A DNA stretch of 59,350 nucleotides from the NCBI GenBank assembly GCA_024638565.1, contig JAHEKC010000007.1, positions 1 to 59,350 on the forward strand, written 5' to 3'. The notes below the pieces were generated by a model. It did not search any database, had not been told where the DNA came from, and saw only the letters and a list, made by a program, of their open reading frames with translations. The translations under genes and the position numbers were made by a program. Source of the stretch: Bacteroidota bacterium. Its GTDB lineage: Bacteria > Bacteroidota > Bacteroidia > AKYH767-A > OLB10. Each line of letters begins with the position of its first letter. Within the stretch, counting starts at the first letter, position 1. Positions 1 to 59,350 of this stretch are shown piece by piece.

Positions 1-174
1 GAACACGAACATGCTGTAGTAATAACTCCTTGCGGTATCCCACTCGAGTGCATTGAGAACAAAAACGCCGGCCATTGCGAAAACCACGAGCCCGAAAATG
101 TTTTTCCGGATCCGGAATATTTCCGTCAGCAAAGCAAGGACGCCTATTCCCGTTATGCACACCAGCGTAATCAT
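1..174 (-). CDS. nuoN: NADH-quinone oxidoreductase subunit N (partial, N-terminus only)
   Basis: Minus-strand ATG at 174 overlaps the nuoM stop (ATGA). Reads MITLVCITGIGVLALLTEIFRIRKNIFGLVVF and runs off the window; position after nuoM. Confidence 0.75.
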   Translation of the reverse strand, partial: MITLVCITGIGVLALLTEIFRIRKNIFGLVVFAMAGVFVLNALEWDTARSYYYSMFVF

Positions 175-1625
175 CCCTTTGACAGCATTAAAAGGTTAGA
201 GATTGCCGGCTCGGTGACAGAAGTTATGCATGAAGGCCAGATACCTGTAATCAGCACGAGCGCCGCCACGATAACCAGCAGGGCTTTTTCGTTAAGATGC
301 AGCGGGGTGAAGTCATTATTGGCCTCCCGGTCTTCACCCAGCATGATTGCCTTGTACGCGCGAAGCATGTATACGGCACCCAGGATAACGGTAGTTCCTG
401 CAAACAGCGCGGTCCAAGGGCCGTATTGGAATATGCCGTTCAGCAGCAGGAACTCTCCCACAAACCCGTTGGTCAGTGGCAGCGCGATACTTCCCAGCAA
501 AACGATCATGAAACAAACGGAAAAGATCTTTTCACGATGCGCCAGCCCGCCAAGCTTTGCCATCTCACGCGTGCGCATCCGATGCATAAGCATATCGGCA
601 ATGAAGAACAACCCGATGGCATTAATTCCATGCGCCACCATCTGTACCACCCCTCCCTGCAGCCCTTCTGGCGTTCGGGTAAGGATGCCCGCGCTGATAA
701 GTCCTACATGTGCGATGGAGCTGTAGGCAATCAGGCGCTTGAAATCTGCCTGCATCAGTGCGATACAGCTTGCGTAAACGATACCTGCCACAGCACCCAT
801 CATGGCCAGGTGCCCCCATTCATCGAGTGCTGCCGGAACAACAGGGATAAGCCAGCGGATCAGCCCGTAAATACCCATCTTGAGCATGATGCCGCTCAGC
901 AGCATCGTTCCTGGCGTGGGGGCGTCCGTATAGGTGTCAGGCTGCCAGGTGTGCAGCGGAAACAACGGTATCTTAACGGCAAAACCCGCCAGGAGCATCC
1001 AGAATACGAGGGCCTGACGCCCGGGTTCGAGTTCCAGCGCATAAAATGCATCCAGGTCGAAGGTATGCGGTGCGGGTGTTTGCAGGTACAGGAAAATCAA
1101 TGCAAAAAGCATGCACAGGCTTCCTGTCAGCGTATAAATGAAAAACTTCAGGGTAATCCGCGGACTGTCCTCGCCACCCCAAACCAGACAAATAAACCAA
1201 ATGGGAATCAGGGCCAGTTCCCAGAAGATGTAAAACAGGAATCCGTCCTGTGCGGTAAACACGCCGTTCAGTGCGAACTGCATGAACAGGATCAGGCTGT
1301 AAAATGCTTTCGGCCTGGTAATGTCCCTGTTAAAAGATGAAAGGATAATCAGCGGCACCAGCAAGTTGGTCAGCTGTACCAGTATAAAGCTGATCCCGTC
1401 CATTCCCACTTTGAAATGGACCCCAAGCGATGAAATCCACGGGACGTCCACCAGGAATTGTACGGCGCCGTTCTGCCGGATTTCGAAAAACATATGCGCG
1501 GAAAAAAGGAAGGAAACCGCCGATAAAACCATGGCAGTGAACCTGACACGTGCATTTGATGAAACCAGGCACGCTGCCGACGCAAGCAACTGGAATCCGA
1601 GCAGGTATATAAGATCAAGCGACAT
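171..1625 (-). CDS. nuoM: NADH-quinone oxidoreductase subunit M
   Basis: 484 aa polytopic membrane protein with typical NuoM/antiporter motifs (FPLHTWQPDTYTDAPTPGTMLLSGIMLKMGIYGLIRW). Confidence 0.97.
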   Translation of the reverse strand: MSLDLIYLLGFQLLASAACLVSSNARVRFTAMVLSAVSFLFSAHMFFEIRQNGAVQFLVDVPWISSLGVHFKVGMDGISFILVQLTNLLVPLIILSSFNRDITRPKAFYSLILFMQFALNGVFTAQDGFLFYIFWELALIPIWFICLVWGGEDSPRITLKFFIYTLTGSLCMLFALIFLYLQTPAPHTFDLDAFYALELEPGRQALVFWMLLAGFAVKIPLFPLHTWQPDTYTDAPTPGTMLLSGIMLKMGIYGLIRWLIPVVPAALDEWGHLAMMGAVAGIVYASCIALMQADFKRLIAYSSIAHVGLISAGILTRTPEGLQGGVVQMVAHGINAIGLFFIADMLMHRMRTREMAKLGGLAHREKIFSVCFMIVLLGSIALPLTNGFVGEFLLLNGIFQYGPWTALFAGTTVILGAVYMLRAYKAIMLGEDREANNDFTPLHLNEKALLVIVAALVLITGIWPSCITSVTEPAISNLLMLSKG

Positions 1626-1638
1626 CCTGTTCCTGAGT

Positions 1639-3507
1639 TTACAGCAGCATTGAAACTATTAGCAGAAAGACCACGCCCGCGGCTGTGCCCAGCACATAAA
1701 CGCCAATGTTGCCCTGCTGGATCAACCGTAACCTGCCGCTGGCGGATCGAATGATCCGGGGTATGGCATTGACCACCGCATCCAGGATATAACGGTCAAA
1801 TACTGCAAACAGCGCTGACAATCCCCTGAGCGGAGCGGTGATCATCGAATGATACAGCTCGTCAATAAAATATTTGCGTGATAATATGCGTCCAAGTCCG
1901 CGTTCCTCACCAGGCTCAAGCGGAATCCGGCTGCGGGTGACATACATGTACCGGGTTATGAAGATAACAGCAACCAGCACGATGACAGATATGCCGGCCA
2001 GCGCATATTCGAATGAATGGCTCACCACATGTGCGGCAGGCATGGCGATCACCGGCTCGAGAAAGCTTTTCAGGCCATGAGGCAGGTGCAGGTACGAGGG
2101 AGCGCCTATAAAACCACCGACAGCTGCAAGCAGCGCAAGCACCACCAGAGGCAGGGTCATGACGGAAGGAGATTCATGCGCATGCTTGTCCCCGCGGTAC
2201 GCGCCGTGAAAGGTGAGCCAATACAGCCTGAACATATACACGGCCGTCAGCACCGAGGCAAAAGCAAGCGCAACAAATACCATGGCAGCATGCGACCAGC
2301 CCATGGCCAGGATCTCGTCCTTGGAAAAGAATCCGGCCAACGGTGGGATTCCGCTGATGGACAACGTGCCAACCAGGAAGGTCGCATGGGTACGTGGCAT
2401 GTGCCTGCGCAACCCGCCCATCTGCCGGATATCCTGTTCCCCGTCCAGCCCGTGTATGACACTTCCGGCCCCCAGGAAAAGCAATGCCTTGAAGAAAGCA
2501 TGTGTGACCAGGTGAAAGACCGCAGCTGTATATGCGCCCATCCCCGCGGCAACGAACATGAAGCCAAGCTGTGAAATGGTGGAATACGCCAGGACCTTCT
2601 TGATGTCATTCTGCCGCAGCGCGATGGTTGCAGCCAGAAGTGCCGTGGCGAGCCCAATGGCCAGGACGGCAGTGGCAGCGGGTTCCGCAAGGGTGTAAAT
2701 GACATTTGACCGGACAATCATGTATACGCCTGCCGTCACCATCGTCGCCGCGTGAATGAGTGCGGACACAGGTGTGGGTCCGGCCATGGCATCCGGCAGC
2801 CAGGTGTGCAGCGGGATCTGTGCACTTTTTCCAATCGCACCCACGAACAGCAAAAGGGCAATCCCGACCAGGGCAGGGTCGCCGGCGGGCATAAGCCTGG
2901 CAGACTCAAATACCGTCTGATAATCGAGCGATCCGAACTGTCGGTAGATAAGAAACATACCAAGCAGGAAACCGAGGTCCCCTATCCTGTTCATGACAAA
3001 TGCCTTCCTGGCCGCTTCGTTGAATTCATGGTTCCTGAACCAGAAACCGATCAGCAGGAACGAGCACAGCCCTACCCCCTCCCAGCCGGCGAACATGACC
3101 ACGAAATTATCACCCATGACCAGCAACAGCATGAAGAACACGAACAGGTTCATATATGCCATGAACCTGGGATAGGCTTCATCGGCCTTCATGTAACCGA
3201 TCGAATACACATGAATGAGGAACCCGACGCCGGTGACCACGAGCAGCATGACGGATGAAAGAGGGTCCAGCAGGAAAGACAGGTCGATATGTAGTGATCC
3301 TGCATGAATCCAGCTGAACGCGTGTACAGTCACAGATTCCTGTCCTGCTGATAGCTCCAGGAAAAGTTTTACGGACAACGCGAAGGAAACCAAGAGGCTG
3401 CCGCATGACACCCAGCTGACCACACGACCCGGCATCCGGGGTCCTATGGTGCCGTTCAGGGCAAAACCCAGCAGCGGCAGCAATGGTATAAGCAGGTAAG
3501 GATTCAT
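1639..3507 (-). CDS. nuoL: NADH-quinone oxidoreductase subunit L
   Basis: 622 aa; IPLHTWLPDAMAGPTPVSALIHAATMVTAGVYMI motif; gene order. Confidence 0.97.
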   Translation of the reverse strand: MNPYLLIPLLPLLGFALNGTIGPRMPGRVVSWVSCGSLLVSFALSVKLFLELSAGQESVTVHAFSWIHAGSLHIDLSFLLDPLSSVMLLVVTGVGFLIHVYSIGYMKADEAYPRFMAYMNLFVFFMLLLVMGDNFVVMFAGWEGVGLCSFLLIGFWFRNHEFNEAARKAFVMNRIGDLGFLLGMFLIYRQFGSLDYQTVFESARLMPAGDPALVGIALLLFVGAIGKSAQIPLHTWLPDAMAGPTPVSALIHAATMVTAGVYMIVRSNVIYTLAEPAATAVLAIGLATALLAATIALRQNDIKKVLAYSTISQLGFMFVAAGMGAYTAAVFHLVTHAFFKALLFLGAGSVIHGLDGEQDIRQMGGLRRHMPRTHATFLVGTLSISGIPPLAGFFSKDEILAMGWSHAAMVFVALAFASVLTAVYMFRLYWLTFHGAYRGDKHAHESPSVMTLPLVVLALLAAVGGFIGAPSYLHLPHGLKSFLEPVIAMPAAHVVSHSFEYALAGISVIVLVAVIFITRYMYVTRSRIPLEPGEERGLGRILSRKYFIDELYHSMITAPLRGLSALFAVFDRYILDAVVNAIPRIIRSASGRLRLIQQGNIGVYVLGTAAGVVFLLIVSMLL

Positions 3508-3546
3508 TTTTCGTATCGGCTCACGGGAAGTCCGCGGACTGGCGCT

Positions 3547-3858
3547 TTACCACCTGATTCTGTTTAACCGGTTAATATCAACTGACCGGACGTTCCTGTA
3601 AATCATGACAAGGATGGCCAGCCCGACCGCCACTTCGGCAGCGGCCACCGCCATGATAAAGAATACGAATACCTGACCTCCCGCCTCATTATGCATGGCT
3701 GAAAAAGTTACCAGCAGCAGGTTTACGGCATTCAGCATCAATTCTATGCACATAAATACAATAATGGCATTGCGCCGGATCAATACCCCCAGCACCCCGA
3801 TCGTAAACAGGATCGTTGCGAGAATGATATAATGATTTACCAGCAGGCTTTGCATCAT
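3547..3858 (-). CDS. nuoK: NADH-quinone oxidoreductase subunit K
   Basis: 103 aa; [25 protein letters not shown] typical of NuoK. Confidence 0.97.
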
Positions 3859-3862
3859 CGTT

Positions 3863-4363
3863 TCAACTATGAGTTGCTTCCTTACGTCCCAGTTTCACGG
3901 CTCCGACCATGGCGGTCAGGAACAGCAGCGCCGACACCTCGAAAGGCATCATGTACTCGTTATAAAGTTTCAATCCCACATGCCTCACCAGTCCCACACC
4001 TGATGCACTGGTATCCAGGATGACGGGCTCCGCACTCTTCACCGCCGCCAGTAAAACCAGAAACAGCAGACCGGCGGTTGAAACCGCTGCTACCCTTGCG
4101 ATGACTGATTTCCTTGGTTCCGATTCCAGGTTCAGGTTCAGCAGCATGATAACGAACAGGAACAATACCATGATGGCCCCTGCATATACAATGATGTGCA
4201 CAGCGAACAGGAATTGGGCGTTCAGCATCAGGTAATGCCCGGCAATCGTAAAGAAACAGGCAATAAGGTAAAGTACCGAATGGACGGGCTTCCGTGCCAC
4301 TACGACCATGAGGGCGCAGAACACAGAAAGCATGGCCAGGATATAAAATATGGGCAGCGTCAT
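3863..4363 (-). CDS. nuoJ: NADH-quinone oxidoreductase subunit J
   Basis: 166 aa; five-TM NuoJ-like sequence ([51 protein letters not shown]). Confidence 0.96.
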
Positions 4364-4466
4364 AAAAGCAAGTCAGCGGATTGCCCGCAAACCGGGCAAG
4401 GAAGCAGTTGTGTTCGTTTCAGGTTCGGTGTCAAGCCGCAATGGATGCGAAATTATAAATTCAACC

Positions 4467-5021
4467 CTAAGCTGGCGGGTCCTCTTTCCGGTGCGCCTGC
4501 CCCCGCTGGCTGATATCGATCCGCTTCCCGGGCTCCACTCCTTCCGTAAGCTTATCCTTGCCGAAAATAAAGTTCTCCCTGACCATATCCGAGGGGACAA
4601 TGCGGTCCGTGAGGAATATTGCCTCCTTGGGACAGGCTTCCTCGCACAGCCCACAGAATATGCACCGCAGCATATTGATCTCGTAAACCGATGCATACTT
4701 CTCCTCCCTGTATAGGTGCTCTTCCCCTTTTTTTCGTTCTTCGGCTGTCATGGTGATGGCTTCGGCAGGACATGCCACGGCACACAAACCGCAGGCCGTA
4801 CAGTTTTCCCTGCCCTGTTCATCCCGCTTCAGCACATGCCACCCGCGCCAAACCGCGGCAACAGGCCTTTTCTGTTCAGGGTACTTAATGGAAACCTTGC
4901 GCTTAAAAAAATGCCGTATAGTAATGGATAGTCCGTGCAGGATAGCTGGCAGGTACAGCCTTTCCACCCAGGTCATCTTCTTGTTGACCACCACTTGTCT
5001 CCTGTTCGTTAGCGCTTGCAT
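4467..5021 (-). CDS. nuoI: NADH-quinone oxidoreductase subunit I (2x 4Fe-4S)
   Basis: Two CxxCxxCxxxCP motifs (CTACGLCAVACP; CIFCGLCEEACP); gene order. Confidence 0.97.
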   Translation of the reverse strand: MQALTNRRQVVVNKKMTWVERLYLPAILHGLSITIRHFFKRKVSIKYPEQKRPVAAVWRGWHVLKRDEQGRENCTACGLCAVACPAEAITMTAEERKKGEEHLYREEKYASVYEINMLRCIFCGLCEEACPKEAIFLTDRIVPSDMVRENFIFGKDKLTEGVEPGKRIDISQRGQAHRKEDPPA

Positions 5022-5043
5022 GATTAATATTTTCTTGTCCCTG

Positions 5044-6078
5044 TCAGAATAAATCGTTGCGCCAAAGGATTACGATGCCCGTGACCAGGACATTGATAAT
5101 GGCTACAGGTATCAGGACCTTCCAGCCGAGGTTCATTAGCTGGTCATACCTGAACCGCGGTATGGTCCACCTGACCCACATGAACAGAAATATGAAAAAC
5201 GATGTTTTGGCGAAGAAGATCAGCACGCCGAGGATCGTTTGCACATTATGCGAGAGGCCCAGGCTGTCAATAAACGGAAAATTATACCCGCCAAAATACA
5301 GGGCGGCAATGATGGCAGAGGAAATAAACATGGCGATATACTCGGCAAACAGATAAAAGCCGAGCTTCATCGATGAATATTCGGTATGGTATCCACCCAC
5401 GAGTTCGGTTTCGCATTCCGCCAAATCGAAAGGCGTGCGATTGCACTCGGCAAAGGCGCATATGATAAACAGCAGGCATCCGAGCGGCTGGTAAAAGGCA
5501 TTCCACTGAAGGCCCGCCTGTTGTTCCACGATTTCCCTGACGCTAAGTGTGCCGGCCGCCATCACCAGGGCAATGATCGACAGGCCCATGGCCAGCTCGT
5601 AGCTGACCATCTGTGCCGAGGCACGCAGCGAACCCAGGAGAGAATACTTGTTGTTGGAAGCCCAGCCGCCTATCATTATTCCGTAAACGCCAATGGATAC
5701 GACTCCGAAAACATACAGCAAACCCACGTTCACATCAGTGATCAGCAGTTCGTATTCCCGTCCGTTGATGACAAGGCTTTCTCCCCAGGGAATCACCACC
5801 CCGGTCATGCAGGCAGTAAGCATCATGATGCAGGGCCCGAGAATGAACAGCGCCTTGTCTGATTTGGCAGGGATGATCTCTTCTTTCATGAACATCTTCA
5901 CCCCGTCAGCCAGCGGTTGAAGGATCCCGAAAGGGCCGGCCCGGTTGGGGCCGATGCGGTCCTGGAGAAAAGCCGCCACCTTCCGTTCAGCATAGGTGGA
6001 ATACATCGCCACCAGAAGCGATATCCCGAATATCGCCACCACGAAAACCATTTTGAATATCAGCTCACCCGAATCCAT
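5044..6078 (-). CDS. nuoH: NADH-quinone oxidoreductase subunit H
   Basis: ERKVAAFLQDRIGPNRAGPFGILQPLADGVKMF motif. The ORF extends to 6117, but MDSGELIFKM at 6078 is the more likely start, with a TACCTTTG element just upstream. Confidence 0.95.
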   Translation of the reverse strand: MDSGELIFKMVFVVAIFGISLLVAMYSTYAERKVAAFLQDRIGPNRAGPFGILQPLADGVKMFMKEEIIPAKSDKALFILGPCIMMLTACMTGVVIPWGESLVINGREYELLITDVNVGLLYVFGVVSIGVYGIMIGGWASNNKYSLLGSLRASAQMVSYELAMGLSIIALVMAAGTLSVREIVEQQAGLQWNAFYQPLGCLLFIICAFAECNRTPFDLAECETELVGGYHTEYSSMKLGFYLFAEYIAMFISSAIIAALYFGGYNFPFIDSLGLSHNVQTILGVLIFFAKTSFFIFLFMWVRWTIPRFRYDQLMNLGWKVLIPVAIINVLVTGIVILWRNDLF

Positions 6079-6103
6079 GAAAATGCCCCACGGCAGGGCG
6101 TCG

Positions 6104-6111
6104 CAAAGGTA
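6104..6111 (-). promoter_or_regulatory. Candidate -7 element (TACCTTTG) for the nuoH-N half of the cluster
   Basis: caaaggta on plus equals TACCTTTG on minus, 25 bp before the preferred nuoH ATG at 6078. Confidence 0.4.
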
Positions 6112-6182
6112 ATGCAAATCGAATGTTCAGGCTCATTTGTTACATTTATTATTTTTGCAAAAAACCTGCCAACCAAAGATTT

Positions 6183-7040
6183 ATGAAAAAAGCACTCCTT
6201 GCCTGCCTCGCCTGTGCCACCATGCCGGCGACATCCGTATTCGCACAAAATCCGGTGCCTAATTCCAGCTTCGAAAATTGGACGAGTGGCGAGCCGGACG
6301 ACTGGTTTACCTCCAACGTCCCGGGATTCGCCACCAATGTCATCCAAACCACGCCTGCATACAGCGGAAACCTCGCTGCAAGGGGTGATGTTATCAATTC
6401 ACCGGCTGGCGCATACCCCCCCAGCCTGTTTTCAACGGATATCAATGGAAATGGCTTCCCGGTTTCCCAGTCATACGGTGCCGTTGAATTCTATTATAAA
6501 TTTACCAAAGCGGCCACCGCGAGTTTCCTTATGGTTTCCTCGTTAATAGACGCGAATTTGCAGGGTGTAGCCGCCTCCCTTTTCTCCACCACCACGGCAA
6601 CCAGTTCATTCACACTGGCAACAGCTCCATTCCTTTATGTAGGCGCCAACCCTGATCAGTGTGTGATCCAGTTCACGATAATTGACTCCCTATCCGGGGG
6701 GCCGGTTGCGGGCAATTCATTCGTGGTGGACGAGGTCTCCCTAACCGGTACCGTTAGCATCTCCGAACAACGGGGGCCGGTATTCATGATCGAAAAGATC
6801 ACACCCAACCCTGCCTCGGGACAGGCCACCGTTTATTACGGCACCACCCTGCAGGGAAATGTGGAGTTCCAGGTCATGGATTTGCATGGAAGGATCATCC
6901 AACGGTTCGGGGTCCCGGCCGAAATCCCCGGAAGGCATAAATTGGATGTTGATGTAACGGGCCTTGCCCCGGGTGTATACCTGGTTCGCATGCAGTCAGC
7001 CGAGGGAAGCGCCGTGCTGCGGATGGGTGTGACGAGGTAA
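6183..7040 (+). CDS. T9SS type A sorting domain-containing secreted protein
   Basis: Signal peptide MKKALLACLACATMPATSVFAQ at 6183; C-terminal sorting domain (ITPNPASGQATVYY...VMDLHGRII...GLAPGVYLVRMQS...VLRMGVTR). Confidence 0.85.
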   Translation: MKKALLACLACATMPATSVFAQNPVPNSSFENWTSGEPDDWFTSNVPGFATNVIQTTPAYSGNLAARGDVINSPAGAYPPSLFSTDINGNGFPVSQSYGAVEFYYKFTKAATASFLMVSSLIDANLQGVAASLFSTTTATSSFTLATAPFLYVGANPDQCVIQFTIIDSLSGGPVAGNSFVVDEVSLTGTVSISEQRGPVFMIEKITPNPASGQATVYYGTTLQGNVEFQVMDLHGRIIQRFGVPAEIPGRHKLDVDVTGLAPGVYLVRMQSAEGSAVLRMGVTR

Positions 7041-7194
7041 CAGGTAAGGGGTTTGGTCAAAGCAGGAAGGATAGGGAAACTTTGGCTGCTGCCCAGCAAC
7101 TCGTGGATGAGCCGTTAGCCAATCACGAATCACCGGTCCTTCCGGCCGGCATGGCTCTTGCAAAGCGGCCACGCAAAGGCGATGCATACGGGGG

Positions 7195-8193
7195 TCACTC
7201 ATTATGCGCCTTCTCCGACAATTTCTTTTGTCTCGAAATGTCAATCTTGAGCTGTTTCAGCGTCTCGTAGTGGTTCTGTGAGATCACGGAATGGCGGTCG
7301 ATGTGTCTTGGACCCTCGATGGTCCAGTCGGCCTCGTTCTTCTTGTCGAACCTGCATGTATTGCAGATCCAGCCCGTCCGGCCCTCTGCATCCTTCTCCA
7401 GTTCACCGTAGGCATCCTTCCGCCCGGTAACGCGCAGGACTTCATCTCCGCTGAGCCAAAGGGCGACACGGCCGCAGCACGTTTCGCAGGTACGATGCGC
7501 ATTCACGGGTTTTGTGAACCACACCCGCGACTTGAAACGGAAGGTCCTGTCGGTTAGTGCTCCAACCGGACAAACGTCTATCATGTTCCCGCTCATCTCG
7601 TTATCGACGGCATTTTCGATGTAGGTGGAAATCTCTGCCACGTCGCCCCGGTTGATCACCCCGTGCACACGGCCGGGGCAGAGCTGGTCGGCCACCTTTA
7701 CACAGCGGTAGCAAAGAATACACCGCGTCATGTGAAGTTTGATCTTGTCTCCAATGTCGATTTTTTCAAATTCACGCCGCTTGAATTCATAACGGGACTT
7801 GGACAAGCCATGTTCGTAACTCAGGTCCTGTAAGTGGCATTCCCCGGCCTGGTCGCAAACGGGGCAATCCAGCGGATGATTGATCAACAGGAACTCCACC
7901 ACACCTGCCCTCGCTTCCAGCAGCTTCGGGGAAGTGGTGTTCTTCACTTCCATGCCGTCCATCACAACCTGCCTGCAGGAGGGCACCGGCTTCGGCATCG
8001 GACGCGGATCCTTTTCGGAACCCTTGCTGACTTCCACTATACAGGTTCTGCAGTATCCACCGCTCGTCTCCAGGCCGGAGTAATAACACATGGCCGGGGG
8101 TACCGCTTCACCACCGATCATCCTGGCAGCCTGGAGGATGGTGGTGCCTTCTTCCACTTCTAAAGTATGTCCGTCTATGGTGACTTTTGGCAT
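7195..8193 (-). CDS. nuoG: NADH-quinone oxidoreductase subunit G, short form (2Fe-2S/4Fe-4S N-terminal module)
   Basis: MPKVTIDGHTLEVEEGTTILQAARMIGG..CYYSGLETSGGYCRTC; HPLDCPVCDQAGECHLQD; lacks the molybdopterin-oxidoreductase C-terminal domain. Confidence 0.93.
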   Translation of the reverse strand: MPKVTIDGHTLEVEEGTTILQAARMIGGEAVPPAMCYYSGLETSGGYCRTCIVEVSKGSEKDPRPMPKPVPSCRQVVMDGMEVKNTTSPKLLEARAGVVEFLLINHPLDCPVCDQAGECHLQDLSYEHGLSKSRYEFKRREFEKIDIGDKIKLHMTRCILCYRCVKVADQLCPGRVHGVINRGDVAEISTYIENAVDNEMSGNMIDVCPVGALTDRTFRFKSRVWFTKPVNAHRTCETCCGRVALWLSGDEVLRVTGRKDAYGELEKDAEGRTGWICNTCRFDKKNEADWTIEGPRHIDRHSVISQNHYETLKQLKIDISRQKKLSEKAHNE

Positions 8194-8207
8194 TTCGTTG
8201 CTTTTTA

Positions 8208-9518
8208 TCACACCTGGCCTGCAGGCTCAGTTATTTGGCTGGTCAGTTCCTCGAATTCCGCTCTGAAATGACGGATGGCAGCGGCCACGGGCCATGCGGC
8301 GGCTTCCCCGAGGGGGCAGATGGTCTTGCCTTCAATATTCTTCTGGATATCCCAGAGCAGATCGATGTCTGCACGGGTACCTTTTCCCGCAAGAATCTTG
8401 TGCAGGACCTTTTCCATCCATCCGGTTCCTTCGCGGCAGGGTGAACACTGACCGCAACTCTCATGATGGTAGAACCGGGTGAAGTTCCAGAGGTTTTTCA
8501 CGATACTCGTATCCTCATCCATGACGATGAAACCGCCTGATCCAAGCATCGTGCCTGTTTCGAAGCCGCCATCGCTGAGGGATTCATAGGTCATCAGGCG
8601 CGGTTCCCCGGCAGCGGTCTTCAGGATAAGCTCAGCAGGAAGCACGGGAACCGACGAGCCACCCGCTACCACTGCTTTTAACTTCTTCCCTTTCGTGATA
8701 CCACCGCACCACTGTTCGGAATAAATGAATTCCTCTACCGGCAGCCCCAGTTCGATCTCGTATACGCCGGGATTGTTGATATGACCGGATGCCGAAATGA
8801 GCTTGGTGCCTGTTGACCTGCCGATGCCGATCCTGGCATAGGCGTCGCCGCCATCCCTGACGATGGGCACCACGGCGCTGATCGTTTCCACGTTGTTGAC
8901 CACGGTGGGACATCCCCACAGCCCCTTGACCGCCGGGAAGGGAGGTTTGATTCTCGGGTTGCCACGCTTGCCTTCCAGCGATTCCAGTAAGGCAGTTTCC
9001 TCCCCGCATATATATGCCCCGGCGCCGCAATGCACATGAAGATCCAGGGAGAATCCTGAACCCATGATATTACTGCCCAACAGGTTATTGGCATAGGCCT
9101 CATCTATGGCTGCCTGCAGGATATGATAGACATACATCATCTCCCCGCGTATGTATATATAAGAGGTCTCCGCACCCAGCGCAAAGCTGGATATGGCCAT
9201 GCCTTCGATCAACAGGTGAGGGATATGTTCCATCAGGTACCTGTCCTTGAAGGTACCCGGCTCACTCTCATCCGCATTGCACACCAGGTACCTGGGCACC
9301 CCTTCAGGCTTGGCAAGGAAACCCCATTTCATGCCCGTGGGAAATCCGGCACCGCCGCGACCGCGCAATCCAGACTTCTTCACCTCCCCGGTGATGTCGT
9401 CCGGCTTCAGCGTCCGAAGGGCCTTTTCAAGCGTCTGGTACCCGCCATGAGACCGGTACCCTTCCAGGTTACGGATGCCTGGCTTATCTAAATGTTCGAA
9501 CAGCAGCTTGACTGACAT
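8208..9518 (-). CDS. nuoF: NADH-quinone oxidoreductase subunit F
   Basis: SGLRGRGGAGFPTGMKW NADH/FMN motif; ESCGQCSPCREGTGW 4Fe-4S motif. Confidence 0.98.
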   Translation of the reverse strand: MSVKLLFEHLDKPGIRNLEGYRSHGGYQTLEKALRTLKPDDITGEVKKSGLRGRGGAGFPTGMKWGFLAKPEGVPRYLVCNADESEPGTFKDRYLMEHIPHLLIEGMAISSFALGAETSYIYIRGEMMYVYHILQAAIDEAYANNLLGSNIMGSGFSLDLHVHCGAGAYICGEETALLESLEGKRGNPRIKPPFPAVKGLWGCPTVVNNVETISAVVPIVRDGGDAYARIGIGRSTGTKLISASGHINNPGVYEIELGLPVEEFIYSEQWCGGITKGKKLKAVVAGGSSVPVLPAELILKTAAGEPRLMTYESLSDGGFETGTMLGSGGFIVMDEDTSIVKNLWNFTRFYHHESCGQCSPCREGTGWMEKVLHKILAGKGTRADIDLLWDIQKNIEGKTICPLGEAAAWPVAAAIRHFRAEFEELTSQITEPAGQV

Positions 9519-9532
9519 AGGAGTTCGTGTAT

Positions 9533-10078
9533 TCAGGCTTTATCGTTTTGTATGCGTTTCACGGACCAGTGGGTCACCCGTTCGCCATTTTCCCTGCAGG
9601 CGTCCAGGATTTCACCGCACTTTTCATCCGTAAGCCGTTCATGGTATTTCTCCCCGATTTGCATCATGGGTGCGGTGCCGCATGAAGCCAGGCACTCAAC
9701 GGTTTTGAGTGTAAACATGCCATCGGGCGAAGTTTCACCGGGTTTAATGCCGATTTTCTTTTCAATGTACGATAGTAAACCGTCGGAACCTGACAACCAG
9801 CACGGCCCTGTATGGCAAACTTCAATCAGGCACTTGCCCACTGGCTTCAGGTTGAACATCGAGTAAAAAGAAGCTACTTCATAAACCTCGATGGTCTGCA
9901 TCCTGAGCAGGCCGGCCACGTAATCCATTACCGGCACCGGCAGCCACCCGTCAAATTCAGCCTGTGCAATATGGAGTACAGGGAGAATGGCGGATTTCTG
10001 CTTGCCCTCAGGGTACCGTGAAGTGATCCGGTTTACCAGTTGAAGCGCGTCATCGGAGAACCTGACTTCCTTATCCAT
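9533..10078 (-). CDS. nuoE: NADH-quinone oxidoreductase subunit E (2Fe-2S)
   Basis: CHTGPCWLSG and ECLASCGTAPMMQI cysteine motifs; gene order. Confidence 0.96.
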   Translation of the reverse strand: MDKEVRFSDDALQLVNRITSRYPEGKQKSAILPVLHIAQAEFDGWLPVPVMDYVAGLLRMQTIEVYEVASFYSMFNLKPVGKCLIEVCHTGPCWLSGSDGLLSYIEKKIGIKPGETSPDGMFTLKTVECLASCGTAPMMQIGEKYHERLTDEKCGEILDACRENGERVTHWSVKRIQNDKA

Positions 10079-10138
10079 TCGCTAATCGTTATTCATTTTT
10101 CGTTATTCGGTCAAATGCCTGAAACTGTCAATTTTTCT

Positions 10139-11377
10139 TCATGCATCCAGCTCTCCCGCTATGACATTCATGGAACTCATCGTCAGGATGGCATCGGACA
10201 ACATCCCGCCAACGATCATTTCAGGGTAGGCCTGGTAATATATGAAGCAGGGACGCCGCATATGCAACCGGTAAGGGGTACGGCCGCCATCGCTCACAAG
10301 GTAATATCCCAGTTCACCATTGCCTCCTTCCACCGGATGGTACACCTCCCCTTTCGGAACTTCGGTCTCACCCATGACAATCTTGAAATGCCAAATGAGC
10401 GCCTCCATGCTATTATATACCTCTTCCTTGGGAGGCAGGTAAAACGCTGGAACATCCGCATGGATGGATGTTTTATCCTCCAGCTTTTCCAGCTTTCGAA
10501 TGGCCTGTTCAATGATGCTGATGCTTTCCCACATTTCACGTTCGCGTACCATGAACCGGTCATAAGTATCTCCCTGGGTGCCTACCGGGATGATGAAGTC
10601 GAAATCCTCGTACGATGAATAAGGGCTGGCCACACGGACATCGTAATCCACACCCGTGGCCCGCAGGTTAGGTCCTGTGAAACCGTAAGACAAAGCGCGC
10701 TCTGCATCAATGGGACCGCATCCTATCGTACGGTCCATGAAAATCCTGTTGCGCACCAGCAGGTTCTCGAATTCCCGGAGTCCCTCCGGCAATTCCTTGA
10801 GCAACTTGTCGATCTTGCGCCAGGCTGTTTGTGAAAAATCACGTTCCAGCCCTCCTATCCTGCCGATATTGGTGGTAAGCCGTGCTCCGCAAATCTCTTC
10901 GTAAATCTCGTAAATGTGTTCCCTGAACTGGAAGATGTAAAGGAATCCGGTCATGGCACCGCTGTCGACGCCTATCACGCTGTTGCAGATGATGTGGTCT
11001 GACAGCCGGGCAAGTTCCATGATGATTACGCGCAGGTAGTCCACACGCTTGGGAAGCCGGATGCCACCAAGTTTTTCGACCGTCATGTGCCAGCCCATGT
11101 TGTTGATGGGCGAGGAACAGTAATTGAGGCGGTCCGTAATGGGTGTTACCTGGGCATAAGGCCGTCGCTCCGCCAGCTTTTCAAAAGCCCTGTGTATATA
11201 CCCGATGGTAGGCGTGGCGGAAACAATCTTTTCGCCGTCCATTTGCAGAACGTTTTGAAAAATGCCATGGGTGGCGGGATGTGTGGGGCCCAGGTTGAGC
11301 GTGGTGTATTGCTTCTGCTCCAGCGCACCTCCGGCCTCTCCTGGCTGCAACTGTTCACCGGCTTCCTTGTTACTCAT
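10139..11377 (-). CDS. nuoD: NADH-quinone oxidoreductase subunit D
   Basis: LNLGPTHPATHGIFQNVLQMDGE; C-terminal DAILTMSSMNVIAGELDA; 412 aa. Confidence 0.98.
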   Translation of the reverse strand: MSNKEAGEQLQPGEAGGALEQKQYTTLNLGPTHPATHGIFQNVLQMDGEKIVSATPTIGYIHRAFEKLAERRPYAQVTPITDRLNYCSSPINNMGWHMTVEKLGGIRLPKRVDYLRVIIMELARLSDHIICNSVIGVDSGAMTGFLYIFQFREHIYEIYEEICGARLTTNIGRIGGLERDFSQTAWRKIDKLLKELPEGLREFENLLVRNRIFMDRTIGCGPIDAERALSYGFTGPNLRATGVDYDVRVASPYSSYEDFDFIIPVGTQGDTYDRFMVREREMWESISIIEQAIRKLEKLEDKTSIHADVPAFYLPPKEEVYNSMEALIWHFKIVMGETEVPKGEVYHPVEGGNGELGYYLVSDGGRTPYRLHMRRPCFIYYQAYPEMIVGGMLSDAILTMSSMNVIAGELDA

Positions 11378-11871
11378 CTCCCGAACATTTTATCGTCCTT
11401 GTCGTAGCGAGCCTGGTCTTCGAGCGGGTATTCCTTCCTGAGAGGCCACCCTTCCATGTCATCCATGTTAAGGATGCGACTGAGGTTGGGATGACCCTGG
11501 AAGCGGAACCCGTAAAAATCATATGTTTCACGCTCCATCCAGTTGGCACCCGCAAAAACCGGAATCATGGAAGGAAATTCCGGCGGGTCATCGGCCGTAA
11601 AGGCCTCCACCCGTACGCGCAGGTTGCGCGGCAGATCGTGCAGGTGGTAGACCATGCCGAACGGTTTGTCCCGGTCCGGGTAATGCATTCCATGGCAACT
11701 GGTCAGGAACGCGTAACCGGCATCTTTCAAGGTGCGAATCGCCGTATCAAGTACTTCCGGCCCGACCGTGGCCACGGAAATATCAGTGTGTTTAACCACT
11801 CCCAGCAAACCCGCTCCACACGATTCCTGCAATTGGGCCTCCAGTTCGGCCGGTTCGGGTGAGGATAGCAT
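11374..11871 (-). CDS. nuoC: NADH-quinone oxidoreductase subunit C
   Basis: ANWMERETYDFYGFRFQGHPNLSRILNMDDMEGWPLRKEYPLEDQ. Confidence 0.97.
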   Translation of the reverse strand: MLSSPEPAELEAQLQESCGAGLLGVVKHTDISVATVGPEVLDTAIRTLKDAGYAFLTSCHGMHYPDRDKPFGMVYHLHDLPRNLRVRVEAFTADDPPEFPSMIPVFAGANWMERETYDFYGFRFQGHPNLSRILNMDDMEGWPLRKEYPLEDQARYDKDDKMFGR

Positions 11872-11879
11872 ATGCAGGT

Positions 11880-12416
11880 CTATTGGATTCCGTAAGAGGC
11901 GAGCAGCTCCTTGTATTCGGCCGAATCCCGCCTTCTTAACGATTCGCCTTTAACGAGTTTTTGAATCAGAAGGATCCCGTCAAGGATCTGCTCCGGCCTG
12001 GGAGGGCAGCCGGGAACGTAAACGTCGACCGGGATGATTCGGTCGATACCCTGCAGCACCGAATAGGTATCGAAAATACCGCCGCTGCTCGCGCAAGCCC
12101 CCACGGAAAGCACCCAGCGCGGTTCCGCCATCTGCTCATATACCTGCCGCAGCACGGGACCCATTTTCTTTGCAATAGTTCCCATCACCATCAGCAGGTC
12201 GGCTTGCCGGGGTGAAAAGCTGAGCCTTTCCGCGCCGAAACGCGCAAGATCGTAATGCGAAGCCATGGTGGCCATGAATTCGATGCCGCAGCAGGAGGTG
12301 GCAAACGGCAGCGGCCACAGGGAATTGGCACGGGCAAGCCCGACAGCCTGGTCCAGCTTGGTGGCGAAAAATCCACTGCCCTGGTATCCTTCCGGTGTAT
12401 TGACGACCTTGACCAT
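11880..12416 (-). CDS. nuoB: NADH-quinone oxidoreductase subunit B
   Basis: [62 protein letters not shown]. Confidence 0.98.
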
Positions 12417-12472
12417 TTAATTTTTTCCGTTACGGATGTGTTATGCTTCCAATAATTTCGACGTTGTCATGG

Positions 12473-12835
12473 TCACTCCCACTTGAGCGCCCCTCTCCTA
12501 ATAATATAGGTAAATCCCACCAGGAAAAGCGAAAGGAAGATGAGCATTTCCACAAAGCCGAACATCCCCATATCCTTAAAGTTAACAGCCCAGGGATACA
12601 TAAAGATTATCTCCACATCGAAAAGGACGAAAAGGATGGCAACCAGGAAGTACTTGATCGAGAATGGCATCCTGGCATTCTCCTGGGATTCGATCCCGCA
12701 TTCGAAGGGCTCGAGCTTTACCTCCGTTTTCCGGCGGGGGCCCAGCAAATGTGTGACGAAGATGGTGAACAGGACGAATCCTGAAGCCACGACAAACATC
12801 ATGGCAATGGGCAGGTAGTCAGCGGGCGTACTCAT
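12473..12835 (-). CDS. nuoA: NADH-quinone oxidoreductase subunit A
   Basis: FECGIESQENARMPFSIKYFLVAILFVLFDVEIIFMYPWAV NuoA motif. Confidence 0.97.
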   Translation of the reverse strand: MSTPADYLPIAMMFVVASGFVLFTIFVTHLLGPRRKTEVKLEPFECGIESQENARMPFSIKYFLVAILFVLFDVEIIFMYPWAVNFKDMGMFGFVEMLIFLSLFLVGFTYIIRRGALKWE

Positions 12836-12917
12836 GTCCGGGCACCGGCTCGTTCAGTCATTTAGCTGTATATCCTTCAAAACGAAAGCCTTGAATGCAA
12901 GCAGCGAGCCTCGGAGG

Positions 12918-12948
12918 CAAATTTAGCTTTTTTACGTGTACCGTCACA
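12918..12948 (-). promoter_or_regulatory. Bacteroidota-type sigma promoter for the nuo operon
   Basis: Minus strand reads TGTG-N19-TAAATTTG upstream of nuoA; matches the Bacteroidota -33 TTTG / -7 TAnnTTTG consensus (perfect -7, partial -33). Confidence 0.5.
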
Positions 12949-13031
12949 GCGCGGGCATTCGTACCTAAGCGGCTGAACCTCATTTAATTTTAATCTAAAA
13001 TCAATATCATTGCAATTCAACAACATCCGCT

Positions 13032-13412
13032 ATGAAAATTTCCCGAATCCTTTCGCTGCCACTTTTCGTTTTAATGCTAATCGTGGCCGCTTGCGGCAGC
13101 CCGTCCGGCGAGGAACAGGCTGGCGAGGGCACGGCTACCGAGGAAGAAGGGCCTGCCGTGATTACAGACCTGGCGGGGGTTTCTTCCTATTACGAATGCC
13201 CCATGAAATGCGATGGGAAGCAATACGACGGGCCCGGTGCATGTCCGGACTGCGGAATGCCCCTGGCGCTCGTGGAGGAAGACGGTGAAAACGGCGATGC
13301 CGGGAACCAGGAGGAACACGACCATGAAGGACACGACCACGAGGGACATTCCCATGAGGACGCTCCGGCTGATGGAGGGGATGGGGACGACCAAACGGGT
13401 GCCGAAGGTTAA
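13032..13412 (+). CDS. Lipoprotein with heavy-metal-binding (HMBD-like) zinc-ribbon motif and His-rich tail
   Basis: Lipobox LIVAAC; YYECPMKCDGKQYDGPGACPDCGMPL motif; HDHEGHDHEGHSHED tail. Confidence 0.8.
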   Translation: MKISRILSLPLFVLMLIVAACGSPSGEEQAGEGTATEEEGPAVITDLAGVSSYYECPMKCDGKQYDGPGACPDCGMPLALVEEDGENGDAGNQEEHDHEGHDHEGHSHEDAPADGGDGDDQTGAEG

Positions 13413-13440
13413 CCGGCAACCGGTATTAAATACCTTTTGA

Positions 13441-13788
13441 ATGAAAAGGATTTTAACCATAGCAATACTCGCTTCCATTGTGCTGAGCACTACCGGCATC
13501 GTGGTGGCTCGTCATTACTGTAAGATTGCGTTCAGCGAGAGCTGCAATAAAAATTGCTGTGAAAAATCCACGGTACCCTGCTGCAATACCGAAGTAAAAT
13601 TTTATCAACTTGATTACGTCACTCTTGTCTCTGACCAGGTACGTGTGGAAGCAGGGTTGATTCCCGCCAAACCTGTTTATTTACCTGAATTATACAACCA
13701 GCGGTTTACCGCATCCTATTCCTGCCTGGCATTCCGCGCCCCGCCGGGCCCGCCGGCACAGGCACTTTTGCAATCCTTCCTCATTTGA
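13441..13788 (+). CDS. Cys-rich small exported protein, HYC_CC_PP-like family
   Basis: Hydrophobic N-terminus followed by ARHYCKIAFSESCNKNCCEKSTVPCCN; 115 aa; sits directly upstream of a TonB receptor. Confidence 0.7.
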   Translation: MKRILTIAILASIVLSTTGIVVARHYCKIAFSESCNKNCCEKSTVPCCNTEVKFYQLDYVTLVSDQVRVEAGLIPAKPVYLPELYNQRFTASYSCLAFRAPPGPPAQALLQSFLI

Positions 13789-13850
13789 ATTGACAGGCGG
13801 GCGACCAGCCCGGACGGAGATTTCCTGTTTTACCTTTCAATTCTATCAAC

Positions 13851-16046
13851 ATGAAAATTATATCTGCAATTATAGTTGCGGTCGTGTGTGTCTGCCCGGC
13901 CGCTGCACAAACGATCAGGGGTATCGTGTTCGAACAAAACGAACATGGCAAAAAGTCGCCGTTGACAGGCGCCAGCGTCTATTTCCCCGGGACCGCGACC
14001 GGTACGACCACCGGCAGCGACGGGCGGTTCACCATTGAAAAGACCGGGGACCTGCCGGATTCGCTTGTATTCAGCTTTATCGGCTATTTGAGGGATACGC
14101 TCGCCATTACCGGCCATCCCATGAAAGTGGTGCTGGACCGTTCCCTGACGCTCGAGCAGGTCGAAATACAGGCCCGGCAGCCGGAGTCATACATTTCTAT
14201 GCTCGAACCCATCAAGACCGAAATCCTGACCACTGCTGAACTGAAAAAGAACGCATGCTGTAACCTGAGCGAAAGTTTCGAATCCAATCCCACGGTAGAT
14301 GCGTCGTACACGGATGCCGTCACCGGTGTGCGGCAAATCCAGATGCTGGGTCTCTCCGGCAGGTACGTTCAGAAATTGCAGGATGTGCTGCCGGCAGCAC
14401 GCGGTTTGAATACGGTCATGGGCTTCAATAATATTCCGGGTCCCTGGGCGCAGGATATCAGCGTGGTCAAGGGGGCAGGCAGCGTGGTTAATGGTTACGA
14501 GTCTGTATCCGGCCAGATTAACGTGGAACTCAAGAAGCCCGAGCAAACAGACAACTGGTACCTGAACCTTTACGGCAACGGGGAAGGACGGGCGGAAATC
14601 AACCTGTTGCATGCCATTCCGATTAGCGAAAAGTGGAGCACCATGTTCCTGACCCATGGCAGCGTGCTGGAGAACAAGAATGATCACAATGGCGACAACT
14701 TTCTCGATATCCCCCGCTACCGCAGGTACAGCCTGATGAACCGGTGGAAATACGACTCCGGTCACCGGGTGGAAGGCATGGCAGGAGTCATTTACCACGA
14801 TGACGACCGCACGGGAGGTGACATCCGGTTCGATGAAAAAACAGACAAGCTATCCGACCGCTATTACGGGATCGGGATCCGGAGCAGGCGCGTGGAAGCC
14901 TTTTCTAAGACAAGCCTGGGATTTATCGGTCATGAGTACAAGAGCGTGGGGCTTCAGCTATCCTATTCCATGCATGATGCGGAAAGCTATTTCGGACAGA
15001 AGCCCTATGCGGGCGAACAACATACGCTCTGGGCCAACCTGATATACCAGTCGGTATTCACAGATACGCGGAACAAATTCAGGATGGGGGCAAGCTTTAT
15101 GTATGACGATATCGAAGAACAATACCTCGAGCAGCCGTTTTCACGCCTCGAGACAGTACCGGGCGTGTTTTTCGAATACACTTACGACGATCTCAAGCAC
15201 TGGACCCTCCTCCTGGGCGTGCGAGGCGACTACCACAATGAATACGACCTTTTCTATTCGCCAAGAATACATGCCCGGTACCGTCCCGGCGAGAACACAA
15301 CCATCCGGTTGTCCGCCGGACGCGGGTATCGCGTGGCCAATTTCTTCGTCGAACAGATGCAGGTGCTGGCCTCGTCCCGGGACATCGTGTTTCTGGACGA
15401 TCCGGGAGTGGAACACGCATGGAATTACGGTATGAACGTTTCACATTGTATCGAGATCGCAGGCCGGCTGGCCAGCCTGTCGGTTGATTTTTACCGAACG
15501 GATTTTACAAATAAACTGGTGGTCGACCTGTATGCCGACGCCACACGCGCATACGTGTTTCACCTGGAGGACCGGTCCTGGTCCAACAGTTTCCAGGCCG
15601 AGATTTCGTACGAACTGACGCTTAACCTCAAGGCAAAGGCAGCCTTTAAACTTCAGGAGGCGCGCAGCCAATACCTTTCAGGCGAGCGCAAGACGCCTTT
15701 TAACCCGTCCAGCCGCGGACTGGTGAACCTGGCCTATGAAACACCATCGGGAACCTGGAAGTTTGATTTTACCACGCAATGGGTCGGCCCGCAGCAACTC
15801 CCGCTTTACCATGACCAGGACGAAATCATGCGGGAATCACCCGAATACGTGCGGTTGCTGGGACAGGTAACGCTTCGCCGCGGCCGCTGGGACCTGTACA
15901 TCGGCGGTGAGAACCTTGGTGACTTCAAACAAGAAAAGGCGATCATTAACCCGGATGATCCGTTCGGCGAATTTTTTGATGCCGGAATCGCATGGGGCCC
16001 TATTACCGGCAGGATGTTCTATGGTGGGCTCAGGTATGTGCTCTGA
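13851..16046 (+). CDS. TonB-dependent outer-membrane receptor with CarboxypepD_reg-like N-terminus (putative metal/metal-chelate transporter)
   Basis: Signal peptide; RGIVFEQN...GASVYFPGTATGTTTGSDGRFTI; plug VKGAGSVVNGYESVSGQINVELKKP; beta-barrel; plug contains KKNACCNLSESFESNPTVD. Confidence 0.88.
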   Translation: MKIISAIIVAVVCVCPAAAQTIRGIVFEQNEHGKKSPLTGASVYFPGTATGTTTGSDGRFTIEKTGDLPDSLVFSFIGYLRDTLAITGHPMKVVLDRSLTLEQVEIQARQPESYISMLEPIKTEILTTAELKKNACCNLSESFESNPTVDASYTDAVTGVRQIQMLGLSGRYVQKLQDVLPAARGLNTVMGFNNIPGPWAQDISVVKGAGSVVNGYESVSGQINVELKKPEQTDNWYLNLYGNGEGRAEINLLHAIPISEKWSTMFLTHGSVLENKNDHNGDNFLDIPRYRRYSLMNRWKYDSGHRVEGMAGVIYHDDDRTGGDIRFDEKTDKLSDRYYGIGIRSRRVEAFSKTSLGFIGHEYKSVGLQLSYSMHDAESYFGQKPYAGEQHTLWANLIYQSVFTDTRNKFRMGASFMYDDIEEQYLEQPFSRLETVPGVFFEYTYDDLKHWTLLLGVRGDYHNEYDLFYSPRIHARYRPGENTTIRLSAGRGYRVANFFVEQMQVLASSRDIVFLDDPGVEHAWNYGMNVSHCIEIAGRLASLSVDFYRTDFTNKLVVDLYADATRAYVFHLEDRSWSNSFQAEISYELTLNLKAKAAFKLQEARSQYLSGERKTPFNPSSRGLVNLAYETPSGTWKFDFTTQWVGPQQLPLYHDQDEIMRESPEYVRLLGQVTLRRGRWDLYIGGENLGDFKQEKAIINPDDPFGEFFDAGIAWGPITGRMFYGGLRYVL

Positions 16047-16062
16047 TTTGTATCTTGTACAC

Positions 16063-17094
16063 GTGCGCAGAACGATTTTAGCATTATGCATAGCCGGCCT
16101 GTGGCCAGCGGCGCAGGCACTGGCCCAGAAAGAATATGTGCTTGACACGATGCGGCTCACGTACCATGCGAACTTCAGGGGCTTGTCCGTGGTGAATGAC
16201 AAGGTCATCTGGATTTGCGGCAACAATGGATTCGTCTGCCGCTCCGTCAATGGCGGACAATCCTGGGATACCATGCAGGTGGCCAGTTACGAGGGAAGCG
16301 ATTTCAGGGACATAGAGGGGTTTGACAGCAGAACGGCGGTAGTGATGAGTTCCGGGACGCCGGCCCTTATACTGAAGACCACTGACGGGGGGAAGCGCTG
16401 GAAGCGTGTTTTCCGCGATGAAAGGCCTGAAGTCTTCCTTAACGGCATGGCATTCTGGGATCACAAACGCGGAATCGCTTTCGGCGACCCGGTGGATCGG
16501 AAGCTGTTTTTATTGCAAACCAGCAACGGGGGCGGCAACTGGAAGGAAATTCCCTTCCGGGACTGCCCGGTAACCCAGGATGGTGAGCATGGCTACGCAG
16601 CCAGCGGAACCTCTGTGCGCGCCACTGGACAAGGATACGCCTTTATCGGAACAGGAGGTCGTGCCGCACACCTTTTTACCAGTGGTGATTACGGCAAAAC
16701 CTGGCAAAAAAAGTCATGCCCTATTCTTAAAAAGCCGGAGTCCGGCGGGGTATTCAGTGTGGCTTTCAAGGATGCCCGTACCGGCGTAATCATGGGTGGC
16801 GATTACAAGGCTGACACCTCTGCAGTGGAAAACTGTTTTCTGACTTACAACGGGGGGATATCCTGGAAGCCTCCGTTGAAAGCGCCGGGAGGTTTCCGGT
16901 CGTGCGTGGAATACATCAACCAGACCACCCTGATGGCGACCGGGCCCACCGGGACGGAGTATTCGCGGGATGGCGGAAATACCTGGGTCCCCATCTCTGC
17001 CGCCGGCTTCAACGTGGTGCGGAAAGCCAAAAAGGGAACACGGATCTTCCTTGCGGGCCCCGGCGGCCTGATCGGGATCATCTCGAAGTACTAG
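16063..17094 (+). CDS. Secreted BNR/Ycf48-like beta-propeller protein
   Basis: GTG start at 16063 gives signal peptide (V/M)RRTILALCIAGLWPAAQALAQ; repeats such as SVNGGQSWDTM, TTDGGKRWKRV, TSNGGGNWKEI, TSGDYGKTWQKK, SRDGGNTWVPI. Confidence 0.75.
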   Translation: MRRTILALCIAGLWPAAQALAQKEYVLDTMRLTYHANFRGLSVVNDKVIWICGNNGFVCRSVNGGQSWDTMQVASYEGSDFRDIEGFDSRTAVVMSSGTPALILKTTDGGKRWKRVFRDERPEVFLNGMAFWDHKRGIAFGDPVDRKLFLLQTSNGGGNWKEIPFRDCPVTQDGEHGYAASGTSVRATGQGYAFIGTGGRAAHLFTSGDYGKTWQKKSCPILKKPESGGVFSVAFKDARTGVIMGGDYKADTSAVENCFLTYNGGISWKPPLKAPGGFRSCVEYINQTTLMATGPTGTEYSRDGGNTWVPISAAGFNVVRKAKKGTRIFLAGPGGLIGIISKY

Positions 17095-17202
17095 CCCCCT
17101 TACTGCAATTCCTGCGCAATCAACATTTTCCTGTTGATTAAATGTATGCATTAGAACGTGTTACAATTTAAAGTGAGGGCTTGCCGTTCTTATTTTTGTA
17201 TC

Positions 17203-18153
17203 ATGAAAAGATATGTCCTGCTTCTTCCTGCCGTGTTCGGCATATGCGCCAGCATTGCCGTGGCGGGCCAGCCCGATTCTCCGCGTATTACCAAGGAGAC
17301 ATATATCGCCACGTACCGCGATCATGCCATTTCCAACATGATGAAATCCGGTGTTCCGGCAAGCATTACGCTGGCACAAGGCATCCTGGAATCCGAATTC
17401 GGCAACAGCTACCTGGCCCGCAAGGCCAACAACCACTTCGGCATCAAATGCCACAGTGGCTGGAAAGGCAGGAAGGTGTACCAGGATGACGACAAGCGGA
17501 ATGAATGCTTCCGCAGATACAAATCAGCGTCGGAATCGTTTGACGACCATTCGGATTTTCTGCGAACCCGGCAACGCTATGCTTTTCTGTTTGACCTGAA
17601 GATCACCGACTACAAAGGCTGGGCCCGGGGCCTCAAAAAGGCCGGATATGCCACCAACCCCAGTTATGCCGGCCGCCTCATCCGCATCATAGAGGAACAC
17701 CGGTTGCACGAGCTGGACCGGATGGGAGCGAACATGCCTGTGGCCTCTTCCGGCAAGCCTGCCGTGAAGCCCCGTAAGCAGCGCAAGCGCAGCCGCAGCG
17801 CATTTCCGGCGCCTGCACCCGCGTCGTACAAGATGACGGAGAACAACGTTCCTTTTGTAACGGTCAGGGAAGGCGAGACCTACTACTCCATCGCCAAAGC
17901 GAATCACCTGGAGCTTTGGCAGGTCTTCAAATACAATGACGCTGATATCCATGACATCCTGCATGTGGGCGACGTACTTTATGTAAAGCCCAAGCGCAAG
18001 AAAGCCCGGCAGGAAACGCACGTCGTCATCGAAGGTGAAACCATGCGTGACATCTCACAACTTTATGCCGTGAAGCTGAAAAAACTTTACCGGCATAACG
18101 ACATGCGTTGCTGCCAGGAGCCCAAACCCGGGCAGGTGATAAAGTTGAAGTAG
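17203..18153 (+). CDS. Glucosaminidase-domain peptidoglycan hydrolase with LysM domains
   Basis: FlgJ-like YIATYRDHAISNMMKSGVPASITLAQGILESEFGNSYLARKANNHFGIKC; C-terminal LysM-like segments (FVTVREGETYYSIAKANHLELWQVFKYN; HVVIEGETMRDISQLYAVKLKKLYRHN). Confidence 0.88.
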   Translation: MKRYVLLLPAVFGICASIAVAGQPDSPRITKETYIATYRDHAISNMMKSGVPASITLAQGILESEFGNSYLARKANNHFGIKCHSGWKGRKVYQDDDKRNECFRRYKSASESFDDHSDFLRTRQRYAFLFDLKITDYKGWARGLKKAGYATNPSYAGRLIRIIEEHRLHELDRMGANMPVASSGKPAVKPRKQRKRSRSAFPAPAPASYKMTENNVPFVTVREGETYYSIAKANHLELWQVFKYNDADIHDILHVGDVLYVKPKRKKARQETHVVIEGETMRDISQLYAVKLKKLYRHNDMRCCQEPKPGQVIKLK

Positions 18154-18426
18154 TCCGGGTTTTGCCGCTTTGCGGCTTAAGGTTGCTGAACGGTTGCGTT
18201 TTTGGTGCGGAATTGACAAAACCTCAAATTTCCGGCCCGAATGACCATGCCATCGGTCGGGCGGGCAACTTTCAACATAACCCGTGCCCCTGGCGTGGAA
18301 AGGTCCCTTCATGGCAGCACGACCTGGAACTTAAACCAGCAACTGATCACGGTTCACCCGCCCGCTTCGGCGTTCGGGCAGGGGATCACGGACTTCGCAT
18401 GCCGGAGCCCTGGCGAAGGCGGATCA

Positions 18427-18592
18427 CTGTTCACTGAACACATCTAAAAAGCAAATATTTAATGCATAACGCGTAATGCATAATGCATAATGCTTAAGGA
18501 TAGGCGATTGGCCGTACCTGTACCTGCGCCCTTGAATGTTCAATTTTCAACACTCAACTCTCAATGCGCAAGGGTGCCAATATTTCAGCTGA
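18427..18592. repeat. Intergenic direct repeat, copy 1
   Basis: ctgttcactgaacacatctaaaaagcaaata.ttaatgcataacgcgtaatgc...gcgcaagggtgccaatatttcagctga; near-identical to 18659-18817. Confidence 0.9.
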
Positions 18593-18658
18593 TGTATGGC
18601 CTGAAGCAGATCCGGTCAACGGATAACGGACTTCGTGCGCCATGGCTGAGGCGGGCCG

Positions 18659-18817
18659 CTGTTCACTGAACACATCTAAAAAGCAAATACTTAATGCATA
18701 ACGCGTAATGCATAATACTTAAGGATCGGTGATTGGCCGTACCTGTACCTGCGCCCTTGAATGTTCAATTTTCAACCCTCAACTCTCAATGCGCAAGGGT
18801 GCCAATATTTCAGCTGA
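18659..18817. repeat. Intergenic direct repeat, copy 2
   Basis: Near-identical to 18427-18592; the main difference is one missing cataatg heptamer, plus a few substitutions. Confidence 0.9.
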
Positions 18818-18905
18818 CTTCCAGCATGACTTGATTCCGGATCACCCTGCTTCCCGCGTTATCCGGGCAGGGGACCACGGCATACAGGTCACTGTTCCCC
18901 TGCGC

Positions 18906-19340
18906 TCAGCTGTGTCCTGAAATATAACTCTTAAGCATATTAATTGTTTCCTGCTGGTCGGCGATAACGGCCCTGACCACGTCGCCAATGGAAATCACGC
19001 CGGCAAGCTTACCGTCGTCCATCACGGGTAAATGCCGGAAATTATTATCCGTCATCAGCTGCATACAGTCGATGATGGACTGGTTGCTGCTTACCGTGAG
19101 TACCTTGGAAGTCATTATTTCCCTGACAAAAGTTTCGCGTGATTTTTTACCCTTCAGGATGATCTTACGGGCGTAATCCCGCTCGGACACGATGCCCACC
19201 ATCTTTTCATCCTCCATGACCAGCAGCGCGCCCACGTTATGCTCACCCATAACCTTTAGCGCCTCGAAAACCGTGGCGCCGGGACCCACGTGCAGGATGC
19301 CCTCCTTTTTTTTCTCGAGTAGATGTCTTAGTGTGATCAT
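18906..19340 (-). CDS. CBS domain-containing protein (two CBS motifs)
   Basis: VGPGATVFEALKVMGEHNVGALLVMEDEKMVGIVSERDYARKI; VSSNQSIIDCMQLMTDNNFRHLPVMDDGKLAGVISIGDVVRAVI. Confidence 0.93.
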   Translation of the reverse strand: MITLRHLLEKKKEGILHVGPGATVFEALKVMGEHNVGALLVMEDEKMVGIVSERDYARKIILKGKKSRETFVREIMTSKVLTVSSNQSIIDCMQLMTDNNFRHLPVMDDGKLAGVISIGDVVRAVIADQQETINMLKSYISGHS

Positions 19341-19375
19341 ATGCAGATGTTTGGATTTCAGTAGCCAATGTGGTG

Positions 19376-19888
19376 TCAGCGCGTCTCTTTAATGACCGCC
19401 GGTGCCGAATCCGCCTCACTCGCCGGTATGAATCGCAACGAACTTGTGTTGACACAATGCCGGGTATCTTTCGCGGTAAACCCCTCACCCAGGAAAACAT
19501 GCCCCAGGTGACCGCCGCAGTTGTTGCAAATGATCTCCGTCCGTCGGCCATCGGCATCTGGAACGCGGCGTACGGAACCGTCGATTTCGTCGTCAAAGCT
19601 GGGCCACCCGCAATGAGACTCAAATTTATCTCCTGACCGGTAAAGCCGTGCATTGCATTGCCTGCACAGGTACAGGCCCTCATCCTTTTTCTGGTAGTAA
19701 TCGCCGGTAAACGCCCGATCGGTTCCTTTTTGCAGGATGACATATTCCTCCTGCGGTGAGAGTTTATTGTATTCCATATTTACATTGGTATCGGATTGTT
19801 GAGGTTGCCCGGTGGGATGCTGGCAACCCGCCAGCAAAGGCCAGCAGAGGAAACACCCTGAAATGATATTCATTAAGAGCCTTGACAT
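19376..19888 (-). CDS. msrB: Peptide-methionine (R)-S-oxide reductase, exported/lipoprotein form
   Basis: CRQCNARLYRSGDKFESHCGWPSFDDEIDGSVRRVPD; CNNCGGHLGHVFLGEGFTAKDTRHCVNTSSLRFIP; N-terminal lipobox-like LLAGC. Confidence 0.93.
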   Translation of the reverse strand: MSRLLMNIISGCFLCWPLLAGCQHPTGQPQQSDTNVNMEYNKLSPQEEYVILQKGTDRAFTGDYYQKKDEGLYLCRQCNARLYRSGDKFESHCGWPSFDDEIDGSVRRVPDADGRRTEIICNNCGGHLGHVFLGEGFTAKDTRHCVNTSSLRFIPASEADSAPAVIKETR

Positions 19889-19928
19889 AAATGATCGCCG
19901 GGTATGGCGGCGACCATAATATAATAAA

Positions 19929-21749
19929 TTATCGCTTTGAAGGATCTCCCGGTCCGGTCTCTTCCAGCAGTTGCCGCTGATGCAGTGCTTTGTACACCTG
20001 CCCCTTGCGCATCAGCACCGCATGTGTTCCCTTTTCCACCACCTTTCCCTTTTCCAGCACGACAATTTCATCGGCATGCCGTACCGTACTCACCCGGTGG
20101 CTGATGATTAGCGTGGTCCGGCCCTTCATCAGTTCCCGCATGCTTTTTAGGATGGCCTCTTCGGTACGGGTGTCCACGGCGCTAAGGCAGTCGTCGAAGA
20201 CCAGCAGTCCCGGGTCGCGGATAATGGCCCGTGCAATGGAAACCCGTTGCTTCTGCCCGCCTGACAGCGTGATTCCCCGCTCACCAACCATGGTCCCGAA
20301 TCCCTTCGGAAATGACATGATGTTGTCGTATACCGCGGCCTTCCTCGCAGCTGCTTCGACATCTTTCATCTGCAGGCTGTCTCCCTGCTGATCCAGGCCA
20401 AACGCGATGTTATTCGCTATGGTATCACTGAACAGGAAAACATCCTGGGGCACGAAGCCGGTCTGCCGGCGAAAAGCATCCAGGTTTATTTTCCGAAGGT
20501 CCTCCCCGTCGACCAGGATGCGACCATGCGTGACATCCATCATCCGCATGAGCAGGGCAGCCACGGTGGACTTGCCGGATCCCGTTCTGCCGGTAATGGC
20601 CAGCGATTTTCCGGGCACAATCCTGAACGACACCTCATGAAGGGTATCGAATGACGCACCCGGGTACCGGAATGAAACCTCTTCGAAAACGATATCGCCT
20701 TTTATAGTAAGCGGGGCGTCAGATGGCGATTTGATCTCGGGCTCCGTATGAAGAAACTCGTTAATCCGCCGCTGCGATGCAGCGGCACGCTGTACCAGGC
20801 TTACCACCCAGCCCAGTGAAGCCACCGGCCAGGTAAGCATATTGACGTAAATGACAAATTCAGCAATATTCCCAAGCGTAACGGTCCCGGCCATTACCTC
20901 CATGCCGCCGATGTATACGGTCATGATGGTACTGATGCCCACCATGAGTAACAGGGAAGGAAAGAACAGGGCGTTTGTTCGTGCCAGCCCAAGCGACAGG
21001 TTTCGGTAACGCTGTGCTTCATCCCGGAACCCGGCTTCACGCTCTTTCTCCCGGACAAAAGATTTAATGACACGGATCCCTGAAAAGGTTTCCTGTACAA
21101 AAGTCGAAATAGCGGATAGTTGTGCCTGCACTTTTTCGCTCTTTCGGTTGATGATGTCCTGCACAAAATAAACAAGCAGGCTCAGCACCGGCAATGGTAC
21201 GAGGACAAACCATGCAAGCCTTGCATTGACATGGAACATCGCATATATAACCATGATAAAAAGCACGGACAGGTTTATGGTATACATGATGGCAGGGCCG
21301 TAGTACATGCGAACCCTGCTTACGTCTTCACTGATACGGTTCATCAGGTCGCCGGTGTTCTGGCGGTTATAAAATGAACTACCCAGCTTCAGGTAGTGAT
21401 TGAAAATTTCGTTTTTCTGATCGTATTCGATAAACCGGCTCATGACAATGAGGGTCTGCCGCATCAGGAACATAAAGAAACCCTTGAGGAGCGTCATGGT
21501 CATGATCATGACGATGAACACGAATACAGCAGCAGATACGGAAGCGTAAAATGTATCCTGCAGGCTGAAGCCGTCCAGCCATTTGTACATGTCGATGTTT
21601 TCTGAAACAAGGTCCAGGGCAATGCGCACGAGTTGCGCAGGCACCAGTGCAAAAACATTGGATATAATGACAAACAGGACACCCAGCACGAACCGTCCAC
21701 GGTACCGCAGAATGAACTTATGAACTACGCGCAGGTGCTTCATTCCCAT
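19929..21749 (-). CDS. ABC transporter ATP-binding/permease protein (half-exporter)
   Basis: N-terminal TM domain plus NBD: Walker A TGRTGSGKSTVA, signature LSGGQKQRVSIARAI, Walker B LLVFDDCLSAVD. Confidence 0.95.
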   Translation of the reverse strand: MGMKHLRVVHKFILRYRGRFVLGVLFVIISNVFALVPAQLVRIALDLVSENIDMYKWLDGFSLQDTFYASVSAAVFVFIVMIMTMTLLKGFFMFLMRQTLIVMSRFIEYDQKNEIFNHYLKLGSSFYNRQNTGDLMNRISEDVSRVRMYYGPAIMYTINLSVLFIMVIYAMFHVNARLAWFVLVPLPVLSLLVYFVQDIINRKSEKVQAQLSAISTFVQETFSGIRVIKSFVREKEREAGFRDEAQRYRNLSLGLARTNALFFPSLLLMVGISTIMTVYIGGMEVMAGTVTLGNIAEFVIYVNMLTWPVASLGWVVSLVQRAAASQRRINEFLHTEPEIKSPSDAPLTIKGDIVFEEVSFRYPGASFDTLHEVSFRIVPGKSLAITGRTGSGKSTVAALLMRMMDVTHGRILVDGEDLRKINLDAFRRQTGFVPQDVFLFSDTIANNIAFGLDQQGDSLQMKDVEAAARKAAVYDNIMSFPKGFGTMVGERGITLSGGQKQRVSIARAIIRDPGLLVFDDCLSAVDTRTEEAILKSMRELMKGRTTLIISHRVSTVRHADEIVVLEKGKVVEKGTHAVLMRKGQVYKALHQRQLLEETGPGDPSKR

Positions 21750-21794
21750 GCATTACCACACCACATGTGCAGCATGTCGGAGGCATTGACTTAC

Positions 21795-21826
21795 GTTGAA
21801 ATATTGGATTAAAAAACATACCTTTG
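21795..21826 (+). promoter_or_regulatory. Bacteroidota-type promoter upstream of the leucine-dehydrogenase-like gene
   Basis: GTTG-N20-TACCTTTG; matches the -33/-7 consensus and lies upstream of the preferred ATG at 21892. Confidence 0.45.
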
Positions 21827-21891
21827 CTATGCCTTTCGAACCCGAGATCCCTATTAAGCGGTTCAAAATTATCATAATACATTTGAACTTT

Positions 21892-22995
21892 ATGCTCGAC
21901 ATCCATGAAATCACCCAAACGCTTCCGAAATCCCAGATGGTGTTCGAGCGGATTGCAGCGGGTAATCATGAGCAGGTCGTTTTTTGCTATGACCGGGCAA
22001 CAGGGCTGAAGGCGATTATTTCCATCCACAGTACAATTCTTGGACCCGCACTTGGCGGCACAAGAATGTGGCAATATAAATCCGAAGCCGAGGCGCTGAA
22101 CGACGTTTTGCGGCTTTCACGTGGCATGACATACAAGGCCGCTGTTGCCGGCCTGAACCTTGGTGGCGGCAAAGCCGTGATCATGGGCAACCCCAAGACG
22201 GACAAGTCAGAAGCCATGTTTCGTCGTTTCGGACGCTTTATCAATAACCTCCACGGCAGCTATATCACGGCCGAAGATGTGGGAACGAATACCCGCGACA
22301 TGGAGCATATCGCTTCGGAAACCAAACATGTCACGGGGCTACCCGAGTCCATGGGCGGCGGCGGAAACCCCTCCCCTGTCACCGCCTACGGGGTTTACAT
22401 GGGCCTCAAGGCTGCCGCCATGCACGCCTGGAACGAAAGCGACCTGAAAGGAAGGCGAGTGGTAGTACAGGGCATCGGACATGTCGGGGAAAACCTCGTG
22501 AAGTTGCTGCGCAAGGAAGATGCTACCGTTTTTGTTACCGACATCAATGCAGGCCTGTTGGATCGCGTGGCTTCCGAACTCGGCTGCACGGCTATTGCGC
22601 CGGATGAGGTTTTTTCAGTTGCCGCAGATATTTATGCGCCCTGTGCGCTGGGCGCCACGCTGAATACCGAGAATATCGAAAAACTTAATTGCAAGGTCGT
22701 GGCCGGCGCGGCCAACAACCAGCTTGCCGATGAGGACGTGCACGGCAGGATGCTGATGGATAAAGGAATCGTCTATGCACCTGACTTCCTGATCAATGCC
22801 GGCGGTCTGATTAACGTATACAGCGAATTTACCGGTTATGACCGTGAAAAGGCACTGAGCCAGACGGAACGGATCTTCGATGTGACACTCGATATTCTGC
22901 GCAAAGCGCAGAAAGAGAAAATACCATCCCAGGAAGCCGCCATGCGGATGGCTGAAAAAAGGCTTACTGACCACCTGGCAAGCACCGGCGACTGA
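21892..22995 (+). CDS. Glu/Leu/Phe/Val dehydrogenase (leucine dehydrogenase-like)
   Basis: HSTILGPALGGTRMWQYKSEAEALNDVLRLSRGMTYKAAVAGLNLGGGKAVI; Rossmann GIGHVGENLVKLL. ORF extends upstream to 21796, but start MLDIHE is preferred. Confidence 0.93.
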   Translation: MLDIHEITQTLPKSQMVFERIAAGNHEQVVFCYDRATGLKAIISIHSTILGPALGGTRMWQYKSEAEALNDVLRLSRGMTYKAAVAGLNLGGGKAVIMGNPKTDKSEAMFRRFGRFINNLHGSYITAEDVGTNTRDMEHIASETKHVTGLPESMGGGGNPSPVTAYGVYMGLKAAAMHAWNESDLKGRRVVVQGIGHVGENLVKLLRKEDATVFVTDINAGLLDRVASELGCTAIAPDEVFSVAADIYAPCALGATLNTENIEKLNCKVVAGAANNQLADEDVHGRMLMDKGIVYAPDFLINAGGLINVYSEFTGYDREKALSQTERIFDVTLDILRKAQKEKIPSQEAAMRMAEKRLTDHLASTGD

Positions 22996-23037
22996 CCTGT
23001 CGGCCGAAAAAGGTTTCATGTTTTTGTTTTTTAATTA

Positions 23038-23982
23038 ATGCTTTCCAGGAGACATTTGCGCAAACGGGCCCTTCAGGTGCTTTACGCCTTCTACCAGTCG
23101 GAAGAACGTGACCTGAAAATAGCCGAAAAGCAACTCCTGCATGGCATCGACCGGACGGAAGACCTGATTTATTTCCTGCTTGATTTCCTGCCCAGCCTGG
23201 CAGCCGCTGAACACCGGTATATTGCCGATGCCCCCAGAAAGCTGCTGCAGGGAGACACACCGGCACGCCGCCGGACGCTTGAAGAGAACGTACTTGTAGA
23301 CCTCCTGTCCAAGGACGCCACATTCCGGAAATCCCTTTCCCGTAGACACATGGGGTGGGACAACGATGCAGAACAGCTTGTGATCATATTCAACAAGGTC
23401 CGTAAAAGCGAAGAATACGAGTCATACATCGCCCGTGAAAACGTCTCACCGGAAGATGAATGCGCATTTGCCGTCACCATTTTCAAAAATCACCTTGTCA
23501 AGTCGGATTCCTTCAGGCAATACATCGAGGAAAAGAACATATTCTGGGCAGACGGATTTCCCTTTGCCACGGAGATGACAGCGAAGATTCTGAAGTCAGT
23601 GAAGCCCGCTCCCGCTGCAGGGCTGGTCATACCGACCATGTTCCGCGACGAACGGGACGACAAGGCCTTCCTCCACAAGTTACTTTTCGAAACGGCACGC
23701 AATGACAGCTATTTTGAAAGCCTCATCCGTGACAAGGCACGCAACTGGGACCTCGACAGGATTGCCATGGTGGATATGATCCTCATGAAGATGACCCTGG
23801 CTGAAATCCTGAACGTGGAAAGCATTCCCGTAAAGGTGTCCATCAATGAATACCTTGAAATTGCCAAGGAGTTCTCCACTCCCAAAAGCCGCATTTTTAT
23901 CAATGGCATCATCGACAAGCTGGTGATGGACCTGCGCAGCGAAAACAAGATCCTGAAAACAGGCCGGGGACTGGTAGAATAG
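23038..23982 (+). CDS. nusB: Transcription antitermination protein NusB
   Basis: MLSRRHLRKRALQVLYAFYQSE; C-terminal DRIAMVDMILMKMTLAEILNVESIPVKVSINEYLEIAKEFSTPKSRIFINGIIDKL. Confidence 0.93.
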   Translation: MLSRRHLRKRALQVLYAFYQSEERDLKIAEKQLLHGIDRTEDLIYFLLDFLPSLAAAEHRYIADAPRKLLQGDTPARRRTLEENVLVDLLSKDATFRKSLSRRHMGWDNDAEQLVIIFNKVRKSEEYESYIARENVSPEDECAFAVTIFKNHLVKSDSFRQYIEEKNIFWADGFPFATEMTAKILKSVKPAPAAGLVIPTMFRDERDDKAFLHKLLFETARNDSYFESLIRDKARNWDLDRIAMVDMILMKMTLAEILNVESIPVKVSINEYLEIAKEFSTPKSRIFINGIIDKLVMDLRSENKILKTGRGLVE

Positions 23983-24195
23983 GTTTGCGTTTAGAGGTTC
24001 GTCATGCGAATACTCGAGTTCTCGATTGTTCAAGCAATCGAACAACTGAATACATTCCGTGACTGCCATTGTTACTGTTTTACCCGACTAGCTTTGACGA
24101 AGGCGGGCCACTGCCGCTGCTACTTTACCATTCAATGACCCTCTGTTCACTGGTAACTGATTACCCATAATCCTATTCTTCATTCCTTTGACCCC

Positions 24196-25113
24196 ATGCA
24201 ATCCGACCTCCGGTTCCGGCGCTGGCTGTTCCTTGTCATCCTGGCAGTGATCTGGGGCAGCTCGTTTATCCTCATGAAATGGGGGCTGATAGCATTCCGT
24301 GCCGACCAGGTGGCTGCCATCAGGATGGCCGTGGCATTCGGCGGCCTGCTCCCGTTTGCCCTGCAGCATCTACGAATGGTATCCGCAACGGACCTGAAAT
24401 GGATTTTCGCGACCGGCATCGTGGGTAACGGCATTCCCGCATTCCTGTTCGCATTCGCCCAGACACGGATCGACAGCGCCGTGGCGGGTATGCTCAACTC
24501 CCTTACCCCCGTTTTTGTGGTGCTGGTGGGCATGCTGTTTTTCGCTACGCGGTTCAAAAAGTCACACCTGACGGGTGTGCTGATCGGACTGGCAGGCGCT
24601 GCAGGTCTAATCCTGCTCAGACATGACGGAAGCGTTGACCTGGCGCAATCGCGTTACAGCATGCTGGTCATCGCGGCAACCGTCTGCTATGCCGTTTCCG
24701 TCAACATCATGCGGAACAAGCTGCACCATGTGAAATCCATTGTCATCACGGCCTTTGCACTGGTGGCGGCCGGCCCTCCCTGCCTGGTATACCTGCTGGC
24801 CACTGATTTTACCGCGCGGCTTGAAGGGCCGTCCGGCTGGTTCAGCTTCGGCAGCGTGGCCACACTCGCACTGCTGGGTACCGCTTTCTCCACGGTGCTT
24901 TTCACCAACCTCATCAAAATCTCCAGTGCGCTGTACGCCTCTTCGGTGACCTACCTGATCCCGGTGGTTGCGTTGTTGTGGGGGCTGGCGGACCAGGAAC
25001 CGGTTGGATGGATGCACCTCGTGGCCCTCGCCGGCATCCTGCTGGGCGTCTACCTGATCAATCTGGAGTCCATCCGGGAGGAGTCCGCCCGGAAACAGGG
25101 CCGTGCAGGCTGA
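24196..25113 (+). CDS. EamA/DMT-family transporter
   Basis: Ten-TM DMT pattern; [15 protein letters not shown], duplicated EamA halves. Confidence 0.92.
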
Positions 25114-25165
25114 AACCCGGTCGATTTCCCCGATCCCGGGGCTTCCATAATCGTAACCGGATTAC

Positions 25166-25173
25166 TATCTTTG
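25166..25173 (+). promoter_or_regulatory. Candidate -7 element (TATCTTTG) upstream of rplU
   Basis: Perfect TAnnTTTG match 27 bp before the rplU ATG; -33 element weak. Confidence 0.4.
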
Positions 25174-25199
25174 CCAACCCTTTCCCGAACACCAAAGTC

Positions 25200-25514
25200 A
25201 TGAAGTACGCTATAGTTGATATCGCCGGCCAGCAATTCAAAGTAGTTGAGGACCAGCATGTATTCGTCCATCGCCTGGAAGCCGGCGAAGGCGAGAAGGT
25301 AAATTTCGACAAGGTCCTCCTGGTGGACAATGCCGGCAAGGTCAAGGTAGGCAAGCCCACCGTGGCAGGAGCCCAGGTCTCCGCCAAGGTGGTATCTCAT
25401 GTGAAAGGCGACAAGGTGTTGGTTTTCAAAAAGAAAAGACGCAAGGGCTTCCAGACGCTGAACGGGCACCGCCAGGCGCTCACGAGGCTTCATATCGAAA
25501 AGATCAAAGGCTAA
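25200..25514 (+). CDS. rplU: 50S ribosomal protein L21
   Basis: [27 protein letters not shown]...[30 protein letters not shown]. Confidence 0.97.
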
Positions 25515-25558
25515 TCATATCACAGGTGCCGGAATTCCGGCACGCACCACTAAATCTC

Positions 25559-25831
25559 ATGGCACACAAAAAAGGAGTCGGTAGTTCCAAGAACGGCCGC
25601 GAATCACACAGTAAAAGGCTTGGCGTAAAGATCTTCGGGGGACAAAAGGCCATCGCGGGCAATATCATCGTACGCCAGCGCGGCACCAGGCACCGGCCGG
25701 CCGAAGGCGTGGGCATGGGACGCGATCATACCCTCTTCGCCACACGTGACGGCATTGTCGTATTCCGCAAGAAGCGTGACGACAAGTCATACGTATATGT
25801 ACAGCCATTTGACCAGGCCGGCGAAGCCTGA
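25559..25831 (+). CDS. rpmA: 50S ribosomal protein L27
   Basis: [61 protein letters not shown]. Confidence 0.98.
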
Positions 25832-25852
25832 TTGGACACACACTAAACCCCT

Positions 25853-25880
25853 GTCCGGCAGATATTTCCGGACCTTTTTT
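25853..25880 (+). terminator. Rho-independent terminator after rpmA
   Basis: GTCCGG-N9-CCGGAC followed by CTTTTTT. Confidence 0.8.
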
Positions 25881-25970
25881 GCCCCCGGGAGGCATTTTGT
25901 TATCTAGAAAAAAATATTTTCCTTTGTCATCTAATCCCGTAAACCATTAAACCTAGCATCTAAAGACCGT

Positions 25971-27971
25971 ATGATGAAGAAATTGCAATATCTTTTAGTC
26001 TGCGTATTGTCCCTGTCGCTGGTCACCGGCGCCTTCGGAGACGATAAGCCGAAGAAGAGCAAGACGCCGAAAGCGGACGAAAAATTCGAGCGTGGCATGT
26101 ATAGCGATGCTATGGAACTTTACAAGAAGTGCTATGCCAAGCAGAAGAAGAAGGAAGACAAGTCGCGGTCCGCATACATGGTCGCTGAATGTTACCGCCT
26201 GAACGGCAACTATGTCGAAACTGCCAACTGGTATGAAAAGGCCTACTCCAGCGGTAATCGTGAACCCAATACAATCATGCGCTGGGCCGAAGCGCTGAAG
26301 AGCAACGGCAAGTACGATGAATCCGTTGCCAAGTACAACGAATACAAGGAAATGAAGGATGCGGACGTGGCCGCGGCGACCGAAGGGATCAAGCAGGCGG
26401 AACAGGCACAGGCCTGGACGGACAAGCCCACACGCTTCGAGGTGAACAACGAAAGCGCGCTAAATACCAAGTACTACGATTTTGCGGTGGCCCGGAACCC
26501 GATGAGCAAAAACGGAATCCTGCTCACCTCCTCACGGGAAGCTTCTACCGGCACCAAGTTTGACGGCTGGTACGGGCAAAAGTATTTTGACCTGTTCAGT
26601 GCTGAACAGGACAACAATGGCAAATGGAGCACCCCTGTACCCATGCCCGAACCCGTGAACGGGAAAGCCAGCGACGGCGCCTGCACGTTCGACAGCAAAG
26701 GGACCACCATGTACTTCACCCGCTGCGAATCCGTGGATGACGAGTACGGTTCATGCAAGATCTTCATGACCAGGTACCAGAATGAGGTCTGGAGTGAACC
26801 TGAACCCCTGCCTTTTAACTCAAACGAATACTCCGTGGGTCATCCGTCCCTTTCAGTCGATGGCAAATCCCTTTACTTCTCCTCCGACATGCCCGGCGGG
26901 CAGGGAGGACATGACCTTTATATCTGTACATGGGACGAGGCAGCCGGCAACTGGAGCGCACCCAGGAATATGGGTGCCGCTGTCAATACGAGGAAGGACG
27001 AAATGTTCCCGCATATTCATGAGAACGGGAAACTATATTTCTCCTCCAACGGGCACAGTGGAATGGGCGGCCTCGATATCCTGTCGGCAACAGACGACGG
27101 CGGCAACTGGATTGTAAGGAACCTCAAGTCACCCATCAATACCGGTGCGGACGATTTCAATATCCAGTTCACCACCGTCACAAGCGGGTATTTCTCTTCA
27201 AACCGCCCCGGCGGACAGGGCAGCGACGACATTTACTCCTTCGTGATGCCCCCGCCGAATTTCGCTGTCTATGGCAGGGTGTACGACACCGATACCAAGG
27301 AAAGCATCTCAGGTGCCACGGTAGAGCTGTTCGGCAGCGACGGCACTTCACTGAGCGTCAAAACCGAGGATGACGGCAACTACAGGTATCAGCTAAAGCC
27401 GAATGTCAAGTACAAGATTTCCGCATCGTTTACCGGCTACCTGACCAAGTTCGCAGAAGTTTCCACCGTGGGGATCGATGAATCCATGGACTTCGAGGAA
27501 AACTTCGACTTCCCACTCAAGTCATCGGCCAAGCCCATCACCTTGCCCGAGGTATTCTATGACCTCGACAAATCGACGCTGCGTCCTGTATCGCGGACCG
27601 CGCTTGACGGCCTCGTGACGGTACTTAACGAAAACCCAACCATCACCATCAAGATGACCGCGCACACTGACCTTCGTGCCAGTGACGAGTATAATATCCG
27701 GCTGTCAGACCGCAGGGCCAAGTCATGCGTGGATTACCTGATCAAGAAAGGTATTGCAAAAGACAGGCTTTCCTCGGAAGGCAAGGGCGAAACCACACCC
27801 AAGGAGGTCGAGAACGATGAGGAATACCTCCCATTCAAGCGTGGCGACGTGCTGACACCGGCCTTCATCGAAAAACTCGAAACGACAGAGCTGAAGGAGA
27901 AAGCCCACCAGTATAACCGGAGAACAGAATTTGAAGTGCTCCGCACTGACTATGTACCCAAAGAGGACTAA
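25971..27971 (+). CDS. porE: TPR / WD40-like propeller / carboxypeptidase-regulatory / OmpA-like protein (PorE-like, T9SS-associated)
   Basis: N-terminal TPR-like region, PD40 motifs (GHPSLSVDGKSLYFSSDMPGGQGGHDLY), GRVYDTDTKESISGATVELF, C-terminal OmpA (TAHTDLRASDEYNIRLSDRRAKSCVDYLIKKGI). Domain order matches PorE. Confidence 0.75.
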   Translation: MMKKLQYLLVCVLSLSLVTGAFGDDKPKKSKTPKADEKFERGMYSDAMELYKKCYAKQKKKEDKSRSAYMVAECYRLNGNYVETANWYEKAYSSGNREPNTIMRWAEALKSNGKYDESVAKYNEYKEMKDADVAAATEGIKQAEQAQAWTDKPTRFEVNNESALNTKYYDFAVARNPMSKNGILLTSSREASTGTKFDGWYGQKYFDLFSAEQDNNGKWSTPVPMPEPVNGKASDGACTFDSKGTTMYFTRCESVDDEYGSCKIFMTRYQNEVWSEPEPLPFNSNEYSVGHPSLSVDGKSLYFSSDMPGGQGGHDLYICTWDEAAGNWSAPRNMGAAVNTRKDEMFPHIHENGKLYFSSNGHSGMGGLDILSATDDGGNWIVRNLKSPINTGADDFNIQFTTVTSGYFSSNRPGGQGSDDIYSFVMPPPNFAVYGRVYDTDTKESISGATVELFGSDGTSLSVKTEDDGNYRYQLKPNVKYKISASFTGYLTKFAEVSTVGIDESMDFEENFDFPLKSSAKPITLPEVFYDLDKSTLRPVSRTALDGLVTVLNENPTITIKMTAHTDLRASDEYNIRLSDRRAKSCVDYLIKKGIAKDRLSSEGKGETTPKEVENDEEYLPFKRGDVLTPAFIEKLETTELKEKAHQYNRRTEFEVLRTDYVPKED

Positions 27972-27990
27972 CATCCTATGAATCCATTTA

Positions 27991-28023
27991 AACTCCTTCG
28001 CCCAGCGGAGGAGTTTTTTATTT
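27991..28023 (+). terminator. Rho-independent terminator after the PorE-like gene
   Basis: AACTCCTTCGC-CCA-GCGGAGGAGTT (11-bp stem with one G.U) followed by TTTTTATTT. Confidence 0.85.
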
Positions 28024-28028
28024 AACCC

Positions 28029-29198
28029 ATGTCCGACCGATACAGCTCCAGGGGCGTGTCATCCCAAAAGGAAGATGTGCACAAGGCCATCCGCAAAAGT
28101 GGAAAGGGTCTTTACCCTAAAGCGTTTTGCAAGGTGCTGCCGGACCTGATCGGCGGCGACCGCCGGTACTGCAACATCATGCATGCCGACGGTGCAGGCA
28201 CCAAGTCTTCACTGGCCTATGCCTACTGGAAGGAAACCGGCGACCTTTCCGTATGGAAAGGCATCGCGCAGGACGCACTGGTCATGAACATAGACGACCT
28301 GCTCTGCGTGGGCGCCACGGACAGGATCCTGGTCTCCTCCACCATTGGCAGGAACAAGCACCTTATCCCGGGAGAAGTCATCTCGGCCGTCATCCGCGGT
28401 ACGGAAGAATGCCTTTCCTGGCTGCGTGATAACGGGATCCGGATCGAATCCGCGGGAGGTGAAACGGCCGACGTGGGTGACCTGGTAAGGACCATCATCG
28501 TGGATTCCAACGTGACCTGCCGGCTGCCCAGGAAAGATGTCATCGACAACAGGAAAATCCGGGCCGGGGACGTCATCGTGGGCCTGTCCTCCGCGGGAAA
28601 GGCAAACTATGAGAAGACGTACAACAGCGGTATCGGCAGCAACGGACTTACCTCCGCGCGCCATGACGTGCTCAGCCGATACATCGCCCGTAAATACCCG
28701 GAAACATACGATCCTAAGGTTCCCCGCCGCCTCGTCTATTCAGGGACCCGGAAGCTGACTGAAAAGGTCAGGATCGGGCGCTTTCAAACTACCGTGGGAA
28801 AGCTGCTGCTGTCCCCCACCAGGACATATGCACCCGTGATCCGGAAAATACTTTCCCGCCACCGCGCACGTATCCACGGAATGATACACTGCAGCGGCGG
28901 GGGCCAGACGAAGGTGTTGCACTTTGTCGATGGGCTGCATGTGGTCAAGGACCACCTCTTCCCTATTCCGCCCGTATTCGAAATGATACAGGAGGAATCA
29001 GGAACCGCATGGCACGAAATGTACCGGGTGTTCAATATGGGACACCGGATGGAACTTTATGTATCACCGGCTTACGCCGATGACCTTATTGCCGTTTCGA
29101 AATCATACGGCATCGATGCGCGAGTGGTCGGCCGCGTGGAAAAGGCGAAAAAAAGCGTGTGTACGATCGATTCCGTTCACGGGACATTTGTTTATTAG
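28029..29198 (+). CDS. purM: Phosphoribosylformylglycinamidine cyclo-ligase (AIR synthase)
   Basis: MHADGAGTKSSLAYAYWKETGD; DALVMNIDDLLCVGAT; MIHCSGGGQTK; VFNMGHRMELYV. Confidence 0.9.
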   Translation: MSDRYSSRGVSSQKEDVHKAIRKSGKGLYPKAFCKVLPDLIGGDRRYCNIMHADGAGTKSSLAYAYWKETGDLSVWKGIAQDALVMNIDDLLCVGATDRILVSSTIGRNKHLIPGEVISAVIRGTEECLSWLRDNGIRIESAGGETADVGDLVRTIIVDSNVTCRLPRKDVIDNRKIRAGDVIVGLSSAGKANYEKTYNSGIGSNGLTSARHDVLSRYIARKYPETYDPKVPRRLVYSGTRKLTEKVRIGRFQTTVGKLLLSPTRTYAPVIRKILSRHRARIHGMIHCSGGGQTKVLHFVDGLHVVKDHLFPIPPVFEMIQEESGTAWHEMYRVFNMGHRMELYVSPAYADDLIAVSKSYGIDARVVGRVEKAKKSVCTIDSVHGTFVY

Positions 29199-29247
29199 CT
29201 TGGCAGAATTCTATTAATGAAAGCAGGTCGTTAATCCTGCGGGTATC

Positions 29248-30324
29248 ATGGACCTCCTCGAAAAACTGGAAGCCATCCGGCAGAAATACCTCGATATCGA
29301 GATGCAACTCAGCAGCCCCGAGGTGACGGCTGACATGAAGAAGTATACCACCCTGAACAAGTCCTACAAGGACCTCCAGGATGTGGTTGAGCTGTACGAT
29401 CGCTACAAATCGGTGCTGGAAAACATCTCCCAGTCACGCGAGATCCTGCAGAACGAAAAGGATGCCGGATTCAGGGCGCTGGCCAAAAGTGAACTGGAAA
29501 CCCTTGAGCCGGAACAGGAACAGCTGGAGGAGACCATCCGGCTGAAACTGGTCCCGAAGGACCCGGAAGACGAAAAAGATGTGGAAATGGAAATCAGGGC
29601 CGGCACCGGCGGCGATGAAGCCAGCATCTTTGCAGGTGACCTGTTCCGGATGTATACCAGGTATTGTGAGAAGCGGAAGTGGAAAACGGAAATCATGGAC
29701 TTCAACGAGGGCAATACGGGAGGCTACAAGGAAATGGTCTTCAGCGTGAAGGGAGATAACGTGTACGGGCAGCTCAAATACGAATCCGGTGTGCACCGGG
29801 TGCAGCGTGTGCCGGAAACAGAGACCATGGGCCGCGTACATACATCGGCCGCCACCGTGGCGGTGCTGCCCGAGGCAGAAGAGGTGGATGTGGAAGTCAA
29901 TCCCGCCGACCTTGAATTCCAGACGGCCCGTTCCAGCGGTGCCGGCGGCCAGAACGTGAACAAGGTGGAAACGAAGGTGCAGCTCACGCACAAGCCCACC
30001 GGCATCGTGGTGACCTGCCAGGTGGAACGCTCCCAGCATGGCAACCGCGAAAGGGCACTGCAGATGCTGCGAACGAAACTTTACGAAATGGAACTGCAGA
30101 AGCACCAGGCGGAGATTTCACAGAAAAGAAAGACCATGGTGTCAACCGGCGACCGCAGCGCCAAAATCCGAACGTACAACTACGCCCAGAGCCGGGTGAC
30201 CGACCACCGCATCGGGCTGTCGACTTATAACCTGCCCACATTCATGAACGGCGATATCCAGGAATTCATTGATGCGCTGCAAATCGCGGAGAATGCGGAA
30301 AAAATGAAAGAAGGATCGGGATGA
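29248..30324 (+). CDS. prfA: Peptide chain release factor 1
   Basis: [77 protein letters not shown]. Confidence 0.97.
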
Positions 30325-30442
30325 AAATAGTAGCAGTGGCAGTCATTGAACGTACTCGAATACCCGGTTGCCCGAATACCTGAATGACGGATCGTGACTC
30401 GCGAATGCAAACCTTGAACTTTGAACCATGAACAGCCATTAG

Positions 30443-31240
30443 ATGGACCGCCTCACCCTCATCAGCCAGATACGAAAGAAGCGCTCATTCCTCTGCGTGG
30501 GCCTGGATACGGATCCCGCACGCATTCCCGGTCACCTGCGCAAGTCGGATGACCCCGTATTCGAATTCAACAAGGCCGTCATAGAAGCGACCCGGGATCA
30601 TTGTGTGGCGTACAAGCCCAACATCGCATTCTATGAAGCTATGGGGCCAAAAGGCTGGCACACCCTGGAAAAGACACTCGCACTGATCCCCGATGACATC
30701 TTCACCATTGCGGACGCCAAGCGCGGCGACATCGGCAATTCCTCGAAAAAATATGCCGAGACGTTCTTCCAGACATTCGATTTTGATGCCGTGACCCTGT
30801 CCCCGTACATGGGTGAGGATTCGATCCGTCCGTTCCTCGAATTCGAAGGCAAATGGGCCATCCTGCTGGCGCTGACCTCCAACCCGGGCGCGGAAGATTT
30901 CCAGTCAGCAGGCGATGAGCCCCTGTACCGGCGCGTACTGGAGGTCTCCAGCCGCTGGGGTCATGACGGGAATACGATGTATGTGGTGGGGGCCACGCGA
31001 CCGGAAGCATTTACCGCCGTCCGGCAGGTGGTACCGGGGCATTTCCTGCTCGTGCCCGGTGTGGGCGCCCAGGGCGGCGATTTTGACCGCCTCTGCGATG
31101 CCGGCCTGAACAAGGACACCGGGCTGCTGGTCAACGCCTCCCGCAGCATCCTGTACGCCTCTTCCGGCACCGACTTCGCGGAAAAAGCCGGCGAGCAGGC
31201 AGCCGCCATGGCCAGGCAGATGGCCGGCAGGATATCATAA
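30443..31240 (+). CDS. pyrF: Orotidine-5'-phosphate decarboxylase
   Basis: FLCVGLDTDPARIP; VAYKPNIAFYEAMGPKGWHTLEKT; TIADAKRGDIGNSSKKYAETFF. Confidence 0.96.
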   Translation: MDRLTLISQIRKKRSFLCVGLDTDPARIPGHLRKSDDPVFEFNKAVIEATRDHCVAYKPNIAFYEAMGPKGWHTLEKTLALIPDDIFTIADAKRGDIGNSSKKYAETFFQTFDFDAVTLSPYMGEDSIRPFLEFEGKWAILLALTSNPGAEDFQSAGDEPLYRRVLEVSSRWGHDGNTMYVVGATRPEAFTAVRQVVPGHFLLVPGVGAQGGDFDRLCDAGLNKDTGLLVNASRSILYASSGTDFAEKAGEQAAAMARQMAGRIS

Positions 31241-31337
31241 CCACACCAGCCCCCTGAAACCTGTATTTTAATACCTTAGTATTAAACCATCAGACCTGCC
31301 GGAAGTCAAAACCCGGTATCAATACAGCCTGAAACCC

Positions 31338-33677
31338 ATGAGAAGAACAATTGTGCTGATTAGCCTCTGCTCCGCACTGCTGGCACCCGCCGTGTACGGC
31401 CAGAAACTGCCCGCTGAATGGCGTATCACGCCTGACGGCAGGATGCTCATTCTCGGCGACCAGGACAAGAAGGCCACGCTGTACGACCACCTGATCGTTC
31501 GAGACATCCACCTCTCATTCACGCAGCCGAACTACTGGCAGATCATGCAGGGGAATTACCAGTCGCAGACCAATCTCATGGCCACCATGGTTGTGGATGG
31601 CATCACTTACGACAGCGTGGGTGTCCGGTTTAAAGGCCAGACTTCCTACTCGCAAACGGGCAATGCCCAGAAGAAATCGTTCAACATAGAAACAGACTGG
31701 CTCGTTCCCGGGCAGAAGCTGATGGGCTACGACATCCTGAACCTGCACAACTGCTTCCAGGATGAGTCCTTCATGCGGGAAGTGTTTTTCCAGCACCAGC
31801 TCCGGAATCATATCCCTATCGCCAAGTCGGCATTCACGAAATTGTATATCAACGGCCAGAACTGGGGTGTGTATCCCAACATAGAACAGGTCAGCGGCGA
31901 GTTCCTGAACGAATGGTTCCTCAGCAACGACGGATCGCTGTGGCGTGCCGACCGCCCACCGGGCTCACCCGGCGGTCCCGGCGGTGGCTGGGGCGACGGT
32001 ACGGCGGCACTAAACTATCACGGGCCTGACACCTCCCTCTACCAGCCCTATTATACGCTGAAGCGGTTTACGAAAACGAATCCATGGGATGACCTGGTGA
32101 ACACCTGCGATGTACTCAACAACACGCCGCTGGCCAACCTGCCCCAGACCCTGGCCGGCGTCATGGATATCGACCGGACCCTTTGGGTCCTCGCCGCGGA
32201 GATCCTGTTCTCTGACGACGACAGCTATGTCCACAAGGGAAAGATGGACTACTATGTCTACTACGAACCCGAAACGGGAAGGATGGTCGCGCAGGAATAT
32301 GACGGCAACAGTGTCATGAGTCCGAATTACCAGTACTGGAGCCCGTTCTACCATGAAACAAATCCCAACTACCCCCTGCTGAACCGCCTGTTGGCTATCC
32401 CCGGGCTCCGGCAGCGGTACCTGGCGCATTTGCGCACACTCATCGCGGAAGCATTTGACACCACGACCGCATTTCCGCTTATTGACGGTTACAAGGCGCT
32501 GATCGATACCATGGTGCAGAACGACCCGAAGAAGCTGTACTCCTACAGCCAGTTCGTGAATGAAATAACGGTACTGAAGAACTTTATCACCCTGCGAAAA
32601 GGATTCCTGAATAATAACCCGGAGGTCATGCAGACCGGTCCGTCGATCAGCAACACAGTTTACTATACCAATGGCAACGCCTGGACGGCACCTTCCGATT
32701 CCGATGACGTGGTGGTCAACGCCTCACTGGCCCATACCAGTGGCATCCAGGACGCCCGGCTGTATTACAGCAACGGGCTGGTGGGCAATTTCACCCGGAC
32801 CGATATGTTCGATGACGGGCAGCATGACGATGGGGCGGCAGGCGACGGCGTATACGGGGCTACCATCCCGGGTCATGCCGCCGGAAGCTGGGTGCGGTTC
32901 TACGTGGAAGGTGCCGCGGCCAACAATGCACAAACGGTCACCTATGACCCGCCGGGCGCCGAGCATGACGTATACATATACGTGGTGGCTCCCAAACTGG
33001 CCAACGACACCCATGTGGTCATCAATGAACTGATGGCCTCCAACATTTCAGCCGTCACAGACAATGCCGGTGAGTATGATGACTGGATCGAATTGTACAA
33101 CAACTCCACCAGCCCGGTGGATATCAGCGGCTATTTCCTTACGGATAACACGGTCAACCTGACCAAGTACACCTTTCCGCAGGGCACCGTCCTGCTGCCG
33201 AACGCGTACCTGATCGTGTGGGCAGACGAGGATGCCAGCCAGGGTGCCTTCCATGCCAACTTCAAACTTTCCGCGGCCGGTGAACAGCTTTACCTGCTCA
33301 ATCCCGGCCAGGAGCTGGTGGATTCCATCAGCTGGGGTCAGCAGGTCGCGGACATGGGATTTGCACGTGTCCCCAACGGGGTGGGGAATTTCATCATCCA
33401 GCAGCATACCTATGCCGCCAACAACAACCTGACCTCGGTCCAGGAGCTGGAGCCGGCGGTCACCGACCTGCTTCTCTTTCCCAACCCCGCCAGGGAGGTC
33501 TTGAATATAAAGGCCGTGGGAACGGAACGTGCTGAGCTGACGGTCACCGACATGCCCGGCAGGCTCGTTTACAGGAGTGAGCTGCACGGCGAGGCCCGCA
33601 TTTCACTGGCAGGCTGGAAAGCCGGTATATACCTGGTACGCTGCGGGGCTTTGACGCGGAAACTGGTGGTGCAGTAG
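31338..33677 (+). CDS. CotH kinase family protein with C-terminal lamin-tail domain and T9SS sorting domain
   Basis: CotH: GVRFKGQTSYSQTGNAQKKSFNIETDWLVPGQKLMGYDILNLHNCFQDESFMREV..YINGQNWGVYPNIEQVSGEFL; LTD: HVVINELMASNISAVTDNAGEYDDWIELYNNS; C-terminal LLLFPNPAREVLNIKAVG...AGIYLVRCG. Confidence 0.9.
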   Translation: MRRTIVLISLCSALLAPAVYGQKLPAEWRITPDGRMLILGDQDKKATLYDHLIVRDIHLSFTQPNYWQIMQGNYQSQTNLMATMVVDGITYDSVGVRFKGQTSYSQTGNAQKKSFNIETDWLVPGQKLMGYDILNLHNCFQDESFMREVFFQHQLRNHIPIAKSAFTKLYINGQNWGVYPNIEQVSGEFLNEWFLSNDGSLWRADRPPGSPGGPGGGWGDGTAALNYHGPDTSLYQPYYTLKRFTKTNPWDDLVNTCDVLNNTPLANLPQTLAGVMDIDRTLWVLAAEILFSDDDSYVHKGKMDYYVYYEPETGRMVAQEYDGNSVMSPNYQYWSPFYHETNPNYPLLNRLLAIPGLRQRYLAHLRTLIAEAFDTTTAFPLIDGYKALIDTMVQNDPKKLYSYSQFVNEITVLKNFITLRKGFLNNNPEVMQTGPSISNTVYYTNGNAWTAPSDSDDVVVNASLAHTSGIQDARLYYSNGLVGNFTRTDMFDDGQHDDGAAGDGVYGATIPGHAAGSWVRFYVEGAAANNAQTVTYDPPGAEHDVYIYVVAPKLANDTHVVINELMASNISAVTDNAGEYDDWIELYNNSTSPVDISGYFLTDNTVNLTKYTFPQGTVLLPNAYLIVWADEDASQGAFHANFKLSAAGEQLYLLNPGQELVDSISWGQQVADMGFARVPNGVGNFIIQQHTYAANNNLTSVQELEPAVTDLLLFPNPAREVLNIKAVGTERAELTVTDMPGRLVYRSELHGEARISLAGWKAGIYLVRCGALTRKLVVQ

Positions 33678-33794
33678 GCATTACTGCACGCGCCTCATTT
33701 TCATGCCCTTCCGTCTTCCGGGATAATAAAAAAGTTCTTACTTTTGCCGTCCTCGCGGCCACGGGCTTCGTTTTCAGGGCCCCGCGTCGCTTAA

Positions 33795-33867
33795 GCGGAT
33801 GTAGCTCATTTGGTAGAGCGCGACCTTGCCAAGGTCGAGGTGGCCGGTTCGAGCCCGGTCATCCGCT
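33795..33867 (+). tRNA. tRNA-Gly (anticodon GCC)
   Basis: GCGGATG acceptor pairs with CATCCGC; anticodon stem CGACC/GGTCG, loop TTGCCAA; GGTTCGA T-loop. Confidence 0.96.
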
Positions 33868-34077
33868 CGGTTTAAGTTATTGGGTAATCGTTAATTGTTA
33901 TTTGATCGGCATGTCGCCAGGTAACATCAACGAAACTCCGGTAACTTTTTTTTTACCCGTTACTTTAACATCTCCGGTTCCCGGTCCACGCAAACTTTCA
34001 GCTTCTCAACAACTCGATAACTCACTAACTTACCCCCTCAATCTCGAACATTGGATCTCGAAATTTAAACTGGTTAT

Positions 34078-34162
34078 GCCCGGGTGGTGGAACTGGTAGA
34101 CACGCAGGACTTAAAATCCTGTAGCCATTGCGGCTGTGCGGGTTCGACCCCCGCCCCGGGTA
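34078..34162 (+). tRNA. tRNA-Leu (anticodon UAA)
   Basis: GCCCGGG/CCCGGGT acceptor, loop CTTAAAA with anticodon TAA, long variable arm, T-arm GCGGGTTCGACCCCCGC; 85 nt. Confidence 0.96.
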
Positions 34163-34181
34163 CTAAATCAGAGTGAGTGTG

Positions 34182-34218
34182 AGAGCGGGAGCGAGCACAC
34201 GAGCTCTGATTTTACCTC
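34182..34218. repeat. 37-bp direct repeat, copy 1
   Basis: agagcgggagcgagcacacgagctctgattttacctc, identical to 34291-34327. Confidence 0.92.
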
Positions 34219-34290
34219 GCGCTCACTCTGACGCTCACTCTATAAGGCAATTTGTCAACGCTTCCAAATCTTAATTACATTACCAATCTA

Positions 34291-34327
34291 AGAGCGGGAG
34301 CGAGCACACGAGCTCTGATTTTACCTC
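34291..34327. repeat. 37-bp direct repeat, copy 2
   Basis: Identical to 34182-34218. Confidence 0.92.
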
Positions 34328-34360
34328 ACTCGCACACTGACACTCACGCTATGAGTATCA

Positions 34361-34876
34361 ATGTCACAGCTCCCAGGCATTCGGATATCAATCATGCTTT
34401 TGACGGCATCAATGGTTTTAGCCGCATGCACGCCGACCAGAGACAGGATAAACCAGGGACAGCAATCATCCCAATCCACCACTTATGCGGAACCGTTATC
34501 GGAACTTACCCTTGCCCAACAATCTTCCTTCGATGCCCTAAACATGCTGCAAACAAGCACGGACGAGAAGAACCGTCTTTACTCCACTTTTACAGGTATT
34601 GTTCAATCCTGCTATCCGCCCGATACCAGCTTTACAATTGCGCGTACTGATTTACGTACTGCCATGGAACAGTTTGTGACAAGGCATTGCACGAACCTGG
34701 CTCTAAAGAAGCGCAATGAGCTCGCGGCAACTGCGGCTTTAGCACAAGAGGAATATATCGTATTGCATTGCCACGGCAACTCTCCCGATATTAATTACGA
34801 AAACGGGCTTCCCCTTTCAGGTACATGGGTGATGCCAGGTGTTCTTGGCCGAAGGGATGTTATTCTGGTGTGGTGA
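34361..34876 (+). CDS. Hypothetical lipoprotein (orphan)
   Basis: MSQLPGIRISIMLLTASMVLAAC lipobox; 171 aa; no family recognised. Confidence 0.55.
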   Translation: MSQLPGIRISIMLLTASMVLAACTPTRDRINQGQQSSQSTTYAEPLSELTLAQQSSFDALNMLQTSTDEKNRLYSTFTGIVQSCYPPDTSFTIARTDLRTAMEQFVTRHCTNLALKKRNELAATAALAQEEYIVLHCHGNSPDINYENGLPLSGTWVMPGVLGRRDVILVW

Positions 34877-35005
34877 CTGATGAAAAATGAAATAATGTTG
34901 CACCACAACGCAATAATGCAATGATCTCTTTTCATCTTGTCTGCGAAAAGCAATCAACGGCTTAACCCGATTCCGTCCATTGCCCTTTGGAATACAGGGC
35001 TTAAT

Positions 35006-35317
35006 TCACACATATAGGTAATAGAATTTCTTTCCATCCTTTACCTCGTCCTCGTTTCCGGAGAAGGCGCAACCGAGATAGGAAACAACGGCCGTATCAG
35101 GAACCCTAACCTTCCCGGGGCCCATTTCCTTCATGGTGGATCCTCCGAATTTATTAATCTTTTGGGCCGGCACACACGGAATGCCCGGAATTACAATTCC
35201 GTATACGAAAGCGGCAATAACTTTTCTCGTAATGATATTGGTTTCGTGGTTTGTAATAAAAGCGTCTAAAAATTGGGACAGGCGTCGAAGTAACAGGGCA
35301 ATACAATGGGGTTCCAT
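35006..35317 (-). CDS. Hypothetical small protein (uncertain; competes with an overlapping plus-strand ORF)
   Basis: 103-aa ORF in an otherwise unexplained gap; no recognised motif. Confidence 0.25.
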   Translation of the reverse strand: MEPHCIALLLRRLSQFLDAFITNHETNIITRKVIAAFVYGIVIPGIPCVPAQKINKFGGSTMKEMGPGKVRVPDTAVVSYLGCAFSGNEDEVKDGKKFYYLYV

Positions 35318-35352
35318 GGGACCTTCAGCCTTGAAGACTTATGTCCTTGAAG

Positions 35353-36345
35353 TTAGATAGCCAGGTAGTACATCAGCACCAGGTATATGCATATGATCAC
35401 CACGGAGTCCAGCCCGAACAGCCATACTTTGCGCTGCGGCCTTATCATGATGCCCAGTCCCACGACCGCCGTCATCACCACGGTGGCCATCACCGACTCC
35501 ATGTGTGCCTTACTGATGGCGGCATACAATGAACCGCCTGTATAAAACAGGTCGTCGATACCCAGGATGAGGATATTGAAGATATTGCTCCCCAGCAGGT
35601 TCCCCACCACCATGTCATACGCCATCAGCCGCACGGCGGCAATGGATACGACCAGCTCCGGCAGCGAGGTGGCCGCGGCAAGGAAGAGCGTGCCGAAGAA
35701 GGTATCAGAGATGCCATACCAGGCAGCCAGCTCCTCACCGAAATACGGCAGGAACAACGCCGCCACAAGTACGACAAGTGCATTCAGCCCGTAAACGATC
35801 AGGGAACGCCTCAGCGAAGGCGGCTTCCCGCCGGATATGGCTGTCGTCTCCCGTTCCGGCATAACCTTACCCGACCTGCCGAAACGGTAGATCGCGTAGA
35901 TCGTGGCCAGGTACACCACGAAGATGACGGGCGTGAAAGCACTGACCCAAAAAAAGACAGGAGTCTTTTCCGCCGTAAGGATGGCCACCCCCGAAACCGT
36001 GAGCAGGATCAGGCTGAAAAAGCCAGCCACCACGTGGCTGCGCTCCACCAGGGACGTAAGCGGTTTCCTGATACGGGCGTCGAGCAATGAGAGGATCAGC
36101 AGGTTGAAAACACAGCTCCCGAAAATGTCCCCTGCGGCCAGGTCCGGCGCCTTGACGACCGCCACCGCACTGATGCCATTGACAAGTTCAGGCAAAGAGG
36201 TGATCGATGCCATTAAGATGAGCCCGATCCATGCCTTGCTCAGGCCCGTCAGCTCGGAGATCCGGTTGCCATGGTAGGTCAGCCGGATGCCGCTGACCAC
36301 GATCAGGGCCGTGCATATTATAAAACCTGCCAGTGCCTGCCACAT
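35353..36345 (-). CDS. Sodium/calcium exchanger family protein (CaCA, YrbG-like)
   Basis: Two alpha repeats: GLILMASITSLPELVNGISAV..GDIFGSCVFNLLILSLLD and GTLFLAAATSLPELVVSIAAVR..GNLLGSNIFNILILGIDD. Confidence 0.93.
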   Translation of the reverse strand: MWQALAGFIICTALIVVSGIRLTYHGNRISELTGLSKAWIGLILMASITSLPELVNGISAVAVVKAPDLAAGDIFGSCVFNLLILSLLDARIRKPLTSLVERSHVVAGFFSLILLTVSGVAILTAEKTPVFFWVSAFTPVIFVVYLATIYAIYRFGRSGKVMPERETTAISGGKPPSLRRSLIVYGLNALVVLVAALFLPYFGEELAAWYGISDTFFGTLFLAAATSLPELVVSIAAVRLMAYDMVVGNLLGSNIFNILILGIDDLFYTGGSLYAAISKAHMESVMATVVMTAVVGLGIMIRPQRKVWLFGLDSVVIICIYLVLMYYLAI

Positions 36346-36465
36346 AACTTTATCTCTCCGTTTGCCAATTTACAACTGGCGGCCGTATCTGTTCAATCCG
36401 CTGGGTCAAACCTGCACCGTTTATTCGTTTATCAGCCGGGAAAGGCAATACTTTTCATTTGCCGT

Positions 36466-37134
36466 TTAAAGGCTTATCTCAATATCCACCCCTACCACGT
36501 AATCCGTCACCGGTGCCACTACATTCACTTCCTTGTTGATCATGTAATACAGCCCGAGGGCATAGGTCTTGTTAAACTTATAATCGGCTCCCACGCGATA
36601 CCTGAGATTGTCCACCGTATTGCCCCCGACACCATTGAGCTGGTAATTCCATTCGAACGAAAAATAAGGGCGGTAGGGGCGGTCCATGTCTGCACGTGCC
36701 GTGATTTTACTGCGCAGGTGGCTCTCGGGAGAAAGTGTCTTGCGGTCGCTGCGCGCCTGCCTGTACTGGGACTGGTAGCGCTCACGGAAAATGAAGTCCA
36801 CGTACCGGGTCCGGTATCTGTATGAAACATCGGCATACCACCGTTGCCGGGACTCGTAATAATCATCCAGCTGCTTCTTGCGGATAAACCGGTAGTGCAG
36901 CTCCACATCCACATGCCTGTTTATCTCGTACCCGACGCCGGCATCCGTATATATCGTGCTGATTTCAGATGCATTCTCGTAAAACCGGACATCTTCCGCG
37001 AGGCTCACTGATAATTCCTTTGTCAGGGCCTTGCCCACGGAAATACTCGTCCAGATCCCGAAGTCATTTACCTGCGAAGCGCCCAAAAACGGGAGGCATA
37101 CAAGCAATGCCATTGCACCAGACACTCTATTCAT
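36466..37134 (-). CDS. DUF2490-type outer-membrane beta-barrel protein
   Basis: Signal peptide; DFGIWTSISVGKALTKELSVSLAEDVRFYENASEISTIYTDAGVGYEINRHVDVELHYRFI; alternating beta-strand pattern. Confidence 0.75.
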   Translation of the reverse strand: MNRVSGAMALLVCLPFLGASQVNDFGIWTSISVGKALTKELSVSLAEDVRFYENASEISTIYTDAGVGYEINRHVDVELHYRFIRKKQLDDYYESRQRWYADVSYRYRTRYVDFIFRERYQSQYRQARSDRKTLSPESHLRSKITARADMDRPYRPYFSFEWNYQLNGVGGNTVDNLRYRVGADYKFNKTYALGLYYMINKEVNVVAPVTDYVVGVDIEISL

Positions 37135-37744
37135 AGTAATACACCTGCAGCTGGGCGGAATCCCGCAGAAAATCGACGGTATTGATGTTTACATGATTGA
37201 CCTTCACCCCCAGCCTTTTCTCGAGGTCGTCTATAAGCTCCTGCCTGCGTTCAGGACGGATCAATTCGATCTTCTCATAATTCACAACCTTCGACACCTC
37301 GTTCCTGATGAGCACATTATACTCCATCAGGTAGGTAAAAATCAAAATGATTCCCCCCAGTATGCTGAACTCATCCCAGCTGCCCCTGCTCACGGCCATG
37401 ATCAGCCCGATCGAGATGGACAGGAACAAATAGGTCATATCCTTCATGGAGATGTTCTCCGTCCGGTAGCGAAGCATCGAAAAGACGGCAAAAAGACCGA
37501 AAGCCGCACCGATACTCATTTCCACCTTGTTCAGCAGGTAGGTAACCAGAAAAATGAGAATGTTGAAGATGAAATAGGTGAAGACGTACTCCCTGTTCCT
37601 TCTCGACGGCAGGTAAATCAGCCGCAGCAGCACCCACATGGTCACCAGGTTGATCCCGAGCCGCATGAAGAACTTCGGCGGAAGCCGGTTCAGGAACTCC
37701 ATCGCATTGTTCGTTTCGTTCAGGATCAGTTCAGGCAATAGCAT
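37127..37744 (-). CDS. DUF4956 membrane protein
   Basis: Multi-TM followed by the characteristic GAAFGLFAVFSMLRYRTENISMKDMTYLFLSISIGLIMAV; cytoplasmic C-terminal domain. Confidence 0.85.
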   Translation of the reverse strand: MLLPELILNETNNAMEFLNRLPPKFFMRLGINLVTMWVLLRLIYLPSRRNREYVFTYFIFNILIFLVTYLLNKVEMSIGAAFGLFAVFSMLRYRTENISMKDMTYLFLSISIGLIMAVSRGSWDEFSILGGIILIFTYLMEYNVLIRNEVSKVVNYEKIELIRPERRQELIDDLEKRLGVKVNHVNINTVDFLRDSAQLQVYYYE

Positions 37745-38495
37745 TTTGCTTTAGTTTTTGAATGCGGATCATCCGCGGTTTGAAATTGTTTTGCCGGATT
37801 CCGGCATGAAGCCTGGCCACGCCAAAGCAATACTTACTCAGCGAACCCTTGCGGATATGCCGTTCCCGCAACAGCTCGACGAATTCCGACCTCCGGGCCC
37901 GTTCCTGCTTTATTTCCACGATCACCAGTCCGTCGAGGCCCACCGTTCGTTCGCCGTTCCGGAAAGTAACCTCCCGGTCAATGGTTACCCGCTCCGGACT
38001 GTGCCTGTTGACGATCGTAATGCGCGTGAAGTCGACATGCAACCGGGCTTTAAGCATGGAGGCGTCCATCGGTGTGAGCGAGCGTAACAGCTCGTCTTCC
38101 GGGCCGGCTATATATTCCATGTTTCGTGGCACCTTGATCCGGTTCTTAACGGTTCGCCCCTTATTATTCTTGAACTTGATCTCGAAAAAACTGATCCCGG
38201 ATTCCACGTAGGTCCGGTACCTGATCTTGAAACGGTTCAGCTTGCCGCACTGGTGCTGGTGGTACAGGCGGAGGTCCGGTGTATCGAAATACACGGAGGT
38301 ATAATGGATCATCCTGGCCCCGCTGACCTCCAGCGCACGGTACGACGGAAGCAAAGCCTCGAAAAGCCCCGGCAGCAGGTTCTCATGAAATACATACTTG
38401 GTATCGGTACGATCCATCAACCGGACGCTATCCATCTCTTTCAGCGTGATTGGATCGAAACGGGCCACGACCTCTGAAACAGATGCGGCTGACAT
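37731..38495 (-). CDS. VTC-domain (triphosphate-tunnel) polyphosphate polymerase-like protein
   Basis: Preferred start MSAASVSEVV at 38495. Motifs LMDRTDTKYVF, YTSVYFDTPDLRLYHQHQCGKLNRFKIRYRTY, FFEIKFKNNKGRTVKNRI, VTIDREVTF, IVEIKQE, SKYCFG. Confidence 0.88.
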   Translation of the reverse strand: MSAASVSEVVARFDPITLKEMDSVRLMDRTDTKYVFHENLLPGLFEALLPSYRALEVSGARMIHYTSVYFDTPDLRLYHQHQCGKLNRFKIRYRTYVESGISFFEIKFKNNKGRTVKNRIKVPRNMEYIAGPEDELLRSLTPMDASMLKARLHVDFTRITIVNRHSPERVTIDREVTFRNGERTVGLDGLVIVEIKQERARRSEFVELLRERHIRKGSLSKYCFGVARLHAGIRQNNFKPRMIRIQKLKQNAIA

Positions 38496-38499
38496 GGGA

Positions 38500-38898
38500 T
38501 CAGTTGCGCTTGATGATGAATGTTCCGGCATCCACCACCTGGTCATTGCCGGTGATCTCCACGTTGTGGATCACGGGAATCTTGCCCACGGTATCCGACA
38601 GCGTGGTATCACCTGAATAAACATACACCCGGTAGTTGCCTTTTCGCAGGTACTTGAACTCAAAGCGACCGTCAGGGCTTGTCCACAACCGGTCGCCATA
38701 GCTGATATCGTCGCCGTAGATGATGAAAACCTCTTCGTCAGCACCGTCATGCTCCCCGAGCACCTGCGTGTAGAAGGCATTGTACTGGACTACTTTCACG
38801 TACCCGGTGATGGAGGAGCTCCCCCCCTCACCCGGCCCTTTCTTGCAGGAAACGAGTATAACAGCCAGCAGGAATACAAAAGGAATACTTCTGATCAT
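38500..38898 (-). CDS. Small lipoprotein with Ig/carboxypeptidase-regulatory-like fold
   Basis: MIRSIPFVFLLAVILVSCKKGPGEG lipobox; SPDGRFEFKYLRKGNYRVYVYSGDT. Confidence 0.7.
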   Translation of the reverse strand: MIRSIPFVFLLAVILVSCKKGPGEGGSSSITGYVKVVQYNAFYTQVLGEHDGADEEVFIIYGDDISYGDRLWTSPDGRFEFKYLRKGNYRVYVYSGDTTLSDTVGKIPVIHNVEITGNDQVVDAGTFIIKRN

Positions 38899-38958
38899 AA
38901 GTCTTTGACCATTTAGAATGCGCGTGGATTAATCGCCGCGGTACGGCAAACCAAGGCC

Positions 38959-41496
38959 TTATCGTTCCGGAGCGTATACCAGCCTGACGGATTTGCGATG
39001 TTTACCCGCCCGCAGCTCCAGTAAGTACACGCCGCCTGCAAGCCCGCTTCCGGAGAGGTTCAGGTTGACGGAGTGGTTGCCCGGCATGGTGACACCGCCT
39101 GGCGCGGCAAGCTGCATGATCTCCGCACCCATGAGGTTATAGAGCCTGATCGATACAGGCATGGCTTCCGCAAGACTGAAGTGGATGGTGGTTTCGTCGC
39201 TGAACAGGTTCGGGCTGGCGCTCACCAATGGACCGTCCAGCGGCAGCAGTTCCGGCACGCCCGTGGTCAGGAAGTGGGCCACGATGGTATCCGTAGATCC
39301 CAGGCTGACAGCCGCCTGGATGGAAGTGGCTGAAGGGTTAAAGGCATGAGCACCGGAGGTCCACTGGGAGAACTGGTTTCCGCCCGTGGGCACTGCTTCC
39401 AGTTTCGTATCAATCCCACTGAAATACTGTCCTGTCCAGGGCAGGTTCTGCAGTGACAGCGAGTTGAGGTTTGCATATCCCGCTCCTTTCGGTGCCGCCT
39501 CAATGGTGACCTGGTGCAGGGCGCCCAGGTTGTAGCAGTTCTGCCAGCCGGGAATGAGGGTTGTGCAGCGCGCCACGATAAAGGCACGCAGGTCGGCTAC
39601 ATTCTGGACCCACTGGGCATAGGTGCCACCCCACCGGGTGCTGTGCCAGGTCATCTCCGGGTCTATTACGGCCACAGTACTGTCGAACTGCGCCAGCATG
39701 TTGTCGCACCTGAACGTGGTATTCCAAAGGTCTAGTTGTCGTGCAATGTAGAACTGGTTGAAATCCGGGTTTTGCCTGAGCGCCAGCAACACGCCGATAT
39801 GGTCATCGGGATCCGAATTGCCATTGAGGGTTTCCGGATCGCACGGGCTTGCCGTGGGTGTCGTGTTCGGGATACCCGTGTAGTTGATGTAGTGGCCCCA
39901 GGTGGCATCGTTATCCCAGAGCTGGTAGCCCCATTTCAGGTGGGTACCGGTACTGTCGAGCCCGCGCCACCAGCAGACATTCCAGTTCAGCCAGTCGGAA
40001 CAAACGGAGAACATATTGGCAAGCACATAGTCTGTGAGGCTTGCCACGTCCAGACGGTCGTAAACGTATTGGTAGCTTGCAGGGTTCGCCATGCTGTTAC
40101 CCATGATGTAGTTGTACAGGTTCAGCCAGTCTGTATTGGCTGCCGCCCCGCCATACTCGGACCATTTGTTGCCCCATCGCTTGAGCATGTACAAATTGTA
40201 CTTGTCCTGCCCGTAATAAAACTTGGTGAGGTCATGGTTATCGGGGTTGTCGCGAATATCGTACACCCCCCAGTAGATGTTGTTCAGGTATACGATGGCC
40301 TTTGAGCCTCTCCGGACTTCCATGTTCATTCCGCCGGAAAGCACCAGGTTATGCAGGTAGGCATCCCGGACATGCGCGCTCCCGCTGTTGGCGGGCTTGA
40401 AGTCGGCCGGGAAGTTGTCGTCACCGGCCGCGCGAAGCATCACCCGCTGGAAGTTATCCATGGTGGTGGTACTGAAGAGCGGGTGTTCGACCGAATGGTT
40501 GTACCCCATCTCGTCCCTCGAGATGAAGTCGAGGCTGCGCTGGCTCAGGGCCCAGGAATCCTGCCCGTGACGGTTGAACTCACCGTATGTATTGGACTTA
40601 CGTACCCCGGAGGTATCAAACAGTTCGAATGTCCCGTGCGGCTCCAGGTTGCCGTTACCGTTGGCAAGCGCATCCAGACTGTTGCCTGCGATCGAAACCA
40701 CCGGCAGGGTATGTGTCTGCCCAATGAAATAGGTATGGAACTCGATCCTGCTGGGAAGGATGGATGGGTCGGACGAATAGGTGATGGCTTTTAATACGGT
40801 AGTGTTCGCAATGGAAAGAGGGCCGGTATATAAAGGGGAGGTGATGGTAGGCCGTGTGCCATCTATGGTATAGCGAATATCGGACGCCGGCTCTGTGTTG
40901 GTGATGATCACGGTGATGCCCGTGGGATAGAACCCGGCTACCATGCTGTAGTCGGGCCTGTCTGCATACCCGGCATAAGGGGTACCGGTATCATTGGTGG
41001 CCCCGAAGGTGGGACTTACGAAAATGGCCCATGTGGGCGAACCGTCTTTCACACGACCCCGGGAGTGGCCCAGGTGGGTGTTGGGCGACATGTAGGTGTA
41101 ATCAATAATATTCATGGAGGCGTCTGACAGCATCACGTATTCACCGTTGTTCTTGGTCTGTGTCAGATTAAAGTTGGTATGGTAATGGCCGCCCGCCACT
41201 TCGTTTCGGCCATCGCACCATACGATAAGGTACCCTCCTGCGGGGATGGTCGTGCCGGCGGGAAACTGCCAGCGTGTCAGGTTGAGCGAATCGTCGCTCA
41301 GGTAATACCCGCCGATGTTGGCCCCCGTGGCGCCCATGTTGTGAAGTTCCACCCAGTCGCCGAAGTCACTGTGGTTATCCACGAACTGGTCGAGGTTGGA
41401 ACATGAGTACTCGTTGATGACGACCTGCGCCCGCGCGCCGGCCCATATGCTCATACATACTAAAAAAAGGATCGTTTTCCTGGAAATCATTTTCAT
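38959..41496 (-). CDS. CotH kinase family protein with N-terminal lamin-tail domain, chitobiase-C-like segment and T9SS sorting domain
   Basis: LTD VVINEYSCSNLDQFVDNHSDFGDWVELHNMG; SDIRYTIDGTRPTITSPLYTGPLSI; CotH KWGYQLWDNDATWGHYINY; C-terminal SASPNLFSDETTIHFSL...AGGVYLLELRAGKHRKSVRLVY. Confidence 0.9.
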   Translation of the reverse strand: MKMISRKTILFLVCMSIWAGARAQVVINEYSCSNLDQFVDNHSDFGDWVELHNMGATGANIGGYYLSDDSLNLTRWQFPAGTTIPAGGYLIVWCDGRNEVAGGHYHTNFNLTQTKNNGEYVMLSDASMNIIDYTYMSPNTHLGHSRGRVKDGSPTWAIFVSPTFGATNDTGTPYAGYADRPDYSMVAGFYPTGITVIITNTEPASDIRYTIDGTRPTITSPLYTGPLSIANTTVLKAITYSSDPSILPSRIEFHTYFIGQTHTLPVVSIAGNSLDALANGNGNLEPHGTFELFDTSGVRKSNTYGEFNRHGQDSWALSQRSLDFISRDEMGYNHSVEHPLFSTTTMDNFQRVMLRAAGDDNFPADFKPANSGSAHVRDAYLHNLVLSGGMNMEVRRGSKAIVYLNNIYWGVYDIRDNPDNHDLTKFYYGQDKYNLYMLKRWGNKWSEYGGAAANTDWLNLYNYIMGNSMANPASYQYVYDRLDVASLTDYVLANMFSVCSDWLNWNVCWWRGLDSTGTHLKWGYQLWDNDATWGHYINYTGIPNTTPTASPCDPETLNGNSDPDDHIGVLLALRQNPDFNQFYIARQLDLWNTTFRCDNMLAQFDSTVAVIDPEMTWHSTRWGGTYAQWVQNVADLRAFIVARCTTLIPGWQNCYNLGALHQVTIEAAPKGAGYANLNSLSLQNLPWTGQYFSGIDTKLEAVPTGGNQFSQWTSGAHAFNPSATSIQAAVSLGSTDTIVAHFLTTGVPELLPLDGPLVSASPNLFSDETTIHFSLAEAMPVSIRLYNLMGAEIMQLAAPGGVTMPGNHSVNLNLSGSGLAGGVYLLELRAGKHRKSVRLVYAPER

Positions 41497-41663
41497 GGTA
41501 GTTGGAAATTAGGGTTTGCCGGTTACAAATAGATCACATACCGTTCATGCAAAGTAAACATAAAAAAACAATGCAACCGTAAAGCACGGTCAACCATAAG
41601 AGGCTGATGATCAGTCTCAAAGACAGGCAAGCTTCCCCGGGAAACGCTTCCGGCTAACGCCCC

Positions 41664-43124
41664 TTATTGTCGTTCGTAGGCTCCCAGGTCGGGATCTGAG
41701 GTACGGTCCCTGCCCAGGAAATCCTCCATTGTTTCCGGGACCAGCCATGCCGGATCGGCAATATCGAGCGCCGGCGAACCGGCATTCAGGCGGAAATCGT
41801 TGTCTCCCGTTGCCTTGAAAAGCGGGTCGCTGTTCGTGAGGATATCCTCGAAATGGTTGATATCAGTGACCGGTGTGGTACCATCCACTTTCACCAGGCA
41901 ATCGTAAAAGTTATGTGCAGATGCGGCAGATGCTTCAAAGTCCAGTTCAAGTTCGTTGTCGGCCGTTCCGTAGATAATGCAATTCCGGAACGTGGCCTTA
42001 ACGAGGTCGTTGCCCATGGTACCGGTAGTGCTGTTGTAAAAGTTGTTGATGTACACAACCGGTGCGCTGCGCTGGGCCGGGAAGTAATTGGCAAACGTAC
42101 ATTGGTTAAACTCGTACGAACCGCCGATTGTCAGTGCCATGTTATTGGATCCGCAGTTGCCGACAACCATGTTGTATCCCGTAACTGTATAGTCACGTGC
42201 CAGCATTCCTATGCCACTGGCATTTTTCACGATCGTATTCCTGATCTCGAGGGTCGCCTGGTTTTGGCCGTAGGGAGAAAGGAAGTTCTCGGGCTGGAGC
42301 CCGATGAATGAATTTTTAATTACGGCATTCCGGATGAGGTGCTGGTTGCCTACCCCCCCTTCGTTGATCCATATCCGGTCCCATTGCCCGGGAACGTTGT
42401 CATAAGCTGGTTCCAGCCGCGTACCCTGGAACGTAACGGGATGCTCCACGCTGCCCAGGACCTCCAGCGTGCCATACCGGTATACCCAAAGCCCGGCGCC
42501 CTGGAAGAAGTGGATCCGCGTGCCTTCATGGATCCGGAGTGTATAGCAGGAGTCGACCACCGCATAACCATATACCACGTGCGGCAGGATACTGTCCCAC
42601 TCTATCACGCTGCACGGCGGCAGGGTGTCGCCGTCTATCACGGAATACGGCAGGCCGCCGAAACTGCGGTCCGGGATATGAAAGATGGCATTCTGCCCGA
42701 ATGCCAGCAGGTCCACATCCTGGACCGATCCTTCGCTTTCAAATAGGATGGAGTCTGTCACCAGGAATGGCGTGGCGGCGTTATTGGGATCGATGGTCAC
42801 CTCGATAAAAATCCACAGGCTGTCTTTCGGGCCTATCACCACGTCGTGAACCGTGTGTCCGGGTACGCCATCCACGTTCATCCTGTACGAAGATGCAGCG
42901 CCACGTGCCAGCCGGATGGTGGAGATCCTGACCGCTGAACCCTGGTTGTTGTATACCAGGAGGAATTCCGTGGTGGATCCCAGGGTGGTGAATACGGTAT
43001 CAAACAGGATCGTATCCTCAGAAAACTCCAGGTTGACCGCATTCCCGGTAAGCACATCATCCTCCTTTTTACAGGAGCCGGCGAGCAATGCCAGGGCGAA
43101 GGCTGCGGGTATCCACTTTCTCAT
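41664..43124 (-). CDS. Right-handed beta-helix lipoprotein
   Basis: Start MRKWIPAAFALALLAGSCKKEDD (lipobox); FDTVFTTLGSTTEFLLVYNNQGSAVRISTIRLARG; later IRNAVIKNSFIGLQPEN...LEIRNTIVKNASGIGMLARDYTVTGYNMVVGNCGSNNMAL. Confidence 0.72.
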   Translation of the reverse strand: MRKWIPAAFALALLAGSCKKEDDVLTGNAVNLEFSEDTILFDTVFTTLGSTTEFLLVYNNQGSAVRISTIRLARGAASSYRMNVDGVPGHTVHDVVIGPKDSLWIFIEVTIDPNNAATPFLVTDSILFESEGSVQDVDLLAFGQNAIFHIPDRSFGGLPYSVIDGDTLPPCSVIEWDSILPHVVYGYAVVDSCYTLRIHEGTRIHFFQGAGLWVYRYGTLEVLGSVEHPVTFQGTRLEPAYDNVPGQWDRIWINEGGVGNQHLIRNAVIKNSFIGLQPENFLSPYGQNQATLEIRNTIVKNASGIGMLARDYTVTGYNMVVGNCGSNNMALTIGGSYEFNQCTFANYFPAQRSAPVVYINNFYNSTTGTMGNDLVKATFRNCIIYGTADNELELDFEASAASAHNFYDCLVKVDGTTPVTDINHFEDILTNSDPLFKATGDNDFRLNAGSPALDIADPAWLVPETMEDFLGRDRTSDPDLGAYERQ

Positions 43125-43131
43125 GAACGGG

Positions 43132-43139
43132 CAAAGATA
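43132..43139 (-). promoter_or_regulatory. Candidate -7 element (TATCTTTG) for the beta-helix lipoprotein gene
   Basis: Perfect TAnnTTTG match on minus immediately upstream of ATG 43124; weak -33. Confidence 0.35.
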
Positions 43140-43266
43140 GAAACTGCAATTCCCCGGATTTAGTATCAATGCAGATCGCGCGGTTACCCCTGGGAAGGCC
43201 GTGCGCGTTCTTTTCCTGATACTTCAAAACCAGGCTTTTCCGCAATTTTCTTTTTTTATTACGGGG

Positions 43267-43297
43267 TTTGGTCGTGTCGCATGATTCTCTATATTTG
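43267..43297 (+). promoter_or_regulatory. Bacteroidota-type promoter for the L31 gene
   Basis: TTTG-N19-TATATTTG, perfect match to both elements; ATG 13 bp downstream. Confidence 0.7.
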
Positions 43298-43309
43298 CAG
43301 TACAGATTT

Positions 43310-43576
43310 ATGAAAGAAGGCATTCATCCCAAGAGTTACCGTCCGGTCGTTTTCAAGGACATTTCTTGTGATTACACATTCCTCAGCCGCTCCTGCGCGG
43401 AAACCAAGGATACGATCAAGTGGACTGACGGAAAAGAATATCCGCTTATAAAGCTGGAGATTTCTTCAGCTTCTCACCCGTATTATACCGGCAAAATGAA
43501 GCTGGTCGATACAGCAGGCCGTGTGGACAAGTTCCGCACCCGCTATGGCAAGAAAAAGCCTGCTGATAAAAAATAA
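43310..43576 (+). CDS. rpmE2: 50S ribosomal protein L31 type B (no CxxC zinc motif)
   Basis: [62 protein letters not shown]. Confidence 0.95.
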
Positions 43577-43606
43577 CGTTTTCATGGCTATTAGTTTTTA
43601 AAGGTT

Positions 43607-43633
43607 AGCCCGCCTCCGGCGGGCTTTCTTTAT
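43607..43633 (+). terminator. Rho-independent terminator after rpmE2
   Basis: AGCCCGCC-TCC-GGCGGGCT followed by TTCTTTATT. Confidence 0.88.
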
Positions 43634-43766
43634 TAATGAGACCGGCCATTCACAAGCCCGCAGGGTGCGGTGAATGGCCATGGTCGAATTAAAGCATAGC
43701 TGGTAAGAACAACACATACCGCAATCGCGTCACTTTAAATTACGAAGCCCGGAAAACCCTATTTTC

Positions 43767-44948
43767 GTGAACCCCATGAATTACATTCTCTGCGATATCG
43801 ATCGCGAGCACTTTTTCCCGTTCACCATCACGAAACCGGTCGCCGATTTGCGGGTGGGTATCCTCACCATCCGGGAAAAATGGGAATGCTTCCTCGGGGA
43901 ACGGCTTTCCACGGTCACTGAGCCGTACCTCATACCGAAGTTTCCTTCGCGGAAAGCAGCTCAAAATACCTGTATCAATGCATCTGTTTTGCCGGACACG
44001 CATCTCGTCGAAGCGATCCGGTCCCTGCACAACGGCGAATCGCTCTGGCGCGGAAAGTTGTTCATCGCCGCATGTGGCGGAAAGGATATGATCGCCTTCC
44101 CTCCCGTTGAAATGCTCCGTGCCGGTAAAAAGAAAAGCTATCGCCGTAAGGCCGGTCACCTGCAACGCATCTGGGACCTGTTCCTGCATAACGACGCGCA
44201 GATCCGGGCCGATTTCGACTTGCTTACCGCTGGACGTAAATCCGCTGCCATCCCGAAAAGCGTCAGCGTACGCAACAAAAGCCAGGTATTCATTGAACCG
44301 GGCGCCGTGGTTACCGATTCCGTACTGAATGCCGGTACCGGGCCCATTTATATCGGCGCCGACGCCGAGGTCATGGAAGGATGTACGGTCCGGGGGCCAT
44401 TCGCCCTTTGTTCGCATGGGGTCCTGAAGATGGGTGCCCGTATTTACGGGGCCACTACCCTGGGGCCCTGGTGCAAGGCGGGCGGGGAGATCAACAACAG
44501 CATCATGTCCGGGTACTCCAACAAGGCGCACGAGGGTTTCCTGGGAAATTCCGTCATCGGCGAATGGTGTAACCTGGGTGCCGGCACCAACAACTCCAAC
44601 CTGAAAAACAATTACAGTGATGTGTCCGTTTGGAATTTCAGGAGCGGGGGAATGAAAACTTCCGGGCTCCGGTTTTGCGGCCTGTTTATGGGAGACTATT
44701 CCAGGTCCGGCATCGATACCATGTTCAATACCGGTACGGTCACCGGGGTCAGCGCCAATATTTTCGGTGGCGGCTTTCCACCAAAGTTTATCCCGTCGTT
44801 TTCATGGGGTGGCGCTGAAGGATTTGAGCGGTACAGGCCCGCCAAGGCCATGGAAGCCGTGGCAGCCATGTACAAACGTCGCGGTAAGAGATTCGGAAAA
44901 AAGGACAGTGATCTTTTCAGGGTACTTTATAAACGCAGGGACATCTGA
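43767..44948 (+). CDS. GlmU-like putative sugar nucleotidyltransferase (left-handed beta-helix)
   Basis: GPIYIGADAEVMEGCTVRGPFALCSHGVLKMGARIYGATTLGPWCKAGGEINNSIMSGYSNKAHEGFLGNSVIGEWCNLGAGTNNSNLKNNY. Confidence 0.88.
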   Translation: MNPMNYILCDIDREHFFPFTITKPVADLRVGILTIREKWECFLGERLSTVTEPYLIPKFPSRKAAQNTCINASVLPDTHLVEAIRSLHNGESLWRGKLFIAACGGKDMIAFPPVEMLRAGKKKSYRRKAGHLQRIWDLFLHNDAQIRADFDLLTAGRKSAAIPKSVSVRNKSQVFIEPGAVVTDSVLNAGTGPIYIGADAEVMEGCTVRGPFALCSHGVLKMGARIYGATTLGPWCKAGGEINNSIMSGYSNKAHEGFLGNSVIGEWCNLGAGTNNSNLKNNYSDVSVWNFRSGGMKTSGLRFCGLFMGDYSRSGIDTMFNTGTVTGVSANIFGGGFPPKFIPSFSWGGAEGFERYRPAKAMEAVAAMYKRRGKRFGKKDSDLFRVLYKRRDI

Positions 44949-45068
44949 TTCATGGCAGCCCGGCTGCATCAAGTGCTATTACCGCACGAAGGTGGCACAG
45001 CTATTGAAATAGGGGGCTTTTGCCCAATTGAGACGTATAGTTTGACAAATTGACACAGAGATATTTAC

Positions 45069-47555
45069 ATGTTTGAAGATCAAAAAAAGGCCCAACAGCT
45101 TGTTATTGGAGGGATTGCGGATGATGACGGGGACCTGATTCCGCTTTTGACCCCGGGTGACGAGGAATCCATTAATGCTGAAAAAATACCCGATGTACTG
45201 TCAATATTGCCGCTTAAAAATACAGTGCTTTTTCCAGGGGTGGTGATTCCCATTACCGTGGGCCGTGACAAGTCCATCAGCCTTATCAAGGATGCATACA
45301 AGGGAAGCAAGATCATCGGAGTTGTGTCGCAGAAGGACGCCTCTATTGAAGATCCTGAATTCAAAGACCTGAACAAGGTAGGGTCAGTGGCATTCATCCT
45401 GAAGATGCTGCGCATGCCTGACGGCAACACCACGGTTATCATTCAGGGCAAAAGGAGATTCGAAACCACAGAGGAGGTGCAGACGGATCCGTATATGAAG
45501 GCGAGAATCAACCCGCTGCCTGACACCAAGCCGCCAAAAGGAGAAAAGGAGTTCCTGGCGCTCGTGGATTCCCTCAAGGACATCTCGAACCAGATCATCC
45601 AGCAGTCCCCCAATATCCCCTCGGAAGCCGGATTTGCACTCAGGAACATCGAAAGCCCCGGGTTCCTGATCAACTTCATATCATCAAACATGAACGCCGA
45701 TGTGTCCCAGAAGCAGGAACTGCTGGAACTCGTCGATGTGAAGGCACGGGCCACCCGCCTGCTGGAACTCCTGACCAAGGAATTGCAGATGCTGGAACTC
45801 AAAAACCAGATTCAATCCAAGGTCAAGGGAGACATCGACAAACAGCAACGCGAATATTTCCTGAATCAGCAGCTGCGGACCATACAGGAGGAACTCGGCG
45901 GCACACCCGTGGACAAGGAGCTGAACGAACTGAAGGAACGGGCCTCCAAGAAAAAGTGGAGCAAGGAGGTGGCCGAGGTATTTCAAAAGGAGGTGGAACG
46001 GCTGGGCCGCATCAACCCTGCCGCTGCCGAATATTCCGTCACGCTGAATTACCTGGACCTGCTGCTGGACCTGCCCTGGAATGAATTTTCAAAGGACAAT
46101 TTCGACCTGAAACACGCACAGAAGGTCCTGGACAAGGACCATTACGGGCTCGAAAAGATAAAAGCACGCATCATGGAGTACCTGGCCGTGCTGAAGCTGA
46201 AAGGCAATATGAAATCGCCTATCATGTGCCTGGTGGGCCCTCCCGGGGTGGGCAAGACTTCGCTTGGCAAGAGCATCGCCGCCGCGCTGGGCCGTAAGTA
46301 TGTGCGCATGTCGCTCGGTGGCTTGCGGGACGAAGCGGAAATACGGGGACACCGCAAGACCTATATCGGTGCCATGCCCGGGCGCATCATCCAGAATATC
46401 AAGAAAGCCAAATCCAGCAATCCTGTATTCGTGCTGGACGAGGTGGACAAGCTTACAAGCGACTTCCACGGTGATCCGTCATCCGCGTTGCTCGAGGTGC
46501 TCGACCCGGAACAGAACAACGCTTTTTACGACAATTTCGTCGAGATCGAATACGATCTTTCAAACGTGCTGTTCATCGCTACAGCCAATACGCTGAGCAC
46601 GATCCAGCCCGCCCTGCGTGACCGGATGGAGATCGTCCAGCTGGACGGCTACACGGTGGAGGAGAAAGTCCAGATTGCACTCAGGCACCTGGTACCGAAA
46701 CAGCTGAGGGCGCATGGCGTGAAGAAAAAGCAGGTGCAGTTCAATGGCGCTGTTATCGAATCAATCATTGACAAGTATACGAGTGAATCCGGTGTACGAA
46801 GCCTGGAACGGAATATCGCTTCGGTAATCAGATTCCTGGCCAAGTCCATTGCGATGAACGAAGCATATGAATCCAGGGTAAGCATAGACCGGCTGGGTGA
46901 TATCCTGGGACCCCCAAGGTTTATCAAGGACCGGTGGCTGGACAATACGCATGCCGGGGTGGTGACCGGGCTGGCGTGGACGCCTAACGGCGGTGATATC
47001 CTTTTTATCGAAACAAGCCTTAATCCCGGCAAGGGAAAGCTGGCGCTCACCGGCAACCTCGGGGATGTGATGAAAGAATCGGCCGCGATAGCGCTGGCAT
47101 ATGTCAAGGCGCATGCGGGCGACCTGGGCCTGGAGCCGGGTGTATTCGATTCCAATGACATCCATCTGCATGTGCCGGAGGGTGCCACGCCCAAGGATGG
47201 CCCTTCGGCGGGCATTACCATGCTTACCTCCCTGGCCTCCGCCTTCACCCAGCGCAAGGTCAAGAAGAAGATGGCCATGACAGGTGAGATCACCCTCCGC
47301 GGCCGGGTGCTTCCCGTGGGCGGGATCAAGGAGAAGATTCTGGCAGCCAAACGGGCCGGAATCAGCACGATTGTCCTGAGTGCCGATAACAGGAAGGACG
47401 TGGATGACATCAAGGAAGATTACCTTAAAGGCCTGAAATTCCACTATGTAGAGGAGATGATCGAGGTTCTCGATTTCGCCCTGCTGCGGGAAAAGGTCAG
47501 GGACGCCAGGATGCCGGCCGTGGGCCCTGCCAGGCCCGGAAACGGCATAAAATAA
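45069..47555 (+). CDS. lon: Endopeptidase La (Lon protease)
   Basis: Walker [17 protein letters not shown]; catalytic region [43 protein letters not shown]. Confidence 0.98.
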
Positions 47556-47622
47556 TTCAAAAGGACAGCAATATTCCCAGGGGCATGCCGTTATAAGGCC
47601 ATGAACTCACCAAATTATACAT

Positions 47623-47874
47623 ATGGGAAAAACGTCTACCACGAATGATCTGATTCTTTACCTCTACAACGAAACACCACTTACCGAAACGGTCCTGATC
47701 CAAAAGGACATCGACACAGATCCCGCCACAGAAGCGGAATTCGAAAGCCTGAAAAAGGCACAGCATTTACTGGATTGTATGTTGGAACGGCCGGCAAACA
47801 GTTGCCTGAGAAGCATCATGCGCTATTCCGGTCGCACGAGCCGGGGCCGGAAATCCCGTGCGGTGACGCATTGA
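47623..47874 (+). CDS. Conserved hypothetical small protein
   Basis: 83 aa; acidic N-terminal region NETPLTETVLIQKDIDTDPATEAEFESLKKAQHLLD; basic C-terminus. Confidence 0.6.
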   Translation: MGKTSTTNDLILYLYNETPLTETVLIQKDIDTDPATEAEFESLKKAQHLLDCMLERPANSCLRSIMRYSGRTSRGRKSRAVTH

Positions 47875-47884
47875 TCCGGACCTG

Positions 47885-48625
47885 TTGTTTTCGTTAAATT
47901 GGCGGTCCTTCAACCGCCGGATTCCATTGCGTAAAGCTGATCGCTACAGGTATATCCTTTCCTGGTTCGAACATCACGCGCCCGCTCCCGAAACGGAGCT
48001 GATGTACGAAAATCCATACCAGTTGCTCGTGGCAGTAATCCTGTCGGCGCAATGCACTGACAAGCGCGTGAACATGACCACGCCTGATTTTTTCAGGGCT
48101 TTTCCGGATGTCGAGACCCTTGCCGCGCACAGTGACCGGGAGATATACCCGTTAATCAGGAGCATCAGCTACCCCAATAACAAGGCACGGCACCTCGCGG
48201 GCATGGCACGCATGCTTCGTGACCAATTCACTTCCGAGGTTCCTTCCACGGTGGAGGAACTGCAGCAGCTGCCCGGGGTCGGCAGGAAAACTGCCAATGT
48301 AATTGCATCTGTCGTTTTTGAAAAAGCAGCCATGGCCGTTGACACGCATGTATTCAGGGTATCGGCCCGAACAGGGCTTACCACCAATGCACGTACCCCA
48401 CTTGCGGCTGAGCGGCAGCTGGTACGACATATCCCGGAAGAGAAGGTTCGTCTCGCCCACCACTGGCTGATCCTTCACGGCCGGTATGTCTGCAAGGCAC
48501 GCCGGCCGCAGTGCGAATCCTGCGGCATTCGGAGCTGGTGCAAGTATTATGAGGCCCTCGTCAAACGAACCGGCATTAAAGGGCGTGCGGTGAAACGGGC
48601 TTCCCCAAAAAAACAAGTCAAGTGA
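47885..48625 (+). CDS. nth: Endonuclease III
   Basis: LLVAVILSAQCTDKRVNMTTP; LPGVGRKTANVIASVVF; VDTHVFRVSARTGL; CKARRPQCESCGIRSWC. True start may be a TTG near 47930. Confidence 0.95.
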   Translation: MFSLNWRSFNRRIPLRKADRYRYILSWFEHHAPAPETELMYENPYQLLVAVILSAQCTDKRVNMTTPDFFRAFPDVETLAAHSDREIYPLIRSISYPNNKARHLAGMARMLRDQFTSEVPSTVEELQQLPGVGRKTANVIASVVFEKAAMAVDTHVFRVSARTGLTTNARTPLAAERQLVRHIPEEKVRLAHHWLILHGRYVCKARRPQCESCGIRSWCKYYEALVKRTGIKGRAVKRASPKKQVK

Positions 48626-49107
48626 AAACCTTCCTGATAACCACGCTGCTCATTTCCCTATCTTGCAGTTTACTGAGGGCGCAGTCCGCCACAGGCCGCC
48701 CGCAAACCGAAGAAAAGGTGAACTATAAACGAGTTGTTATCAAATCGGAACAGGCCCCGGAGCCTATTGGCGCGTACAGCCAGGCGGTTCGGGCTGGAAA
48801 CCTGCTTTATGTATCAGGGCAAATTGCGATCGACCCTGTAACAGGTGAATTGATCAAAGCCAATATCAGTGTCGAAACCAGGCAGGTGATGCGCAACATC
48901 AAAGCTATTCTGGAAGAAGCAGGAAGCGGGATGCACCAGGTTATCAAATCAACCATCTTTCTCAGGGACCTGGAACAGTTCGGAGTGGTAAACGAGGTTT
49001 ACGAAAGCTATTTCGAGGACACCTATCCCGCCCGCGAGACCGTGCAGGTAGCCCGGTTGCCCAAAGACGTAAGCCTGGAAATTTCAGTCATTGCCTGGGT
49101 CGACTGA
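48622..49107 (+). CDS. RidA family protein with apparent N-terminal signal peptide
   Basis: MKTFLITTLLISLSCSLLRAQS; EPIGAYSQAVRAGNLLYVSGQIAIDPVTGEL; YPARETVQVARLPKDVSLEISVIA; GTGA overlap with nth. Confidence 0.9.
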   Translation: MKTFLITTLLISLSCSLLRAQSATGRPQTEEKVNYKRVVIKSEQAPEPIGAYSQAVRAGNLLYVSGQIAIDPVTGELIKANISVETRQVMRNIKAILEEAGSGMHQVIKSTIFLRDLEQFGVVNEVYESYFEDTYPARETVQVARLPKDVSLEISVIAWVD

Positions 49108-49114
49108 AACGGTT

Positions 49115-49831
49115 TCAGGTTAAGGCGAAAAGATCACCTATGCCAATGCGGCGTTCAGCGTTAAAACCCTCAGCATATGGCACCCCTATCATCCGGCCCC
49201 ACTCGAGCGCGCGGAATTCGAGCGCGTCCAGAAACTGCCTGCTCGAAATGGGGGTTTCCGGTTCCCTGGATTTTTCATCATAGAACTGTGACTTGAATGC
49301 CATGATGGCACTCATGCGCTTATCCACGAATCCGCTAATATCGACAAGCAGGTCAGGCTTCGGCATCCGGTCCTGGATATAATGCAGCACGATACGCGGA
49401 CGGAAAGCCACCTGGTGCTTGCCTTTATATGTCGTCTTAACCTTGGGCAGACCTGCCAGGAAACAGGCATCCGCCACCAGGCGCGCGCCAACGGCATGAT
49501 CGGGATGGCGGTCCTCCAGTGCATTGGCAAGCACGATATGCGGCCTTGCGGCACGAATCTTCCGTACCACGGCCATGCGGCTTGGCTTGTCGTTAACCAG
49601 GAAACCATCCTTCATGCCCAGGTTCTCCCTGAATGAAACCCCCAAAACCTTCGCAGCTGCTTTCGCTTCTTTTAACCGGGTGGCGGCGTTGCCCCGTGTT
49701 CCCAGTTCTCCATTGGTCAGGTCAACAATGCCGGTTTTACGCCCTTCCGCCACGTGCCGGGCAATGGTACCGCTGCAACACAGGTCCACGTCGTCCGGAT
49801 GGGCGCCAAAGGCAAGAATGTCTACTTTCAT
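49115..49831 (-). CDS. bshB1: Bacillithiol biosynthesis deacetylase BshB1
   Basis: DILAFGAHPDDVDLCCSGTIA; NGELGTRGNAATRLKEAKAAAKVLGV; EDRHPDHAVGARLV; YAEGFNAER. Confidence 0.95.
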   Translation of the reverse strand: MKVDILAFGAHPDDVDLCCSGTIARHVAEGRKTGIVDLTNGELGTRGNAATRLKEAKAAAKVLGVSFRENLGMKDGFLVNDKPSRMAVVRKIRAARPHIVLANALEDRHPDHAVGARLVADACFLAGLPKVKTTYKGKHQVAFRPRIVLHYIQDRMPKPDLLVDISGFVDKRMSAIMAFKSQFYDEKSREPETPISSRQFLDALEFRALEWGRMIGVPYAEGFNAERRIGIGDLFALT

Positions 49832-49902
49832 GTCTTCCGTTTGTGCAAAAATGTTTTTTTTAATTTACTTAGCAAAAGCGGCACAATGGCCGCTCCCGGG
49901 GC

Positions 49903-50556
49903 ATGCGCAATATCTTCACACTGGTCGGAAAGGAAATCACGCTTGAATGGCGGAATAAATATGCGCTGAGCGGGGTCTTCATATATGTGATCTCGACCAT
50001 TTTCATCTGCTACAATGCCTTCCGGCAGATGATCGACCCGCAGGCCTGGAATGCACTGTTCTGGATAATCCTTCTTTTCGCCGCCGTAAATGCCGTGGCC
50101 AAAAGCTTCATGCAGGAGACCAGGGGGCTTCAGCTATTCTATTATTCCTTCCTCGACCCCCAGCAGGTCATCCTGGCACGCATCGTTTACAATAGCGTTT
50201 TGATGACCGTGATCTCCCTGGCCAGTTTCGGTTTTTACACGGTATTTCTCGGCAACCTCGTTGCCGATGTACCGATGTTTCTACTCGGGCTGCTGCTTGG
50301 TTCAACGGGATTTGCCGCCGTGCTTACCCTGGTTAGCGCCATCGCATCCCGCGCGGGCAACAGCGCCTCATTGATGGCGGTGCTCAGCTTCCCCATCCTG
50401 CTGCCGTTGCTGATCACGGTGATCCGGTTCTCGCGCAACGCCATGGAAGGCTTCAGCTGGTCGGTCAACAACCCGCACCTGCTCGTATTGCTGTCCTTAA
50501 ACGCCCTGGTGATCGCACTTGCCTATTTATTATTTCCCTATATTTGGAAGGCTTGA
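49903..50556 (+). CDS. ccmB: Heme exporter protein CcmB
   Basis: LVGKEITLEWRNKYALSGVFIYVISTIFICY; QETRGLQLFYYSFLDPQQVILARI; six-TM profile. Confidence 0.88.
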   Translation: MRNIFTLVGKEITLEWRNKYALSGVFIYVISTIFICYNAFRQMIDPQAWNALFWIILLFAAVNAVAKSFMQETRGLQLFYYSFLDPQQVILARIVYNSVLMTVISLASFGFYTVFLGNLVADVPMFLLGLLLGSTGFAAVLTLVSAIASRAGNSASLMAVLSFPILLPLLITVIRFSRNAMEGFSWSVNNPHLLVLLSLNALVIALAYLLFPYIWKA

Positions 50557-50677
50557 GGCAGGGCCGATTTTTACCAGTAAATCATTGAATTTCAGCTATT
50601 TTGATACGTCTAACTACGGCGTTTTTGATGCGTGAACTATCCCCGCCGCAAGGGGCCGGGAGACCTGCCAGCCGCGG

Positions 50678-51337
50678 ATGATGAGATACGTTTGGAAAAT
50701 AGCGGCCGCCCTTTTGGTTTATTATTCCCTGGTTGCCGGGCTGACCGGAGAGGTTCCGCGTATGGCCATCCTGAACGAAACGATCCGTAACATTTATTTT
50801 CATGTGCCCATGTGGTTCACCATGATGGCGTTGTTCCTGGTTTCGCTGATCTATTCCCTGAAATATCTTTCCGGCTCCTCCCCGGATCACGACCTGGTGG
50901 CCGCCGAGGCCGCACGTGTGGCCATGGTCTTCGGTATTGCCGGCCTGCTGACCGGAATGCTATGGGCCCGGTTTACCTGGGGCGCCTGGTGGGTCAACGA
51001 TACGAAGCTGAACGGATCAGCTGCCACCATGCTGGTCTATGCCGCGTATTTCATCCTGCGGAATTCGGTTCCGGAAAAACAAAAACGTGCCAGGCTGTCG
51101 GCCGTCTATGCGATCTTTTCGTTCAGCCTGATGATCGTTTTCATCATGGTGCTCCCCAGGCTGACGGACTCGCTGCATCCCGGTAACGGCGGGAATCCGG
51201 CATTCGGTTCATACGATCTCGACAGCAGGATGAGGGCAGTGTTCTATCCCGCGGTTGCGGGCTGGATCCTGGTAGGTCTCTGGATCCTTCAAATCAGGAT
51301 ACGAACCCGCAAACTGGAAAATACGGTGAGCATATGA
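50678..51337 (+). CDS. ccmC: Cytochrome c biogenesis protein CcmC/CcsA family
   Basis: RNIYFHVPMWFTMM; WARFTWGAWWVNDTKLNGSAATMLVYAAYFILR. Confidence 0.92.
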   Translation: MMRYVWKIAAALLVYYSLVAGLTGEVPRMAILNETIRNIYFHVPMWFTMMALFLVSLIYSLKYLSGSSPDHDLVAAEAARVAMVFGIAGLLTGMLWARFTWGAWWVNDTKLNGSAATMLVYAAYFILRNSVPEKQKRARLSAVYAIFSFSLMIVFIMVLPRLTDSLHPGNGGNPAFGSYDLDSRMRAVFYPAVAGWILVGLWILQIRIRTRKLENTVSI

Positions 51338-51555
51338 AGAAATTTCAACTGATACTGGCCTTATGCATGACATGCCTGCCGGCCTTCGCCCAGCAGGGTG
51401 TTGATATGGCCGATACCATGCGGTCCGAAGGCAAGATCTACGTGGTGGTGGGCGTTATGGCCATCGTATTCACGGTGGTACTCGTTTACCTGGTCCTGCT
51501 CGACAGGAAGATCGGCCGGCTTGAACGCAAAATCCGGAACAGAGCCGGAACTTAA
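51334..51555 (+). CDS. ccmD: CcmD-like small membrane protein
   Basis: 73 aa; single TM IYVVVGVMAIVFTVVLVYLVLLDRKIGRLERKI between ccmC and ccmE. Confidence 0.75.
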   Translation: MKKFQLILALCMTCLPAFAQQGVDMADTMRSEGKIYVVVGVMAIVFTVVLVYLVLLDRKIGRLERKIRNRAGT

Positions 51556-51574
51556 CCTGCAAGTTATTTAACAC

Positions 51575-51976
51575 ATGAAAAAATCATATATTATAGGTAT
51601 CGTTGTGATCGCGGCCGCATTCGCCATCATCGTAAGTACGGTCAGCAAGTCGTCCACGTACGCTGATTTCGGTACGGCGGCGGACCATCCGGGCAAAGTG
51701 TATCACGTGGTAGGCACACTCAACCTGGACCGGCCTTTTGAATACGACCCGGAGGTGAATGCGAATATTTTCGGATTTTTCATGAAAGACAACAACGGTG
51801 TTGAGTACAAGGTCCTTTACAACGGTACAAAGCCGCAGGATTTTGAAAAGTCCGAACAGATTGTCATTATCGGAAAGATGAAAGACGAGGTTTTTGTGGC
51901 TTCGGATATCCTGATGAAGTGCCCGTCGAAATACGCGGGGAATGAAATGCAGCAACAAAACCTGCCAAATCCATGA
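51575..51976 (+). CDS. ccmE: Cytochrome c maturation protein CcmE
   Basis: 133 aa; N-terminal TM plus OB-like domain: VYHVVGTLNLDRPFEYDPEVNANIFGFFMKDNNGVEYKVLYNGTKPQDFEKSEQIVIIGKM; CPSKYAG. Confidence 0.88.
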   Translation: MKKSYIIGIVVIAAAFAIIVSTVSKSSTYADFGTAADHPGKVYHVVGTLNLDRPFEYDPEVNANIFGFFMKDNNGVEYKVLYNGTKPQDFEKSEQIVIIGKMKDEVFVASDILMKCPSKYAGNEMQQQNLPNP

Positions 51977-52025
51977 GTTCGCATGCCCCGGATTGACACC
52001 CGGTTCGTACGTCAGCAGAAATTAG

Positions 52026-54431
52026 ATGGAATACCTGGGTGAACAGCTTATATATGGCAGGATCGGCAACCTGTTGATTGCCGTTTCATTTGCCGCTGCC
52101 CTGCTGGCGGTATGTGCCTACCTTTTCAATATGAAGCGGCCGGAGGACGCCGCCTGGCGCCGGGTGGGCCGCATCTCCTTTGGGCTCCACGCGGTTTCCG
52201 TGATCAGCATCTTCGGTGTTCTTTACTACCTCATCGTCAACCACCGTTTTGAATACTATTATGTCTGGCAGCATTCAAGCACCATATTGCCGTTGCGTTA
52301 CATTATGTCATGCTTCTGGGAAGGCCAGGAAGGCAGTTTCCTGCTCTGGACCTTCTGGCATGTCGTCCTGGCCGTGTTCATCCTTCGGCGCGGGGGCACC
52401 TGGGAGCCCCCGGTGATGGCCGTGATCATGATGGTACAGGTGTTCCTCTGCTCCATGGTGCTGGGTGTTTACCTGGGTGATTTCCGGATTGGCAGTAACC
52501 CGTTTGTCCTGTTGCGGGAACACCCTGAAATGGCGAACCTCCCATTCGCCAGTATGCCGGATTACCTTGACCGCATCGAGGATGGCCGCGGGTTGAATCC
52601 GCTCCTTCAGAATTACTGGATGGTGATTCACCCGCCCGTGTTGTTTCTTGGTTTTGCCGCCACCCTGATGCCATTCGCGTTCGCGGTGGGTGGTCTTTTG
52701 TCAGGCCGCGTGACCGAATGGATCCGACCCGCCCTGGGATGGGCATATTTCGGGGTCATGGCGCTGGGAATGGGCATCCTCATGGGCGCGGCATGGGCTT
52801 ACGAAGCGCTCAGCTTCGGTGGTTTCTGGGCCTGGGATCCCGTGGAGAACGCATCACTCGTTCCCTGGCTTACGCTGGTAGGGGCCGCACATGTGATGAT
52901 CATCCAGAAACGCAACCAGGAATCCCTGCTGAGCAGCTACCTGTTATGCGTCATCACGTTCATCCTCGTGCTCTACTCCACCTTCCTGACGCGGAGCGGC
53001 ATCCTGGGCGACACCTCCGTGCATGCCTTTACAGATCTTGGTATGTCAGGACAGCTGCTTGTCTACATGGGTTTCTTCGTATTGCTGGCCGTCGTGTTGC
53101 TGATCCGCCACCGCAAATCCGTCATCCGGCGCAATCCCGAGGAGCATGCCACGTCGCGGGAGTTCTGGATGTTCGTGGGCATGCTGGTGCTGGCCATTTC
53201 CGCGACCCAGATCACCTTTACCACCTCCCTGCCCGTAATCAACAAGATTTTCGGTACCAACATGGCACCGCCGGCAGAACCGGTTGAATTTTATAATTCC
53301 ATCCAGGTTCCGGTGGCCGTAATCATTTGCATGCTGGTGGGAATCGGTCAGTTTTTCAAATACAAACGCTCCGATGTCCGCAAGGTCATGCAAAGCCTTG
53401 TCGTGTCGGCCGCCGCCTCCGTTATCATTACAGTTGCGGTGGCATGGGCCATGGGTTTCACGCGCATCCACTATATCGCATTGCTGTTCGCTTCCATTTT
53501 CTCAGTGACGGCCAATGCCGATTACCTGTTCCGGGTACTCCGGGGACGGCTCCGGCACAGCGGCGCATCCATCGCACATGTGGGCATTGGCCTTATCCTC
53601 CTGGGCACACTTGTGTCCAATGCCCGTAGCAATATTATATCCAACAACGTGCTGAATATCGACCTGGGTGAGGATTTTCCCAATAATGAAAACATCATGC
53701 TGGTCCGGAATGACACACTCCGGATGGCGGACTACTATGTGACTTACAGGGAAAAGCGCCGCGAGGGCGTAAACATCTTTTACACCATCGACTACCTGGA
53801 GCGCAGGGAAGACGGAACGTATGAAAAGGCCTTTACGCTCGAACCCAGGGTGCAGCTGAATGCCCGCATGGGGAACGTGGCGGAACCTGATACCCGGCAC
53901 TTTCCGGACAGGGATATTTACACCCATGTCACCTACGCTGACCTTGAAACAGGGGGGCTGGATGATGACAGGGCCTACCAGGAACCCCGGGAATGGACAG
54001 TCCGGCTGGGTGACACCATCATCAATTCGAACAGCGTGATGGTGCTCAGGTCACTGAATAAAAGCCCGGATACAACACGGTGGACGGTCTCCGGCAGCGA
54101 TATCGCCGTATCCGCCCTGTTGCAGGTCTCCGATGTCAACATGAAGGGATATACTGCCGAACCCGTTTTTGTCATTCGCAACAATATAGCATTCACGATC
54201 GAGGATGTACTGGATGAACTCGGGCTGAAAATCGGGTTTACGCGCATTGACCCGGGAACGGAGCAGTTTACCATCACCGTCGCGGAGAAAAAGGGAAATA
54301 AAAAGGACTTCATTATCATGAAGGCAATCGTTTTCCCGTACATCAACATCCTGTGGACAGGCTGCATATTCATGATCATCGGTACGGCCATGGCGGCCCG
54401 GCGGCGTTTCAGGCAGGCGAGGCAGGACTGA
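52026..54431 (+). CDS. ccmF: Cytochrome c biogenesis protein CcmF/CcsA (heme lyase)
   Basis: WMVIHPPVLFLGFAATLMPFAFAVG; GAAWAYEALSFGGFWAWDPVENASLVPWL; 801 aa. Confidence 0.95.
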   Translation: MEYLGEQLIYGRIGNLLIAVSFAAALLAVCAYLFNMKRPEDAAWRRVGRISFGLHAVSVISIFGVLYYLIVNHRFEYYYVWQHSSTILPLRYIMSCFWEGQEGSFLLWTFWHVVLAVFILRRGGTWEPPVMAVIMMVQVFLCSMVLGVYLGDFRIGSNPFVLLREHPEMANLPFASMPDYLDRIEDGRGLNPLLQNYWMVIHPPVLFLGFAATLMPFAFAVGGLLSGRVTEWIRPALGWAYFGVMALGMGILMGAAWAYEALSFGGFWAWDPVENASLVPWLTLVGAAHVMIIQKRNQESLLSSYLLCVITFILVLYSTFLTRSGILGDTSVHAFTDLGMSGQLLVYMGFFVLLAVVLLIRHRKSVIRRNPEEHATSREFWMFVGMLVLAISATQITFTTSLPVINKIFGTNMAPPAEPVEFYNSIQVPVAVIICMLVGIGQFFKYKRSDVRKVMQSLVVSAAASVIITVAVAWAMGFTRIHYIALLFASIFSVTANADYLFRVLRGRLRHSGASIAHVGIGLILLGTLVSNARSNIISNNVLNIDLGEDFPNNENIMLVRNDTLRMADYYVTYREKRREGVNIFYTIDYLERREDGTYEKAFTLEPRVQLNARMGNVAEPDTRHFPDRDIYTHVTYADLETGGLDDDRAYQEPREWTVRLGDTIINSNSVMVLRSLNKSPDTTRWTVSGSDIAVSALLQVSDVNMKGYTAEPVFVIRNNIAFTIEDVLDELGLKIGFTRIDPGTEQFTITVAEKKGNKKDFIIMKAIVFPYINILWTGCIFMIIGTAMAARRRFRQARQD

Positions 54432-54466
54432 GCACCGCTAGCCTTCGTTTTTATACCTTCGCTCAG

Positions 54467-55114
54467 GTGTACGCGCCTTCCTACAACAAATCGGGAAACC
54501 ACGCCGAGATCATACGTTTTATCCGTGCACATGAGTTTGCCACGCTGGTCACGCATGACGGCAGGGTCCCGCTTGCCTCCCACCTCCTTTTCATGGTTGA
54601 AAAGGAGGACCCGCTTACCCTTACCGGGCATATGGCAAGAGCTAACAGGCAATGGCAGACTTTCGGCCAGCAGGAATCGATGGTCATCTTCCAGGGCCCG
54701 CATGCATACATTTCTCCATCTGATTACCGGGACGCTGATCCCATTCCCACGTGGAATTACGTGGCGGTGCATGCATACGGCCATATTGATGTCATCGAAA
54801 ATCCTGATGATATGACCCGCCTCATGCACCGGCTGGTCCGCCATCATGACCCCGGGTTTTATGAAAAGACTTTCACCAGTGTCCCTGATGATTTTATTTC
54901 TGAAAAGCTTAAGCGCGTGGTCGCGTTTACGATCAGGGTTACACGCGTGGAGGAACGATTCAAGCTTAGCCAGGACAAATCAGACCAGGACCGCGCTTCT
55001 ATTGTGACCGGCCTGGGCCGTTCCGGCGCCGGCGGCCAGGCGGTAGCCGAAGAAATGTCCCGATTCGGGAAGGAAAAGGGGAAAACGAACCATGACAACG
55101 AAGCCGGCAAATAA
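54467..55114 (+). CDS. PaiB-like FMN-binding negative transcriptional regulator family protein
   Basis: GTG start at 54467: VYAPSYNKSGNHAEIIRFIRAHEFATLVTHDGRVPLASHLLF; IFQGPHAYISPSDY; WNYVAVHAYG. ORF open upstream to 54353. Confidence 0.88.
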   Translation: MYAPSYNKSGNHAEIIRFIRAHEFATLVTHDGRVPLASHLLFMVEKEDPLTLTGHMARANRQWQTFGQQESMVIFQGPHAYISPSDYRDADPIPTWNYVAVHAYGHIDVIENPDDMTRLMHRLVRHHDPGFYEKTFTSVPDDFISEKLKRVVAFTIRVTRVEERFKLSQDKSDQDRASIVTGLGRSGAGGQAVAEEMSRFGKEKGKTNHDNEAGK

Positions 55115-55931
55115 CCGGGTAACGCATCCCCTGGATGTCGTGATTGCCGGTACCGGCAATGTCGCATGGCACATGGCCTATCTCCTGCAGCACGCGGGAC
55201 ACACGCTGAAACAGGTATACGGACGCCGTGCGGCGGCGGCCCGCCGGTTCGGCAGGGAGTTTCAATGTTCCGGCACCACCCGGCCGGAAAAAATCAGGCC
55301 TGACGCCGACCTGGTAATCATCGCCGTTGCCGACACCGCTATTTCCGGCCTGGCCGCCGGGATTCCCGTTTCTGAATACCTGGTGGTGCATACCTCTGGC
55401 AGCGAACCCCTTTCATCGCTCAAGCGGTTTACCCGGCATGGCGTCCTCTACCCGCTCCAGAGCCTGGTACGGGGCCGGAAGGTCAGCCCGGACGATATTC
55501 CGTTGTGCGTGGAAGCGGGGGACACCGTAACGATGCGATTGCTATCCGGTCTCGCACGCACGCTGGGCGGAAAGGTATGGAAGATGGACAGCGAACAACG
55601 GTTTACCGCGCACCTGGCGGCCGTATTTGCTGGAAACTTTTCGAACTACATGTACACGGCCGCCGGGGAGTTGCTCGACCGCGACAGGCTGCCCATGGAA
55701 TTGCTGTGGCCGCTGATCCGCGAAACGGCTGACCGGCTGCATGCCGGAAAACCGCATGATGCGCAGACAGGACCGGCACGCCGGGGCGACGACCAGGTAA
55801 TCAAAAGGCACCTGCAGGCGCTCAGGGATCAGCCCGGATCCCGCAGGATATACAAACTGGTCTCGGACGAAATCATGAAGCGATATTCGACCCGGGAAAA
55901 AACGGTTTCAACGAGAAATGGAAAACTTTAA
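55092..55931 (+). CDS. Rossmann-like/DUF2520 domain-containing protein
   Basis: LDVVIAGTGNVAWHMAYLLQHAGHTLKQVYGR; GVLYPLQSLVRGRKVSPDDIPLCVEA; HLAAVFAGNFSNYMYTAAGELL. Confidence 0.9.
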   Translation: MTTKPANNRVTHPLDVVIAGTGNVAWHMAYLLQHAGHTLKQVYGRRAAAARRFGREFQCSGTTRPEKIRPDADLVIIAVADTAISGLAAGIPVSEYLVVHTSGSEPLSSLKRFTRHGVLYPLQSLVRGRKVSPDDIPLCVEAGDTVTMRLLSGLARTLGGKVWKMDSEQRFTAHLAAVFAGNFSNYMYTAAGELLDRDRLPMELLWPLIRETADRLHAGKPHDAQTGPARRGDDQVIKRHLQALRDQPGSRRIYKLVSDEIMKRYSTREKTVSTRNGKL

Positions 55932-56424
55932 ACAGAAGCTCAGGCATATTTCGTGCTTTGCCCTGGACATGGACGGCGTCCTGACAAACGGCCTGCTCAC
56001 CATTATGCCCGACGGGCAACTGCTGCGGACCATGAACATCAAGGACGGTTTCGCCATGCAGCATGCCGTGAAAAACGGTTACCATGTGGTCATTATCTCC
56101 GGGGGCACCCCGCCGGGCGCCGTGGAACGCCTGCACAAGCTGGGTGTGCGGGAGGTATACACGGCCGTGACGGATAAGCTCGGCAAATTAACGGAAGTGA
56201 TGGATCGCCTTAAACTCAAAACCGAAAATGTCCTTTTCATGGGGGATGACGTTCCTGATGTGGAGGTGATGAAGCATGCAGGCATTGCGGCGGCACCGCG
56301 GGACGCCATGGCCGAGGTCCGGGAAATAAGTCATTATGTTTCGGAATACCGCGGGGGCGAAGGATGTGTGCGTGACGTCATTGAACAGGCCATGCGCCTC
56401 CATGAAAAATGGCATCAAAACTGA
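55918..56424 (+). CDS. KdsC-like HAD-IIIA phosphatase
   Basis: ALDMDGVLTNGLLTIMPDGQLLRTMNIKDGFAMQHAVKNGYHVVIISGG; FMGDDVPDVEVMKHAGIAAAPRDA. Confidence 0.92.
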   Translation: MENFKQKLRHISCFALDMDGVLTNGLLTIMPDGQLLRTMNIKDGFAMQHAVKNGYHVVIISGGTPPGAVERLHKLGVREVYTAVTDKLGKLTEVMDRLKLKTENVLFMGDDVPDVEVMKHAGIAAAPRDAMAEVREISHYVSEYRGGEGCVRDVIEQAMRLHEKWHQN

Positions 56425-57310
56425 AATGACCCTGGCAAAAAGGCTGCGGACCGGCAACCTGGCCATGATCGCCATTGCCCAGGCCCTCCTCTACTATACA
56501 GTCGTAACGCCCATGCTCGGTGCAGCCGGCCTCGCAACCGCGCTGGGGCCGTTCGAATTCTGGCTGCTGGTGGTATCCGTGCTTTGCATTGCCGCGGGTG
56601 GCTATCTCGTAAACGATCTCCAGGATACACAGGAAGATGGGGTCAACAAGGCCGGTAATCCGCCGGGCAGGTCGGTAAGAATCGCCTATGTCGTCACCAC
56701 CCTTGCGGGCCTGGCCATTGGGTTTTACCTGTCCTGGTTCCGGCACGTGCCGCTTGTCCTGCAGGTCCACCTGCTGGCTTCCTTTCTGCTGCTGGCCTAT
56801 TCCGGTTTTCTGCGCCAATGGAAGTTCCTGGGAAACCTTGTAGTGGCTGCACTGGTGGCTATGGCATTGTTGATCGTGCCCATGTCCGACCAGCTGGCAC
56901 GCGCGGATCCCGGCATCAGGAATATTGCCTTCGGATACGCATTTTTTGCATTCATGCTTTCCTGGATCCGTGAAATCATCAAGGACCTCGAGGACCTGGA
57001 AGGCGACCGCAGGTTCGGAAAAAAAACGATTGCCGTACTTGCCGGCCCGGCGGCAGCACGTTTGGTGGCTTTAATGCTCACGGGTGCGGTAGTGCTGTCA
57101 CTGGCCTGGCTGCAATACAGCGAGCGGCAATGGGAAGCCCTGCTGCCATTTCTCTACATCGTCGCACTGGTACAGGTACCGTTGATGGTGCTTGCGGCCG
57201 GCCTCGTGCGGTCGCATTCGTCAATAGGCTATGGCAGGCTCAGCACGCTGGCCAAGGGCATCATGGCTGCCGGGATCATGTCCATGTACGTATTTTATTT
57301 ACTTTACTGA
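56402..57310 (+). CDS. UbiA-family prenyltransferase (geranylgeranylglycerol-phosphate geranylgeranyltransferase-like)
   Basis: AAGGYLVNDLQDTQEDGVNKAGNPPGRSV (NDxxD variant); SWIREIIKDLEDLEGDRRFGKKTIAVL; multi-TM. Confidence 0.9.
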   Translation: MKNGIKTEMTLAKRLRTGNLAMIAIAQALLYYTVVTPMLGAAGLATALGPFEFWLLVVSVLCIAAGGYLVNDLQDTQEDGVNKAGNPPGRSVRIAYVVTTLAGLAIGFYLSWFRHVPLVLQVHLLASFLLLAYSGFLRQWKFLGNLVVAALVAMALLIVPMSDQLARADPGIRNIAFGYAFFAFMLSWIREIIKDLEDLEGDRRFGKKTIAVLAGPAAARLVALMLTGAVVLSLAWLQYSERQWEALLPFLYIVALVQVPLMVLAAGLVRSHSSIGYGRLSTLAKGIMAAGIMSMYVFYLLY

Positions 57311-57316
57311 ACTCCC

Positions 57317-57910
57317 ATGGATTCCTTTTACAATGCCATCGACCGGTTTGACATCATCCTCGGGTCAGGCTCGCCGCGCAGGCACCAGCTGCTTGGTGCC
57401 CTGGGTATCCGGCACCGGGTGGTGGTCCGCCCCGTGGATGAGTCCTTTCCGGACAACCTGCAGCAGGAAGCCATCGCCATGCACCTCGCAAAAAAGAAAG
57501 CTGCTGCTTTTGACGACCTGCTGCTCACGGAAAAATCGCTTGTCATCACGGCGGACACGATTGTTTGCCTGGATGACACGCTCCTGGGTAAACCAACAGA
57601 CCGTGATGACGCGCACCGAATCCTGTCATCCCTTTCCGGACGGAAGCACGAAGTGTTCACGGGGGTGTGTATTACCTCGGGTGAAAAGCAGGAGTTGTTT
57701 TACGATTCATCATCCGTATTTTTCAAGGAACTCAGCGACCAGGAGATCGGTTATTACATCGATAAATACGAGCCATTTGATAAAGCAGGTGCGTATGGGG
57801 TGCAGGACTGGTTCGGACTCACGGCCATCGAGCGCATCGAGGGATCCTACCACAATGTCATGGGACTCCCCGTAAAGAAACTTTACGAGCGGCTCCCTGT
57901 ATTTTTCTGA
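57317..57910 (+). CDS. Maf family nucleotide pyrophosphatase
   Basis: IILGSGSPRRHQLLGALGI; VITADTIVCLDDTLLGKPTDRDDAHRILSSLSGRKHEVFTGVCI; YEPFDKAGAYGVQDWFG. Confidence 0.96.
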   Translation: MDSFYNAIDRFDIILGSGSPRRHQLLGALGIRHRVVVRPVDESFPDNLQQEAIAMHLAKKKAAAFDDLLLTEKSLVITADTIVCLDDTLLGKPTDRDDAHRILSSLSGRKHEVFTGVCITSGEKQELFYDSSSVFFKELSDQEIGYYIDKYEPFDKAGAYGVQDWFGLTAIERIEGSYHNVMGLPVKKLYERLPVFF

Positions 57911-57917
57911 ATCCCGG

Positions 57918-58793
57918 ATGAAAAGAGCCTACCTGCTGATGCACCTCGCTATTTTCCTGTGGGGGTTTACGGGTATTTTCGGAAAAGCCATTGCCATGAA
58001 CGAAGGCATGATCGTCTGGTACCGGATGTGCATCAGCGCCGCGGCCCTGCTGGTATATATGCGCTGGAGGGGCAAGGCACTCAGGACGTCGCCCCGCATG
58101 CTTTGGCGCATGTGCGCCATCGGCGCCATCGTGGCCGTTCACTGGCTTACTTTCTATGCATCCATTAAGGCTTCTAACGTTTCGGTAGCGCTCGCCTGCT
58201 TTTCCTCCATCGCGTTGTTTACTTCCGTACTGGAGCCGTTTTTCTTTCGCGTACGGCATCATTTTTCCGAACTCATGCTTGGCATCGGGGTGATCGGGGG
58301 CCTGTACCTGATCTTCGCATTCCAGCAGGCCCATATATACGGAATGGCCCTGGCGCTTTTCAGCGCCCTGCTGGCTTCCATATTCACGATCCTTAACAAG
58401 AAAATGGTTGCAGGAGAACAGCACGAAAAAGTTACATTCTACGAACTCGCTTCCGGGTTTGTCTTTCTCACGCTGTTGCTGCCATTGTATTACCGGTTTG
58501 CCGGGGGTACGTTTGAGGTTCCCGGCGGTCAGGACCTCCTGTACCTGGTTTTACTGAGTGTGATCTGCACCACCTTTGCCTTCACCATTTCGATGGAAGC
58601 CCTGAAAAAGGTAAAGGCTTTTACCATGAACCTTTCAGTTAACCTGGAACCCATTTACAGCATCATACTGGCCATGATCTTTTTTAACGAACAGCGGTTC
58701 CTGACCGCCGGCTTCTTCTGGGGCGCAGTTGTCATCATCGGGTCCGTGGCGGTGCATGGACTGTATACAGCCCGCAAGACCGGAAGCATATAA
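57918..58793 (+). CDS. EamA/DMT-family transporter
   Basis: LAIFLWGFTGIFGKAIAMNEGMIVWYRM; FTISMEALKKVKAFTMNLSVNLEPIYSIILAMIFFNE. Confidence 0.94.
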   Translation: MKRAYLLMHLAIFLWGFTGIFGKAIAMNEGMIVWYRMCISAAALLVYMRWRGKALRTSPRMLWRMCAIGAIVAVHWLTFYASIKASNVSVALACFSSIALFTSVLEPFFFRVRHHFSELMLGIGVIGGLYLIFAFQQAHIYGMALALFSALLASIFTILNKKMVAGEQHEKVTFYELASGFVFLTLLLPLYYRFAGGTFEVPGGQDLLYLVLLSVICTTFAFTISMEALKKVKAFTMNLSVNLEPIYSIILAMIFFNEQRFLTAGFFWGAVVIIGSVAVHGLYTARKTGSI

Positions 58794-58825
58794 AAAAGCG
58801 AAGCAGGCCAGGGGCCTGCTTCGCT
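58792..58825 (-). terminator. Rho-independent terminator for the minus-strand T9SS gene (convergent)
   Basis: AGCGAAGCAGGCC-AGG-GGCCTGCTTCGCT, perfect 13-bp stem; minus-strand U-tract TTTTTTA. Confidence 0.88.
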
Positions 58826-58845
58826 GTCAGAAAAGGGTTCGTCTT

Positions 58846-59350
58846 TTAGTTTGTTTTGGCAACCTTCATAGTCTGCCGCAGCGTGGGACCCTGCGTGAAT
58901 TCGACCATGTAGACTCCGGGAATCAGGTCATCTCCGAACCGGAACTGATCGTTCGAAGGATCTACTTCATGAGACTGGATCATACGGCCGGTCATATCAT
59001 ACACGTTGATCCCTACGAGTTCCGTCTGGTTGGTAAAAAGGCTGACCGTAAAGATGTCATTGCTCGGGTTCGGGTTTATGCCGAAGTTGAGGCCATCACG
59101 CACCTGGATGACTTCACCGCTTTCGTCGATGATCGTGCGCAGGGTATAGTTACCTGCAGGCGGCATGGCACTGGAAATACCAATCTGGCATACGTTCCCG
59201 TAGCACATGCCCACCCCGTCAATAACCGCGCGGGTACGTACATCGTAGAAGCTGCCCACCTGGAGCGCAGGCTGTACATCGCTGAGCTTAACCCACCGTG
59301 AGGCGGAAGTGTGCGTGGATACATTACCCGGATTGGAAGCATCCGTGAAC
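58846..59350 (-). CDS. T9SS type A sorting domain-containing protein (partial; 5' end beyond window)
   Basis: Frame open to the window edge (TDASNPGNVSTHTSASRWVKLSDVQPALQVGSFYDVR...); C-terminus NFGINPNPSNDIFTVSLFTNQTELVGINVYDMTGRMI...PGVYMVEFTQGPTLRQTMKVAKTN. Confidence 0.88.
   Translation of the reverse strand, partial: FTDASNPGNVSTHTSASRWVKLSDVQPALQVGSFYDVRTRAVIDGVGMCYGNVCQIGISSAMPPAGNYTLRTIIDESGEVIQVRDGLNFGINPNPSNDIFTVSLFTNQTELVGINVYDMTGRMIQSHEVDPSNDQFRFGDDLIPGVYMVEFTQGPTLRQTMKVAKTN

Follow-up and report, generated by a model that had tools for sequence, protein, structure and literature searches.

A set of three neighbouring genes, encoding a CotH kinase, a VTC-type polyphosphate polymerase and a DUF4956 protein, is known from Gram-positive Pel exopolysaccharide loci as an accessory of unexplained function (PMC7112168, PMC12345266) and also occurs in Clostridium perfringens NELoc-2 (PMC2879425). 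A 2025 paper sought the trio outside Pel loci and reported it as not found. The yeast VTC complex couples synthesis to membrane translocation, and a Vtc4 R264A/R266A/E426N protein is inactive (PMC9911596), but no activity has been demonstrated for a bacterial VTC protein of the present group in the papers that we found. CotH uses ATP in vitro, and where CotH itself would draw its ATP from has been called an unanswered question (PMC7821199). The DUF2490 family, also considered here, is classified as TC 1.B.81, a putative porin (PMC4827864). A first-pass annotation of the DNA studied here had mentioned CotH/VTC/DUF4956 neighbourhoods in unrelated bacteria and had added that no pathway was defined for them, which must give way to the published Gram-positive Pel accessory set with its partial mutant data (PMC7112168, PMC12345266).

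We compared with these systems a locus in the window, by which we mean the whole 59,350-nucleotide stretch of Bacteroidota DNA that was analysed. Five minus-strand open reading frames occupy 36466-41496 (see the table), and re-finding them, with Pfam matches for four, upheld the first-pass description of five nearly back-to-back genes on one strand, including the overlaps of 14 bp between VTC and DUF4956 and 8 bp between DUF4956 and DUF2490. The gap from the CotH stop codon to the lipoprotein ATG is 60 bp. As first proposed, the VTC start given in the table was preferred over the mechanical start at 38546 because its ATG comes 4 bp after the lipoprotein TGA. There were no terminator-like or promoter-like matches on the operon strand between CotH and VTC, and such matches within 36000-42000 were near the shuffle background. 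A Na/Ca exchanger (35353-36345) and a beta-helix protein (41664-43169) were considered as operon members and set aside, since no homologue of either recurs beside the operon in relatives.

Table. Features of the operon region, with positions in the window.
Feature	Coordinates	Strand	Basis
CotH kinase-fold exported protein, 845 aa	38959..41496	-	Pfam CotH 2e-21
Small lipoprotein, 132 aa	38500..38898	-	Sequence; sub-threshold fn3_3
VTC-domain triphosphate-tunnel protein, predicted cytosolic polyphosphate polymerase, 254 aa, ATG 38495	37731..38495	-	Pfam VTC 3.2e-30
DUF4956 inner-membrane protein	37127..37744	-	Pfam 1.6e-53
DUF2490 outer-membrane beta-barrel, Arg/Lys-rich lumen	36466..37134	-	Pfam 4.3e-20
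Second CotH protein: CotH, Ig-like, LTD, T9SS tail	31338..33677	+	Pfam CotH 9e-44

The VTC chain consists of a single VTC domain (105.9 bits against a cut-off of 23), with no SPX or membrane domain, and is homologous to the tunnel domain of yeast Vtc4 (profile E 1.5e-17). All 14 mapped Vtc4 tunnel positions, comprising basic tunnel residues, the metal Glu and the catalytic Lys, are kept: K33, R92, R94, E105, K107, K117 and R119 align with Vtc4 K200, R264, R266, E279, K281, K294 and R296, and R158, R169, D173, E194, K196, S220 and K221 with R361, R373, D377, E426, K428, S457 and K458. Thirteen of them are invariant in 34 homologues, the exception being S220. The tunnel is thus intact, and the loss of tunnel residues that the first-pass annotation had named as counting against its reading did not come true. 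Triphosphate tunnel metalloenzyme (TTM) hydrolases carry Glu at the position of K196 (PMC4641920), and from its residues the E-x-K at E194/K196 is judged polymerase-like.

The operon CotH has a signal peptide, LTD and CHB_HEX domains, the CotH domain and a putative T9SS-type C-terminal tail, whose Por_Secre_tail match (20.8 bits) lies below the cut-off of 23; the tail scores 24.6 bits in the close relative L111 and 47.4 bits in L107. A profile of neighbouring CotH proteins matches the solved Bacillus cereus CotH (5jd9) at 2.7e-29 with the catalytic aspartates aligned, so that SDWLNWN and WDNDATWG of the window protein face QNFDGFVHN and WDYDATWG; by our own assignment from the alignment, the aspartates of these two motifs would be D228 and D251 of Bacillus subtilis CotH. 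With both kinase aspartates kept, the annotation of an atypical-kinase fold was sustained. The second CotH (tail 34.3 bits) lies on the opposite strand, 2.8 kb past the 3' end of the operon, and its architecture fills the operon CotH slot in loci L108 and L128. It is possibly a second client, its membership of the operon being uncertain.

The lipoprotein has an LVSC lipobox followed by GEGG, and a carboxypeptidase-regulatory/fn3-like domain; its sole Pfam match, to fn3_3 (7.7e-4), is below the cut-off. The AlphaFold2 model of DUF4956 (pLDDT 87.6) has five transmembrane helices and a C-terminal ACT-like domain, and these helices, with the adjacency to VTC described below, fit the earlier proposal that it is the inner-membrane partner of VTC. 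Foldseek returned no match to DUF4956 at E<=1e-3, and no solved structure resembled its membrane part. Membership of the MgtC family was rejected for the window protein, which has no direct MgtC Pfam match; a type-A relative matches MgtC at 1.4e-4 (22.6 bits against a cut-off of 31.4), and by this profile match DUF4956 appears to be a remote MgtC relative. DUF2490 was modelled by AlphaFold2 with 11 strands (pLDDT 90.2), and its Foldseek matches at E<1e-3 are membrane beta-barrels. Charge analysis of the modelled lumen picked out conserved R50, R82, R98, R117, R141, K143 and R178, a basic lining that could serve other anions.

Related loci were sought with a DUF4956 alignment as the query. The window DUF4956 and VTC fall on a branch of their own (type B), which was seen here in no phylum but Bacteroidota; DUF4956 types A and B are homologous. 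VTC adjoins DUF4956 in nearly all of 37 same-type loci, DUF2490 is present in 32 and a lipoprotein homologue in 29, and CotH is no more than 5 kb away in 19, co-directionally in 16 of these; chance would place CotH that close in ~0.6 of the 29 loci modelled. Among 80 named loci, VTC is found in 78, DUF2490 in 73 and CotH within 5 kb in 40, of which 38 are co-directional, and the gene order is kept in other genomes. We concluded that the operon neighbourhood is not due to chance: the conserved operon claimed at first stands, and the failure to co-occur above background, which had been named as counting against it, was looked for and did not come true. In most relatives, an exported repeat protein of ~190 aa, absent from the window, sits between the lipoprotein and VTC. 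In the other Bacteroidota form, an HlyD-like periplasmic adaptor is present instead (12 of 12 loci), and envelope-crossing parts therefore recur. DUF4956 is also found with HlyD/TolC-like proteins without VTC.

CotH occurs in all 23 VTC-bearing genomes of one sample and in 24 of its 95 VTC-less genomes (p=9e-12; 2e-6 at genus level), and in 34 of 34 against 6 of 27 in a second (p=2e-11; 6e-9), with genomes G000 and G041 common to both and the p-values inflated by shared ancestry. The control genome of Bacteroides ihuae encodes VTC and DUF4956 and gave no CotH match. PPK1 is absent from the window's own genome, which had raised the idea that VTC replaces it; this was abandoned on finding PPK1 in 25 of 34 VTC genomes, and no VTC-PPK1 association was seen across genomes.

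Taken together, these results are best read as a coupling of surface phosphorylation to the making and export of polyphosphate, the activities being predicted ones. Tentatively, and with somewhat less than even confidence, we propose an envelope-spanning polyphosphate module that serves an exported CotH kinase. Going by its conserved residues, the cytosolic VTC protein would convert ATP to polyphosphate through its tunnel, and the chain would pass to DUF4956, MgtC-like with an ACT-like cytosolic domain, which may export it from the cytosol, gate VTC, or both. Passage over the outer membrane would fall to the lipoprotein together with the DUF2490 barrel and its basic lining. At the surface, where there is no ATP, CotH, presumably a cargo of the type IX system, would phosphorylate secreted or outer-membrane proteins. 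In what is the weakest step, the exported phosphate polymer might be the phosphoryl source of CotH or a matrix that CotH organises. Against this model we counted the absence of a nearby CotH from about half of the loci, the B. ihuae genome, the use of ATP by CotH in vitro (PMC7821199), the absence of any solved structure similar to the membrane part of DUF4956, and the other anions that the basic lumen could serve; in its favour we counted the filling of the CotH slot by CotH proteins of differing architecture. A wider version is doubtful: VTC and DUF4956 would bring polyphosphate over the membrane to act as phosphoryl donor for CotH kinases outside the cytoplasm in general, so that bacteria could phosphorylate surface proteins without external ATP, and a dedicated exit through the outer membrane would be the addition of the Bacteroidota form. 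A further point against the preferred model is that in Streptococcus intermedius CotH and DUF4956 mutants had an aggregation defect and none was described for the VTC mutant SIR_1593 (PMC12345266), so the VTC product may be dispensable for CotH function there.

Other readings use much of the same evidence. It is rather unlikely that VTC is a regulatory or hydrolytic tunnel enzyme and DUF4956 an MgtC-like regulator of phosphate/Mg homeostasis, in a phosphate- or metal-stress operon with CotH as one co-regulated surface protein. The apparent remote kinship of DUF4956 to MgtC, with the ACT-like domain, the influence of MgtC on phosphate physiology (PMC12345266) and the presence of BT3498-99 (DUF4956-DUF2490) in the Bacteroides thetaiotaomicron iron stimulon list (PMC10434189) would suit such an operon, whereas K196, the retention of every mapped Vtc4 tunnel residue and the tight dependence of VTC on CotH in genome content speak against it. 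We also consider it unlikely that the trio modifies or regulates how a surface polysaccharide is made or secreted, as has been proposed for Gram-positive Pel loci, with polyphosphate secondary. In Streptococcus, Clostridium and Bifidobacterium the three genes directly adjoin Pel operons (PMC7112168), the amount of Pel changes when CotH or DUF4956 is deleted (PMC12345266), and glycosyltransferases stand beside the trio in the Bacillota plasmid loci L220 and L222; however, the Bacteroidota neighbourhoods contain hardly any relatives of these glycosyltransferases, and none in a constant position, the constant partners being DUF2490, the lipoprotein and the repeat protein instead. With no PelG in the window's own genome and no recurring glycosyltransferase, an association with Pel was rejected.

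That polyphosphate is exported as an end product (a surface polyanion, metal chelator or phosphate reserve), with CotH only shaping the surface proteins that receive it, seems quite improbable to us: it draws on the same parts as the preferred model, and the company of DUF4956 with HlyD/TolC-like proteins points to export, but taken alone it leaves the constant presence of CotH in VTC genomes unexplained. Least probable is that the CotH gene encodes an incidental T9SS cargo and that only the lipoprotein, VTC, DUF4956 and DUF2490 form the functional unit. An incidental adjacency was suggested by a first phylum-wide sample, in which the window alone among type-B loci had CotH adjoining, and was reversed by a closer sample. 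In its favour are the 18 of 37 same-type loci without CotH within 5 kb, the convergent orientation of CotH to the operon in genus g68 and the B. ihuae genome; against it, CotH is present in every VTC genome of either sample, the linkage is ~30 times chance, and CotH adjoins the VTC-DUF4956 pair in Spirosomaceae and Bacillota too.

For phosphoryl supply to secreted kinases outside the cytoplasm, VTC and DUF4956 are thus two concrete candidates; their genomic association with CotH is strict in Bacteroidota and echoed in Bacillota, the supply route is testable with five genes, and the module gives a proposed role to DUF4956 and to one branch of DUF2490. DUF2490 resembles the 12-strand anion porins KdgM/NanC as a small barrel of similar size with a basic lumen (Foldseek TM 0.57 by target length), with no sequence homology shown. 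The yeast VTC complex (Vtc4, 3g3q/8i6v) has a homologous tunnel domain with the same tunnel residues, but the window protein lacks SPX and a same-chain membrane domain, and its membrane partner is the separate DUF4956 protein. The kinase domain is homologous to that of the Bacillus spore-coat kinase, but the window CotH is exported and multidomain, with a putative T9SS-type tail, and its host is no known spore former. C. perfringens NELoc-2 (VTC, "tubulin", CotH and glycosyltransferase; PMC2879425) and the Planococcus plasmid locus L220 have VTC, DUF4956 and CotH in a row, as in the window, if, as we infer, the NELoc-2 "tubulin" genes are DUF4956; unlike the window, they carry a HEAT-repeat protein and a glycosyltransferase and no outer-membrane parts. 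Gram-positive Pel loci (S. intermedius SIR_1594-1592) likewise hold the three families side by side, with a predicted secreted CotH and a DUF4956 with MgtC-like transmembrane and ACT domains, whereas the window genome has no PelG, its DUF4956 and VTC lie on the type-B branch, and an outer-membrane barrel, a lipoprotein and a CotH with a putative T9SS-type tail are present. The Bacteroidota loci show, against the published statement, that the trio also exists apart from Pel loci; what is new here is a trio accompanied by outer-membrane components and by neither PelG nor a recurring glycosyltransferase.

The five-gene operon proposed in the first-pass annotation was borne out, with the same gene order on the same strand, and the arrangement recurs in the loci of many relatives; it is a real, conserved module. 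The source genome (3.02 Mb, 97% complete) carries a single VTC gene, whose start is most likely at 38495, 4 bp past the lipoprotein stop. A lipoprotein-like gene (weak DUF5123, choice-of-anchor Q) lies upstream of CotH and co-directional with it, and it is not conserved next to the operon in relatives. Past the 3′ end of the operon are two tRNA genes and a second CotH with a T9SS tail.

Coordinates of the operon and of related features
Feature	Source	Coordinates	Strand
CotH, lipoprotein, VTC, DUF4956, DUF2490 (transcription order)	window	41496-36466	minus
Lipoprotein-like gene	window	41664-43169	
Second CotH	window	31338-33677	
tRNA-Gly and tRNA-Leu	window	33795-34163	
DUF4956/HlyD-like/TolC-like, no VTC	L096	9406-12937	
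Same	L138	9975-12921	
Same	L221		
~190-aa repeat protein	L105	11312-11875	
Same	L109	3092-3673	
Same	L114	11042-11611	
ispF-porV-porU-like neighborhood	L105	3505-9253	
Same	L104, L112, L114, L115, L117, L119, L145, L158, L184		
DUF2490 and CotH, adjoining	G041	C7:26316-29048; C2:55396-58411	

VTC, DUF4956, and CotH were sought in a phylum-wide sample (118 Bacteroidota genomes). DUF4956 lay directly downstream of VTC in nearly every complete VTC match, and the loci fell into two forms. In type A, DUF4956 is divergent, CotH genes often come earlier, and an ~355-aa HlyD-like protein stands immediately before VTC in the 12 loci compared; the window belongs to type B, in which DUF4956 matches strongly and DUF2490 is usually present. 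Within the phylum-wide sample, type B appeared to lack CotH, an appearance overturned once the family, order, and class of the window were sampled, where many loci read CotH-lipoprotein-(repeat protein)-VTC-DUF4956-DUF2490. Among 37 type-B loci, DUF2490 was present in 32, the lipoprotein in 29, and CotH within 5 kb in 19 (co-directional in 16), versus ~0.6 expected by chance placement in the 29 loci modeled, a co-occurrence above background whose absence would have counted against the first-pass annotation. In another set, comprising 80 named loci (among them those of Runella, Emticicia, Dyadobacter, and Larkinella) and overlapping the first in some MAG contigs, VTC was present in 78, DUF2490 in 73, and CotH in 40.

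The repeat protein, exported, ~190 aa long, with YD/RHS- or MORN-like repeats and no family match above the cutoff, lies between the lipoprotein and VTC in most relatives and is absent from the window. In several families, the type-B operon is convergent to genes with the sizes and order of ispF-porV-porU (confirmed by NCBIfam in L105 only), a neighborhood that the window lacks. Three type-A loci (L083, L091, and L137) have CotH or other genes between VTC and DUF4956, in the order DUF4956-CotH-VTC, and in L116 (G166:C136) DUF4956 lies inside a 516-residue open frame close to VTC, a possible fusion.

At the genome level, CotH occurred in all 23 VTC genomes of the 118 but in 24 of the 95 others, and in 34/34 versus 6/27 among 61 relatives (P = 2e-6 and 6e-9, respectively, after collapse to genera, deeper ancestry being ignored). 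Bacteroides ihuae, a control genome, is a counterexample, with VTC and DUF4956 matches and no CotH match. In genome G041, VTC-DUF4956 stands alone on contig C10 and DUF2490 and CotH adjoin elsewhere, as if the module were split. PPK1 showed no association with VTC (25/34 VTC genomes versus 20/27 others among the relatives) and had no match in the window's own genome; given this lack of association, VTC is not just the polyphosphate kinase of the genome.

The neighborhood CotH domains match solved CotH at 2.7e-29, with the aspartate motifs aligned. CotHs of two or more domain architectures (LTD-CHB-CotH and CotH-Ig-LTD) fill the slot, as do short CotHs (~480 to 520 aa) in Spirosomaceae, which suggests that the operon requires a CotH rather than a specific orthologue. 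An alignment with yeast Vtc4 (E = 1.5e-17), a check that the annotation had asked for, shows all mapped tunnel residues retained in VTC. TTM hydrolases have four glutamates at positions that are basic in Vtc4 (PMC4641920), and at the clearest of these, by our own mapping, the VTC E-x-K motif (E194/K196) agrees with the polymerase.

In its model, DUF4956 spans the membrane with five helices and ends in a beta-alpha-beta-beta domain (pLDDT 87.6). Types A and B are homologous, and a type-A relative matches MgtC weakly. In several Bacteroidota, DUF4956 without VTC precedes HlyD-like and TolC/OEP-like genes, which suggests an export role apart from VTC. DUF2490 was modeled as an 11-strand barrel (pLDDT 90.2), and its top matches by structure are barrels of the membrane type; with strand parity assigned by hydropathy, eleven lumen positions are ≥70% Arg/Lys versus four ≥70% Asp/Glu. 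The family is broad (42/118 genomes), and thus only one branch belongs to the operon.

A phosphate polymer would be made in the cytosol by VTC and pass outward via DUF4956 in the inner membrane, then an adaptor or the lipoprotein, and then the outer-membrane barrel. A coupling of polymer synthesis with translocation has a precedent in this enzyme fold, that of yeast VTC (PMC9911596). We infer that this route may feed or organize surface phosphorylation by the exported CotH kinase.

The trio of CotH, VTC, and DUF4956 is known beside Gram-positive Pel operons (PMC7112168). In Streptococcus intermedius, deletion of CotH or DUF4956 changed Pel amount and aggregation, no comparable effect being described for VTC, and the authors state that they saw no such arrangement away from Pel loci (PMC12345266). 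In Clostridium perfringens NELoc-2, VTC and CotH flank genes called “tubulin” (PMC2879425), which we take, from where they lie and how large they are, to be probable DUF4956 genes. Beyond these papers, our search of freely available, published literature turned up no work on the function of the trio, and none on that of DUF2490. We found the trio outside Pel loci in the type-A and type-B Bacteroidota loci and on plasmids of Planococcus (L220) and Pseudobutyrivibrio (L222); the stretches read of these plasmid loci have no annotated pel genes, and the window's genome has no PelG. The window's operon has the three families of the known trio together with outer-membrane parts, and it is best classed as a variant, equipped for the outer membrane, of a set that is known but unexplained, with predicted enzyme activities.
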